Below, piece after piece: positions 1 to 41,494 of a DNA stretch of 41,494 nt; within the stretch, counting starts at the first letter, position 1; each line of letters starts with the position of its first letter. Source of the stretch: a virus. The translations under genes were made by a program, and so were the position numbers. The stretch spans positions 1-41,494 of IMG/VR virus record IMGVR_UViG_3300048586_000170. One strand, written 5' to 3'. The notes under the pieces were generated by a model that searched no databases, was not told the origin of the DNA, and was given only the letters and a program-made list of their open reading frames with translations.

Positions 1-70
1 GGTGGTGGGCATTTGACCTTCACGGGTTAACGGGTCTCCACCCCGTAGCCGCTCAACTCAATCGACTGCA

Positions 71-130
71 ACCTAACAACTCGCTGTAGGCGAGACCGCT
101 TCGCGGCCCGCCTAAGCTCGGGTGTTAGAC
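71..130 (+). repeat. attC-like integron recombination site 1
   Basis: The 60-bp element starts with ACCTAAC (71-77, fits RYYYAAC) and ends with GTTAGAC (124-130, fits GTTRRRY). Between them is an imperfect palindrome around CCGCTTCGCGG with flanking arms TAGGCG and CGCCTA. This is the architecture of integron attC sites. The left 70 bp of the window hold no complete gene. An ATG on the minus strand at position 12, preceded by GAAGG, could start a further cassette gene that leaves the window, but 12 bases are too few to call. Confidence 0.7.
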
Positions 131-336
131 CGCAGTTCGCCGCCGAAGAAATCGTGCATATCGTCGGCATTGATAATTGCTTGACCGGTGTTCAGCCGGT
201 AGCAGCGCAGCTTGTGGCCCATGATGTCCATGACGCCCTCGTGTGTTGCCCACGGCGTGCCGTCATCATCCTCTGGCGGGCCATCGGCTTCGCGCCAATG
301 CACGCCATCAAGCATCTTTTCAATCGGTGTTTTCAT
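112..336 (-). CDS. small cassette protein, function unknown
   Basis: This encodes an acidic 74-residue protein with no signal peptide or membrane segment. I do not recognise the family. The ATG at 336 is preceded by GGAG at a good distance. The start overlaps the end of the upstream gene by 17 nt, so the two are probably translationally coupled. The last codons and the stop run into attC-like site 1. The gene therefore lies between attC-like sites 1 and 2 and is read opposite to their usual orientation. It sits at the far end of the leftward phage operon, where lambdoid phages keep accessory genes. Confidence 0.6.
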   Translation of the reverse strand: MKTPIEKMLDGVHWREADGPPEDDDGTPWATHEGVMDIMGHKLRCYRLNTGQAIINADDMHDFFGGELRSNTRA

Positions 337-523
337 TTCTGCTCCGCATGTGTGGCTGCCGATCCCAAATTACCTGCGCAGACTCGCGCTTCTCTGTCCC
401 GCCTTTGTCCAGATAGACCGCAACACGCTCTACACCCGCGTTCCCGGCCCCATCGTCGAATCGGTGCATTTCGTAGCGCACGAACTTGTTTGGCGGCCTG
501 TGGTAAATCGGTACGTAGGGCAT
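320..523 (-). CDS. small basic cassette protein, function unknown
   Basis: This encodes a 67-residue soluble, basic protein beginning MPYVPIYHRP. No family is recognised. A GAGAAG sequence lies 4-9 nt before the ATG. It is the first of two overlapping genes in the segment between attC-like sites 2 and 1, and its translation start lies only about 17 bp from the end of site 2. Any promoter of its own would have to be inside that site; more likely it is read from the phage leftward promoter. Confidence 0.55.
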   Translation of the reverse strand: MPYVPIYHRPPNKFVRYEMHRFDDGAGNAGVERVAVYLDKGGTEKRESAQVIWDRQPHMRSRNENTD

Positions 524-539
524 GGCTTCTCGCTTTGCG

Positions 540-600
540 GTCTAACAAGGCATTCAAGGCCGACACCGCTTCGCGGCGCGGCTTATGTCAGCCGTTAGGA
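540..600 (+). repeat. attC-like integron recombination site 2
   Basis: This 61-bp element starts GTCTAAC (540-546, a perfect RYYYAAC) and ends GTTAGGA (594-600, one mismatch to GTTRRRY). Inside is a stem built on GCCGACACCGC TTCG GCGGCGCGGC with an unpaired extra G on one arm, the kind of asymmetry attC sites use for strand choice. The left half resembles, as far as I remember it, the attC of the aadA1 cassette. On the minus strand the right core supplies the TAA stop of the neighbouring 55-residue gene. Confidence 0.8.
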
Positions 601-762
601 GGCGCGAGTCCACGCCATCAAGCGGCTTGTGATTGGGGCAATGCAGTCGCCCATTGCCTCCGCCAGCATGGACAAAATCGCCAGCGGGAACAGCGCCGCG
701 AAAACCGGCAGCACCAGCCACCACCGCCAGTTCAAGATTGTTCGTTGCCGTCGGATGTTCAT
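595..762 (-). CDS. small inner-membrane cassette protein
   Basis: This encodes a 55-residue protein with a basic, Trp-rich N-terminus (MNIRRQRTILNWRWW) followed by one hydrophobic stretch at about residues 15-35. It is probably a single-pass membrane protein with the N-terminus inside. The start at 762 has a perfect AGGAGG at 770-775 on the minus strand. That ribosome site abuts the left core of attC-like site 3 (GTTAGGAGG), and the TAA stop lies in the right core of site 2. The gene therefore fills one cassette from core to core. Function unknown. Confidence 0.6.
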   Translation of the reverse strand: MNIRRQRTILNWRWWLVLPVFAALFPLAILSMLAEAMGDCIAPITSRLMAWTRAS

Positions 763-773
763 GGCTCGCCGCC

Positions 774-864
774 TCCTAACAATTCGTTCAACGCGACACC
801 GCTTCGCGGCGTCGCTGCATTTCGTGTCCGCACGTTGCGGTGCGCGTTAACTCAGCCGTTAGGC
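774..864 (+). repeat. attC-like integron recombination site 3 (long form)
   Basis: This 91-bp element runs from TCCTAAC (774-780) to GTTAGGC (858-864, perfect GTTRRRY). It keeps the classical left arm AACAATTCGTTCAACGCG and right arm CGCGTTAACTCAGCCGTT. The longer central part holds two hairpins: GCGACACCGC TTCG GCGGCGTCGC and CCGCAC GTT GCGG. Variable central length with conserved ends is normal for attC sites. It separates the 55-residue membrane protein gene from the zinc-ribbon gene. Confidence 0.8.
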
Positions 865-1085
865 ATCGGCTTGGCGCGCGCTCGCAACGTGCCGGACTTG
901 GTGGTTTGGTGCGCCAAGCATCTGTCGCTACAAAAAACCACGGATCGCCCACGCCGCATGTCCACCACGCCCTTCCAACCAACGTCTTGCGCCCATCCTG
1001 CAATCACAAAAGCAAACATTGGCGGCCCGGCAACTTCGATTCGCCTTTCCGCTTGGCAGCTCCAACAAACTAGCGTCACTTCCAT
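852..1085 (-). CDS. small zinc-ribbon cassette protein
   Basis: This encodes 77 residues with CWSC near the N-terminus (C7, C10) and CSDRC near residue 52, a CxxC-CxxxC pattern that suggests a single bound zinc ion. The middle is hydrophobic but too short and broken for a clear membrane span. The ATG at 1085 is preceded by GAGGAA. The last four codons (MPNG) are made from the right core of attC-like site 3, with TGA immediately after. The gene lies between site 3 and the half site at 1102. Zinc-ribbon proteins of this size are common in phage early regions. The actual role is unknown. Confidence 0.6.
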   Translation of the reverse strand: MEVTLVCWSCQAERRIEVAGPPMFAFVIAGWAQDVGWKGVVDMRRGRSVVFCSDRCLAHQTTKSGTLRARAKPMPNG

Positions 1086-1101
1086 AATTCCTCGGCCCGA
1101 T

Positions 1102-1130
1102 GCATAACAGTTCGTTCAAGCCGAGACCGC
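1102..1130 (+). repeat. left half of an attC-like site (truncated)
   Basis: GCATAACAGTTCGTTCAAGC followed by CGAGACCGC matches the left half of attC-like site 3 over its core and left arm. The right half (a CGGCTTAACTC-like arm and GTTRRRY) is absent. Instead the sequence continues as the 3' end of a minus-strand phage gene that stops at 1116. The half site marks the right border of the cassette-like region. Confidence 0.6.
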
Positions 1131-1373
1131 GCGAATCGCATCCGCGCAGTCATAGCCCGTATCGCTTTCAAGACTGCCAGCCGCGACACGGATACGCCCT
1201 GCGGCGGCAGACAACGCCTCGCACACTGCGGCGCAGCGTTCGCGCTCGGCCTCCACCACCGCCTCGGTCTGTGCGGATAGTGCAGAGATGGCGGCGTCTA
1301 GGGCGGCAGCGTATGGGGCGCCGTCCGCATGATCCGCGCGAAGCTCCCTCAGCGTTTCAACATGCTTATTCAT
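1116..1373 (-). CDS. phage early protein with Ala-rich helix and paired cysteines
   Basis: This encodes 85 residues and looks like a common kind of small phage protein: a long Ala/Glu-rich helix (about residues 20-60, including ERERCAAVCE) and an end resembling CADAIRAL. It is probably a helical or coiled-coil protein, and function is not known. The ATG at 1373 overlaps the stop of the DUF551 gene by 8 nt. Its last codons lie in the half attC-like site, so the present C-terminus may have been made by the recombination that brought the cassettes in. Confidence 0.65.
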   Translation of the reverse strand: MNKHVETLRELRADHADGAPYAAALDAAISALSAQTEAVVEAERERCAAVCEALSAAAGRIRVAAGSLESDTGYDCADAIRAVSA

Positions 1374-1743
1374 TCGCCTCTCCCGCGTGATTGGCTGGGG
1401 GTGGGAGGGGGAGGGGTTGCCAGTGGGTCGGCTCCCCGGTCACGCGCACGCACTCGGTGCGGTGGGCGTACTGGATCCATGCCGGGTCGAAACCAAAGTA
1501 TGTTCCGCCCCAATAGCCGCACTGGACGCCTCCCTCTTGTGAGAGCAGCAGCACCCAACTCCCATTCTTCGGCGCACTCTCAATCGGACGCCACCCACCC
1601 ACAGGGATGGCCGCAAGGGCGGCTTCCAGTTCGTCGGCGCAATGCTCGCGCGCCATTTCAGCGCCGTTCGCCCGATCCTCGCTCATGTGCCTCGGCGCAT
1701 TCCAGCCGCGCCATTCGTCGATCAACTCTCTCAACTCGTCCAT
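1366..1743 (-). CDS. DUF551-type phage protein
   Basis: This encodes 125 residues. The C-terminal half (about 70-120) carries the DUF551 signature: WRPIESAPKNG, then VLLL, a GYWGG turn, and PTHWQPLPLPP. DUF551 proteins are frequent in phage early regions and have no known activity. I start at the ATG at 1743 because AGGAGG lies 5 nt before it; an ATG 18 codons further upstream has no such site. The gene follows the helicase gene by 20 nt in the same operon. Confidence 0.75.
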   Translation of the reverse strand: MDELRELIDEWRGWNAPRHMSEDRANGAEMAREHCADELEAALAAIPVGGWRPIESAPKNGSWVLLLSQEGGVQCGYWGGTYFGFDPAWIQYAHRTECVRVTGEPTHWQPLPLPPPANHAGEANE

Positions 1744-1763
1744 ATCGCCTCCTATGCCCGCTA

Positions 1764-3434
1764 CTAAGCGGCGGCCTGCAATGCCTGGCGCAACCATGAC
1801 GGCGCGCGGTCCAGGTTGACGGCGGCCGGCTCGTCCGGCTCCTCGGTCCGCTCCGCGAACTCGTGCGCCACAACGGCTGGGTACTTGTCGGTCTCATCCA
1901 CTGTGATGCGGGCGGGCGTGGGCAATGCCCATGCGAGCGGCAAGGCTTCCTCGACCGTTCGCGGCACGCCCGCTGCGCCCCCGCGCGCCATCCACCAGCG
2001 CAGCGCCTTCGCGTGCGCCATGCCGGAATGCTCCAGGCACACCCACTCGCTGAACCGGCGCAGGCCGCACTGGTACGTCACGCGCAGCGATGGGATCTTG
2101 CCGGGCTTGGCGTGGCGTTCGTACTTCACGGACTGCACTGTATGCGTCGCCACGATCCGATCGCGGTCCGTCGACAAGACGGGCGCATCGATGGGGCGGT
2201 CCAGGTGCGCCGGGTCGCTGCCGCCGAAGTTGTGGCCGCATTCCGGGCAAGTGCGCACGCCGAACGCCAGCAACGCGCCGCAGGGGCACTCCTTCGCGCG
2301 GGCGGTCATCACGCCGGCCGCCTTGCCCGGGCGCGCGGTGCGCACGCGGATGGCGTCGACGGGGCCGTGTTCCAGCACGTTGCCGGCATAGTCCAGCACG
2401 AGACAGTCTTTCTTGCCCGGCGCGAGCCGGAACCCACGGCCGACCTGTTGGTAGTACAGGCCCGGGCTTTTCGTGGGGCGAAGCATCGCGACGCAGTCGA
2501 TCCCGGGCGCGTCGAACCCTTCCGACAGCACGTTGACGTTCACCATCGCGCGCAGGTGCCCGGCCTGGAACTCGGCCAGCAGTGCCGCGCGCTCGCCCTT
2601 CGGCGTACCGCCATGCACCAAGCCGGCCGCGATGCCGCGCGCCGCCAGCGCCGCGCGCACGTGCTCGGCATGGGCCACGTTGACGCAGAACACAATCCAC
2701 GCCTTGCGGTCGGCGGCGCGGTTGCATAGGTCGTCGCAGGTGCGTTCGATCAGGCCGGCGTCATCCATCGCCGCGGCCAATTGCGCTTCGTCATACTCGC
2801 CCCGCTTGATCGCCACGCGCGACAGGTCCGGCCGCTCGCCGGCGCGCGACACGAGGCGGGACAGGAACCCGGCCGCGATCAGGTCGGGGATGCGCGCCTC
2901 GTAGGCCACCTCGGTCAGGACGCGGCCGGGGCCGCAGACCGGCACGGCCTGGCCTTTCAGCCGGTACGGCGTCGCGGTCAGGCCGACCACGCGCAGGTTC
3001 GGATTCAGCGCGCGGCAGTCGGCGATGAATTGCAGGTAGCGGCCCTCGCCGTCCAGCGGAATGCGGTGCGCCTCGTCGATCAGCAGCAGATCGAACGGCC
3101 CGAACACCGACGCGCGGTTGTAGACCGATTGGATCTGCAGGAACAGCACGGGGTCGAAGCGGTCGCGCCGGTTCAAGCCGGCCGAGTAGATGCCCATCGG
3201 AAGCGTGGGCGCGTACTGCGCCAGCTTCGCGGCGTTCTGCGCGACCAGTTCCTGTACATGCGCGATGACCCCGACGCGGCCACCCCAAGCGGTCACGGCC
3301 TCGCTCGCAATCGCCGCCATCAGCGGCGACTTGCCGGCACCGGTCGGCAGCACCAGGGCGGGGTTGCCGTCCTTCGTGCGCAGGTACGCCCACAGGGTGT
3401 CGAGGGCCAGTTGCTGGTAGGGGCGGAGTTGCAT
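1764..3434 (-). CDS. phage DEAH-box (SF2) helicase
   Basis: This 556-residue superfamily 2 ATPase probably unwinds or remodels DNA during phage replication or recombination. Motifs visible are Q-like RPYQ (4-7), Walker A LPTGAGKS (29-36), DEAH (120-123), TATP (153-156) and motif VI QQVGRGFR in the second RecA-like domain. A short zinc finger (CPCG then CPECG, about residues 388-406) follows the helicase core. The C-terminal 120 residues are less conserved and end in basic and aromatic residues. The start codon overlaps the stop of the HTH gene (TAATG), so the two are coupled. A restriction-type translocase is an alternative reading, but the lone gene and its phage context favour a replication helicase. 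Confidence 0.88.
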   Translation of the reverse strand: MQLRPYQQLALDTLWAYLRTKDGNPALVLPTGAGKSPLMAAIASEAVTAWGGRVGVIAHVQELVAQNAAKLAQYAPTLPMGIYSAGLNRRDRFDPVLFLQIQSVYNRASVFGPFDLLLIDEAHRIPLDGEGRYLQFIADCRALNPNLRVVGLTATPYRLKGQAVPVCGPGRVLTEVAYEARIPDLIAAGFLSRLVSRAGERPDLSRVAIKRGEYDEAQLAAAMDDAGLIERTCDDLCNRAADRKAWIVFCVNVAHAEHVRAALAARGIAAGLVHGGTPKGERAALLAEFQAGHLRAMVNVNVLSEGFDAPGIDCVAMLRPTKSPGLYYQQVGRGFRLAPGKKDCLVLDYAGNVLEHGPVDAIRVRTARPGKAAGVMTARAKECPCGALLAFGVRTCPECGHNFGGSDPAHLDRPIDAPVLSTDRDRIVATHTVQSVKYERHAKPGKIPSLRVTYQCGLRRFSEWVCLEHSGMAHAKALRWWMARGGAAGVPRTVEEALPLAWALPTPARITVDETDKYPAVVAHEFAERTEEPDEPAAVNLDRAPSWLRQALQAAA

Positions 3435-3661
3435 TAGGCGGCCGCCTTCCGCTTAGTCCATGCATTGCGACGCGGGCGGGCACGGCCGCTCGCTTGTTCG
3501 TAATCGGTTAGCCACGTGTGCGCGGTAGGCCGCGAAACACTAAACCGTGCGATGACATCTTCCGGCATCGGAAAGTCGCGCCGCGAGGCGGCCCACAGCA
3601 CGAACACAGCGAACGCGTAACGCGCGCCATAGCCGGCCAGATCATGCTGCGGCGCGGTCAC
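3434..3661 (-). CDS. small helix-turn-helix protein
   Basis: This encodes 75 residues from a GTG at 3661, whose last two bases begin the TGA of the nuclease gene (GTGA overlap). GGGAGG lies 8 nt before it, whereas the ATG five codons upstream has no ribosome site. The segment MPEDVIARFSVSRPTAHTWL (about residues 36-55) fits a helix-turn-helix with a short recognition helix, and the C-terminus is very basic. It may be a DNA-binding helper for the helicase translated next. No specific family is recognised. Confidence 0.65.
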   Translation of the reverse strand: MTAPQHDLAGYGARYAFAVFVLWAASRRDFPMPEDVIARFSVSRPTAHTWLTDYEQASGRARPRRNAWTKRKAAA

Positions 3662-4734
3662 GCCGCCGCCTCCCATTCCGCCTCAGACAGGAACCGCGCG
3701 CTGTACTTGGCGCGCAGCTCCGCGAACGTGGGATCGCGCAGCAGTGCAGGCGTCCAGCCGCTGAGTTCCTTCGACGTGAAGGACGCCAACCCCCACGGCC
3801 CATTCCTGAAAACAACCCCATCGGCCGCTTTGTACTCGACCCAGCCCTCAGCCTCGCTCGCATCGACCGCCTCGCCCCACCGCGCCAGCAGCGCCGGGAT
3901 GTACAGGTGCTTTTCGCAGCCGGCTTGCTGGGCATCGGCCGGAATGTCCGCGGCCCACTTCGCGCAGGACCACCGGCCGTCACCGTCTTTTTCGGGGGTG
4001 GCGTGCAGGCAGGTGCGGCAGGATGCGACCGGCAAGGCGGGCGTGTGGCAGACGGCCGAGACCGGGCAAAACTTGCATTTGTAGAACGCCGAGTCGTCGC
4101 TCAGGCGCGGCAGAGGCTCGGCCGAGAAAATCACGCGGGCGGCCTTGTCGATCAGTCGGTCGGCTTCGGCCTCGTCCAGGCGGATGCGCTCGCCGTAGAG
4201 TTCGTCCGTGTCCTTGTTGACGGACAGGTACAGCGTCCTTTCCAAGGAAGCCAACCGCATTTCAACTTGATTCTGCGCCCAGTGCTCGGGCTTGGCGTCG
4301 CGCACGCCGGACTTCACCAGTGCGGCCGATGTCTTGGCGTTCGAGGTCTTGAAGCCGAGGTTGTGCCACGTCTTGGGAGCCTCGGGCACGCCTAGGCCGA
4401 CGCCGTCGATCTTGGCGACCAGGTGCCCGCCGCAGCCGGTGAAGGTGAACTGCTCGCCGGTCGACGGGTCGACCTCGCGCACGTCCACGCCGATGCCGCG
4501 CAGTTCCTCGACAAAGACGGGTTCTTCGCGGTGTCCGCGGTTGAACAGGCGCAGCATGCGCCCGTCGAACGTCTCGCCCATCGTGGCCCAGCGGAACCCG
4601 TACCACAGCCGGCGCTCGCACTCGTGGCCGATCTGGCTTGCGCCCAGCCGGCGCGACACGCGGCCCAGCTTGCCCGCCCACCACGTATAGATGGCTTCGA
4701 CGGTTTGCGATTTGGGGGCGGGCAGTGCGGCCAT
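3658..4734 (-). CDS. PD-(D/E)XK nuclease-like protein with Fe-S type cysteines
   Basis: This encodes 358 residues and resembles the Cas4/RecB-like exonucleases found in phage recombination modules. C39 (ECERRLWY) together with C220, C223 and C229 gives the four-cysteine pattern of an Fe-S cluster. D110 (KIDG) and K129 are in nuclease positions, and Q155 is where the family has a conserved Gln. The residue expected to be Glu in the E-x-K motif is Gly (LGFKT, 126-130). A second Cys set (C239, C242, C257, C273) looks zinc-binding. I start at the ATG at 4734 because its upstream CGAGACC resembles that of the next gene; an ATG 20 codons earlier is possible. It follows the single-strand binding gene, a usual pairing. 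Confidence 0.78.
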   Translation of the reverse strand: MAALPAPKSQTVEAIYTWWAGKLGRVSRRLGASQIGHECERRLWYGFRWATMGETFDGRMLRLFNRGHREEPVFVEELRGIGVDVREVDPSTGEQFTFTGCGGHLVAKIDGVGLGVPEAPKTWHNLGFKTSNAKTSAALVKSGVRDAKPEHWAQNQVEMRLASLERTLYLSVNKDTDELYGERIRLDEAEADRLIDKAARVIFSAEPLPRLSDDSAFYKCKFCPVSAVCHTPALPVASCRTCLHATPEKDGDGRWSCAKWAADIPADAQQAGCEKHLYIPALLARWGEAVDASEAEGWVEYKAADGVVFRNGPWGLASFTSKELSGWTPALLRDPTFAELRAKYSARFLSEAEWEAAA

Positions 4735-4986
4735 GGTCTCGGGTCTCGGATCGGAAAGGTTGCCGCGGATAACGCGCCGCGGCTCGCGTTGCACCGCCCG
4801 AGGGAGGGGGCGAGCGGTGCGCCTTGTTTGGATCGCCGCTTACGGCGGCAAGTCGGTCATGTCACGCGCCAGGAGTGCGCCCGGGGGCTAAACGCGCCAC
4901 AACTGCGGGTGTTGTTCGCTCAAGCCAAGACCGCCCGCTGCTCGGCTGCGCGCTTATCCCTTGCGGGCCGGGCGCGCTCCGGGGAA
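4735..4986. other. intergenic gap with a degenerate attC-like half site
   Basis: No convincing gene is seen in these 252 bp between the single-strand binding protein and the nuclease. Positions 4915-4934 (TTCGCTCAAGCCAAGACCGC) match the left arm of the half attC-like site at 1111-1130 at 18 of 20 positions. There is no RYYYAAC core and no matching right half. The rest is GC-rich with short runs such as CCCGGGGGC. It may be the scar of a lost cassette. Confidence 0.35.
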
Positions 4987-5469
4987 TCAGGCGGCGCGCT
5001 GGCCCCACGGCGGGGCGGCGCTAGAAGGGGCAGGGGTCGCGGCGCTCGGCGCGTTTCCCAGACCACCCGCCGCCGGCTTGTACGCCTTGATCTCATTGGT
5101 CGGCTTGTCGCGGTTGGGGCCGGCCGGCACGAAGTCGACGCGGATCGTCATCGGCTTGTAGTGCAGCACCTGCGTGTCCTGCACCGGCTTGAGCCAGTCG
5201 ATGGCGTGGCAGATCGCGGACAGTTCACGCTGCGCGATCTCGACCGCCTTGGGGTTCGGGTTGTCCAGGTTCAGGCGCGCCCACACGCGGCGGCCCTTGT
5301 GTTCGCCGGCCGTCAACTCGAAGGTGAGTTCGGCGTAGTGGCCGTCGTTGCGCTTGGTGGGCTTCACGTCGCTTTCAACGATCTGCGCCTGGTATTCGCC
5401 GGACGGGATGGGCGAGAAGTCCTCGCGCGGGGCGACGGTGGTCGGGTCGAAGTTGCCAATGTTTGCCAT
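4987..5469 (-). CDS. DUF669-like single-stranded DNA-binding protein
   Basis: This 160-residue protein is of the DUF669 type. The N-terminal 120 residues look like a mainly beta fold, with IPSGEYQAQIVESDVKPTK followed by GHYAELTFELT and GRRVWARLNLDNPN, phrases typical of this family. The last 35 residues are Ala/Pro-rich and end in PWGQRAA, the disordered acidic-free tail seen in some phage SSBs. It is expected to coat ssDNA for the Sak4-like recombinase encoded just upstream in the operon. Start at ATG 5469. Confidence 0.8.
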   Translation of the reverse strand: MANIGNFDPTTVAPREDFSPIPSGEYQAQIVESDVKPTKRNDGHYAELTFELTAGEHKGRRVWARLNLDNPNPKAVEIAQRELSAICHAIDWLKPVQDTQVLHYKPMTIRVDFVPAGPNRDKPTNEIKAYKPAAGGLGNAPSAATPAPSSAAPPWGQRAA

Positions 5470-5565
5470 GGTCGTGGTCTCGGTTGGGGTGGGGTGGTGA
5501 GGGTGGAGCCGCAGCCGCAGGGCAGAGCCGCGTTCAAGCCTTCGCGTCGTCCGGCACTCCGTAGA

Positions 5566-6321
5566 TCAAGCCGCCTGCTTCTGGCCCTGCATCGCGTCCA
5601 GCAGCGCCGGCCACGACAGCGGGATCAGTTCGGGCAGGGCGTAGCGGTTCTTGGCGGTGCACGCCGGGGTCTCGACCACACGCATCAGGCGGCGGCCGGT
5701 CGCCACGCCGCGCGCGCGGGTGGTGAAGCCGTTGTTCTCTTTCTTGATCGCCGTCTCGTGATGGGCGAAGCCGATGATGTCGGCCCATTCGCGCACCAGG
5801 GCGTTCGCGGTCTTGTGCAGCTTGATCTCGTAACGGTCGAACGGCTCGCTGTCCGGCGCTTCGAACCGCTTGATCTGGCTGTGCGCGATCAGGATCACCG
5901 CCATGCCCTTGGTCTCGCGCAGATAGTTCAGGCCGTCCAGCACGCGACGCCACAGCGGCGACGCCTCGGCGTAGCCCTTGCCGTACGGGATGTCCTCGAT
6001 GCTGTTCTTGCCGTTGGCGCGCGCGACCTCCACCCACACCAGCGGTTCCAGCCAGTCCAAGCTGTCGACCACGACCGTGCCGTAGTCGTGCTGGCCCGAT
6101 GCCAGCGAGGCGATGGCGTCGATGGTGTCCTGGTAGCTGACCAGGCGCGGGAAGGCGTCAACCTCGATGCCGGACAGGCCATCTTCGAACGGCAGGAAGA
6201 TCGGCTTGTACGCGCCGGCCGCGAACGTGGACTTGCCAACGCCGCCATCGCCATGCACGACGACACGCGGCGGCAGGCTGTTGCGGGTGGTGCGGGCGAT
6301 GGAACTGAGGGAGATGGACAT
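5566..6321 (-). CDS. Sak4-like RecA-fold recombination ATPase
   Basis: This 251-residue protein has a RecA-type ATPase core. Walker A is GDGGVGKS (24-31). A hydrophobic strand ending in VVVDSLDWLE (about 81-90) supplies Walker B, and VILIAHSQIKRF lies near residue 145. Short phage ATPases of this kind (Sak4 group) act with a phage SSB in single-strand annealing or strand exchange. The neighbour downstream is a DUF669 SSB and a nuclease is next, which is the expected recombination module. Start at ATG 6321, whose last base is shared with the TGA of the preceding gene (TGATG). Longer upstream extensions lack support. Confidence 0.82.
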   Translation of the reverse strand: MSISLSSIARTTRNSLPPRVVVHGDGGVGKSTFAAGAYKPIFLPFEDGLSGIEVDAFPRLVSYQDTIDAIASLASGQHDYGTVVVDSLDWLEPLVWVEVARANGKNSIEDIPYGKGYAEASPLWRRVLDGLNYLRETKGMAVILIAHSQIKRFEAPDSEPFDRYEIKLHKTANALVREWADIIGFAHHETAIKKENNGFTTRARGVATGRRLMRVVETPACTAKNRYALPELIPLSWPALLDAMQGQKQAA

Positions 6322-6722
6322 CACGCCGCCTCCCGTGCCACTTCCAGCATCTCGATGCGCACGCTGGGCTTGGCCGGCCGCGCCGTGATCGCCTGGGCGA
6401 ACTGGGCATAGACCTCCGGCTCGTTGTTGCGCAGGTAGCGCAGCCCTTCCATTTTCAGGGCCGGCTTCCACGCGATGACCTGGTGGAACAACTCGGGCGA
6501 GACCGCATCGCGGACCACCGTCAGCGCGGCGTCATCGATGGTGCGGTTCATGCCGTAGACGGCGGTTGCCTTCCAGCCTTGGCCGCGCAGGGTCACGCTG
6601 CCCTCGTCACGTTCGGCCATGAACGCCAGCACGGCGTTCTCGGCATCAATTCGGCGCTCGCGGGCGCTCGCCTCGTCAATCTTCGCGGCTTCCAGCGCCG
6701 CACATGCAATATCAAAACTCAT
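6321..6722 (-). CDS. conserved phage recombination-cluster protein, function unknown
   Basis: This encodes 133 residues. An N-terminal helix with many charged residues (KIDEASARERRIDAENAVLAF) resembles the helical start of phage nuclease-inhibitor or exonuclease partner proteins. The second half has LRYLRNNEPEVYAQFAQAI and may be globular. I start at the ATG at 6722 because GGAGG lies about 10 nt upstream; the upstream ATG has none. It immediately precedes, and overlaps by one base, the Sak4-like gene, so it probably works with the recombination proteins. No activity can be assigned. Confidence 0.65.
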   Translation of the reverse strand: MSFDIACAALEAAKIDEASARERRIDAENAVLAFMAERDEGSVTLRGQGWKATAVYGMNRTIDDAALTVVRDAVSPELFHQVIAWKPALKMEGLRYLRNNEPEVYAQFAQAITARPAKPSVRIEMLEVAREAA

Positions 6723-6936
6723 GTTCGAAGTCCTCCGTGGTGGGGGTGCTGCCATCGGCGCACGCCGCACGGGCGTACTCGATGGCGCGCAGTTGGTCGT
6801 TCATTGCGGCGTTGGCGTACTGGACGGGCATGTACGCGCGGTAGGCGCGCACGCGCTCGTCGTTGCTCGGTGCGCGCGGGTGCCGGTGGCCGGACACGCG
6901 CTGCAAACTCAGGTAAGCGAGGGGCGCGGTGGTCAT
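6712..6936 (-). CDS. small phage early protein, function unknown
   Basis: This encodes 74 residues, rich in Arg, Ala and Tyr (RVRAYRAYMPVQYANAAMNDQLRAIEYARAACADG), with an acidic C-terminus. It is probably helical and soluble. The start at 6936 overlaps the TGA of the upstream membrane-protein gene (ATGA), and its end overlaps the next start by 11 nt. The gene is one link in a chain of overlapping small genes behind the leftward promoter. Not recognised. Confidence 0.55.
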   Translation of the reverse strand: MTTAPLAYLSLQRVSGHRHPRAPSNDERVRAYRAYMPVQYANAAMNDQLRAIEYARAACADGSTPTTEDFEHEF

Positions 6937-7112
6937 GCCACACCCGCCAGGCGGGCGATGCCCACCACGACAATCCCGGACCCGCCAGCCCACAGGGCCA
7001 GCGATTCGATGCGGTCGTCCTTCGGCTGTTGGCCGACGCGATGCAGCCAGTAGCCGATGGCAAACACGATGGCGACGGACACGAAGTAGCCGATCCAGTC
7101 GGTCATGTTCAT
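6933..7112 (-). CDS. small two-span membrane protein
   Basis: This encodes 59 residues with two hydrophobic segments: WIGYFVSVAIVFAIGYWL (about 5-22) and SLALWAGGSGIVVVGIARL (about 36-55), joined by a charged turn (RVGQQPKDDR). It is expected in the inner membrane. GGAGG lies 6 nt before the ATG at 7112, and a second ATG two codons on is less well placed. Small membrane proteins next to pL in other phages include exclusion and lysis-timing proteins, but nothing here identifies a role. Confidence 0.6.
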   Translation of the reverse strand: MNMTDWIGYFVSVAIVFAIGYWLHRVGQQPKDDRIESLALWAGGSGIVVVGIARLAGVA

Positions 7113-7222
7113 GACGGCCTCCGGGCGTTGCGCTGCTCGCGCAAGACTTTCATTGCCCACGCGCAGAACTCGCGCTCGGCCGGGGTGAGGTAGAACGGGA
7201 TCGGTTCAGCGGGCGTGTTCAT
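7109..7222 (-). CDS. 37-residue phage early protein
   Basis: This short gene encodes MNTPAEPIPFYLTPAEREFC followed by AWAMKVLREQRNARRPS. It is linked at both ends by 4-base overlaps: its ATG (7222) overlaps the TGA of the preceding gene, and its TGA overlaps the ATG of the next. That arrangement makes it likely to be translated. The LTPAEREFC segment is a typical helix start, and the C-terminus is basic, so it may bind nucleic acid or a partner protein. Function unknown. Confidence 0.6.
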   Translation of the reverse strand: MNTPAEPIPFYLTPAEREFCAWAMKVLREQRNARRPS

Positions 7223-7653
7223 GCGGCCATCTCCCACACCGCGCGCAGGCGGATGTTCATCTCGGCCACGGCCAAGCCGGACAGCGGCAGGTGCTCGCGG
7301 CGCACGGTGTTCTTGAGGTAGACGTACAACCCCGTGACGAGACCGTCGCGGATCAGTGCGTCGCTGCGGATGTAGGTCGGCGCGTCCAGCCCCAGCGCTG
7401 CGTACTCGGCGCGCTCAGCGGCGCGGCGGTCCAGTTCGGCGCGCGCAGCGCGCTGGCGGGCGAGGAAGTCGCGGCGCTTGCGCGGCAGAGCCAACAGGGG
7501 ATCGGCGGCCGGCTCGGAGTATCCGGCGGGGCGCTCGACCGCGGTCGGGGCGACGCAGGCCCAATAGAAGGCGTTGGCCTGGCGCTTGGGGGCTTCGGCG
7601 CGGTATGCGCCGGCTTGCGTGCGGTACAGGGTGCGGGTCGGGTTCGGCTTCAC
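7219..7653 (-). CDS. first gene of the leftward operon, basic protein
   Basis: This 144-residue protein starts at a GTG (7653) with GAAGGAG about 9 nt upstream. It is very basic and has an Arg-rich helix (PRKRRDFLARQRAARAEL, about residues 57-75). It is the first gene after the leftward promoter, the position of the N antiterminator in lambda, and rightward and leftward terminators in this prophage would need such an activity. That is only inference: the sequence is not recognisably N, and no clear boxA/boxB pair is visible in the leader. Confidence 0.55.
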   Translation of the reverse strand: MKPNPTRTLYRTQAGAYRAEAPKRQANAFYWACVAPTAVERPAGYSEPAADPLLALPRKRRDFLARQRAARAELDRRAAERAEYAALGLDAPTYIRSDALIRDGLVTGLYVYLKNTVRREHLPLSGLAVAEMNIRLRAVWEMAA

Positions 7654-7691
7654 GGGTTCGGCTCCTTCGGCCGCTTGGCGACCGTGGAGCC

Positions 7692-7720
7692 AGTATGCGG
7701 AACCGCATTCCGCTAGTCAA
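7692..7720 (-). promoter_or_regulatory. leftward early promoter (pL)
   Basis: On the minus strand TTGACT (7720-7715) and CATACT (7697-7692) are separated by 17 bp. The predicted start is near 7685, giving a leader of about 32 nt before the GTG at 7653. One operator lies in the spacer and one overlaps the -35 box, so bound repressor would block RNA polymerase. Confidence 0.7.
7695..7708. promoter_or_regulatory. operator OL, copy in pL spacer
   Basis: ATGCGGAACCGCAT is a 14-bp site with 6-bp perfect inverted arms. It is identical to the copy at 7720 and close to the two copies near the rightward promoter, so it is probably bound by the prophage repressor and the Cro-like protein. Confidence 0.75.
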
Positions 7721-7733
7721 TGCGGAACCGCAT
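7720..7733. promoter_or_regulatory. operator OL, copy at pL -35 box
   Basis: This is the second ATGCGGAACCGCAT, starting 25 bp from the first. That is about two to two and a half helical turns, a spacing compatible with cooperative binding. Its left edge meets the TTGACT of pL. Confidence 0.75.
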
Positions 7734-7786
7734 ATCGCAATGCGTTTTCCGACGAACGGTAGTGTTTTGTTCTACCTACCGGCGCA

Positions 7787-7812
7787 AGAAAAAGCCCGCT
7801 GATGCGGGCTTT
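7787..7812 (-). terminator. terminator after the immunity genes
   Basis: On the minus strand the stem AAAGCCCGC, loop ATCA and GCGGGCTTT are followed by TTTCTT. It lies 4 bp beyond the lipoprotein stop and would stop transcription from the repressor promoter before it enters pL. Confidence 0.8.
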
Positions 7813-7816
7813 GAGG

Positions 7817-8254
7817 TTATGGCCTGATCTTCGCGCAGGCGTCGCATCGTTTCGCCGGGTCCAGTTCATTGGATGGCGGCGCTTGTACCTTGCGCAAGGT
7901 TGGCCCGCCGTCGTCCGTGTAGCGAATTGCCTCAGCTTCCACAACAGTGTGTCTGTCGTTCAGGCTTCGAGACGACCTCACGACGACCGCATCCGCGCCC
8001 AGCTGTAGCCCGGCAGAGCGGAGTTGTGGGATCGCATCGCTCACCGTGGGATCTGTCCAGCCCGGCTTGTAACGCTTCGCCGAGACGACGCCAAGCACTT
8101 CGTATGGGCGGGTAGGGTAGCTATAGAGCACCGCTACCTGGCCGCTCACATTCGTGCCCGCTGAAACGCCCGCGGGGTAGTTGCTGTACACCTGCGTTGT
8201 GCTGCAACCCGCCATCAATGTGGCGATGGTCAGTGCTGTCAGTTTCTTGCGCAT
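7817..8254 (-). CDS. lipoprotein of the immunity region (lysogenic conversion candidate)
   Basis: This encodes 145 residues. MRKKLTALTIATLMAGC is a signal peptide with a lipobox (LMAGC), so the product is exported and lipid-anchored at the cysteine (17). The mature part is small and has no transmembrane helix. Its pattern ADAVVVRSS, then VVEAEAIRY, resembles small envelope lipoproteins of the DUF4156/YbjQ style, but I am not sure. It lies directly behind the repressor in the same direction and before a terminator, so it is likely expressed in the lysogen, as are rex and other exclusion genes. A start four codons earlier is possible. Confidence 0.72.
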   Translation of the reverse strand: MRKKLTALTIATLMAGCSTTQVYSNYPAGVSAGTNVSGQVAVLYSYPTRPYEVLGVVSAKRYKPGWTDPTVSDAIPQLRSAGLQLGADAVVVRSSRSLNDRHTVVEAEAIRYTDDGGPTLRKVQAPPSNELDPAKRCDACAKIRP

Positions 8255-8274
8255 GCGAAGCCCCATTGACGAGC

Positions 8275-8823
8275 CTAAGCCCGGTTCCTTTTCTTGGCAG
8301 GTCTCGTATCGCTCTCGCTACTACCTGCACCAGTTCGTCCATCCTGCTCTTGTCCATCTCTCTCCCATGCCCTGTCCAAAGCCGCAAGAACAGTCCGGTC
8401 GAACGCATCCAGGTCAGCTTTTGTCATCACCTCGGGGAACATCTCGCGAATCTCGTACATCGCACACAGTGCAATCGCGGTCTGCCTCGGCATGAACTGC
8501 CGCCGATCCTTTTCCTGCGCCTTCCGAACCGCCACCAACGCCTCCGCCATCATCTGCGGGTTAAGTCGCGCTGGTTGCGACAGGTAGGAGCGCGGCGGTT
8601 CCTCACCGATGCGCGGCTTGGAAAACATCAACTCTTGCGTGGTCACGCCGAAGAACCCGGCAAGCGGGCGGAGCGTGCTCTCCCTCGGACTCTTGATCCC
8701 GTCCTCCCTGGCCGGGTTCATCACCCTGTTTAGCCAGGATTGATCGATCTTCGCCGCTTCGGCGATTGCTTTTTCTGAACGTCCCGCCATCAAGCGGCGA
8801 ATGTTTTCGCGAAGTGAATCCAT
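8275..8823 (-). CDS. phage repressor, HTH type without peptidase domain
   Basis: This encodes 182 residues from an ATG at 8823; an ATG six codons earlier (8841) is also possible and neither has a good ribosome site. The N-terminus has a helix-turn-helix (MAGRSEKAIAEAAKIDQSWLNRVMNP, about 12-37) followed by DGIKSPRESTLRPLAGFFGV, the usual XRE-type layout. The C-terminal half is helical and charged and shows no S24 Ser/Lys protease motif. Its position between two divergent operator sets identifies it as the lysogenic repressor. Lack of the protease domain implies it is not inactivated by RecA-stimulated self-cleavage. Confidence 0.8.
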   Translation of the reverse strand: MDSLRENIRRLMAGRSEKAIAEAAKIDQSWLNRVMNPAREDGIKSPRESTLRPLAGFFGVTTQELMFSKPRIGEEPPRSYLSQPARLNPQMMAEALVAVRKAQEKDRRQFMPRQTAIALCAMYEIREMFPEVMTKADLDAFDRTVLAALDRAWERDGQEQDGRTGAGSSESDTRPAKKRNRA

Positions 8824-8858
8824 GCCCGGATCGTCGCGCATACCGTTCGTCGGGGCGA

Positions 8859-8872
8859 ATGCGAACCCGCAT
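8859..8872. promoter_or_regulatory. operator OR, copy at pR -35 box
   Basis: ATGCGAACCCGCAT is a near-palindrome matching the OL sites at 12 of 14 positions. Its last base is the first base of the TTGACT of pR. Confidence 0.72.
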
Positions 8873-8901
8873 TGACTCGCATATGCGTAACCGCATAGCA
8901 T
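8872..8901 (+). promoter_or_regulatory. rightward early promoter (pR)
   Basis: TTGACT (8872-8877) and TAGCAT (8896-8901) are separated by 18 bp. The predicted start is at about 8908, the first base of the Cro-like ATG, so the transcript may have no leader. The -35 box is identical to that of pL and the operators have the same placement in both. Confidence 0.65.
8883..8896. promoter_or_regulatory. operator OR, copy in pR spacer
   Basis: ATGCGTAACCGCAT matches the OL site at 13 of 14 positions and starts 24 bp after the other OR copy. It fills the spacer of pR. Confidence 0.72.
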
Positions 8902-8907
8902 TCCCCC

Positions 8908-9090
8908 ATGACTCCCTCCCAAGCCATCCAGAACCTCCAATCGGCCGGCATGACCGAGGCCGCCATCGCCAAACATGCGGGAGTCGATCAGTCGACCGTC
9001 AACCGCATCAAGCACGGCCGCGATCCGGGCTGGGCGCTCGGCCAGCGGCTGGTCGACATGGCGCTGCGCAAGCGCAGGAAATCCAAGTAA
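8908..9090 (+). CDS. Cro-like HTH regulator
   Basis: This 60-residue protein is nearly all one DNA-binding domain: AIQNLQSAGMTEAAIAKHAGVDQSTVNRIKHG (6-37) is a clear helix-turn-helix, and the end is basic (RKRRKSK). It is the first rightward gene, opposite the repressor, the place of cro. It should bind the same ATGCG-type operators and turn down early transcription. CCCCC before the ATG is not a ribosome site, which agrees with a leaderless transcript starting at or near this ATG. Confidence 0.82.
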   Translation: MTPSQAIQNLQSAGMTEAAIAKHAGVDQSTVNRIKHGRDPGWALGQRLVDMALRKRRKSK

Positions 9091-9097
9091 CACCACG

Positions 9098-9125
9098 GCT
9101 CGCTCCCAAGGGGCGGGCTTTTTTT
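9098..9125 (+). terminator. terminator after cro (tR1 position)
   Basis: Nine pairs including three G-U pairs (GCTCGCTCC, loop CAA, GGGGCGGGC) are followed by seven T. It lies 8 bp after the Cro-like stop, as tR1 does in lambda, so expression of the replication genes should need read-through or antitermination. Confidence 0.78.
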
Positions 9126-9159
9126 GTACCCGAATCCGCTTGTCAAAAGGGGTCAAGAC

Positions 9160-9528
9160 ATGTCAAGCGATAACAAGCAAAAGGCGCTACGGCTCGCGTT
9201 CGGCGTGCATCACGCGCCAATCGACGCCCCGCGGAAGCTGGTGCTGGCCTGCCTGCAACATGACCAGCCGCTGCCCGTTGCGCTGGCCGTTTCGATGCGG
9301 GCGAACGGCCGCAAGCTGGTCTATGTGGCTGCCTGCATCGGGCGCACCGAGTCTTACGTCTGCCTGCTTCGCCAGGGCAAGCGCGCGATTACCGAAGCAC
9401 TGATCGGCCCCCTGTGCGCCGCCACCGGGACCAACCTGTTGCGGCAGGTGTGGGACACGCTGGCCGCGCTGCAACACGACGAGCGCCGTGAGATCGAACG
9501 CCTCGCTGCGATGTTGCGCGCCGCATGA
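9160..9528 (+). CDS. CII-like HTH regulator
   Basis: This encodes 122 residues from the ATG at 9160, preceded by AAGGGG. The segment VAACIGRTESYVCLLRQGKRAITEAL (about 60-85) looks like a helix-turn-helix. The C-terminal part is a charged helix (ALQHDERREIERLAAMLRAA) that could oligomerise. It lies between the cro terminator and the replication gene, as cII does in lambda, and overlaps the latter by 4 nt. Assignment as CII-like rests on position and size; no sequence identity to CII is claimed. Confidence 0.62.
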   Translation: MSSDNKQKALRLAFGVHHAPIDAPRKLVLACLQHDQPLPVALAVSMRANGRKLVYVAACIGRTESYVCLLRQGKRAITEALIGPLCAATGTNLLRQVWDTLAALQHDERREIERLAAMLRAA

Positions 9529-11717
9529 CCACGCCCCCCGCCGAACAATACGACGACATCCCCGCCACCATGCGGGAGGCCCGGCGCTGGCTTGTCTGGC
9601 GCTCGATCCCTAACGCCGACCCGAAGAAGAAGCCGCGCAAAGTGCCGTTTTATGTGAACGGCCAGCCGCGGCAGGGCGTACTGGACACCCCCGACGACCT
9701 GGGCAGGCTGGGCAGCTTCACCGAGGCGTGCAATGCGCTGGCGTCCGGGCAATACACCGGGCTTGGCTTCGCGCTTGGCCCCGACGGCACCGGTCATTGG
9801 CAAGGCGTCGACCTGGACTCGCTGTCGGACAGCCCGAGCCTGCGCATCCTGGCCGACGACTTGCCGGGCTACACGGAAACGTCCCCCTCCGGCAACGGCA
9901 TGCACGCCATCGGCTACGGCCGGCCGTTCCCGGCGCTGGGGTCGAACGGGACCGGGATCGAAGCGTACTCATCGGGCAGGTACTTCACCGTGACCGGAGC
10001 CGAGGCCGGCATCGGCTCGCCCACGGACTTGGCCGACTTTGTCGCCATGCGGCTGGCCCCGATGCATAGCCCCGTGCCGGCTGCGCCCATCCATTCCGCC
10101 GACGTGCTGGACTTCGCCGCGCCCGAGACTTTGCGCGAACTGCGCAGCGCACTGGCTTCCATGCGCGCCGACGACCGGTCGCTGTGGATCGCCAACGGCC
10201 AACGCCTGAAACGCCTTGGCGAGCCGGGCCGGGCGCTCTGGCTGGAATGGTCCCAACAGTCCGACAAGTTCGACCCGGCCGATGCCGCGCGCGTGTGGGA
10301 CAGCTTCACAGCCGACCGGACGGGCTATGCCGCCGTGTTCGCCGCCGCCCAGGCGCAAGGCTGGGTCAACCCGATGGCGGGGCATGTGCCCAGCGCCCCG
10401 GCTGCGCCGCGCGACGACCTTGCCGGCACGCTTGCCCAAGCCGCCAAGCCCTTCACTGATGCCGAGTTCGATGCCGCGGCCACGCCGCACCCGCATGCGT
10501 TCATGTCCGCCGACCAGCGCCGCGGCCTGTTCCCCGAAGGCGAGGTAACGCTCATCGGTGCGCCCGGGCGCGAGGGCAAGACGACCATCGTCACCTGTAT
10601 CGCCAAGCATTACGCGCTCGGCTGGCCGCTGGCGGGCATGGCCCCGACCGAGATCCGCTCGGTGATGATCTATTCGGCCGAGGACGACCGCGCGCAGTAC
10701 GCCCGCAAGTTCCAGGCCCAGCGCGCGCGCCTGTCGCCCGCCGACGCCGGCCGCCTGCAAGCCAACGTCATCGTGCCCGACTTGCACGGCGAGGCCCTGT
10801 CCGCGTGGCGGGAAGTCGTGCGGCTGGAAGCCCGCCACCCCGTTCCCGGCCCGATCCTCGACCCGCTGATCGCCACGATCCGCCAGCTGCAAGACCGCGA
10901 CTGCCCGCTCGGCATGGTCATTTTCGAGACCGCCAGCACCTTGTCGGATGCCGAGGAAGACAACCTCGGGCTGCGCGTGCTCGTGGCCGCGCTCAAGCGC
11001 GTCGCCAAGGCGACCGGCGTCGCCGTGGTGCTGACCCATCACACCAGCCAGGAATCGGCCTCACGGCTCCCCACGCTCGACCTGTCCGAGACCGCCTTCC
11101 GCGGCGGCACCGCGCTGGTCAACAACGCGCGCCAGACGCTGCTGGCGGTCAACCTCGGCTCGGCCTATGACCCGTTCCCAGACGCAGACGCGCGCTCCAC
11201 CCTGCGCGATCTGGTGGCCCGTGGCGAGCGTGACCGGATCACCCTGGTCGCCTGCCTGTCCTCGTCCAAGTCCGCCGACCCGGCCCCGCTGTTCTTCCGC
11301 TGGGAAGACGTGGATCCGTACGGCCCCCGGGCCGTCGAGATCGAAGCCGTGGGCGAGGTGGCCGGCAAGTCGTGGCGGGGCGTCCACAAGCTGCTGGCGG
11401 GGGCGAGGGCGGAGGCGCGGGCCGACAAGAAAGCCGAGGCGGGACAGGCGAATGTGCGGCTGGTTGTTCGCGCCGCTTGTGAGATTGCCGAGGCGGGGCA
11501 GCCCCCGACCGCAAGCAAGGTGTCCGCGAAGTGTGGGCGCAACCCGGGCTGGGCCAAGTCCTACCTTGCCGCAGCCGTCGAGCTTGGCGACCTGGTCCGC
11601 TCGACCGAACAGCTGCCCCGAACCCGCGGCTTGACCGATGTGTTCCGTCCGCCTGCGGCTGACTCCTCGGGCGACTCCTTGGCCCCTTGGATGCAATCAA
11701 GGAGTGACGACAAGTGA
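9525..11717 (+). CDS. replication primase-helicase
   Basis: This 730-residue replication protein combines two functions. The N-terminal 190 residues resemble the primase-polymerase type domain of phage and plasmid replicases (WLVWRSIPNADPKKKPRKVPF near 22; GVDLDSL and GNGMHAIGYG further on). A PriCT-like linker includes the SLWIANGQRLKRLGEPGRALWLEWSQQS region (about 210-240). The RepA-like hexameric helicase core has Walker A GAPGREGKT (about 344-352), Walker B MVIFETAS (near 465) and VVLTHHTSQES (about 503-513). The last 100 residues look like a winged helix. It probably primes and unwinds at the phage origin; its 3' end overlaps a cluster of repeats that may be that origin. Confidence 0.85.
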   Translation: MTTPPAEQYDDIPATMREARRWLVWRSIPNADPKKKPRKVPFYVNGQPRQGVLDTPDDLGRLGSFTEACNALASGQYTGLGFALGPDGTGHWQGVDLDSLSDSPSLRILADDLPGYTETSPSGNGMHAIGYGRPFPALGSNGTGIEAYSSGRYFTVTGAEAGIGSPTDLADFVAMRLAPMHSPVPAAPIHSADVLDFAAPETLRELRSALASMRADDRSLWIANGQRLKRLGEPGRALWLEWSQQSDKFDPADAARVWDSFTADRTGYAAVFAAAQAQGWVNPMAGHVPSAPAAPRDDLAGTLAQAAKPFTDAEFDAAATPHPHAFMSADQRRGLFPEGEVTLIGAPGREGKTTIVTCIAKHYALGWPLAGMAPTEIRSVMIYSAEDDRAQYARKFQAQRARLSPADAGRLQANVIVPDLHGEALSAWREVVRLEARHPVPGPILDPLIATIRQLQDRDCPLGMVIFETASTLSDAEEDNLGLRVLVAALKRVAKATGVAVVLTHHTSQESASRLPTLDLSETAFRGGTALVNNARQTLLAVNLGSAYDPFPDADARSTLRDLVARGERDRITLVACLSSSKSADPAPLFFRWEDVDPYGPRAVEIEAVGEVAGKSWRGVHKLLAGARAEARADKKAEAGQANVRLVVRAACEIAEAGQPPTASKVSAKCGRNPGWAKSYLAAAVELGDLVRSTEQLPRTRGLTDVFRPPAADSSGDSLAPWMQSRSDDK

Positions 11718-11898
11718 TTGATTCCACGGCGTTTGACCCCTTGGTTGACTCCTTGATGACTACTAGAAAACCCGTAGGGCGTGAACTGGGGCATAAAGCG
11801 GCGCTTTTTCTGCGCGCTTATGCCCGTTCTCGCCCCGCCGACTACTACTCCTTGGTGGTTCCCCCCTATAGGGGGCAAGGAGTGGTCACCAAGGAGTC
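11661..11898. repeat. inverted-repeat cluster, possible replication origin
   Basis: The 8-mer ACTCCTTG or its complement CAAGGAGT occurs at 11674, 11698, 11748, 11847, 11876 and 11890, with a variant (ACTCCTCG) at 11662. The copies alternate in orientation. ACTCCTTGGTG (11847-11857) and CACCAAGGAGT (11887-11897) form a perfect 11-bp inverted pair around the palindrome CCCCCTATAGGGGG (11862-11875). A hairpin with arms GGGCATAA (11789-11796) and TTATGCCC (11818-11825) lies between. Such repeats at the end of a replication gene suggest an origin, as in lambda O, but a regulatory or packaging role is possible. Confidence 0.5.
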
Positions 11899-11923
11899 GT
11901 CCTGCTGTGAGGGTCAGCCATGA
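11714..11923 (+). CDS. possible small gene across the repeat cluster
   Basis: An open frame of 69 residues starts at a GTG overlapping the TGA of the primase-helicase gene and ends 4 nt into the RusA-like gene. It crosses the repeat-rich region, has a mixed composition and resembles no family. The open frame may be incidental and the repeats may be the reason for the sequence. Kept at low confidence because both overlaps fit translational coupling. Confidence 0.3.
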   Translation: MIDSTAFDPLVDSLMTTRKPVGRELGHKAALFLRAYARSRPADYYSLVVPPYRGQGVVTKESSCCEGQP

Positions 11924-12273
11924 CCCCGCCCCTCATCCTGCCCGTCGCCACCGTCTCCGAGGCCAACCGCCGCGACCATTGGGCCGTGAAGGCCAAGCGT
12001 GCGAAGCGCCATCGGTTCGTGGCTCGAGCCATGTGTCCGCCTGCGGCCTTGCCGTGCGTCGTGCGGCTGACCCGCCTGTCGACCGGCACCCTGGACGACG
12101 ACAACCTGCGCGGCGCGCTGAAGGCCGTACGCGACGGCTGCGCGGATCGGCTGGGCGTGGACGACCGCGACCCACGGGTGACGTGGGAATACGCCCAGGA
12201 GCGGGCCAAGGCGTTGAAAGGCGCTGTCCGGGTCGAGATCCGGCCCCAAACCACCAACCAAGACGAGGCTTGA
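11920..12273 (+). CDS. RusA-like Holliday junction resolvase
   Basis: This encodes 117 residues. LDDDNLRGALKAVRDGCADRLGVDDRD (about 64-90) matches the RusA active-site region: an Asp-rich LDxDN motif with a second Asp pair about 20 residues on. RusA resolvases cut four-way junctions and are usual in phage replication regions. The N-terminus (ANRRDHWAVKAKRAKRHR) is basic, as expected for DNA binding. GAGGG precedes the ATG. The next gene follows 2 nt later. Confidence 0.8.
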   Translation: MTPPLILPVATVSEANRRDHWAVKAKRAKRHRFVARAMCPPAALPCVVRLTRLSTGTLDDDNLRGALKAVRDGCADRLGVDDRDPRVTWEYAQERAKALKGAVRVEIRPQTTNQDEA

Positions 12274-12275
12274 CC

Positions 12276-12470
12276 ATGACCGAACTTGCATGGGTGTGGG
12301 CGCTTGGCCTGAGCGGCTTGGCCGCCTGGCTGGGCTTTTGGGCCGGGTTCCGGCGTGCCATCACCGCCACGGCGGTCCTGTTCTGGGAGTGCGGCGTGCG
12401 GTCCGTCGACTCCCACGAGGGCACGATCACGTTCCGCGATGGCACCACGCACAAGGAGCCGCGCCCGTGA
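12276..12470 (+). CDS. small membrane protein
   Basis: This 64-residue protein begins MTELAWVWALGLSGLAAWLG, then a basic FRRA and a second hydrophobic run (ITATAVLFWECGV). It probably has one or two membrane spans with a short polar tail (DGTTHKEPRP). GAGG lies about 8 nt upstream of the ATG. Its stop overlaps the GTG of the next gene (GTGA). Function unknown. Confidence 0.6.
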   Translation: MTELAWVWALGLSGLAAWLGFWAGFRRAITATAVLFWECGVRSVDSHEGTITFRDGTTHKEPRP

Positions 12471-12781
12471 ACCACGACAAATCCTTCGGCAACCTGCGCA
12501 CCGCGCCGCCAAGCGTGCTGGCCGACCGGCTGGCGCGCGCGATCATGGAATACGCCAGCCCGCGCGCCGTGACGCTGGACCCGGACGGCCATGTCTGGCT
12601 GGAGCGGGTCGACGCGGCGGCTGAGGCCGACTTGGTGGGCGTCTACACACGCTCGCTGGGTTTGCTGGAACTGTCCCGGGCCATCACCGCCGACCTGCAA
12701 GCCAGCCGGCGCGAGTTTGTGGACATCCCCCGACGCGTGGTGGTGGGGCGCGAGGGCACGGCCAAGCGGAGGGCGGCGTGA
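12467..12781 (+). CDS. hypothetical phage protein
   Basis: This encodes 104 residues from a GTG at 12467, with AAGGAG 9 nt upstream. It is a soluble mixed protein: an N-terminal region SFGNLRTAPPSVLADRLARAIMEY, an acidic middle with many Ala, and a basic end (VVVGREGTAKRRAA). No family recognised. Overlaps of 4 nt at both ends place it firmly in the rightward operon. Confidence 0.6.
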   Translation: MNHDKSFGNLRTAPPSVLADRLARAIMEYASPRAVTLDPDGHVWLERVDAAAEADLVGVYTRSLGLLELSRAITADLQASRREFVDIPRRVVVGREGTAKRRAA

Positions 12782-13290
12782 CCCGCGCCGTGACGGCGGC
12801 GGCCGTCCACGAGCCGCGCAGCCGCCCCAGCTTCCGCGAGCGCGTCCACATGCTGGCCGGCAAGTCGGCCTATCGCGAGCCGGCCCAGGGCAGTTCCGAA
12901 CAGCGCGCGATCCCGGCCGATCACATCGTCGCCGCGGCGCTGGCGTTCGGGCGGGTCAACCCGGGCGACGTGGGGCCGGACATCGCCTTCGACATGGCAA
13001 CGGGCCGCCCGGGGCACTACCGGCGCGTGTGCGAATGGCTGGGCCGGCAGCTGGCGACCGAGGCGCAGCACCGGGGCGGGCGCTTGACGGCCGTGCGGCG
13101 CGTGGGGCCGTTGACGGCGCACTACGCGGTGTGGGCGTACAACGCCACCGTGCGCGGCTGGCAGTGCCCGCCCGCGCCCGATGGCATCACGCCCGAGGAC
13201 CACGGCGAGGCGCTGCTGTTCGCCTGCCTGCTGCTGGAACGCGCGGCCGAGGATGCGCTGAGTTTGGCGGCGCGGCGGGCACGGGGTTGA
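12778..13290 (+). CDS. possible late regulator (antiterminator position)
   Basis: This 170-residue protein starts at a GTG overlapping the preceding TGA. It has basic segments (RSRPSFRERVH near the start; RLTAVRRVGPLTAHYAVWAYNATVRGW at about 101-127) and an acidic, helical end. I do not recognise the family. It ends at the -35 box of a strong promoter-like site followed by a terminator hairpin, the place of Q in lambda, so a role as late activator or antiterminator is a reasonable guess from position only. Confidence 0.55.
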   Translation: MTRAVTAAAVHEPRSRPSFRERVHMLAGKSAYREPAQGSSEQRAIPADHIVAAALAFGRVNPGDVGPDIAFDMATGRPGHYRRVCEWLGRQLATEAQHRGGRLTAVRRVGPLTAHYAVWAYNATVRGWQCPPAPDGITPEDHGEALLFACLLLERAAEDALSLAARRARG

Positions 13291-13325
13291 CACGGCGCGC
13301 AGGTGTGCCACGCTGACCCAAGATG
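13287..13325 (+). promoter_or_regulatory. late promoter-like element, copy A
   Basis: TTGACACGGC (13287-13296), eight variable bases, GTGCCACGCT (13305-13314), three variable bases and CCAAGATGG (13318-13326). TTGACA is a perfect -35 box, and TGC-CACGCT could be a weak extended -10. The same three blocks at the same spacing occur at 23693. It stands at the end of the last early rightward gene and before the lysis cassette. Confidence 0.6.
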
Positions 13326-13559
13326 GATAGATGCGCCCTGCCTAGCGGTGGGGCGTTTTCGTTTGTGGCGTCGGCACTTGTTGCGCTGTGCCAACGTTTC
13401 GCCACCTACGCCGGCTGCGCGGCCTCGAACCCCACGCAAAGCTGCCCGCTCGGGCACGCCGGCACCTGTGAGGCCGCCATGACCTTGACCGACGAGCACA
13501 TCGTGGGCGAGGTGCTGGACGCCGAGCGCGCGGTCGGCGAGGGCCGCGCGCTCGGGTGA
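13323..13559 (+). CDS. possible small protein after the late promoter
   Basis: An open frame of 78 residues starts with the ATG of the repeated promoter element and would be leaderless or nearly so. It contains the terminator hairpin at 13334-13355 in its first codons, five cysteines, and ends in an acidic helix (MTLTDEHIVGEVLDAERAVG). Translation might instead begin at the inner ATG 13480, which has GAGG upstream, giving 26 residues. No family recognised. Confidence 0.35.
   Translation: MDRCALPSGGAFSFVASALVALCQRFATYAGCAASNPTQSCPLGHAGTCEAAMTLTDEHIVGEVLDAERAVGEGRALG
13334..13360 (+). terminator. terminator-like hairpin downstream of late promoter A
   Basis: CGCCCTGCC, loop TAGC and GGTGGGGCG form a nine-pair stem with two G-U pairs, followed by TTTTC. 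It lies about 10 bp after the predicted transcription start. A promoter closely followed by a terminator is the pR'-tR' arrangement that lambdoid late antiterminators act on. Confidence 0.5.
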
Positions 13560-13569
13560 ATTGACGGAC

Positions 13570-13725
13570 ATGTTCGCGGTCTGCCGCGCCAGCGATGGCA
13601 GCTACGACAGCTGCTACGAGACCGACGACATCGCGGACATGCTCGTACAAGTCCGCACCGAAGTGATCCGGGCGCAGCTGCCCGTGGAACTGATCGAAAA
13701 CGACCGCGCCGAACGGCCGAACTAA
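13570..13725 (+). CDS. small acidic protein, function unknown
   Basis: This encodes 51 residues: MFAVCRASDGSYDSCYETDD, a helix with DMLVQVRTEVIRAQLPVELIE, then NDRAERPN. It is acidic and probably helical in its second half. A TTG three codons upstream (13561) is an alternative start. It lies 9 nt before the holin gene. Not recognised. Confidence 0.5.
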   Translation: MFAVCRASDGSYDSCYETDDIADMLVQVRTEVIRAQLPVELIENDRAERPN

Positions 13726-13734
13726 GGAACCCCG

Positions 13735-13974
13735 ATGTTTTTGGATGACGGCGCGCGTGACGCGATTGGGGTTGCAGCAGGAAAGACGGCGACCTTTAGC
13801 GGCGCTGGCGCTGCATTCGTGTTCGGCCTGTCTGCCAACGAGTTTGCGGCATTGGTGGGCGTTTTCGTCGGTATCGCTGGCCTATGTGTGCAGGTGTATT
13901 ACAACCGCAGGCGTGACCGGCGCGAGGATGAGTTGCACGCGGTCAAGCTGGCGCGCTGGCGGGATGACAATTGA
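13735..13974 (+). CDS. holin
   Basis: This encodes 79 residues. A weakly hydrophobic Gly/Ala segment (FSGAGAAFVFGL, about 21-32) precedes a clear membrane span (FAALVGVFVGIAGLCVQVYY, about 37-56) and a strongly charged C-terminus. This fits a small class II or pinholin-type holin that sets the time of lysis by permeabilising the inner membrane. AAGGA precedes the ATG. The stop overlaps the start of the endolysin (TTGA), which supports the assignment. Confidence 0.75.
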   Translation: MFLDDGARDAIGVAAGKTATFSGAGAAFVFGLSANEFAALVGVFVGIAGLCVQVYYNRRRDRREDELHAVKLARWRDDN

Positions 13975-14429
13975 AGGGCAAGGCAGTAGCGGCTGCGGTT
14001 GCCGTGCTGGCCGCTGCGGTCATCATGAAATGGGAAGACGTGCGGTATTCGCCCTATCAGGATTCGGTAGGCGTGTGGACGGTGTGCTACGGGCACACAA
14101 AGACAGTCCAGCCGGGGCGTAGCTACACAAAGGCCGAGTGCGCCGCCCTGCTTGAAATCGACATGGCCGAGGCCAACGGCCACGTAAACCGCTGTCTGCC
14201 GATGCCCAAACTGGTGCAGGTAGAGGCGGCGCTAACGTCGCTGGTATTCAACGTCGGCCCGCGTGGCGTCTGCGGAAGCACGATTCAGCGCAAGGCGCTG
14301 GCGAACGACTGGCCGGGTGCTTGCGCGGGTCTGGACGCATGGAAGTATGCAGGCGGTCGCGTGCTGCGCGGGCTGGAACTGCGCCGAGGCGATGAACGCC
14401 GTATGTGCGAAACGGGGAGTTGGGGATGA
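13971..14429 (+). CDS. SAR endolysin, GH24 lysozyme
   Basis: This encodes 152 residues. The catalytic triad of phage T4-type lysozymes is present with the usual spacing: E22, D31 and T37 (E-x8-D-x5-T). It hydrolyses the MurNAc-GlcNAc bond of peptidoglycan. Residues 4-18 form an Ala/Val-rich weak membrane segment just before the active site, as in SAR endolysins, which are exported by Sec, stay tethered and are released when the membrane is depolarised. The start is a TTG overlapping the holin TGA. A pinholin partner is expected for such an enzyme. Confidence 0.88.
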   Translation: MKGKAVAAAVAVLAAAVIMKWEDVRYSPYQDSVGVWTVCYGHTKTVQPGRSYTKAECAALLEIDMAEANGHVNRCLPMPKLVQVEAALTSLVFNVGPRGVCGSTIQRKALANDWPGACAGLDAWKYAGGRVLRGLELRRGDERRMCETGSWG

Positions 14430-14815
14430 CACGCATTCTCGCCGGCCTCGTGCTCGTGCTCGCCCTTGCGCTGGGCTGGTCGCTGTGGCGCAGCGAAGCC
14501 GCGGCCCGCAAGGCCGACACGGCGACCGAGCGTGCCGTCGCTGCCGAAGCGCGCGCCGATGCGCTTGGAGACGCGCTGGCCCGTGACGGCGTGTCCGCCG
14601 CCTTCACCGATACCGCGCGGCAGGCGATGGATGCCTCCGCCGCAGAAACCAACGCGCGCCTGCGCGCCATCGAAGGTCGCTTGCATGACCGTCCGCCTGT
14701 ACCTGCTGTTTGCCCTGGTCCTGATCCTGTCCTCGTGCGCGAGTCTGAGGAAGGATCGGGCCGTGTTCGTGCCGCCGAAGGTCGATTGCGGGATCTTCGA
14801 ACCGCCGAAGATTGA
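14426..14815 (+). CDS. Rz: inner-membrane spanin (Rz)
   Basis: This encodes 129 residues. One N-terminal membrane span (ILAGLVLVLALALGWSLW, about 4-21) is followed by a long charged coiled-coil region rich in Ala, Glu and Arg, ending in the periplasm. Rz proteins bind the outer-membrane lipoprotein Rz1 and fuse the two membranes at the end of lysis. The start overlaps the endolysin stop (ATGA), and the reading frame contains the Rz1 start. Confidence 0.85.
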   Translation: MTRILAGLVLVLALALGWSLWRSEAAARKADTATERAVAAEARADALGDALARDGVSAAFTDTARQAMDASAAETNARLRAIEGRLHDRPPVPAVCPGPDPVLVRESEEGSGRVRAAEGRLRDLRTAED

Positions 14816-14969
14816 CACCCCGCACGACCCGCGCCCGGGCGAAAAGGACGTGGCGTTGTGGCAGTTCTACGCGCTGGGCTGGCAAGCCTACGCCGAGCAC
14901 GTGCTGATGCAGCGCGTGGAGACGGCGCAGTGCATGGCCGCCATGCGTGAGGCGGGGATCGTCAAGTGA
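14685..14969 (+). CDS. Rz1: outer-membrane spanin lipoprotein (Rz1)
   Basis: This encodes 94 residues starting inside the Rz gene in another frame (overlap 131 nt). MTVRLYLLFALVLILSSC is a lipoprotein signal with lipobox LSSC. The mature part has a Pro-rich segment (PPKVDCGIFEPPKIDTP), as in other Rz1 proteins, then a longer helical C-terminus than most. It partners the inner-membrane spanin. Confidence 0.83.
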   Translation: MTVRLYLLFALVLILSSCASLRKDRAVFVPPKVDCGIFEPPKIDTPHDPRPGEKDVALWQFYALGWQAYAEHVLMQRVETAQCMAAMREAGIVK

Positions 14970-15094
14970 TCCCGATCGATTGGGAAGCCGTGTGGACGTT
15001 CATGGGCGCATGGCTCGTGATCTGGCTTGGCCTGTCGCTGCTGTGGCAGGCGCTGTTCCTGGTGTGGAGCCAGTGGCAGAAGCGCCGCGGCTGA
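14966..15094 (+). CDS. 42-residue single-span membrane protein
   Basis: The GTG at 14966 overlaps the Rz1 stop (GTGA). The product is very hydrophobic and Trp-rich: MIPIDWEAVWTFMGAW, LVIWLGLSLLWQALFLVW, then SQWQKRRG. It has one membrane span with a basic C-terminus inside. Placement directly after the spanins suggests a lysis accessory such as an antiholin or second holin, but there is no direct evidence. Confidence 0.6.
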   Translation: MIPIDWEAVWTFMGAWLVIWLGLSLLWQALFLVWSQWQKRRG

Positions 15095-15357
15095 CCCATC
15101 TCCGTGCGCAGTGGCGCGCGGCATTGCACGGCCGGAGGTTGCCGGTGTCGCAAGACATGCTCTACCAGCTATTGGCCGCGGTGCCGGCGCAGGCCGATCA
15201 GGCCATCGCCATCTTCCCGGGGTCCGATGGGTTGTGGCGGTGCAAGTGGATCGGCCTGACCGATCAGCAGGCGGCGAGCGTGCTCTACCAAATGGCCGAT
15301 GGCGTGGTCGATCAGAAAATCCCGCCCGGAAAGTGGGTGCCGCCGGATGGCGTGTGA
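15064..15357 (+). CDS. hypothetical phage protein upstream of terminase
   Basis: This encodes up to 97 residues; the start is uncertain (GTG 15064, or GTG 15073 with GGAG just upstream). The core VSQDMLYQLLAAVPAQADQAIAIF and GLWRCKWIGLTDQQAASVLYQMADGVV looks like a compact helical domain of unknown role. It overlaps the small membrane gene by up to 31 nt. The following 104 bp before the DUF5681 gene are GC-rich with no clear feature. Confidence 0.5.
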   Translation: MEPVAEAPRLTHLRAQWRAALHGRRLPVSQDMLYQLLAAVPAQADQAIAIFPGSDGLWRCKWIGLTDQQAASVLYQMADGVVDQKIPPGKWVPPDGV

Positions 15358-15461
15358 CCCGTGCGCGCGTCGCCGCGCGCGCCTGTTGCGCATCGCGCAA
15401 CGACTCAACCCGCTGGCTAGGCCGGCGCAACCGAAGGAGGCGGCCGGCCAGGCTGACTGCC

Positions 15462-15782
15462 ATGACAGACAAGAAACCGCGAACCGGTCCGACCACGTGG
15501 GCGAAGGGCAAGTCCGGCAACCCGGGCGGTCGTAGTCCCAGGGTGGGACCGAACGGGGAAAGCATCGCCGAACTGGCGCGCATGCACACGACCGAGGCGC
15601 TGGCGACACTGGTCGAGGTCTGCATGAGCAGGGGCAACGAGCCGCGCGACCGCGTGGCCGCCGCCAATGCCATCCTCGACCGCGGGTGGGGCAAGCCGAA
15701 GGAAAGCATGGACCTCGACGCCAAGGTCGAGGGAGCGGGCGTGCCGATCATCCAGATCGTGCGGTATGACCAGCCCGACTAA
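15462..15782 (+). CDS. DUF5681 protein, putative small terminase
   Basis: This encodes 106 residues. TTWAKGKSGNPGGRSPRVGP (11-30) is the DUF5681 signature found in proteins encoded just before phage large terminases. A helical domain follows (IAELARMHTTEALATLVEVC). It probably recognises the packaging site as the small terminase subunit. The start lacks a close ribosome site (AAGGAGG is 24 nt upstream). The stop overlaps the large terminase start by 17 nt. Confidence 0.72.
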   Translation: MTDKKPRTGPTTWAKGKSGNPGGRSPRVGPNGESIAELARMHTTEALATLVEVCMSRGNEPRDRVAAANAILDRGWGKPKESMDLDAKVEGAGVPIIQIVRYDQPD

Positions 15783-17022
15783 GCGAATCGAACTCACCGA
15801 TCCGCAGTTCGAGTTTGTCACCTGCGCGGATCAGTTCCCGGCGCTGGTCGCGGGGTTCGGGTCGGGCAAGACGCACGCCGCGGTTGCGCGTGGCATCGCC
15901 AAGAAATTGCAGTACCCGCGGCAGAACATCGCCTATTACCTGCCAACGTACGACCTCGTGACCACCATCGGGGTTCCCCGGTTCTACGAGGTGCTGGAAA
16001 CGCTCGGCCTGCCGTTCAAGCCGAACAAGAACGACAAGATGATCCATGTCGAGAACGCCGGCTCGATCATCTTCCGCACCATGGACAACCCCGAGCGGAT
16101 CATCGGCTACGAGGTGGCCGATAGCCTGGTCGATGAATTGGACACCCTGCCCGAGGACAAGGCGCGGGAGGCGTGGAACAAGATCATCTCCCGCAACCGG
16201 CAGAAAAAGCCGGACGGGAGCTTGAACACGGTAGGCGTGGCGACCACCCCGGAGGGGTTCCGGTTCGTCTACGACCGCTGGCAACGCAACCCCGCGCCCG
16301 GGTACAGGATTATCAAAGCGTCGACCATGAGCAACGCCCGCAACCTGCCGGCGGGCTACATCGAGAGTCTGCGCGCGTCCTACCCGTCGAACCTGCTGGC
16401 CGCCTACCTCGACGGCGAGTTCGTCAACCTGGTCGCCGGCAGCGTTTACCCCGAGTTCGACCGGCGCGAGAACGCGACGGCCGAGACGGTGCAGCCGGGC
16501 GAGGCGTTGCACGTGGGCATGGACTTCAACGTCGGGCGCATGTCCGCCGTGATCCACATCCTGCGCGGCGACAACCCGCACGCGGTCGTGGAGTACACAC
16601 GCGTTCTGGACACCCCGGCCATGGCGGCGCTGTTGCGCGCACGCCACGAAGGCCACCCGATCATCGTTTACCCCGACGCCAGCGGCGCGTCGCGCAAGAG
16701 CAACAACGCGAGCGAATCCGACATCGCCGTCCTGCGGCAGGCCGGGTTCAGCGTTCGCGTCAATCCAGCCAATCCACGGGTCAAAGATCGCGTGTTGGCA
16801 GTCAACGCAATGGTGCATAAGGACGGCGCGCGCCGGTATCGGGTCAACCCCGACACCTGCCCCGAGTTGGTCGAAAGCCTGGAAAAACAGGCGTACGACA
16901 AGCACGGCGAGCCGGACAAGGCGGGCGGACTCGATCACGTGATCGACGCGGCCGGCTACTTCATCGCGTACCGCTACCCGATCCAGCACCGCATCGCGCT
17001 GGTGCAACCACTCAGGATTTGA
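15766..17022 (+). CDS. terminase large subunit
   Basis: This 418-residue DNA-packaging motor has Walker A GFGSGKT (30-36), an acidic Walker B DSLVDELD (about 118-125) and ATTPEG. A C-terminal RNase H-like nuclease has GMDFNVG (about 246-252), VYPDASG near 304 and LDHVIDAAGYF near 387, giving the expected acidic residues. It cuts concatemeric DNA and pumps it into the prohead through the portal encoded next. Confidence 0.9.
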   Translation: MTSPTKRIELTDPQFEFVTCADQFPALVAGFGSGKTHAAVARGIAKKLQYPRQNIAYYLPTYDLVTTIGVPRFYEVLETLGLPFKPNKNDKMIHVENAGSIIFRTMDNPERIIGYEVADSLVDELDTLPEDKAREAWNKIISRNRQKKPDGSLNTVGVATTPEGFRFVYDRWQRNPAPGYRIIKASTMSNARNLPAGYIESLRASYPSNLLAAYLDGEFVNLVAGSVYPEFDRRENATAETVQPGEALHVGMDFNVGRMSAVIHILRGDNPHAVVEYTRVLDTPAMAALLRARHEGHPIIVYPDASGASRKSNNASESDIAVLRQAGFSVRVNPANPRVKDRVLAVNAMVHKDGARRYRVNPDTCPELVESLEKQAYDKHGEPDKAGGLDHVIDAAGYFIAYRYPIQHRIALVQPLRI

Positions 17023-17026
17023 ACAC

Positions 17027-18529
17027 ATGCCCCTTGCCGTCAACGACCGCTCGGCCGACGTGCTCGCACTGGCCGAGCACTGGCCCGTGTGCGAGGCGCT
17101 TATGGGCGGCACGCCGGCCATGCGCAAGGCGGGCACCGCGCACCTGCCGAAGTGGCCGGGCGAGACCGATGCGGCCTACCGCGACCGGCTGAACACGGCG
17201 ACGCTGTTCCCCGCCTACAGGCGCACGGTGTCGGTCATGGCCGGCAAGCCGTTCGCCAAGGCGCTGACCCTGGACGAGGCGGACTCCCGCATCGTGAACT
17301 GGTGCGAGGACGTGGACCGCGGCGGCGTCAACCTGCACGCCTTCGCGGCGGCCATGTTCGAAGAATCGTTCTTCGGGCTGGCCGGCGTGCTGGTCGATTA
17401 CCCGGACACCCGCCCGCGCGATGCGGAGGGCCGCCCGCTGTCGCCCGATGCGGCGGCCAAGCTGCCGCCCCGCACGGTGGCGCAAGTGGAATCTACGGGC
17501 GCGCGGCCGTACTTCGTGCGCGTGCTGCACAACCAGATTCTTGGCTGGCAGGCGGCCATGACGCCCAAGGGCGTGCGCCTGTCGCAACTGCGCCTCAAGG
17601 AAAGCCGCGAGGAAGCGGACGGCCCCTACGGCACCAAGACCATTCCGCAGGTGCGGGTGCTGTACCCGGGCCGCTGGGAACTGCACGAACAGCGCGGCGA
17701 CGTGTTCGTGCAGGTCGACGCCGGCACCACCAGTCTGGACGAAATCCCCTTCGTGCCCGTCTACGGGCGGCGCGAGGCGTTCATGCTGGGCACGCCAACG
17801 TTGCTCGACCTGGCGCACCTGAACGTCAAGCATTGGCAGTCGCAGAGCGATCAGGACACCATCCTGCACGTCTCTCGCGTGCCGATTCTGGTCGTGAAGG
17901 GTGTGGAAGCGTTCGCGCTGACCTTGGGCGCGTCGACGGCGGTCAACCTGGGCGCCGACCCGAACGCGGACATGAAATTTGTCGAGCACTCCGGCGCATC
18001 CATCGACGCGGGCGAAGCCAGCCTGCGCGCGCTGGAGGTGCAGATGGTGCAGACCGGCGCGGAACTGCTGGTCAAGCAACCGGGCGACCGCACCGCTACC
18101 GAGTCGGCGGGCGATCAGGAAGGCAACAAGTGCGACCTGCAACGCCTGACCGAACAGTTCGAGGATGCGCTCGACCAGGCGCTGGTGTTCATGGCGCAAT
18201 TCGCCGGGATCGACCCGAATCGCGCCGGGAATGTGGCGCTATTCAAGGATTTTGGCGCGGCGACGCTGTCCGATGCGTCCGCGACGCTGGTCGCCGACCT
18301 CAACGCCCGCGGCCTGCTGACCAAGGAAACCACCCTGCGCGAGATGCAGCGCCGCGGCGTGATCGAGGCCAGCGTCGACGTGGAAGAAGAAATCGCCAAG
18401 GCGGCGGAGGAAGGGCCGGCGCTGGGTGAGTTGAGCGACGGCATGCCGCCCGCCGCGCCGGTCGCGCCGAAGAAGACCACCAAGATCACCCGGGATGCCG
18501 ATGGCAACCTGATCGCCGAGGAACAATGA
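17027..18529 (+). CDS. portal protein (DUF4055 type)
   Basis: This 500-residue portal protein is of the DUF4055 family: KWPGETDAAYRDRLNTATLFPAYRRTVS (about 42-69), LVDYPDTRP near 121, and HNQILGWQ near 167. The dodecameric portal sits at one capsid vertex and is the channel for DNA and the base for the connector and tail. The C-terminal 100 residues are acidic and helical. Its place directly after the large terminase agrees. Its last codons overlap the start of the next gene (ATGA). Confidence 0.85.
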   Translation: MPLAVNDRSADVLALAEHWPVCEALMGGTPAMRKAGTAHLPKWPGETDAAYRDRLNTATLFPAYRRTVSVMAGKPFAKALTLDEADSRIVNWCEDVDRGGVNLHAFAAAMFEESFFGLAGVLVDYPDTRPRDAEGRPLSPDAAAKLPPRTVAQVESTGARPYFVRVLHNQILGWQAAMTPKGVRLSQLRLKESREEADGPYGTKTIPQVRVLYPGRWELHEQRGDVFVQVDAGTTSLDEIPFVPVYGRREAFMLGTPTLLDLAHLNVKHWQSQSDQDTILHVSRVPILVVKGVEAFALTLGASTAVNLGADPNADMKFVEHSGASIDAGEASLRALEVQMVQTGAELLVKQPGDRTATESAGDQEGNKCDLQRLTEQFEDALDQALVFMAQFAGIDPNRAGNVALFKDFGAATLSDASATLVADLNARGLLTKETTLREMQRRGVIEASVDVEEEIAKAAEEGPALGELSDGMPPAAPVAPKKTTKITRDADGNLIAEEQ

Positions 18530-18972
18530 AGTCCGATCCGACGTGCAACGATTTCGTGAAGTACGTGTTTCACCGCGTCGCCATGCCGGACTACGGCGCG
18601 GCGTTGCAGCTGAACTTCCATACAGCTGCGCCGACTGTGGCGACGGACTTCGCGCCGACCGCCACCAACTACGCGCCGCAGACCGTGGTCGCCGATGCGA
18701 CCGGCTGGACGATCTGCGACCCGGATGGCACGCCGAACGCCGATGGCGTGGCCGCCAAGTCTGCGGCGGCGGTCGACTTCCCCGAGATCGAGCCTGGCTT
18801 CGTGGGCAGCGAGGAATGGACGCACGGCAGCCTGTCGGTCGTGGCGACCGGCCAGATCCTCTATTCGTCCGAGTTGACCACGCCGGACGGCACGGCCCCA
18901 GCGCCTATTGAGATTTTCGCCCTGTCGACCCCGCGTTTCCCCGCGGGCGTCGTCATGTTCCGCGAAGCCTGA
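18526..18972 (+). CDS. structural protein, Gp80-like decoration or fibre type
   Basis: This 148-residue beta-rich protein has little charge and many Ala, Thr and Pro. The pattern VKYVFHRVAMPDYGAALQLNFHTAAPT, then GSEEWTHG and PAGVVMFREA resembles small phage proteins annotated as tail-fibre or Gp80-like fold. It is overlapped by the portal stop. It may decorate the capsid or portal vertex. Family assignment is tentative. Confidence 0.55.
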   Translation: MKSDPTCNDFVKYVFHRVAMPDYGAALQLNFHTAAPTVATDFAPTATNYAPQTVVADATGWTICDPDGTPNADGVAAKSAAAVDFPEIEPGFVGSEEWTHGSLSVVATGQILYSSELTTPDGTAPAPIEIFALSTPRFPAGVVMFREA

Positions 18973-18992
18973 TCCACCTACAGGAAACAGAC

Positions 18993-19412
18993 ATGTCCCT
19001 TTCAAACGCAGCAGAAAACGACGCGCTGAAAATGTTCCTTCAGGGCACCGATCCGAGCTACCGCGCGGGCGCGACGGCATACCTGGCGCTGGTCACGGAC
19101 GGCGGCGGCGCGGTCAGTGAAGCGGCCCCGATTGCCAACGAGTGCACCTATACCGGCTATGCCCGCGTGGCAATCACGAAGGCATCCGCGTGGACGGATG
19201 GCGGGTCGAGTTTCACGAATGCAGACCTGATTCAGTTCGGCAAGCGTACCGATGGCGGCGCGACGCAGACCGCAACCGCAATCGTGCTCGTTGACACCGC
19301 ATCGGGCGCAATCAACATGGGCATCATCGCGCCGCTGGCCGATGAGCTTGATATCAGCCTGAACATTCAGCCGCAGTTCGCCGCTGGCGACATCACTGTC
19401 ACGGCTGAGTAA
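18993..19412 (+). CDS. structural protein, Gp80-like decoration or fibre type
   Basis: This encodes 139 residues. MSLSNAAENDALKMFLQGT, then YLALVTDGG, a GYARVAIT strand and an end with beta repeats match the general form of phage proteins that start MSLSxxxENxxL and carry a Gp80-like fold. It is probably related to the preceding gene product. AGGAAACAG precedes the ATG. It ends with TAATG shared with the next gene. Confidence 0.6.
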   Translation: MSLSNAAENDALKMFLQGTDPSYRAGATAYLALVTDGGGAVSEAAPIANECTYTGYARVAITKASAWTDGGSSFTNADLIQFGKRTDGGATQTATAIVLVDTASGAINMGIIAPLADELDISLNIQPQFAAGDITVTAE

Positions 19413-20323
19413 TGGCAGGGTTCCGCAACGTCCGCGCGCTGGCCGATTCCTTAACGGATGACGGCAAGCACTGGATAAGCACGTTCCGCAAGGTGCCTGC
19501 GGCGTCCGCGACGATTGCCGGGCAGTGGTTCGATTATGCGTATGCGGCGGGGAATCCGATCCCCAACTACTACGCGGCAAGCCCGCTGGAATCGGCGGTG
19601 TTGGAATCGGATAAGGGCATCATCGTGCCGCGCATGGAAGCGGGGTCGCAGCAATACCTGCACCGTGTTACGGCGATGGCGGTAGCGGCATCCGCGACGA
19701 GCGTTACGTCGGACGCGCAGCCGCTAATGTTGATGGACTACCTGCTCTATTACCCGTTCATCGACATGGATGCGGCGGGCGAAGATCAGGTTATGACGCA
19801 GGCGGAAACGCTGCCGCGCTACGAGGACGGCATCGGCCTGCGCATCATGATGGTCGCGCAGTCGCCCACCATTGGAGGCGGGCGTTTCACGGTGACCTAC
19901 GTCGGCACGGATGACGTGGAATACACAACCGATAGCCTGTATTGCGCTGCGGCACAGCCTGCGGGCGCGTTGACCTGCGCGGTCGGCGCAGCGGCGGGCG
20001 TGTCGCCGTTCCTGCCATTGGCGGCAGGCGTGAAAGGCGTGAAGTCGATTGTGTCATGCAATTTCAGCGTGGCGAATGGCGGACTGTGCGCGCTGGTCAT
20101 CGTGCGCCCGCTTGATACGCACTACGTCATGGAAGCGTCACGGCGCACCACGTCCGGCACGCTGGAATCCTTCGGCGATGCCACGGAGCGCGAAGCCATG
20201 CGGCTGCGCGGCGGCATGGTCGAAATCAAGGATGGCGCATTCCTCGGATTCATCGGGCAGGGTTCAGGCGGCTCGCTCGCATCGGCCCCGCTGGTCGGGA
20301 CTATCGAAACAGTTTGGAGCTGA
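19412..20323 (+). CDS. virion structural protein (paralogue 1)
   Basis: This 303-residue, mostly beta protein has low charge. Two landmarks, EDGIGLRIMMVAQ (about 138-150) and PFLPLAAGVKGVKSI (about 190-204), recur in similar form in the next gene product, which has the same length, so the two probably arose by duplication. It is placed between portal and MuF-like genes, so it is probably part of the head surface or the head-tail vertex. No named family. Confidence 0.6.
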   Translation: MAGFRNVRALADSLTDDGKHWISTFRKVPAASATIAGQWFDYAYAAGNPIPNYYAASPLESAVLESDKGIIVPRMEAGSQQYLHRVTAMAVAASATSVTSDAQPLMLMDYLLYYPFIDMDAAGEDQVMTQAETLPRYEDGIGLRIMMVAQSPTIGGGRFTVTYVGTDDVEYTTDSLYCAAAQPAGALTCAVGAAAGVSPFLPLAAGVKGVKSIVSCNFSVANGGLCALVIVRPLDTHYVMEASRRTTSGTLESFGDATEREAMRLRGGMVEIKDGAFLGFIGQGSGGSLASAPLVGTIETVWS

Positions 20324-20326
20324 TAC

Positions 20327-21241
20327 ATGGGTTTTTCCTCGCAAGACGATCTGCTGAATCAGATCACGGTCAATGGCAAGTACGCGCGCATCGACTACCA
20401 AAAGACCACGGCAGTTGCCGGCGTTGCCGGTACGTGGACTGACTTGGGGACGGCGACCGGCTCGGTGCCGGCGAATACCTATGCCGGCACGTCGCTGACC
20501 TTCGTTGCGACTGACGATACGTGGTCGGAAGGCGCGGTTTACCACGGCGGCGACGTGTCCACGGCCACCAAACACTTCCTGAACGGTGCGGCGACCGTGT
20601 TTGCAGCAGCAGGCGCACCGTGGATTCTGATGTGCGTCGATCAGGTCGGCTACGTGCCGATTACCGGCGCGGACGTGACCGGCACCGGCTCGCGCACCAT
20701 CACCATGACGCCGATCAGCAACACGGGCGCGAAGGTGGATCGCTACCCCAACGGTGTTGGCTTGCGCGCCTACTTTTCGACTGAGGTCGCGCCTACCGCT
20801 GGCGGCCCCAACCTGACCGTCTTCACCTACACGTCCACTGGCGGCACCACGGGCCGTGTCGCGCCCGCCACGGTCGGCTTCGCGGCAACCCCTGTCACTG
20901 GCATGATCCCGCATTCTGGCAACGCTGCAACGCGATACGGGCCGTTCCTGCCGCTGGCCGTTGGCTACAACGACGGTATCAAAGACCTCGAAAACTTCAC
21001 CCTGACGGGCGGCACGGCCTATACCGGCTCCGGGCAGCTTGTGCTGCACCTGGTCAAGCCCTTGTGGCAGATTCCGATTCCGTCGAACGGCATCCTGACC
21101 GAGCGCGACTTCGTGAACCAGCTTCCCAGCCTGCCGCGCATCCGCGATGGCGCTTGCCTGCGGTTCCTGTTGTTCCAGACCGGCGCGACCACCACCACTA
21201 GCCCGGTCATGGTGTCTGCTGACGTGGGCTGGGGCGGCTAA
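20327..21241 (+). CDS. virion structural protein (paralogue 2)
   Basis: This encodes 304 residues. Landmarks PNGVGLRAYFSTE (about 143-155) and GPFLPLAVGYNDGIKDL (about 204-220) correspond to those of the preceding product. The Thr/Gly-rich sequence between them (TVFTYTSTGGTTGRVAPAT) suggests an exposed beta domain. Probably a capsid decoration or fibre protein. The start follows the previous stop by 3 nt. Confidence 0.6.
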   Translation: MGFSSQDDLLNQITVNGKYARIDYQKTTAVAGVAGTWTDLGTATGSVPANTYAGTSLTFVATDDTWSEGAVYHGGDVSTATKHFLNGAATVFAAAGAPWILMCVDQVGYVPITGADVTGTGSRTITMTPISNTGAKVDRYPNGVGLRAYFSTEVAPTAGGPNLTVFTYTSTGGTTGRVAPATVGFAATPVTGMIPHSGNAATRYGPFLPLAVGYNDGIKDLENFTLTGGTAYTGSGQLVLHLVKPLWQIPIPSNGILTERDFVNQLPSLPRIRDGACLRFLLFQTGATTTTSPVMVSADVGWGG

Positions 21242-21243
21242 CA

Positions 21244-22044
21244 GTGGCCCTGAAGGTCAACGGGATGCGCCTGCACACGCACGTCAACCGCGTGTTCGGC
21301 GGTAATGCCGTGGCCGGTATTTATGGGCTGGGCGTTAACGCGCTCCGCGCCGGTAAGATTACCGGCGCGGGCGTGTTCAACAACTTCAGCTCTGGCGAGC
21401 ATTCCATCTTTGAGGTCACGGATAAGGCCGGCATCCCCAACGGATACCGCCATCCCGGCGCGTGGAAGCTGCCAAAGGTTGGCGGTGCGCTAAGTAGCCG
21501 GAACGAGTGCGAGATTGCCGTTAACGCGACAGCCGAAGGTGCGAAAGGGCTGGGCGGCGTTGCGACGGCTGGGTTCACGATCAATGCCGATGCGATTGGC
21601 GGCCTTGTCGCGGGCGGCGTTGCAGTCGCGGCGATCACGTTTGCGGCCAATGGTGCGATTACCGCATCGCTGGCTGGGCAGGCGTCCGCGACGGTCACCA
21701 TCGGCGTGGTTGCCGAGATTGGCGCACTGGCGTGGCTGCAAAGCACGGGCGGACTGACGATTACCGGCGCTGCGATCCCGTTTGCCATCGGGCATATGGT
21801 CGCAAGCACGGTGGATGATTCTGCGCTTACGCCTGCGGCGATTGCGGCGGCGGTGTGGGCGGAAATTGTGGAGTCCGGCTATTCCGCATCCGACATCCTC
21901 CGCATCCTGGCCGCCGTCGCCGCGGGCGATGCCACCGATCTGGACGGCAACCCATCGTTCACCGGCTTGGACGGCACCACCACGCGCGTGGCCGGCACCA
22001 TCTCGGGCGGGGACCGCACCATCACGTCTATCGACGGGGACTAA
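21244..22044 (+). CDS. virion structural protein with hydrophobic Ala/Gly repeats
   Basis: This encodes 266 residues from a GTG at 21244. The middle (about 95-195) is made of Ala/Gly/Thr/Ile-rich beta strands with few charges. The C-terminal 70 residues (LTPAAIAAAVWAEIVESGYSA, ILRILAAVAAG, then TTRVAGTISGGDRTITSIDGD) match an ending common to many phage structural proteins of this neighbourhood. Probably head- or fibre-associated. Not a membrane protein by context. Confidence 0.6.
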   Translation: MALKVNGMRLHTHVNRVFGGNAVAGIYGLGVNALRAGKITGAGVFNNFSSGEHSIFEVTDKAGIPNGYRHPGAWKLPKVGGALSSRNECEIAVNATAEGAKGLGGVATAGFTINADAIGGLVAGGVAVAAITFAANGAITASLAGQASATVTIGVVAEIGALAWLQSTGGLTITGAAIPFAIGHMVASTVDDSALTPAAIAAAVWAEIVESGYSASDILRILAAVAAGDATDLDGNPSFTGLDGTTTRVAGTISGGDRTITSIDGD

Positions 22045-22047
22045 GCC

Positions 22048-22596
22048 ATGGTGCGCTGGTCGGGTGACTGGTTCGGCCATTGGCAGGGCGACTGGCAGGG
22101 CGAAGGCTCGGCTGGCGGCGTCGTCAATGCCGCGCTGATTGTCAACGGCGGCAGCGAGGCGTTCTTCCACGCGGTCGACTTGACCCCGCCCGCGGTCGTC
22201 ACGCCTTCGGGCGGCGGCGCGCGCGTTCCGACCCGGCGCAAGACGACCTATCTGCGCGCCGCGCTGCACGCCGAGGGCGTCGGGCTTGGGCGCTTCGGCC
22301 CGCTCGTCGGCCGGGTGCAGCCGGTTGCCCTGGCGGCGGCAGGCGCGCACCGCGCCACGCTGGTCGCTGCGGTCGGGCGGGTGTCGCCGCTGGCGCTGGC
22401 ATCGGCCGGGCGCGGCGCGGCACGCTTCGGCGCAGTTGCCGGCCGGGTCAAGCCGGCCGCGCTGCCCATCGCCGGGCGCGGCACCGCCACGTTCTCCGCC
22501 ACGGTCGACACCCGCACCGTCGTGGTGCCGATCCGTCCGCGCGTGGAACTGGCGGATGACGAACTGCTCGCCATCCTCATGCTCATGGCCGCCTGA
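22048..22596 (+). CDS. structural protein with tandem repeats
   Basis: This encodes 182 residues. The N-terminus is Trp/Gly-rich (MVRWSGDWFGHWQGDWQG). From about residue 78 there are three or four tandem repeats of about 22 residues with the pattern VGRVxPxALxxAGxxxAxFxA. A Pro/Arg-rich end (VVVPIRPRVELADDELLAILM) follows. The repeats suggest an elongated or coiled structure. It ends with TGATG shared with the MuF-like gene. Confidence 0.58.
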   Translation: MVRWSGDWFGHWQGDWQGEGSAGGVVNAALIVNGGSEAFFHAVDLTPPAVVTPSGGGARVPTRRKTTYLRAALHAEGVGLGRFGPLVGRVQPVALAAAGAHRATLVAAVGRVSPLALASAGRGAARFGAVAGRVKPAALPIAGRGTATFSATVDTRTVVVPIRPRVELADDELLAILMLMAA

Positions 22597-23696
22597 TGCC
22601 CAACGCCAACACCCGCCTGGCCGCCCAAGCCGTCGACCATGCCGTCGACGTGATCCGCTTCGAGCGGGGCGTGGTGCTGCGCATGATCGCGGTGCTGAAC
22701 CGCTCCGACGCCCGCTTGGTCGCGCAGCTGACCGAAGCCCTGATGCAGATCGAGGCCGGCAGTTTCACGCTGGACCGGCTCGACGCTCTGCTCGCGTCCG
22801 TGCGCTTCCAGACGGCCAACGCCGAAGCCTACCGCGACACCTTCGCCGCATTGGAGCCGGAGATCCGCGCGGCGGCGGAAGCCGAGGCCGCCTACCAAGC
22901 CGCCGCCCTGCGCGGGGCGGTGCCGGCCGGCGTGCTGGCGCAGTTCCCCATCGCCAGCGTGGCGTGGGAACAGGTTTACGCAGCGGCGCAGTCCCGGCCA
23001 TTCCAGGGCCGGCTGCTGCGCGATTGGGCCGCCGCCTTGCCCGAGTCCCGCTTGCGTCAGGTACGCGAAGCCGTACGCGCCGGGTTCGTGGAAGGGCGCA
23101 CGACCGCCGAGATCATCCGCACGATCCGCGGTACCAAGGCGCTGCGCTTCGAGGATGGCATCCTCAACCGCTCGCGCCGGGACGTGGCGGCCGTCGTGCA
23201 GACGGCGCTGTCCCACACCGCGCAGACGGCCCGGCAGGCGTACTACGACGCCAATCAGGATTTGGTGAAGGCCGTGCAGTGGGTGAGCACGCTCGACAGC
23301 CGCACGTCGCCTCAGTGCCGCGTGCGCGACGGGCTGCTGTACACCGCCACCGCGCCGCACCGCCCACAGGGGCATAGCGTGCCGTGGGGCGATGGCCCGG
23401 GCCGCCTGCATTTCAACTGCCGGTCGGTCTCCGTTCCCGTTCTCAAGTCCTGGCGCGAGCTTGGTATCCCGGTTGACGACATGCCGGCCGGCACCCGCGC
23501 CAGCATGGACGGGCAGGTGCCCGCCGACATGACCTACGGGCAGTGGTTCGGCGGCCTGTCCGCCGCGCGCCAGGACGAGATCGTCGGCGCGGAGCGGGGC
23601 GCGCTGTTCCGGGCCGGCAAGGTCACGTTCGACAAGTTCTCCGACGACAAGGGCCGTTGGCTGTCCCTCGAAGAACTGCGGAGGCGCTGGGGTTGA
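22596..23696 (+). CDS. MuF-like minor head protein
   Basis: This encodes 366 residues. The last third carries the phage Mu F / SPP1 gp7 signature: WVSTLDSRTSPQCRVRDG (about 229-246) and LHFNCRSVSVP (about 271-281), with the conserved Cys pair. The N-terminal 220 residues are helical and charged. These proteins sit inside or at the portal of the prohead and are delivered or needed early in infection. They usually follow the portal gene directly; here six genes intervene. Confidence 0.85.
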   Translation: MPNANTRLAAQAVDHAVDVIRFERGVVLRMIAVLNRSDARLVAQLTEALMQIEAGSFTLDRLDALLASVRFQTANAEAYRDTFAALEPEIRAAAEAEAAYQAAALRGAVPAGVLAQFPIASVAWEQVYAAAQSRPFQGRLLRDWAAALPESRLRQVREAVRAGFVEGRTTAEIIRTIRGTKALRFEDGILNRSRRDVAAVVQTALSHTAQTARQAYYDANQDLVKAVQWVSTLDSRTSPQCRVRDGLLYTATAPHRPQGHSVPWGDGPGRLHFNCRSVSVPVLKSWRELGIPVDDMPAGTRASMDGQVPADMTYGQWFGGLSAARQDEIVGAERGALFRAGKVTFDKFSDDKGRWLSLEELRRRWG

Positions 23697-23731
23697 CACG
23701 GCCGCGGAACGTGCCACGCTTGTCCAAGATG
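23693..23731 (+). promoter_or_regulatory. late promoter-like element, copy B
   Basis: TTGACACGGC (23693-23702), GTGCCACGCT (23711-23720) and CCAAGATGG (23724-23732) repeat the three blocks of the element at 13287 with identical spacing; the bases between differ. TTGACA overlaps the stop of the MuF-like gene. The ATG in the last block starts the zinc-ribbon gene. Confidence 0.6.
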
Positions 23732-23932
23732 GCGAAGTTTCGCGTGATCCAAGGCGGGCCGGACACCTCCCCGGCCGGACAGGTGCGCAAGCGCATCAAG
23801 CAATCCGCGCGCGACTGGCCGCACTGTCCGAACTGCGGCGGTCGCGAGACCATCACCGCCAGCATCGGCAACGTCCGCACCAAGCTGTGCGTCGTCTGCC
23901 TGATGCAGGGGCGGCGGGTCGAGATCGTCTAA
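23729..23932 (+). CDS. small zinc-ribbon phage protein
   Basis: This encodes 67 residues. CPNCGG (33-38) and CVVCLMQG (54-61) form a four-cysteine zinc ribbon, preceded by a basic segment (QVRKRIKQSARDW). Similar small proteins starting MAKFRVIxGG occur in many phages of this type with no known role. The ATG is part of promoter-like copy B and has no ribosome site, so a leaderless transcript is possible. Confidence 0.68.
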   Translation: MAKFRVIQGGPDTSPAGQVRKRIKQSARDWPHCPNCGGRETITASIGNVRTKLCVVCLMQGRRVEIV

Positions 23933-23984
23933 GGCTGGGCGGGATCGCGCAAGCGACCGCATAACCCCGGCCTCTTTTTTCTAA

Positions 23985-24016
23985 ACGGCTCGCCCATGGC
24001 GGGCCGTTTTCGTTTT
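23985..24016 (+). terminator. terminator before the scaffold gene
   Basis: ACGGCTCGCC, loop CAT and GGCGGGCCGT form a ten-pair stem with one G-U pair, followed by TTTCGTTTTT. It separates the zinc-ribbon gene from the scaffold and coat genes. Confidence 0.75.
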
Positions 24017-24050
24017 TGCGGCCAGGCCGCGCACGCCCAAGGGGCACCCC

Positions 24051-24683
24051 GTGACTGAGATCGACAAGAACTCCGACGAGTTCAAGCAAGCCGTGGCCGA
24101 CATCGTGGACGAGGCCGTCGCCGGCCTGAAAGCGAAGAACGCCGAACTGATCGCCCGGAACAAGAAATTGCAGGCCGGCGCAACCGTCGACCCTGCCGAG
24201 TTCTCGGCGCTCGAAGCCGAACGCGACGACTGGAAAGCCAAGGCCAACGAAGCGGCCAAGGCGCTGGGCAAGGCCCAGAAGCTGGCCGACGAGGCCACCA
24301 AGCGCGCCGCGGACATCGACGCCAGCTATGGCAACGCCATGCGCGACGCGCAGCTGACCGAGGCACTGAGCAAGGCAGGCGTGACGCCGGCACTGCTCAA
24401 AGCGGCCAAGGCGCGGCTGTCGCCGGAGTTGCAGGTGGTCGATGAAAACGGCACCCGCGTGGTCAAGGCTGGCGACAAGTCGGTGTTCGATCACATCACG
24501 GAATGGGCAGGCAGCGAGGAAGGCAAGCACTTCATCGCGGCACCCGATACCCGCGGCGGCGGTGCGCACGGCGCACGTCCCGACAAGAACGCGACCAGCG
24601 TGTCCCGCGCTGCCTTCGAGGGCATGTCCACGGATCAGCGCATGGCGCACATCAAATCCAACGGCGTCGTGACCGACGCCTAA
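24051..24683 (+). CDS. scaffolding protein
   Basis: This encodes 210 residues from a GTG at 24051. The first 100 residues are a charged coiled coil (FKQAVADIVDEAVAGLKAKNAELIARNKKLQ, later LEAERDDWKAKANEAAKALG). The rest is less ordered and ends in VSRAAFEGMSTDQRMAHIKSNG. Length, coiled coil and place just before the coat gene fit an internal scaffold that guides prohead assembly. Confidence 0.78.
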   Translation: MTEIDKNSDEFKQAVADIVDEAVAGLKAKNAELIARNKKLQAGATVDPAEFSALEAERDDWKAKANEAAKALGKAQKLADEATKRAADIDASYGNAMRDAQLTEALSKAGVTPALLKAAKARLSPELQVVDENGTRVVKAGDKSVFDHITEWAGSEEGKHFIAAPDTRGGGAHGARPDKNATSVSRAAFEGMSTDQRMAHIKSNGVVTDA

Positions 24684-24698
24684 CCGAGAAAACCTCCC

Positions 24699-25856
24699 AT
24701 GGCGAACACCCTCACCAGCCTCGTCCCGAGCCTGTACTCGGCGGTCGATGTCGTCTCCCGCGAACTGGTCGGTTTCATCCCGTCCGTCGCGATGGATGCC
24801 ACCTTCGAACGCGCCGCGGTCGGCCAGACCGTCTACAGCCACGTCGCGCCGGCCTCCACCGCGTCCGACATCACCCCTGGCCTGTACGCGCCCGACAACG
24901 GCGACCAGACCATCGGCAATGTGTCGATGTCCATCACCAAGGCGCGCGCCGTGCCGATCCGCTGGAACGGCGAAGAACAGCGCGGCCTGAACAACAACGG
25001 CCCGGGCTACAACCCGATCCTGCGCGACCAGTTCGCCCAGGCCATGCGCACCCTGACCAACGAGATCGAAGCCGACCTCGCCGCGCTGTACGCCAACGCC
25101 TCGCGCTCCTACGGCACTGGCGGCACCGTGCCGTTCGCCACCGCGGGCGACTACACCGATGCGTCGAACGCGCTGAAAATCCTGCTGGACAACGGCGCGC
25201 CGATCTCCGACCTCAGCATGGTGCTCAACACCGCGGCCGGTGCGAACCTGCGCGGCAAGCAGGGCGGCAAGGTCAACGAGGCCGGCACCGATTCGATCCT
25301 GCGCCAGGGCGTGCTGCTCGACATCCACGGCTTCGCCATCCGCGAATCCGCGCAGGTGAAGACCCACACCAAGGGCACCGGCGCGTCGGCGACCACCAAC
25401 GCCGCGGGCTACGCGGTCGGCGCGACGACCATCACTCTGGCCTCGGCCGGTACCGGCACCATCCTGGCGGGTGACACCATCACCTTCGCGGGTGACACCA
25501 ACCAGTACGTGGTGCTGACCGGCGACGCCGACGTGTCGAACGGCGGCACCGTCGTGCTGGCGGCCCCGGGCCTGCGTCAGGCGATCCCGGCCTCGACCAC
25601 CGCGATCACCGTCGCGGCGACCGGCGCGCGCAACATGGCGTTCAGCCGCAACTCGATCATGCTCGCCACCCGCGCCCCGGCGATCCCGGCCGAAGGCGAC
25701 ATGGCCGACGACGCGATGATCGTGACCGACCCGCGCTCGGGCCTGAGCTTCGAAGTGCGCCTGTACAAGCAGTACCGCCAGATCCGCTACGAAGTGGCGA
25801 TGGCGTGGGGCGTGAAGTGCGTCAAGCCGGAACACCTGGCGCTGCTGCTGGGCTGA
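24699..25856 (+). CDS. major capsid protein, P22 coat-like
   Basis: This encodes 385 residues. The N-terminal part (MANTLTSLVPSLYSAVDVVS, GFIPSVAMDATFERAAVGQTV) and the spread of Ala, Asn and Thr match the P22 coat-like group with an HK97 fold. About residues 230-310 form a Thr/Ala/Gly-rich beta segment (TTITLASAGTGTILAGDTITF) that may be an inserted surface domain. The C-terminus (FEVRLYKQYRQIRYEVAMAWG) is typical. It forms the icosahedral shell with the scaffold encoded 15 nt upstream. Confidence 0.88.
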   Translation: MANTLTSLVPSLYSAVDVVSRELVGFIPSVAMDATFERAAVGQTVYSHVAPASTASDITPGLYAPDNGDQTIGNVSMSITKARAVPIRWNGEEQRGLNNNGPGYNPILRDQFAQAMRTLTNEIEADLAALYANASRSYGTGGTVPFATAGDYTDASNALKILLDNGAPISDLSMVLNTAAGANLRGKQGGKVNEAGTDSILRQGVLLDIHGFAIRESAQVKTHTKGTGASATTNAAGYAVGATTITLASAGTGTILAGDTITFAGDTNQYVVLTGDADVSNGGTVVLAAPGLRQAIPASTTAITVAATGARNMAFSRNSIMLATRAPAIPAEGDMADDAMIVTDPRSGLSFEVRLYKQYRQIRYEVAMAWGVKCVKPEHLALLLG

Positions 25857-25864
25857 GTGACCTA

Positions 25865-25892
25865 GGGGCCGGGGAAACCCGGCCCCTTTTTT
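25865..25892 (+). terminator. strong terminator after the coat gene
   Basis: GGGGCCGGG, loop GAAA and CCCGGCCCC form a perfect nine-pair stem with a stable GNRA-type loop, then six T. It lies 9 bp after the coat gene stop. Tail genes follow, so partial termination may set a high coat to tail ratio. Confidence 0.88.
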
Positions 25893-25905
25893 CTGGAGCA
25901 CGCAC

Positions 25906-26166
25906 ATGCTGATCGAAAACGAACCCGGCATCGTCTGGTGCAAGCCATGGGGCGAGGGGCAGGGCGACTATGTGCGCGTGTCCGTCGACCAGTTCGACCC
26001 GAGTTTCCATCGCCTGCTGAGTGACGAGGCCGACATGAACGGCAACGGCCGCCTGAGCGTGGGCGAATTGCGCGATTGGCTGACCGCGGCCGGCGTGGCG
26101 TTCAAGCCCGCCGCCAAGCGCAGCGAGTTGCAGGCGTTGTATGACGCCAACAAGGTGCCGGCCTAA
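25906..26166 (+). CDS. small protein with HeH/SAP-like fold and EF-hand-like loop
   Basis: This encodes 86 residues. The C-terminal 37 residues (VGELRDWLTAAGVAF, then KRSELQALYDANKV) look like an HeH/SAP-type helix-extended-helix domain, common in small phage head-region proteins. Residues 43-54 (DMNGNGRLSVGE) fit the calcium-binding EF-hand loop at positions 1, 3, 5, 6, 8 and 12. Only one loop is present and its first helix is weak, so calcium binding is uncertain. TCTGGAG precedes the ATG. Confidence 0.6.
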   Translation: MLIENEPGIVWCKPWGEGQGDYVRVSVDQFDPSFHRLLSDEADMNGNGRLSVGELRDWLTAAGVAFKPAAKRSELQALYDANKVPA

Positions 26167-26169
26167 CCC

Positions 26170-26667
26170 ATGGCCTTGATTGTCGAGGACGGCTCGCAGG
26201 TGGCGGGCGCGGAAGCGTACGCCAGCGTCGCCGATGCCGATGCGTACTTCACCGCGCGCGCCAACACCACGTGGGCGGCCCTGGGCACGTCGGCGAAGGA
26301 AGCCGCGCTGCGGCTGGCCGCCGACTACATCGAGGCCATGTACGGCGAGCGGTGGCAGGGCGAGCGTGTCACATGGACGCAGGCGTTGTCTTGGCCCCGG
26401 CAGGGCGTCGTCCTCGACGGCGTGCAGCTGGACTATGACGTGATCCCCGGCGCGCTGATGCGCGCGAACGTCGAGCTTGCGCTGAAAGCCAGCGCGGGCG
26501 AACTGCTGGCCGATCAGGGCGCGCAAGTGGTGTCCGAGACGGTCGGCCCGATCAGCGTGACGTACGCAGCCGGCGCACGACAGGCCACGCGGTATGCCTA
26601 CGTCGAGAACATGTTGGCCGCGCTGCTCGATGCCGGCCTGAACCAGGTCGCGGTGCGGCGGGCGTGA
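26170..26667 (+). CDS. head-tail connector, DnaT-like family
   Basis: This encodes 165 residues. IVEDGSQVAGAEAYASVADADAYFTARA, AALRLAADYIEAMY and a C-terminal part ending VENMLAALLDAG resemble the family labelled DnaT-like in phage annotation. Members lie between coat and tail genes and are thought to be head-completion or adaptor proteins, despite the name. The 3' end overlaps the next gene by 4 nt. Confidence 0.7.
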   Translation: MALIVEDGSQVAGAEAYASVADADAYFTARANTTWAALGTSAKEAALRLAADYIEAMYGERWQGERVTWTQALSWPRQGVVLDGVQLDYDVIPGALMRANVELALKASAGELLADQGAQVVSETVGPISVTYAAGARQATRYAYVENMLAALLDAGLNQVAVRRA

Positions 26668-27017
26668 GTTTCGACTACCCCGCCACGGCCGCCACGGCGA
26701 CCCGCCTGCTGGAACGCTTCGGCGCGGCTTGCACGCTGGTGCGGCAGACAGCCGGCGCATACGACCCGGCGACCGGGTCCGCGCCGATCACCACCACGTC
26801 GCTGGACACCACGGCGGCGGTGTTCGATTACGCGCAACGCTACATCGACGGGACGCTCATCAAGCAGGGCGACCGGCAGGCGTACTGCGCCCCGGCCGTG
26901 ACGCCTGCGCAGGGCGACCAGTTCACATGGCAGGGCGCGACGTTCACCGTCGTCTCGGTCAAGCCGATCAGCCCGGCCGGCGTGCCGGTGTTGTTCGAGG
27001 CGCAGCTGCGCGCATGA
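26664..27017 (+). CDS. head-tail joining protein
   Basis: This encodes 117 residues from a GTG at 26664. ATRLLERFGAACTLVRQTAGAYDPATG (about 11-37) and the strand-rich end (QGDQFTWQGATFTVVSVKPISPAGVPVLFEAQLRA) match the small beta-barrel stopper proteins of siphoviruses. It probably closes the connector after packaging. Overlaps of 4 nt at both ends. Confidence 0.68.
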   Translation: MSFDYPATAATATRLLERFGAACTLVRQTAGAYDPATGSAPITTTSLDTTAAVFDYAQRYIDGTLIKQGDRQAYCAPAVTPAQGDQFTWQGATFTVVSVKPISPAGVPVLFEAQLRA

Positions 27018-27466
27018 AAGGCAAGACCTTCGCGCTGGACGTGTCCAAGTTCGTCGCCAAGGCCAACGCCGCGCCCAAGCTGGTCGTGCGCAAAGTGGCG
27101 GGCGACATGCTCGCCAAAGTCGTGCTGCGCACCCCGGTGGGCGATCCGTCCAAGTGGAAGTCGCCAGCGCCGGCCGGCTATGTCGGCGGCCGGTTGCGCG
27201 CCAACTGGAACACCAGCATCGGCGGGCCTGATCTGTCAACCACGGTTGACACCGACGCCAGCGGCAGCGCGGTCGTCGCGCGCGGGCAGAACGTCCTGCG
27301 CGGCGTCGACGGCGAGCGCGACGTGTACATCATGAACTCGCTGCCGTACGTGCGGCGGATCGAATACGAGGGCTGGTCGAGCCAGGCGCGCGCCGGCATG
27401 GTTCGCGTCACGGTGGCCGAGTTCCAGACGTTCGTGAACAAGGCCGTGCGGAGCTTGCCCAAGTGA
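27014..27466 (+). CDS. HK97 gp10-like tail completion protein
   Basis: This 150-residue protein starts at ATG 27014, overlapping the previous stop. KLVVRKVAGDMLAKVVLRTPVGDPSKWKSP (about 20-49), GGRLRANWN and NSLPYVRRIEYEGWS follow the pattern of HK97 gp10 and related neck proteins, which join tail to head. The C-terminal helix (VAEFQTFVNKAVRSLPK) is typical. Confidence 0.75.
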   Translation: MKGKTFALDVSKFVAKANAAPKLVVRKVAGDMLAKVVLRTPVGDPSKWKSPAPAGYVGGRLRANWNTSIGGPDLSTTVDTDASGSAVVARGQNVLRGVDGERDVYIMNSLPYVRRIEYEGWSSQARAGMVRVTVAEFQTFVNKAVRSLPK

Positions 27467-27879
27467 GCCAGAAGACCATCCGCGCGCTGTACGAAGGCCG
27501 GCTGGCGACATGGGCGGCGGCACGCATGCCGGCCTTGTCCGTGGCCTACGAGAACCGCCCTTTCACGCCGACGCAGGGCACCGCCTATCTGCGCGCGGCG
27601 CAGCTGCCGGCCGAGGTGGAAAGCCAAGACCTTGCCGGCGCGCACCGCGGCTACCTGGGCGTGTTCCAGGTGTCCGTGTATGCGCCGATCAACACCGGCC
27701 CCGGCGCGGCCCAAGGCATCGCCGATGAACTGGCCGCCTTGTTCGTGCTCAACGCGCGCCTGACCTCCGGCGCTGTGACCGTGCAACAGATCACCCCGGC
27801 CAGCATCGCGCCCGCGTTGCAGGTCGACAACGCCTACGTGCTCCCCGTGTCGTTCCAGTACCGGGCCGACACCGCCTAA
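27463..27879 (+). CDS. tail terminator protein (DUF4128-like)
   Basis: This encodes 138 residues from a GTG at 27463. IRALYEGRLATWAAARMPALSVAYENRPFTP and GYLGVFQVSVYAPINTGPGAAQGIADELAALF follow the DUF4128-type tail terminator pattern. This hexamer caps the tail tube and binds the connector. It precedes the tail tube gene, as expected. The 57 bp that follow contain a GC-rich inverted repeat (CCCGGC with GCCGGG) without a T run. Confidence 0.72.
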   Translation: MSQKTIRALYEGRLATWAAARMPALSVAYENRPFTPTQGTAYLRAAQLPAEVESQDLAGAHRGYLGVFQVSVYAPINTGPGAAQGIADELAALFVLNARLTSGAVTVQQITPASIAPALQVDNAYVLPVSFQYRADTA

Positions 27880-27936
27880 CCCGGCCCCGCGCCGTTCACT
27901 GCCCGCGCGCCGGGCCAACTCCCCCGAGGTATTCAC

Positions 27937-28584
27937 ATGTCCGTTTCGCTCCCGAACGGCTCGACGGTCGCGATTGCCAGCGGCTACGGGTCGGCCCTCA
28001 CCGTGACTGCATTGACCAACGCCAATCCGGCTGTCGCCACCTCGACCGCCCATGGCCTGTCCAATGGCGACTACGTCGAGATCACCTCCGGCTGGTCGCG
28101 CCTGAACAACAAGGTCGTGCGTGTCGCTGGCGTGACCGCCAACACCTTCGAGCTGGAAGGCATCGACACGTCGAGCACCGCCATCTACCCGGCCGGCACC
28201 GGCACCGGGTCGGTGCGCGAAGTCACTGGCTGGACGCAGATCAGCCAGATTCTGGCGAGTTCCAGCACGGGCGGCGAACAGCAGTTTCTGACCTACCAGT
28301 TCCTCGAAGCCGATGCCGAGACCCAGATTCCGACCACCAAGTCGGCGGGCGGCATGGAACTTTCCATCGGCGACGATCCGACCCTGGCCGGCTTCATTGC
28401 CCTGGTCGCGGCGAACGATGACCGCCTCAAGCGCGCCCTTCGCATCACCCTGGCGAGCGACGCGAAGATCCTCTACAACGCGTACTGCTCGATCAACAAG
28501 ACCCCGAGCCTGACCGTCAACGAACTCATGGCCTCGCAGGCCACGTTGTCGTTCCTGACCGAGCCGGTCCGGTACGCGAGCTAA
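27937..28584 (+). CDS. tail tube protein
   Basis: This encodes 215 residues. The N-terminal domain (about 1-95) contains GSALTVTALTNANPAVATST and a GDYVEITSGW loop, and may be an Ig-like add-on. The remainder (QFLTYQFLEADAETQIPTTK, MELSIGDDP and LMASQATLSFLTEP) matches siphovirus tail tube proteins. Hexamer rings of it form the tail shaft. GAGG lies upstream of the ATG. Confidence 0.78.
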   Translation: MSVSLPNGSTVAIASGYGSALTVTALTNANPAVATSTAHGLSNGDYVEITSGWSRLNNKVVRVAGVTANTFELEGIDTSSTAIYPAGTGTGSVREVTGWTQISQILASSSTGGEQQFLTYQFLEADAETQIPTTKSAGGMELSIGDDPTLAGFIALVAANDDRLKRALRITLASDAKILYNAYCSINKTPSLTVNELMASQATLSFLTEPVRYAS

Positions 28585-28587
28585 CGC

Positions 28588-28893
28588 ATGGCGAAACTCA
28601 AACTGACCGCAGACCCCACTTTCACCGCGAAAGTGGGCATCCCCGTGCCGGGCGGCCGTACCGTGGCCGTCGAGTTCACCTTCCGCTGGCGCACCAAGGA
28701 TGCGCTGTCCGCGTGGCTGACCGCCGCGCAGGAAGACTTGGACGCGGTGCTCGATTGCGCGTGCGGGTGGGAGAACGACGAACCGTTCGACCGCGAGAAC
28801 GTCGCCACGCTGTTGCAGACCTACCCCGGCGCGGCGCGCGCGATCACCACCGCTTACCTCGAAGAATCCAGCGGGGCGCGCGCAAAAAACTGA
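28588..28893 (+). CDS. tail assembly chaperone (G-like)
   Basis: This 101-residue protein begins MAKLKLTADPTFTAKV and ends SGARAKN-stop. The same kind of protein precedes the tape measure in other siphoviruses and keeps it soluble until the tube polymerises around it. The last three codons, GCA AAA AAC, carry a -1 slip site directly before the TGA. A fraction of ribosomes should shift and make the longer GT-like form. Confidence 0.8.
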   Translation: MAKLKLTADPTFTAKVGIPVPGGRTVAVEFTFRWRTKDALSAWLTAAQEDLDAVLDCACGWENDEPFDRENVATLLQTYPGAARAITTAYLEESSGARAKN

Positions 28894-29210
28894 GGGCCGT
28901 TGCCCGGGCGATCTATGCCAAGGGGCCAGACCGGGCGGCAATGGCCGCCCTGGGCATGACCCCGGAGGACTACCCGGACAACGGCGTCGAGTGCTGGGAA
29001 CTGAACCTGCACGCCCTGACCGCGTTCACCGCCATGGATACGCAATGGCGGATCGCGGCCTCGGGCCACCCCATCGGACTGGACTACGCCGCGCTCCCCG
29101 CGGTGCTGCGCCTGTCCGGCATTCCACGTGCGGCGTGGCCTGACACCTTCGACGCCCTGCGCGTCATGGAGTCCGAAGCCATTGTCGCGATGAACGAGGC
29201 CAAGACATGA
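28588..29210 (+). CDS. GT-like frameshift fusion (tail assembly chaperone)
   Basis: Read with a -1 shift at 28890, the frame continues as LRAVARAIYAKG to a TGA at 29208-29210, giving about 207 residues. The added 106-residue T part (CWELNLHALTAFTAMDTQWRIA, ALRVMESEAIVAMNEAKT) has no start codon at its beginning; its first ATG is 51 nt in. Its end overlaps the tape measure start. In lambda the T part binds the tape measure and the tube protein. Confidence 0.78.
28884..28946 (+). promoter_or_regulatory. -1 ribosomal frameshift site with downstream hairpin
   Basis: A AAA AAC at 28884-28890 is a canonical X XXY YYZ slippery heptamer in the right frame, followed directly by TGA. GGCCGTTGCC (28895-28904) can pair with GGCAATGGCC (28937-28946) over ten positions with one G-U pair. 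The hairpin starts 4 nt after the heptamer, near the spacing used by frameshift-stimulating structures. Confidence 0.75.
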
Positions 29211-31411
29211 CGGACGTTGCAAGCCTTGGCATCGTCGTCAAGACGCAAGGGGCCAAGGAAGCCGCCCGCGATCTTGCGCGGCTGGAAAAGGACGCCGACA
29301 AGGCCGAGCGCCGCGCCGTATCGCTGGGCAAGGCGTGGGGCATCGCGTTGGGCGCGGGCGCGGCGGCCGTCATCGTCGGCGGCGTCAAGGCGATCATCCG
29401 CAACACCATCGAGGCCGAGAAAGTACAGGCCCGGCTGGAAAATCGCGTACGCGCGCTGGGTGCGAGTTCTGTCGCCTCGGTCAAGCAGGTGGAATCCCTG
29501 GCGGACGCCCTTCAAGGCGTGTCCACGTTCGATGACGAGGCCATCAAGTCGGCGGCCACCTCGCTGCTCGCCTTCAATAACATCAAGCCGCAGAACTTCG
29601 AGCGCGCCTTGCGTGCGGCCACCGACCTCGCCGCCGACACCGGGCAGGAGTTGGAGGCCACCGCCGAGCGCATCGGCAAGGCGCTGAACAACCCGGTCAC
29701 GGCTGCGCGCGCCCTGCGCGACATCGGCATCGAACTGTCGGCCAGCCAGAAAAACGTGCTGAAAGACCTGCTCGCCACCGGCCGCGAGGCCGAAGCGCAG
29801 GCGCTGGTGCTGGCCGAACTCGAAAAGCGTTACGGCGGCGCGGCGGCAGCGGCCCGCAACACCCTGGGCGGCTCCCTGACCGCGTTGAAAGTCGCGTTCG
29901 GCAACCTGCTGGAAGGCAATGGCGGGATCAACGAGACGACGAGGGGGATCAATCAGTTTACCGACACGCTCAACAGCCCGGATGTGAGGCGCGGTGCCGA
30001 GGCTATCGTCTCCGGCGTGCTGCGCATCGGCGGGGCGCTGGCGACTCTTGTCGGGCAGTTGGCGAATGCCACGTCGGCGCTGAACGAGTTTTTCGCCGCG
30101 AACGAGAAAAAGGGGCTGAACAGCCTCGTCAACAAGCGCAACGATCTGGAAGGCCAGCTGTTTGCCGCGCAGCGGCGCAGCGGGCAGGGGCTTTCCGACG
30201 CGAACGATCCCATCGCCAAGCTACTCGGCAAGGCGTCGGGCCGCGACGGCAAGGTCAAGGCGATCAAGGCAGAGATTGCCGAGATCGACCGCGAGATCGC
30301 AGCGCGTGAACGTGCCGCCAACTCTGCCAAAAAGGCGGCGTTGGTGGAGTCTGGCGTTAACGCCGGGTTCGCGAACTTTTCCAACAACAAGCCCGGCTCC
30401 GCCCCCGGCATCGCCCCGGCCAAGGCCGGACGCTCGGGCGGCGGCTCCCGCAGCCTGCGCGACTTCCCCAACTTCGCGGCGACGGCTGCGGCCGATGCGG
30501 CGGAACTGGCCGAGGCCGAAGATCGCGCGACCGAGGCGTTCCGCGACATGCAAGCGGTGCTCGAAGGGCCGCTCGCCGTGGCCGAGCGCGACCACGTCAA
30601 GCGCGTGGACGAACTCAACGCGCTGGCGAAGGCGTCGCCGGAAGCCATGGCCGGCCTGAGCGATGCATTGGCGAAGGAAGCCCAGCTGCACGAAAAGAAC
30701 ACCGCCGCGCTGAAAAAGCGACTGGACCCGCTGGCCGAGGTGCTGGGGTTCCAGCGGCAGGAACTGGACATGATCGGCCTGTCGAACGCCGAACGGCAGG
30801 TCATGAACACCCTGCTGGACGAGGAAATCGACCTACGCGGCGCGGTTGCGCAGGCGGCACTCGCCCAGGCGCGCGCGAACGATGTCGAGGCCGAAGCCCG
30901 CCACAGGCAGATCGACATGATGGACGACTTCCGCCGCAGCGCGTCCGACGCACTGTTCGATGTGGCGATCGGCGCGAAGTCGGCCAAGGATGCCGTGAAG
31001 GACTTTTTCGACTCGCTGGCGCAGCAACTGCTGCGCGCCGCGTCCGACAACCTGGTCGCCAACCTGTTCGGCCAGACCGGTAGCAGTGGCAGCGGATCGT
31101 CGGGGAACCTCATTGCGTCGCTGTTCTCTGCCTTCCTGGGCGGCGGGCGCGCGCTGGGCGGCCCGGTATCGGCCGGCAAGCTCTACGAGGTCAACGAGCG
31201 CGGCGCGCCGGAACTGTTCGAGGCCAATGGCCGCCAGTACCTCATGCCGTCGTCGGACGGCCGCGTCACGCCCCTGCGCGGCAACGGCAGCGCCGGCAAC
31301 ACCGTGATCGTGAACTACACACTGGAAGGCCGCGTGAGTCGCGAGGTCGAGTCTCAAGTCGCGCAGCGCACCTTGTCTGCGGCCAACCGCTCGCTGGCGA
31401 GGAACCGCTGA
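29207..31411 (+). CDS. tail tape measure protein
   Basis: This 734-residue protein sets the length of the tail. By the usual rule of about 0.15 nm per residue its length implies a tail of roughly 110 nm. A hydrophobic segment (WGIALGAGAAAVIVGGVKAII, about 44-64), a long helical middle with heptad-like charges, a Pro/Gly/Ser-rich hinge near 390-410 and a C-terminal lambda-type domain (RRSASDALFDVAIGAKSA near 570, then SAANRSLARNR at the end) are seen. The start overlaps the GT stop (ATGA). Confidence 0.88.
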   Translation: MTDVASLGIVVKTQGAKEAARDLARLEKDADKAERRAVSLGKAWGIALGAGAAAVIVGGVKAIIRNTIEAEKVQARLENRVRALGASSVASVKQVESLADALQGVSTFDDEAIKSAATSLLAFNNIKPQNFERALRAATDLAADTGQELEATAERIGKALNNPVTAARALRDIGIELSASQKNVLKDLLATGREAEAQALVLAELEKRYGGAAAAARNTLGGSLTALKVAFGNLLEGNGGINETTRGINQFTDTLNSPDVRRGAEAIVSGVLRIGGALATLVGQLANATSALNEFFAANEKKGLNSLVNKRNDLEGQLFAAQRRSGQGLSDANDPIAKLLGKASGRDGKVKAIKAEIAEIDREIAARERAANSAKKAALVESGVNAGFANFSNNKPGSAPGIAPAKAGRSGGGSRSLRDFPNFAATAAADAAELAEAEDRATEAFRDMQAVLEGPLAVAERDHVKRVDELNALAKASPEAMAGLSDALAKEAQLHEKNTAALKKRLDPLAEVLGFQRQELDMIGLSNAERQVMNTLLDEEIDLRGAVAQAALAQARANDVEAEARHRQIDMMDDFRRSASDALFDVAIGAKSAKDAVKDFFDSLAQQLLRAASDNLVANLFGQTGSSGSGSSGNLIASLFSAFLGGGRALGGPVSAGKLYEVNERGAPELFEANGRQYLMPSSDGRVTPLRGNGSAGNTVIVNYTLEGRVSREVESQVAQRTLSAANRSLARNR

Positions 31412-31412
31412 C

Positions 31413-32003
31413 ATGGCGCTGATTTCGACCCGCCTGTCGACGCGGGCGGAGGCCGGCTTCGTGCAGTCCCCTGCGTTCAAGACCAACGTGCGCCAGCTGC
31501 GTTCCGGCAACGAGACGCGCAACGCCGAATGGGCCACGCCGCTGCGCCGCTACACGGCCAGTTATGCCGCGTTCGAGACTGCCGAGCGGGCGGAACTGGT
31601 CGGCTGCCAAATGGCCTGCCGCGGGCAGCTGCACGACTTCCTGTTTCGGGACTGGCTTGACTTCCGGGTGACCGGCCAGAGCCTGGGCGTGGCCCCCAGC
31701 GGCACCACCGCCGTCCAACTGGTGCGCACCTACACGTTCGGGTCCGAGACCCTGACCCGCACCGTCAAGCGCCCGGTGTCCGGCAGCGTGACCGTGTACC
31801 AGGCCGGCGTGGCGAAAGCCGGCACCGTCGACACCGCGACCGGCCTGTTCACCCCGTCGACCGCATGGTCGGCCGGGCAGGCACTGACCGCCGATTTCGA
31901 CTTCGACGTGCGCGTGCGCTTCGCCAACGACTTCGTGGAGTTCACGCTCCCGCATCGCGACGTGGCGCAGGTGCAGGTCGAACTGATCGAGGTGCGCGAG
32001 TGA
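31413..32003 (+). CDS. distal tail protein (DUF2460)
   Basis: This encodes 196 residues. RYTASYAAFETAERAELVGCQMACRGQLHDFLFRD (about 47-81), then DWLDFRVTGQSLG and a C-terminal beta region (DVRVRFANDFVEFTLPHRDVAQVQVELIEVRE) match DUF2460 proteins, the first ring at the tail tip in GTA-like siphoviruses. It links the tube to the hub proteins encoded next. Confidence 0.82.
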   Translation: MALISTRLSTRAEAGFVQSPAFKTNVRQLRSGNETRNAEWATPLRRYTASYAAFETAERAELVGCQMACRGQLHDFLFRDWLDFRVTGQSLGVAPSGTTAVQLVRTYTFGSETLTRTVKRPVSGSVTVYQAGVAKAGTVDTATGLFTPSTAWSAGQALTADFDFDVRVRFANDFVEFTLPHRDVAQVQVELIEVRE

Positions 32004-32875
32004 GTCGTGCCATCTCGATTGCGTTGCAGTCGCACCTAGATACGCGCGTCACCACGTATTGCCTGCTGCTGAAAATCACGCCGGTCGATGGCCCTGCGTT
32101 CGGCCTGACGACGCTGGACGTGGCGCTGACCTATTCCGGCACGGATTACGTGGCCGCGCGCGGGTTCAACGATTCCGCCATTGCGTCGAGCGAAGGGCAG
32201 GGCGTGGACAACGCCGAGGCGGAAGTCCTGATCGCTGATCCGGCAGAGCTTGGCATCACGCTGGAACAGGTCAACTCCGGTTATCTGGACGATGCCGGCT
32301 GGGTCATGTACCTGGTCAACTATGAATCGCTTGGGCAGGGTCACGTCATCGTCGGCAGTGGCCGAGTGGGCGAGATTCGCAGCATGGACGGCCTGCTAGG
32401 CGCGGTCGAACTGCGGTCGTGGTCGCAACTTTGCAAGCAAAAGTCCGTGCTGTGGCCGACGTCCATGACGTGCCTTGCCACGTTCGGGGATGCGACCACC
32501 GGCTGCGGCGCATCGCTGACATGGACGGCCACGCAGACCGTCACCAGCATCGGCGCGGAGGCCGACCGGCAATTCACCGCATCCGCCCTGTCAGGCGCGA
32601 CCGGCTACTACGGCGGCGGCCTTGTCGAATGGATCAGCGGCGACAACGCGGGCCGGTCGTATGAAGTCGAACTGTTCACCACGGGCGGCGTTGTCGGGTT
32701 GGCGCATCCCTGCGGCTTTGAGGTGCAGGTAGGCGACACCTTCAAGATTCGGCAGGACTGCGCAAAGACCTTTGCGGCCTGCCAAGCCTACGGGCAGACC
32801 TTGAACTTCCGTGGCCTGCCGCGCCTGCCGGTTGCCGATGGCGACGGCCTGCAAACCCCGGGCAACCTGTTGTGA
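32000..32875 (+). CDS. tail tip protein (DUF2163/BR0599 family)
   Basis: This 291-residue protein starts from the GTG at 32000 overlapping the DUF2460 stop. The N-terminal two thirds fit DUF2163 (HLDTRVTTYCLLLKITPVDG; GFNDSAIASSEGQGVDNAE). The last third, with a Cys pattern (C near 200, CGFEVQVGDTF, DCAKTFAACQAYG), fits the BR0599 C-terminal domain, ending FRGLPRLP. It forms part of the tail tip and carries the peptidase and hub. Confidence 0.82.
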   Translation: MSRAISIALQSHLDTRVTTYCLLLKITPVDGPAFGLTTLDVALTYSGTDYVAARGFNDSAIASSEGQGVDNAEAEVLIADPAELGITLEQVNSGYLDDAGWVMYLVNYESLGQGHVIVGSGRVGEIRSMDGLLGAVELRSWSQLCKQKSVLWPTSMTCLATFGDATTGCGASLTWTATQTVTSIGAEADRQFTASALSGATGYYGGGLVEWISGDNAGRSYEVELFTTGGVVGLAHPCGFEVQVGDTFKIRQDCAKTFAACQAYGQTLNFRGLPRLPVADGDGLQTPGNLL

Positions 32876-33312
32876 GGATTCTAGGCGAGGCGTTCAGCGA
32901 CGCGGAAAAGTCTGCGTCGCTGGCGGAAGCGCGGGCGTGCATCGGCATCCAGTGGCGGCACCGTGGCCGGCAGGGCTTGCCGTGGGGGCACAACGTCGGC
33001 CTGGACTGCATCGGCCTTGCCATGCGCGCGGTCGTCGCCGCTGGCCGCCATGTGCGCGATCTGGACGCCTACGGGCGCGACCCGGACGGCACCCTAATTG
33101 GGCACCTTGATGCCCATTTGGGGCCACAAACGGCCCATCTGGGGCCGTGTTCGCTGCTGTTGTTCCAGTTCGCCAAGCAACCCCGCCACGTCGCCCTGCT
33201 GTCCGAGGTCAACACCTTGATTCATTGCTACGACGGCGGCCCGCGATGCGTGGTCGAACATGCCTTTGACGCGCAGTGGCGCAAGCGCGTCGTCGCGGGG
33301 TGGGCGCTGTGA
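32872..33312 (+). CDS. NlpC/P60-like tail tip peptidase
   Basis: This encodes 146 residues from a GTG at 32872. GHNVGLDCIGLAM (about 39-51) has the catalytic Cys (46) in the DC-x-GL setting of NlpC/P60 enzymes, and the RHVALLSEVNTLIHCY region (about 104-119) supplies the His. It should cut peptidoglycan cross-links to help DNA entry. A short repeat AHLGPQTAHLGPC lies between. In this gene order it always sits between the DUF2163 and hub genes. Confidence 0.78.
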   Translation: MRILGEAFSDAEKSASLAEARACIGIQWRHRGRQGLPWGHNVGLDCIGLAMRAVVAAGRHVRDLDAYGRDPDGTLIGHLDAHLGPQTAHLGPCSLLLFQFAKQPRHVALLSEVNTLIHCYDGGPRCVVEHAFDAQWRKRVVAGWAL

Positions 33313-36300
33313 GCAAGGGCACCATCGGCACCTTCCTTGGCGCAGGTATCGGCTTCCTGATCGGCGGCCCCGCTGGCGCGCAAATCGGCGCGCTAATCGG
33401 CGGCGCGGTCGGGTCGTCCTTCGACACCATCGAAGGCCGCAAGGTCGGGGAAATGTCGTCGCCTCGCGCGCAGGAGGGCGAACCCATCCCGTTGACCTTC
33501 GGCAGTGCCCGCGTGACGGGCCGGCTGATGTCAACCGGCGCGCCGGTCATCGTCACGGAATCCGAAGGCGGCAAGGGTGGCCCGAAGGTCGAGAACGAAA
33601 CCGCCTACCTGTCGTATTCGATCCTGATTTGTGAGTCGTCGGAGCTTCGGGATAGCTCGATCACCGACATCCTGATGGTGATCGAAAACAACAAAATTGT
33701 TTACGACATGCGGGCATCGCCTGCGGTGTCTGCGGCGGATTCCGCCAAGTGGAAGCAGAACAAGGTCTTTTACTTCGGCGGCGAGTCGCAGGGCGTTGAC
33801 CCAACCGAGCAAATGATCCACGGCAGCGGCAACGTGCCGGCGTATCGCGGCATCGCCCGCATGGTCGTCACGGACGAGGATGTGACCCAGCACGGCGGTT
33901 CGATTCCGACGTATGAATTTGTCACGACGCAATGTGACATCGAAAGCCCGTATTTCCTGCTGGTCACGGGCGCGGCGATCACTGGTGGCGATCCGGTCTT
34001 TGCCGAGGCCGAGGCCACGGAACCGCTCGCGTTCACCGGCATTGCCCAATCCACGGGCGCGGACATCTTGAACGCCGTACCAGGATTCTACGATGGCGTA
34101 TGGGTTGTCGCCGGCAACGAGGAGGCGCGCGTTTCCTACGACGAGCGCGACACGTGGCCCGCGCTGGCGAACGATCATGATGCATACGGACAGATCGCAG
34201 CCGGCCCGTTCGGCTGGCTGCTGGCCGCCGCAGCAGGGCCAGCGAGCTTTTACGACCTGACCGCGAAGGCGGCCAGCATTGAAGATGGCTTCACGTCATA
34301 CGCCTTTGAGGCTGAGAACCCGCCCGGGACAACCTTCCGCGCGAACGGCGAAGAATCGCTTATGTGCCGCTACACAGGCGGCTACTACTGGCTGGACATC
34401 GGCGCGCAGGGCGAGCTTGTCAAGACATCTGGGCTTGGCGACCCGTTGCAGGTTGTTTACTACCACGCGAACAACACGGAAGCGGCGGCGTTTTGGGATA
34501 TCGAGGTATTCGACGGCGCAGTGTACGCGGCGGTCGCGTGGAACCGCATCACGCCACGCGCGCAGGTTCGGCGGTCGAATGACGGCGGCGTGACGTGGCC
34601 GGATGTCATCATTGACAAGGCGATCACCGATGCTGACGCGCCGCTGCAATTGCAGGCGGGCGGCGATGTGCTGCTGGTGCATTGTCGCGGCGACGGTCAC
34701 GTGTGGACGAGCGTTGACGGCTTCGCATCGTCGCACGCAACCGGCATCGGCGGCGACCGCACTGCGAATGTTCCGATACAGGCGCATCTTGGCATCGGGC
34801 GGCATATCGCCTACGCGCCTAACGGCAAGTTTTACATGATTAGTCGGCAGAACACGACGACTCCATCCATCGGGGATAAGTGCGTTTATACCGAAGACGG
34901 GCTGACGTTCAGCGCGCCTGTATCGCTGCCGATCAAAAACCTATACGGCATCGCAGCCAGCGACGGCACGTTTTACACCCCGCCAGATGACATCCTCCTG
35001 CCGGACGTTGACGATTTCAGCATTGATCCGGTCACCGGCACCGTGCGCGGCCCGACACGTGTCGCCCTAGATTGCGCGCCTAGCCTGTCGAGCATCGTTG
35101 ACAAGCTGGACGCCCGCGCCGGCATCCCCAGCGCGAACACCATTACCACGGCGCTGGACGCCATTGAGGTTCCAGGCTACGCCGTCGATCAGTTCATGAC
35201 CGTGGCCGAAGCGAAGGAACCGCTGCGGCAGGTTTACTTTTTCGACTGCCCGGAATACGACGACGCGATCCGCTACCGCCTGCGTGGCGGCGCTACTGAT
35301 TTCACCGTTGACCCCAACGACCTGATCGTTGGCGAGGAGGCTACCGAAAAGGGCGTGCGCGGGCAGACGGTCGAGTTCCCGAAGCGGTTGCACGTCCAGT
35401 ACGTTGACCCGGCGACCGGCTACAAGCCGATGAAACAAACGGCGGAACGCATTTCGCCGGACATCCGCGTCAAGGGCGAATTGGTCGCGGGCGCGAACAT
35501 CACGCTGGACGCGGATACCGCAAAGCAGGCCGCCGACATCGGGCTGAAGACCGCATGGACGGAACGCGAGGATAGCCGCGACATCATCCTGCCGATGGAC
35601 TACTTCGCGGACGCCATCGCCGCGCACACCTTCACGCTGGACGGGCGGCGCTACCGCATCACCGACATGCGCGTCGAGGCCGGCGCGATCTATATCGAAT
35701 CCAAGTACGACCGGATCAGCGCCTATTCCAGCGCAGCCACCGGCACCGTTGGGCCGACGCCGGGGGCCGGCTCTACCCTGTCCGGCCCGACCGCATCCGC
35801 GATCATGAACCTGCCAGTCCTGCGCGATACCGACGACAACGCCGGCATCTACTGGGCAGCGGCGGGGTTGCTGGACACATGGCCTGGCGCGCAACTGCAA
35901 CTGTCACGCGACGGCATGACGTTCAGCAACAATGTGAGGGTCACGCAATCGGCCACGATGGGCGTGTTGACGGCCAGCCTTGCCAGCGCCAGCCGCTACG
36001 GCATGGACAACACGAATACGCTATCCGTGCGCGTGACTGCGACGGGCGGCGCGCTGGACTCGACGGACTACGACGGGCTGTTGGCCGGCGACAACGCGGC
36101 GGCGATCCTGTATGCAGATGGCACGGCGGAAATCGTGCAATTCCAGACCGCGACGGAAACCGCGCCGGGGGAATACGACCTGACCGGCCTGCTGCGCGGG
36201 CGCAAGGATACCGTTGCTGGCGCACATGCCGTTGACGCGCAATTCGTGCTGCTGGACGAAAAAGTCCGGTTTGTCGGCCTGCGCGCCGATGATCTTGGGA

Positions 36301-38099
36301 AGACCTTGACGTTCCGCGCCGTGTCGATCAACACGCCTGCCGCGTCGAACGCCACGCAAACCCTGACCGTGACCACGCTTGAAAGCCTACGCGAGTGGGC
36401 GCCCTACAACATCACCGTATCGTCTGACGGGGATGGCGGGTACTGCATCGAATGGATCGGACGCGCGCGGCTGGGGTCGTCCGTCACCCCGATTCATTCG
36501 CAATGGTTCGAGGGCTACCGCGTAACATTCACCGTCGCGGGTGTCACGCAAACGGTGGACACCACCGATCAGGAATTGTGTGTCGATGCCGACACGCTTA
36601 CCGGATGGTTCGGCAGCAGCTACGGCTTGCCGCAGGTGACGGTGCAGACGCGTTCCCGCGTGCCGACTGTCGAGGCGACCCCAGGGGAGCCGACATACGA
36701 GGATGAACCGCTCGATTTCACCATCGCCGGCAATATCCCCGATTGGTGCGTCGGCGTGCCGATGCGGCTCTACTGCGGGCCAGCCACAAGCCTGCGCGCG
36801 GCTGGCCCGTTCCAAGCCTACGGCGGACTGTGGGATGCCACATTCTACGGCCTCGCACTGCCGGGAATCTTCGGCATTGGCGACAATCGCGGCTCGTGCT
36901 TCCTGACGGGCCTGCCGCATACCGCAGGCACGTACACCACCGACTTGGATTTCGTGGCAACCGGCCCAACCGGCGCATCCACCGGCACGGACACCATCGC
37001 GCAGTCCGTCACCATCGCCGCCGCGCCGACCTACAGTTACATGGATTGGGGCAAGCACCGCCCGAATACCGATACGTACATCTGCCAAGACCTGCAAACT
37101 GCCGACTGCGGGCCGTCCGGCATCGGACAGCAGATCAGCATCGGCGGCGCAAGCACCGGCAAAGTGGCGTGCGCCTATGTGGTGTCCGGCCTGACGGGCG
37201 GCGGCTCTGTCTCGCTGGCCGTGGTCGCGGCCACCGAGGGAACCGGCATCGGCTACGGCGTTGCGGGCGTCTATACCTATAGCGTTGGGAATGGCACGTA
37301 CATCATCGAACTGGACGCGGACACGGGCGCGATTGCCGTCCGCGATTCCGGCTCGACGCTGGACACCGACACGCTGGCGCTGACCTACGCCTACGATGGG
37401 GAATACCGGTTCGGCTGGGCCACCTCCGTTCCTGCGCCTGGGGCGGTTATCCAGTGCAACATGGGCAATACGGCGTGGCCGTTCGCGCTGACGGGCGGAT
37501 ACGGCGGGATGCCGATGCCCAGCGTGATTTTCCCGGCAGGCTTCGACCCCGCCAGCGCGTCCAGCACCAGCACCTATGTATTGAGCGGAACGGATAGCCC
37601 AACGTCAGCCAGCACGCCCCCGGGCGGCGCTGGCGGCACCGGCATCATCCATGCGGACGTGGGCAAGTCCAGCGGGCAATACCGCTATCAAATTTCCGCG
37701 TTGGGCGGCAGCGGAACTAAGCGCGTGGGCCTGTGCCAGTCCGGCGAAACGGACGTGCTGGGCGAGGGCTTGAACAGCATCGGCGTGCGCGATGCGACCA
37801 CCTCTGACCGGAATTACCTTGTCGCATGGAACTTCGGCACCGCTACCGAGGTGCGCTTCTCGTCCAGCGGTAGCCATAGCCGGTTGAACTCCGTGCGCTT
37901 CGGCGTGGATTTCGCGGCTGGCACCGTCGAGATTTGGATACTTGCAAACATGGACACGGGCGGCGAGTGGGAGTTGTTGACCACGCTTTCCGGCCTGCCC
38001 GCTGGCACCTACTACCCCGCAGGCTACGGTGCTGGCAGCACCATAACGCTGACCCCACAACCCGATGGCCCCCCGGGCTATTCCGACTGGACGCGATAA
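33309..38099 (+). CDS. tail hub / host specificity protein with inserted propeller
   Basis: This 1596-residue protein has a glycine-zipper-like start (GAGIGFLIGGPAGAQIG, then ALIGGAVG), followed by a hub domain as in GTA-type tail proteins (SSPRAQEGEPIPLTFGSARVTG near 53). After SIPTYEFVTTQ (about 206) comes a roughly 380-residue insertion with Asp-box motifs: SYDERDTW (near 276), SNDGGVTW (near 422) and YTEDGLTF (near 527). The hub then resumes at APSLSSIVDKLDARAG (near 590) and continues through VPGYAVDQ. The C-terminal 400 residues contain two beta domains of concanavalin/SPRY type (NNNTGTYIIELD-like strands; VEIWILANMDTGGEWELLTTL). It organises the tail tip and probably binds the host surface. 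GTG start overlaps the peptidase stop. Confidence 0.82.
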   Translation: MSKGTIGTFLGAGIGFLIGGPAGAQIGALIGGAVGSSFDTIEGRKVGEMSSPRAQEGEPIPLTFGSARVTGRLMSTGAPVIVTESEGGKGGPKVENETAYLSYSILICESSELRDSSITDILMVIENNKIVYDMRASPAVSAADSAKWKQNKVFYFGGESQGVDPTEQMIHGSGNVPAYRGIARMVVTDEDVTQHGGSIPTYEFVTTQCDIESPYFLLVTGAAITGGDPVFAEAEATEPLAFTGIAQSTGADILNAVPGFYDGVWVVAGNEEARVSYDERDTWPALANDHDAYGQIAAGPFGWLLAAAAGPASFYDLTAKAASIEDGFTSYAFEAENPPGTTFRANGEESLMCRYTGGYYWLDIGAQGELVKTSGLGDPLQVVYYHANNTEAAAFWDIEVFDGAVYAAVAWNRITPRAQVRRSNDGGVTWPDVIIDKAITDADAPLQLQAGGDVLLVHCRGDGHVWTSVDGFASSHATGIGGDRTANVPIQAHLGIGRHIAYAPNGKFYMISRQNTTTPSIGDKCVYTEDGLTFSAPVSLPIKNLYGIAASDGTFYTPPDDILLPDVDDFSIDPVTGTVRGPTRVALDCAPSLSSIVDKLDARAGIPSANTITTALDAIEVPGYAVDQFMTVAEAKEPLRQVYFFDCPEYDDAIRYRLRGGATDFTVDPNDLIVGEEATEKGVRGQTVEFPKRLHVQYVDPATGYKPMKQTAERISPDIRVKGELVAGANITLDADTAKQAADIGLKTAWTEREDSRDIILPMDYFADAIAAHTFTLDGRRYRITDMRVEAGAIYIESKYDRISAYSSAATGTVGPTPGAGSTLSGPTASAIMNLPVLRDTDDNAGIYWAAAGLLDTWPGAQLQLSRDGMTFSNNVRVTQSATMGVLTASLASASRYGMDNTNTLSVRVTATGGALDSTDYDGLLAGDNAAAILYADGTAEIVQFQTATETAPGEYDLTGLLRGRKDTVAGAHAVDAQFVLLDEKVRFVGLRADDLGKTLTFRAVSINTPAASNATQTLTVTTLESLREWAPYNITVSSDGDGGYCIEWIGRARLGSSVTPIHSQWFEGYRVTFTVAGVTQTVDTTDQELCVDADTLTGWFGSSYGLPQVTVQTRSRVPTVEATPGEPTYEDEPLDFTIAGNIPDWCVGVPMRLYCGPATSLRAAGPFQAYGGLWDATFYGLALPGIFGIGDNRGSCFLTGLPHTAGTYTTDLDFVATGPTGASTGTDTIAQSVTIAAAPTYSYMDWGKHRPNTDTYICQDLQTADCGPSGIGQQISIGGASTGKVACAYVVSGLTGGGSVSLAVVAATEGTGIGYGVAGVYTYSVGNGTYIIELDADTGAIAVRDSGSTLDTDTLALTYAYDGEYRFGWATSVPAPGAVIQCNMGNTAWPFALTGGYGGMPMPSVIFPAGFDPASASSTSTYVLSGTDSPTSASTPPGGAGGTGIIHADVGKSSGQYRYQISALGGSGTKRVGLCQSGETDVLGEGLNSIGVRDATTSDRNYLVAWNFGTATEVRFSSSGSHSRLNSVRFGVDFAAGTVEIWILANMDTGGEWELLTTLSGLPAGTYYPAGYGAGSTITLTPQPDGPPGYSDWTR

Positions 38100-38102
38100 C
38101 GC

Positions 38103-38483
38103 ATGGCAACTGAAACGTATACCGGCCTGACATTGCAGGAAGCCGGCAGCCTGCAAACCGACGCGCTGCAAAACGCGGAACTTAACCTGTTCGGCCCCGC
38201 GATTGCCGGCAACGTCACCCGCGAGTTTGCGACGGACGCGAACATCACGCTGACCAGCGCGGAATACTGGACAAGCTGCATCACGTTCACCGACTCGCCC
38301 AGCACACTGACCGCAGGCCGCGACGTGGTGTTCCCCGCCGCGTTCCCGCACATCGTTTGCGTGAACAGCACGGCGCAGACGTTGACGTTCAAGAAAAGCG
38401 GACAAAGCGGGGTCACGCTCGCCGCTGGCGCAACGTGCCTTGTTGCATCCGGCCCCACCGATGTTGTCAAGGTCATCAGCTAA
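38103..38483 (+). CDS. small tail protein, function unknown
   Basis: This 126-residue beta-rich protein has many Thr and Ala (NITLTSAEYWTSCITF, GVTLAAGATCLVASGPTDVVKV). Similar short proteins that end with a VTLAAGxTxxV strand are seen beside tail fibre genes of phages. It may be an adaptor or the cap for the SGNH protein. The start follows the hub stop by 3 nt. Confidence 0.55.
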   Translation: MATETYTGLTLQEAGSLQTDALQNAELNLFGPAIAGNVTREFATDANITLTSAEYWTSCITFTDSPSTLTAGRDVVFPAAFPHIVCVNSTAQTLTFKKSGQSGVTLAAGATCLVASGPTDVVKVIS

Positions 38484-38492
38484 GGAATCATC

Positions 38493-40256
38493 ATGGCGAT
38501 TCGATCATCCCTCCCGCGCCCACGTGGGCGGCCTTTCGTCGGCACCAGGACATCCCCGCCGCTGGGGGGTGGCGGCTATGACCCGGCCGAAGAACTGTTT
38601 GGTGCCGGCGAAGTCGGCGTTGCGATTGTCGCGTCGGACTTTTCTACGCTTTGGCAAGGGCCGGGGCGCACCAATCAAGTAACCGCGGTCGGGCAGACGG
38701 TAGCGGTTGCCGATGACATTTCAGGCAACGGGAAAAACGTCACGTTCACTGGCGTCACGCTTGGGCAAGACAACGCTGGACGGTATTACTTTGTGGCGAG
38801 CGGCACTGCAACAGCGACAACGGATAGCATCGACCTGACCGGCACCAATAAGGTTTCCGTTTTTTCGGGATTCTTTAACACAAGCGTCGGTGCTGCAACT
38901 ATCGCAAAGTTCGGCCTAATCGCCTCGCAAGCAGGCACGTTCGACTTTGGCATACAGTCAAGCGGCGCTTTGATTTATCGGCGCGGCTCCGGGTCATTCG
39001 GAGCGCGCGGGACTCCGGATATCGGCCAAACGGCAACGGTTGTTTCTGCGGTTGTTGACCTTTCGGGCGCAACTCAGGCCACGGAAAACCCAACACTTCG
39101 GGCGAACCTGTCGCAACCGTCGCTCGCAAACTACGGGTCGGCAGACTCGGGGTCTGGAAATTTCGGAACCTACGCGCTAACGCTATTCAGCGGGCAGGGT
39201 GCGTTCCGTGGCGGCCTGTACTATCTAATCGTGCGCGGTGCGACTTCCAGCGCAGACGAAATCGATGACGTTGAGGCATGGGGCGTGACGCTTACAGGCC
39301 CGGCGCTGACGTTTTCCGCAACGCCTACCAGCTTCACGGATACTGGCGCGGCAACAAACATGGGTACGCACTACGTTACCTCCAATTTCGCTACTGCCAA
39401 TTTCACGACGACCGCAAGCGAAATCGAAATCAGCGAATATTGCTCGATCTTCGGAACCTTCCCGGCTTATGCAGCCTGCGGGGTTTACGTGGATGGCGCG
39501 TATGTTGGGCAGTTGCCGGCAACATCAAACGGCGGCATTACCCGTGGCCGCGTACCGCTAGGATCGTCCGGCTCTAAGACAGTCACCATTGTCAATGGCA
39601 CGCAATCCAAGCCGTCCGGCACGCTGTTGGGTACCTGGGTTGTAACGGTCAAGGCTGACGCGGCGCTAACGCAGACATTCCCGTCCGCGACGAATCGCAT
39701 CCTGATTTATGGCGATTCCATCCCCTCGGGTTCCGATGCGCTTCCGCCGACTCAATCCGCGTGGCCGATGCTTCTTCGTGGGGCATACAGTCCGGACTCT
39801 GTTGCATTGGAGACATGGGGCTACCGGTCGTTGCACGATGATTGCGTGGACGCAACGGCCCGCGCCGCATTCGTGGATATTGTCGAAACGTATGCGCCTG
39901 AAATAATCTGGCTGGCGATTGGGACGAATGATTACGGCATCAACAAGTGGACTGCGGCAAACTTCGGCACGGCCTACGCCGCGTTGCTTGACGACCTGAA
40001 CGCCGCGCTGCCGGGTGTTCCGATCTACTGCCAAACTCCAATCCTCCGCACCAGCGAAGTTGCCAACGGGCTTGGGTCAACGCTTACCGATTACCGCAAT
40101 GCCATTGCTACGGCAGTAAGCACGCGCACAAGTTTTGCAACCCTCGTTGACGGGGCGGCGATCATGACAACCGCGTCACTGACGGACGGCATCCACCCAT
40201 CCACGGCGGGCCACGCCCTGTATGCGGCTTATGTCGAAGGCGTGCTAGGCATCTAA
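38493..40256 (+). CDS. tail protein with SGNH/GDSL hydrolase domain
   Basis: This encodes 587 residues. The N-terminal 40 residues are Pro/Gly/Arg-rich and may attach it to the tail. A LamG-like beta domain (about 70-250; NQVTAVGQTVAVADDISGNGKNV) and a small beta domain follow. From about 395 there is an SGNH hydrolase: block I YGDSIPSG, block III GTNDYG (near 483), block V DGIHPS (near 567), giving Ser, Gly, Asn and Asp/His. Such enzymes deacetylate surface polysaccharide, and on tail tips act as receptor-modifying esterases. The 3' end overlaps the convergent integrase gene by 4 bp. Confidence 0.82.
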   Translation: MAIRSSLPRPRGRPFVGTRTSPPLGGGGYDPAEELFGAGEVGVAIVASDFSTLWQGPGRTNQVTAVGQTVAVADDISGNGKNVTFTGVTLGQDNAGRYYFVASGTATATTDSIDLTGTNKVSVFSGFFNTSVGAATIAKFGLIASQAGTFDFGIQSSGALIYRRGSGSFGARGTPDIGQTATVVSAVVDLSGATQATENPTLRANLSQPSLANYGSADSGSGNFGTYALTLFSGQGAFRGGLYYLIVRGATSSADEIDDVEAWGVTLTGPALTFSATPTSFTDTGAATNMGTHYVTSNFATANFTTTASEIEISEYCSIFGTFPAYAACGVYVDGAYVGQLPATSNGGITRGRVPLGSSGSKTVTIVNGTQSKPSGTLLGTWVVTVKADAALTQTFPSATNRILIYGDSIPSGSDALPPTQSAWPMLLRGAYSPDSVALETWGYRSLHDDCVDATARAAFVDIVETYAPEIIWLAIGTNDYGINKWTAANFGTAYAALLDDLNAALPGVPIYCQTPILRTSEVANGLGSTLTDYRNAIATAVSTRTSFATLVDGAAIMTTASLTDGIHPSTAGHALYAAYVEGVLGI

Positions 40257-41212
40257 AGCCGGTCGGCTAGGTCGTCGGCGCTGGTGTTGTAGTACAGAAG
40301 CAAACTGCGCGGGTCGCGGTGTCCGATCACGCGGGCGAGTTCCAGCACGTCCAGCTTTCGTGACAGTCGCCAGATCGCCTCCGCTCTGGAATCGTGAAAG
40401 TGCAGGTCGGGTATCTGCGACGCCTTCACCGCCCGCCGAAACAACGCATCCCGCGTGCCGGGGTTCACGTCGAAACACGTGGCCCGGTCGCGGGGCAGGG
40501 CGGCCAGTATCTCGCGCGCCCGTGGCGATAGCGGCACGTCCCGCACATCGCCGTTTTTCGTGCGCGGCAGCGTGACGGCCTTAGCCCGCACGTCCGCCCA
40601 TGTCATGCCTAATATCTCGCCGGCCCGCATCGCGGTTTCTACGGCGAACAGGAACGCAAGCCCCGTCCGATTCTCCGACGTGGCGGCCTCGGTGTCTGTC
40701 ACCCCAAGCGCCAGCGTTACCCGGTCAATTTCATCCTGCGATACCCGCCGCTTCCGACTCGGGGGCGAACGCGGCACGCGCACCTCGGCCATCGGCCTAT
40801 CCCGCAGCCAGCCCCAATCCTTCCGGGCGGTTTCCAGCACTGTGCGGATCAGGGCCATTTCCCGCGCGACCGTGGCCGGCGCAACCTCCTGAAGCCTCGC
40901 ATCACGCCATGCCGCTATATCCGGCCCTGTAAGCCGCGCTAATGGCTTCCGTGCCAGCGCGTCCCGCTGCAGCGATTGCAGCCGGATCGCCTCCCAGCGG
41001 CCACCACGGCGGCCTGGTGACGTATCTGCGGCGAAGCGTGCCATCGCGTCCCCAACCGTCTTATCGGGTAGCCTAGCCCCGGACAGTTCGGCTTCCCGCT
41101 GCACCGCCCATGCGGCGGCCTGCTGTTTCGTGGGGAAGGTTGCGGACTCACGGGAGCCGGCGACATACAACTGCACGCGCCAGCCTTTCCCGTGCCGGTA
41201 GATGCTCGCCAT
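40253..41212 (-). CDS. int: tyrosine-type phage integrase
   Basis: This encodes 319 residues. A short N-terminal AT-hook/arm-binding type domain (MASIYRHGKGWRVQLYVAGS) is followed by a core-binding domain and the catalytic domain: Arg in AMRAGEILGM, Lys in PRTKNGD, HDSR, GHRD and the nucleophile Tyr in LLYYNTS near the C-terminus. It joins attP and attB and, with an excisionase not seen here, reverses this. I start at ATG 41212 because homologous integrases begin MASIYRxGKGW; an ATG 26 codons upstream lies in the repeat region. It is read leftward from the att end. Confidence 0.9.
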   Translation of the reverse strand: MASIYRHGKGWRVQLYVAGSRESATFPTKQQAAAWAVQREAELSGARLPDKTVGDAMARFAADTSPGRRGGRWEAIRLQSLQRDALARKPLARLTGPDIAAWRDARLQEVAPATVAREMALIRTVLETARKDWGWLRDRPMAEVRVPRSPPSRKRRVSQDEIDRVTLALGVTDTEAATSENRTGLAFLFAVETAMRAGEILGMTWADVRAKAVTLPRTKNGDVRDVPLSPRAREILAALPRDRATCFDVNPGTRDALFRRAVKASQIPDLHFHDSRAEAIWRLSRKLDVLELARVIGHRDPRSLLLYYNTSADDLADRL

Positions 41213-41254
41213 ACCCGCCCCCGTGGGTAATCCGTGGGGAGCGAGCATAGAACA

Positions 41255-41272
41255 ACCGGACATCGCCGGACA
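41255..41272. repeat. integrase arm-type site, copy 1
   Basis: ACCGGACATCGCCGGACA consists of two CCGGACA units 9 bp apart. An 18-bp copy with one difference lies at 41328. The place between int and the proposed att core suggests arm-type binding sites for integrase. Confidence 0.6.
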
Positions 41273-41327
41273 CAATCGGAAACAGGCCATCCGTTGAAAC
41301 CCGCGCCATACGGTCGTTTCATGAAAA

Positions 41328-41345
41328 ACCGGACATGGCCGGACA
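41328..41345. repeat. integrase arm-type site, copy 2
   Basis: ACCGGACATGGCCGGACA is the second 18-bp copy, 73 bp from the first, in the same orientation. It is followed by a partial third unit (GGGCCGGAA). Confidence 0.6.
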
Positions 41346-41367
41346 GGGCCGGAACCGAACCTAGACC

Positions 41368-41383
41368 CCTATTTCCGGCACCA
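41368..41383 (+). other. proposed attR core, tRNA 3'-end-like
   Basis: CCTATTTCCGGCACCA has the form of the last bases of a tRNA: seven acceptor-stem bases TTCCGGC, discriminator A and CCA. No tRNA body precedes it; the sequence to its left is phage arm region. It is followed 12 bp later by a terminator. This is what is left on the far side when a phage integrates into a tRNA gene. The T-loop is not recognisable, so the assignment is tentative. Confidence 0.42.
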
Positions 41384-41395
41384 GTTGCAACGGAC

Positions 41396-41418
41396 AAGCC
41401 CGCCTCGGCGGGCTTTTT
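41396..41418 (+). terminator. terminator beyond the att core
   Basis: AAGCCCGC, loop CTCG and GCGGGCTT form an eight-pair stem followed by TTT. If the att reading is right, this was the terminator of the interrupted host tRNA transcript. Confidence 0.7.
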
Positions 41419-41465
41419 CGTGCGCGCGTCTTAACGGGTGCGACCCGCGGCGGCTAGGATGCGGC

Positions 41466-41494
41466 ATGGTCAAGCCTTCGCCGAACGCATCCTC
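41466..41494 (+). CDS. start of a host gene (partial)
   Basis: ATG at 41466 with AGGAT 8-12 nt upstream opens MVKPSPNAS and runs off the window. Too short to name. It would be the first host gene to the right of the prophage. Confidence 0.3.

Follow-up and report, generated by a model that had tools for sequence, protein, structure and literature searches.

An attC cassette array at the end of a phage early operon: a probable integron platform without an integrase of its own

Main

The small genes at the left end of the window, by which we mean the entire 41,494-base virus record analysed here (G000), probably form an integrase-less integron platform, composed of attI and inverted cassettes, that resides in a phage early operon and is probably recombined by a host integron integrase (IntI) in trans. 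This reading rests on observations of attC identity, position inside phages, variable and shared cassette content, inverted gene polarity, attI-like heads in relatives and the absence of IntI.

Integron attC sites in the window

We searched the window with a covariance model, R1, trained without any window sequence on 15 attC sites that adjoin integron integrases, drawn from class 1 integrons and from the chromosomal integrons of gammaproteobacteria. Three complete sites were called, all with the attC top strand on the plus strand: site 1 at 71–130 (62.2 bits, E = 9e-15), site 2 at 540–600 (49.7 bits, E = 2.5e-11) and site 3, of the long type and 91 nt in length, at 774–864 (61.5 bits, E = 1.4e-14). 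Nothing else across the 41 kb rose above 15 bits with R1: the opposite strand of site 1 came next at 14.7 bits, and the best unrelated place reached 10 bits. At 1102–1130 (plus strand), where the array meets the phage early operon, the sequence and a repeat search reveal a half attC containing only R'', L'' and the centre; it was not called by R1 and is a truncated attC on sequence alone. A preliminary description of this DNA had placed three complete sites and a half site at exactly these positions and had proposed a covariance-model check of the region; that check has now been run, and all complete sites were accepted at 49.7–62.2 bits. Bases 1–70 (plus strand) are the end of an upstream cassette body that extends left beyond the record, and the array continues off that end.

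The features that define attC membership — R'' and R' boxes, L'' and L' arms, a one-sided extrahelical base and an imperfect hairpin — are present in the window sites according to R1 and DNA folding. The R''-to-centre motif has two mismatch-free occurrences where 0.01 are expected, and the site at 540–599 is ~82% identical to the attC of the aadB cassette of class 1 integrons (72 nt). Across 47 phage attC sites, hairpin pairing holds in 94.3% of cells, and 106 double changes were counted, compared with 29 after shuffling, in an alignment that was itself fitted to structure. R1 also detects the attC cluster of phage TJE1; Rfam returned no attC family match in the window. Chance palindromes were ruled out by the model scores and shuffles.

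The window satisfies the criterion for a CALIN (two or more attC with no intI close by), having three attC and no TIGR02249 match in the record, in agreement with the preliminary description, which stated that the window has no integron integrase; the intI criterion for a complete integron is not met. No protein above the IntI cut-off was found in the records of the window, L182, L186, L187, L188, L189, L219 or L220. As far as sequence evidence can confirm it, the window repeats are genuine integron attC; recombination with attI by an integron integrase has not been shown for them.

Cassette genes continue the early operon against attC polarity

The leftward early operon, on the minus strand, runs in the order SSB, Cas4-type phage exonuclease (3658–4794), RadD-like phage DNA helicase (phrog_16; 1764–3434), a protein with a DUF551 domain (1366–1797) and an 85-aa protein, followed by the cassette genes. 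The 85-aa gene (1116–1373), the last before the array, has its stop codon within the half attC. Beyond it, still on the minus strand, lie a 77-aa gene at 852–1085, with cysteine pairs as in small zinc proteins, its stop codon within attC3 and no database match; a 55-aa gene at 595–762, with a hydrophobic stretch, a stop codon within attC2 and a GGAGG-type ribosome site that joins the R'' box of attC3; a 67-aa gene at 320–523, without a family match, which overlaps the next gene and has its stop in the overlap; and a 74-aa gene at 112–336, which ends within attC1 and weakly matches phage family phrog_2384. All five of these minus-strand genes start with ATG, and four of the five stop in an attC or the half site. 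The small cassette proteins have almost no matches in Pfam, PHROGs, tblastn or viral contigs. A 317-aa open frame on the plus strand (154–1107), antisense to the whole array and without a family match, is probably spurious. Farther up the operon, between the exonuclease and SSB genes, Rfam identifies a Proteo-phage-1 RNA (4901–4982, minus strand, 42.9 bits).

Most array genes have a ribosome site or a stop codon in or next to a hairpin and, together with the conserved pairing, this would also suit phage RNA or DNA elements that merely resemble attC, such as mRNA hairpins between operon genes that act as processing or stability signals. We find that explanation very hard to credit: the match to attC covers both sequence and structure, including the R boxes, the spacers and the one-sided extrahelical base, an attI-like site heads the array of phage L188 (below), and close relatives lack the hairpins.

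Since attC is asymmetric, the covariance model reveals its top strand. Among 59 decided intervals of chromosomal integrons, the gene flanked by two attC followed this strand in 55 and opposed it in 4; viral arrays that lack IntI had 11 following and 36 opposing (Fisher p = 4e-14), and 15 of 18 such viral arrays are mostly inverted. The 11/36 count takes in every viral array lacking IntI, including L168 and L169, two isolate records that have no IntI in the record and show normal polarity. Leaving them out gives 5/36, an exclusion considered only after those two had been seen. The window itself has no decided interval in the same sense and two in the opposite sense (genes on the minus strand, attC on the plus), so that the canonical cassette sense is not met; L219 adds two further decided intervals, both inverted, and the published array of phage TJE1 has normal polarity. 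The preliminary description was right to read an attC array within an operon, but it overlooked that the genes run against the polarity of attC. Inverted polarity is a simple signature by which, whatever the metagenome, phage-borne arrays can be distinguished from chromosomal arrays that were captured.

The array lies inside the phage

The right end of the record holds a phage tyrosine integrase of phrog_1, not an integron integrase (40253–41290, minus strand), whose 5' end faces the attR core. This core consists of 17 nt of a tRNA gene 3' end (CCTATTTCCGGCACCAG; 41368–41384, plus strand), identical to the end of tRNA-Thr(CGT) in L216, and a host terminator follows downstream at 41396–41418. 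The core is shared with the very ends of two related contigs, L003 and L004, both of which stop exactly at it. In these contigs the integrase–attP module, compared with window positions 40253–41384, is inverted within the same interval between the early and late ends. The left end of the record has no copy of the 17-nt core, and the record contains no attL; the array is accordingly placed inside the prophage, with the early operon on one side of it and attL on the other.

Other phages give concordant layouts. The array stands between helicase and tail genes in L186; the order in L188 is integrase, attI, array and helicase; in the circular genome G193, which closes on itself by a 127-mer, the array lies between tail and early genes; and the array of L220 is likewise flanked by phage genes. 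The preliminary description had taken the array to be phage-resident, and the missing left-hand core, together with homologous arrays between phage genes in L186, L188 and circular G193, bears this out. These layouts place the array inside the phage and not in host DNA beyond the phage boundary. A chromosomal integron of the host, lying beside the prophage or fused to it, might have been suspected, since similar attC occur in gammaproteobacterial chromosomal integrons and prophages inserted in such integrons are described (PMC9892861). That reading is already largely refuted, and we now think it most improbable: the attL core that should separate array from phage is missing, arrays sit between phage genes in the four genomes above, and the cassette genes prolong the phage operon, with a polarity contrary to that of chromosomal cassettes. 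Genomes with a window-like helicase yielded distant relatives only, and no host can be assigned from them.

Related phages carry different cassettes

Scanning IMG/VR with an attC pattern yielded 24 stretches. Among them L186 is a relative of the window, with a helicase 67.5% and an exonuclease 53% identical. Past its helicase gene lie a half attC, at the place equivalent to the window half site, then full attC sites and small genes, three of each, and a DNA methyltransferase gene, beyond which come further phage genes and then tail genes in reverse; its cassette genes differ from those of the window. A second pair, G194 and G191, shares a backbone 96.4% identical over 10.8 kb and carries nine versus two attC, and the two also differ elsewhere. 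The preliminary description had predicted that content would vary at the same place, and it does: L186 carries other cassettes, another relative none, and G194 and G191 nine and two attC. No attC was found in any of 80 helicase relatives from a protein search, several of whose contigs stop before the interval.

Arrays also occur in different phages, among them L182 and L187 (terminase and portal), L189 and L196 (terminase and portal; a record that closes on itself via a 127-mer) and L188, a distinct phage with an integrase, an array and a helicase-methyltransferase. DNA methyltransferase genes lie in or beside phage arrays (L186, 5568–6398; L189, 23–1015), and such genes are reported for phage CALINs too in PMC9892861. 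One array phage (L173, 1400–2542; L194, 7935–9077) has a reverse transcriptase of phrog_1423 near the array, along with a phrog_95 integrase.

Cassette bodies are shared among unrelated phages

Three comparisons locate junctions between shared and unshared DNA. The window and L187 are identical over bases 1–127, comprising the cassette end (1–70) and attC1; they diverge at base 128, inside the R' box, and past the cut G124|T125 their content is unrelated. A length of 127 is a common assembly k-mer length, so the real extent of this identity is undetermined. Both contigs probably depart from a single assembly node, with shared DNA extending further left. In L182, the window's cassette body (78 of 79 nt, or 98.7%, including the R'' box) is joined to a different attC hairpin. 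Compensatory changes distinguish the L182 hairpin (1445–1504) from that of the window (71–130), which looks as though hairpins had been exchanged separately from bodies. L175 and L188 have only attC and one cassette body in common, identical at 320 of 322 nt, again with differing hairpins. The last 127 bases of contig L175, which ends at 12808, are found exactly in L188, placing the contig end inside the shared cassette. The L188 cassette gene shared with L175 had no good match in 274 gammaproteobacterial genomes.

Shared bodies among otherwise unrelated phages imply that cassettes pass from phage to phage, the borders lying at the outer attC boxes. The swappable accessory genes envisaged in the preliminary description are supported to this extent; transfer to bacterial hosts remains unshown. 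One junction lies on the R' side (window/L187), as bottom-strand cleavage by IntI would predict, and two lie on the R'' side (window/L182 and L175/L188). As IntI cleaves the bottom strand at R', a junction on the R'' side needs either use of the top strand or homologous recombination; top-strand recombination is less efficient but has been observed (PMC9892861). Normal IntI recombination does not produce half sites like those of the window and L186.

These junctions bear on whether the attC cluster is inert, that is, a CALIN whose sites are old repeats through which homologous recombination, by RecA or phage recombinases, spreads cassettes with no present role for IntI. We regard this as unlikely, though it retains real weight: IntI is absent from the record, two comparisons join the same body to different hairpins as if crossover had occurred on the R'' side, half sites exist in the window and L186, and phages are mosaic, G194 and G191 differing elsewhere too. 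Against it, homology peaks in the identical CCGCTTCGCGG centre, yet the junctions are located at the outer R boxes instead, compensatory change maintains the hairpins, and attI-like heads would be pointless without IntI.

attI-like sites head the arrays of related phages

Our preferred reading, a platform served by IntI in trans, includes an attI. At the start of the array along the attC top strand, the unrelated phages L186 and L188 have TTACRCCCCGGANGTGGGGTCTATNNNNNG|TTATGC in common. An attI-like core, GGGGTCTA-N6-GTTA, is found in L186, L188, L172 and L178, with a looser version in L179, and the motif also occurs ~145–305 bases from the start of IntI, the position of attI, in several chromosomal integrons. 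In 1.5 Mb of other loci the strict motif does not occur. Searching IMG/VR with the attI core alone recovered four new contigs, three of which have attC downstream in the right polarity. The motif was partly derived from the very phage sites described here. The window, which breaks off on the left within the array, contains no such motif, as expected if the site falls left of position 1. The preliminary description, correct that the cassette array is real, missed the attI-like heads of related phage arrays.

Discussion

In the arrangement we propose, the region would be the cis-acting half of an integron residing in a temperate phage: an array of small cassettes where the leftward early operon ends, whose attI-like start would lie on the integrase side, as in related phages, and in the window record left of position 1. 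Most likely, a host IntI acts in trans on folded attC hairpins and the phage attI, by which cassettes would be inserted, deleted and exchanged. Because attI points against the early operon, an early phage promoter would transcribe only cassettes whose gene is antiparallel to its own attC, and selection for expression would leave an array of inverted cassettes; entry at attI with retention of promoter-facing genes predicts inversion relative to attC, as found. That IntI acts in trans, that the early promoter drives expression and that selection favours one orientation are inferences, no recombination having been observed.

Whether a widespread class of temperate phages carries such platforms and uses the host integron integrase to trade accessory genes with other phages, and perhaps with the integrons of bacteria, is in our judgement an evenly balanced question. 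If so, phages would be a reservoir and vector of integron cassettes, whose origin and travel between bacteria are an old open question: by keeping attI and an array, exchanging cassettes and borrowing the host enzyme, they would serve as both vehicle and gene pool. The platform would in turn give the phage a modular accessory region.

Part of this is already known. The preliminary description knew of no described phage system of this kind, a view overtaken by Qi et al. 2023 (PMC9892861), which reports attC clusters (CALINs) without an integron integrase in Tetrasphaera phage TJE1, Polaribacter phage P12002L and Pseudoalteromonas phage PH101. In assays described there, five of six phage attC sites recombined with attI1 by IntI1, the TJE1 sites being active with IntI1. 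Phage-borne attC clusters, and the activity of IntI1 on them, are accordingly already in print. In the open-access literature, subscription journals being outside our scope, we found no report of inverted polarity, of attI-headed integrase-less arrays in early operons or of cassette exchange between unrelated phages.

The published phage CALINs resemble the window in having attC clusters inside phages without an integron integrase. TJE1 genes run along attC polarity, whereas those of the window run against it, in an array at the end of an early operon, and for TJE1, P12002L and PH101 the sections of PMC9892861 consulted report no attI head and show no exchange between phages. Shewanella prophage M16-3 has an integron and a CALIN, each with an attI, and is like the phage arrays in combining attI and attC cassettes within a prophage, but it is described as cryptic and has its own intact IntI (PMC9892861). 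Accessory regions of lambdoid early operons are also alike, with variable small genes at the operon end near int. We know of none among these regions with attC between the genes. Finally, class 1 and chromosomal integron arrays share with the phage arrays the attC family, an attI-like head and the cassette layout, whereas the phage arrays lack IntI, carry genes antiparallel to attC and are presumably transcribed from a phage early promoter.
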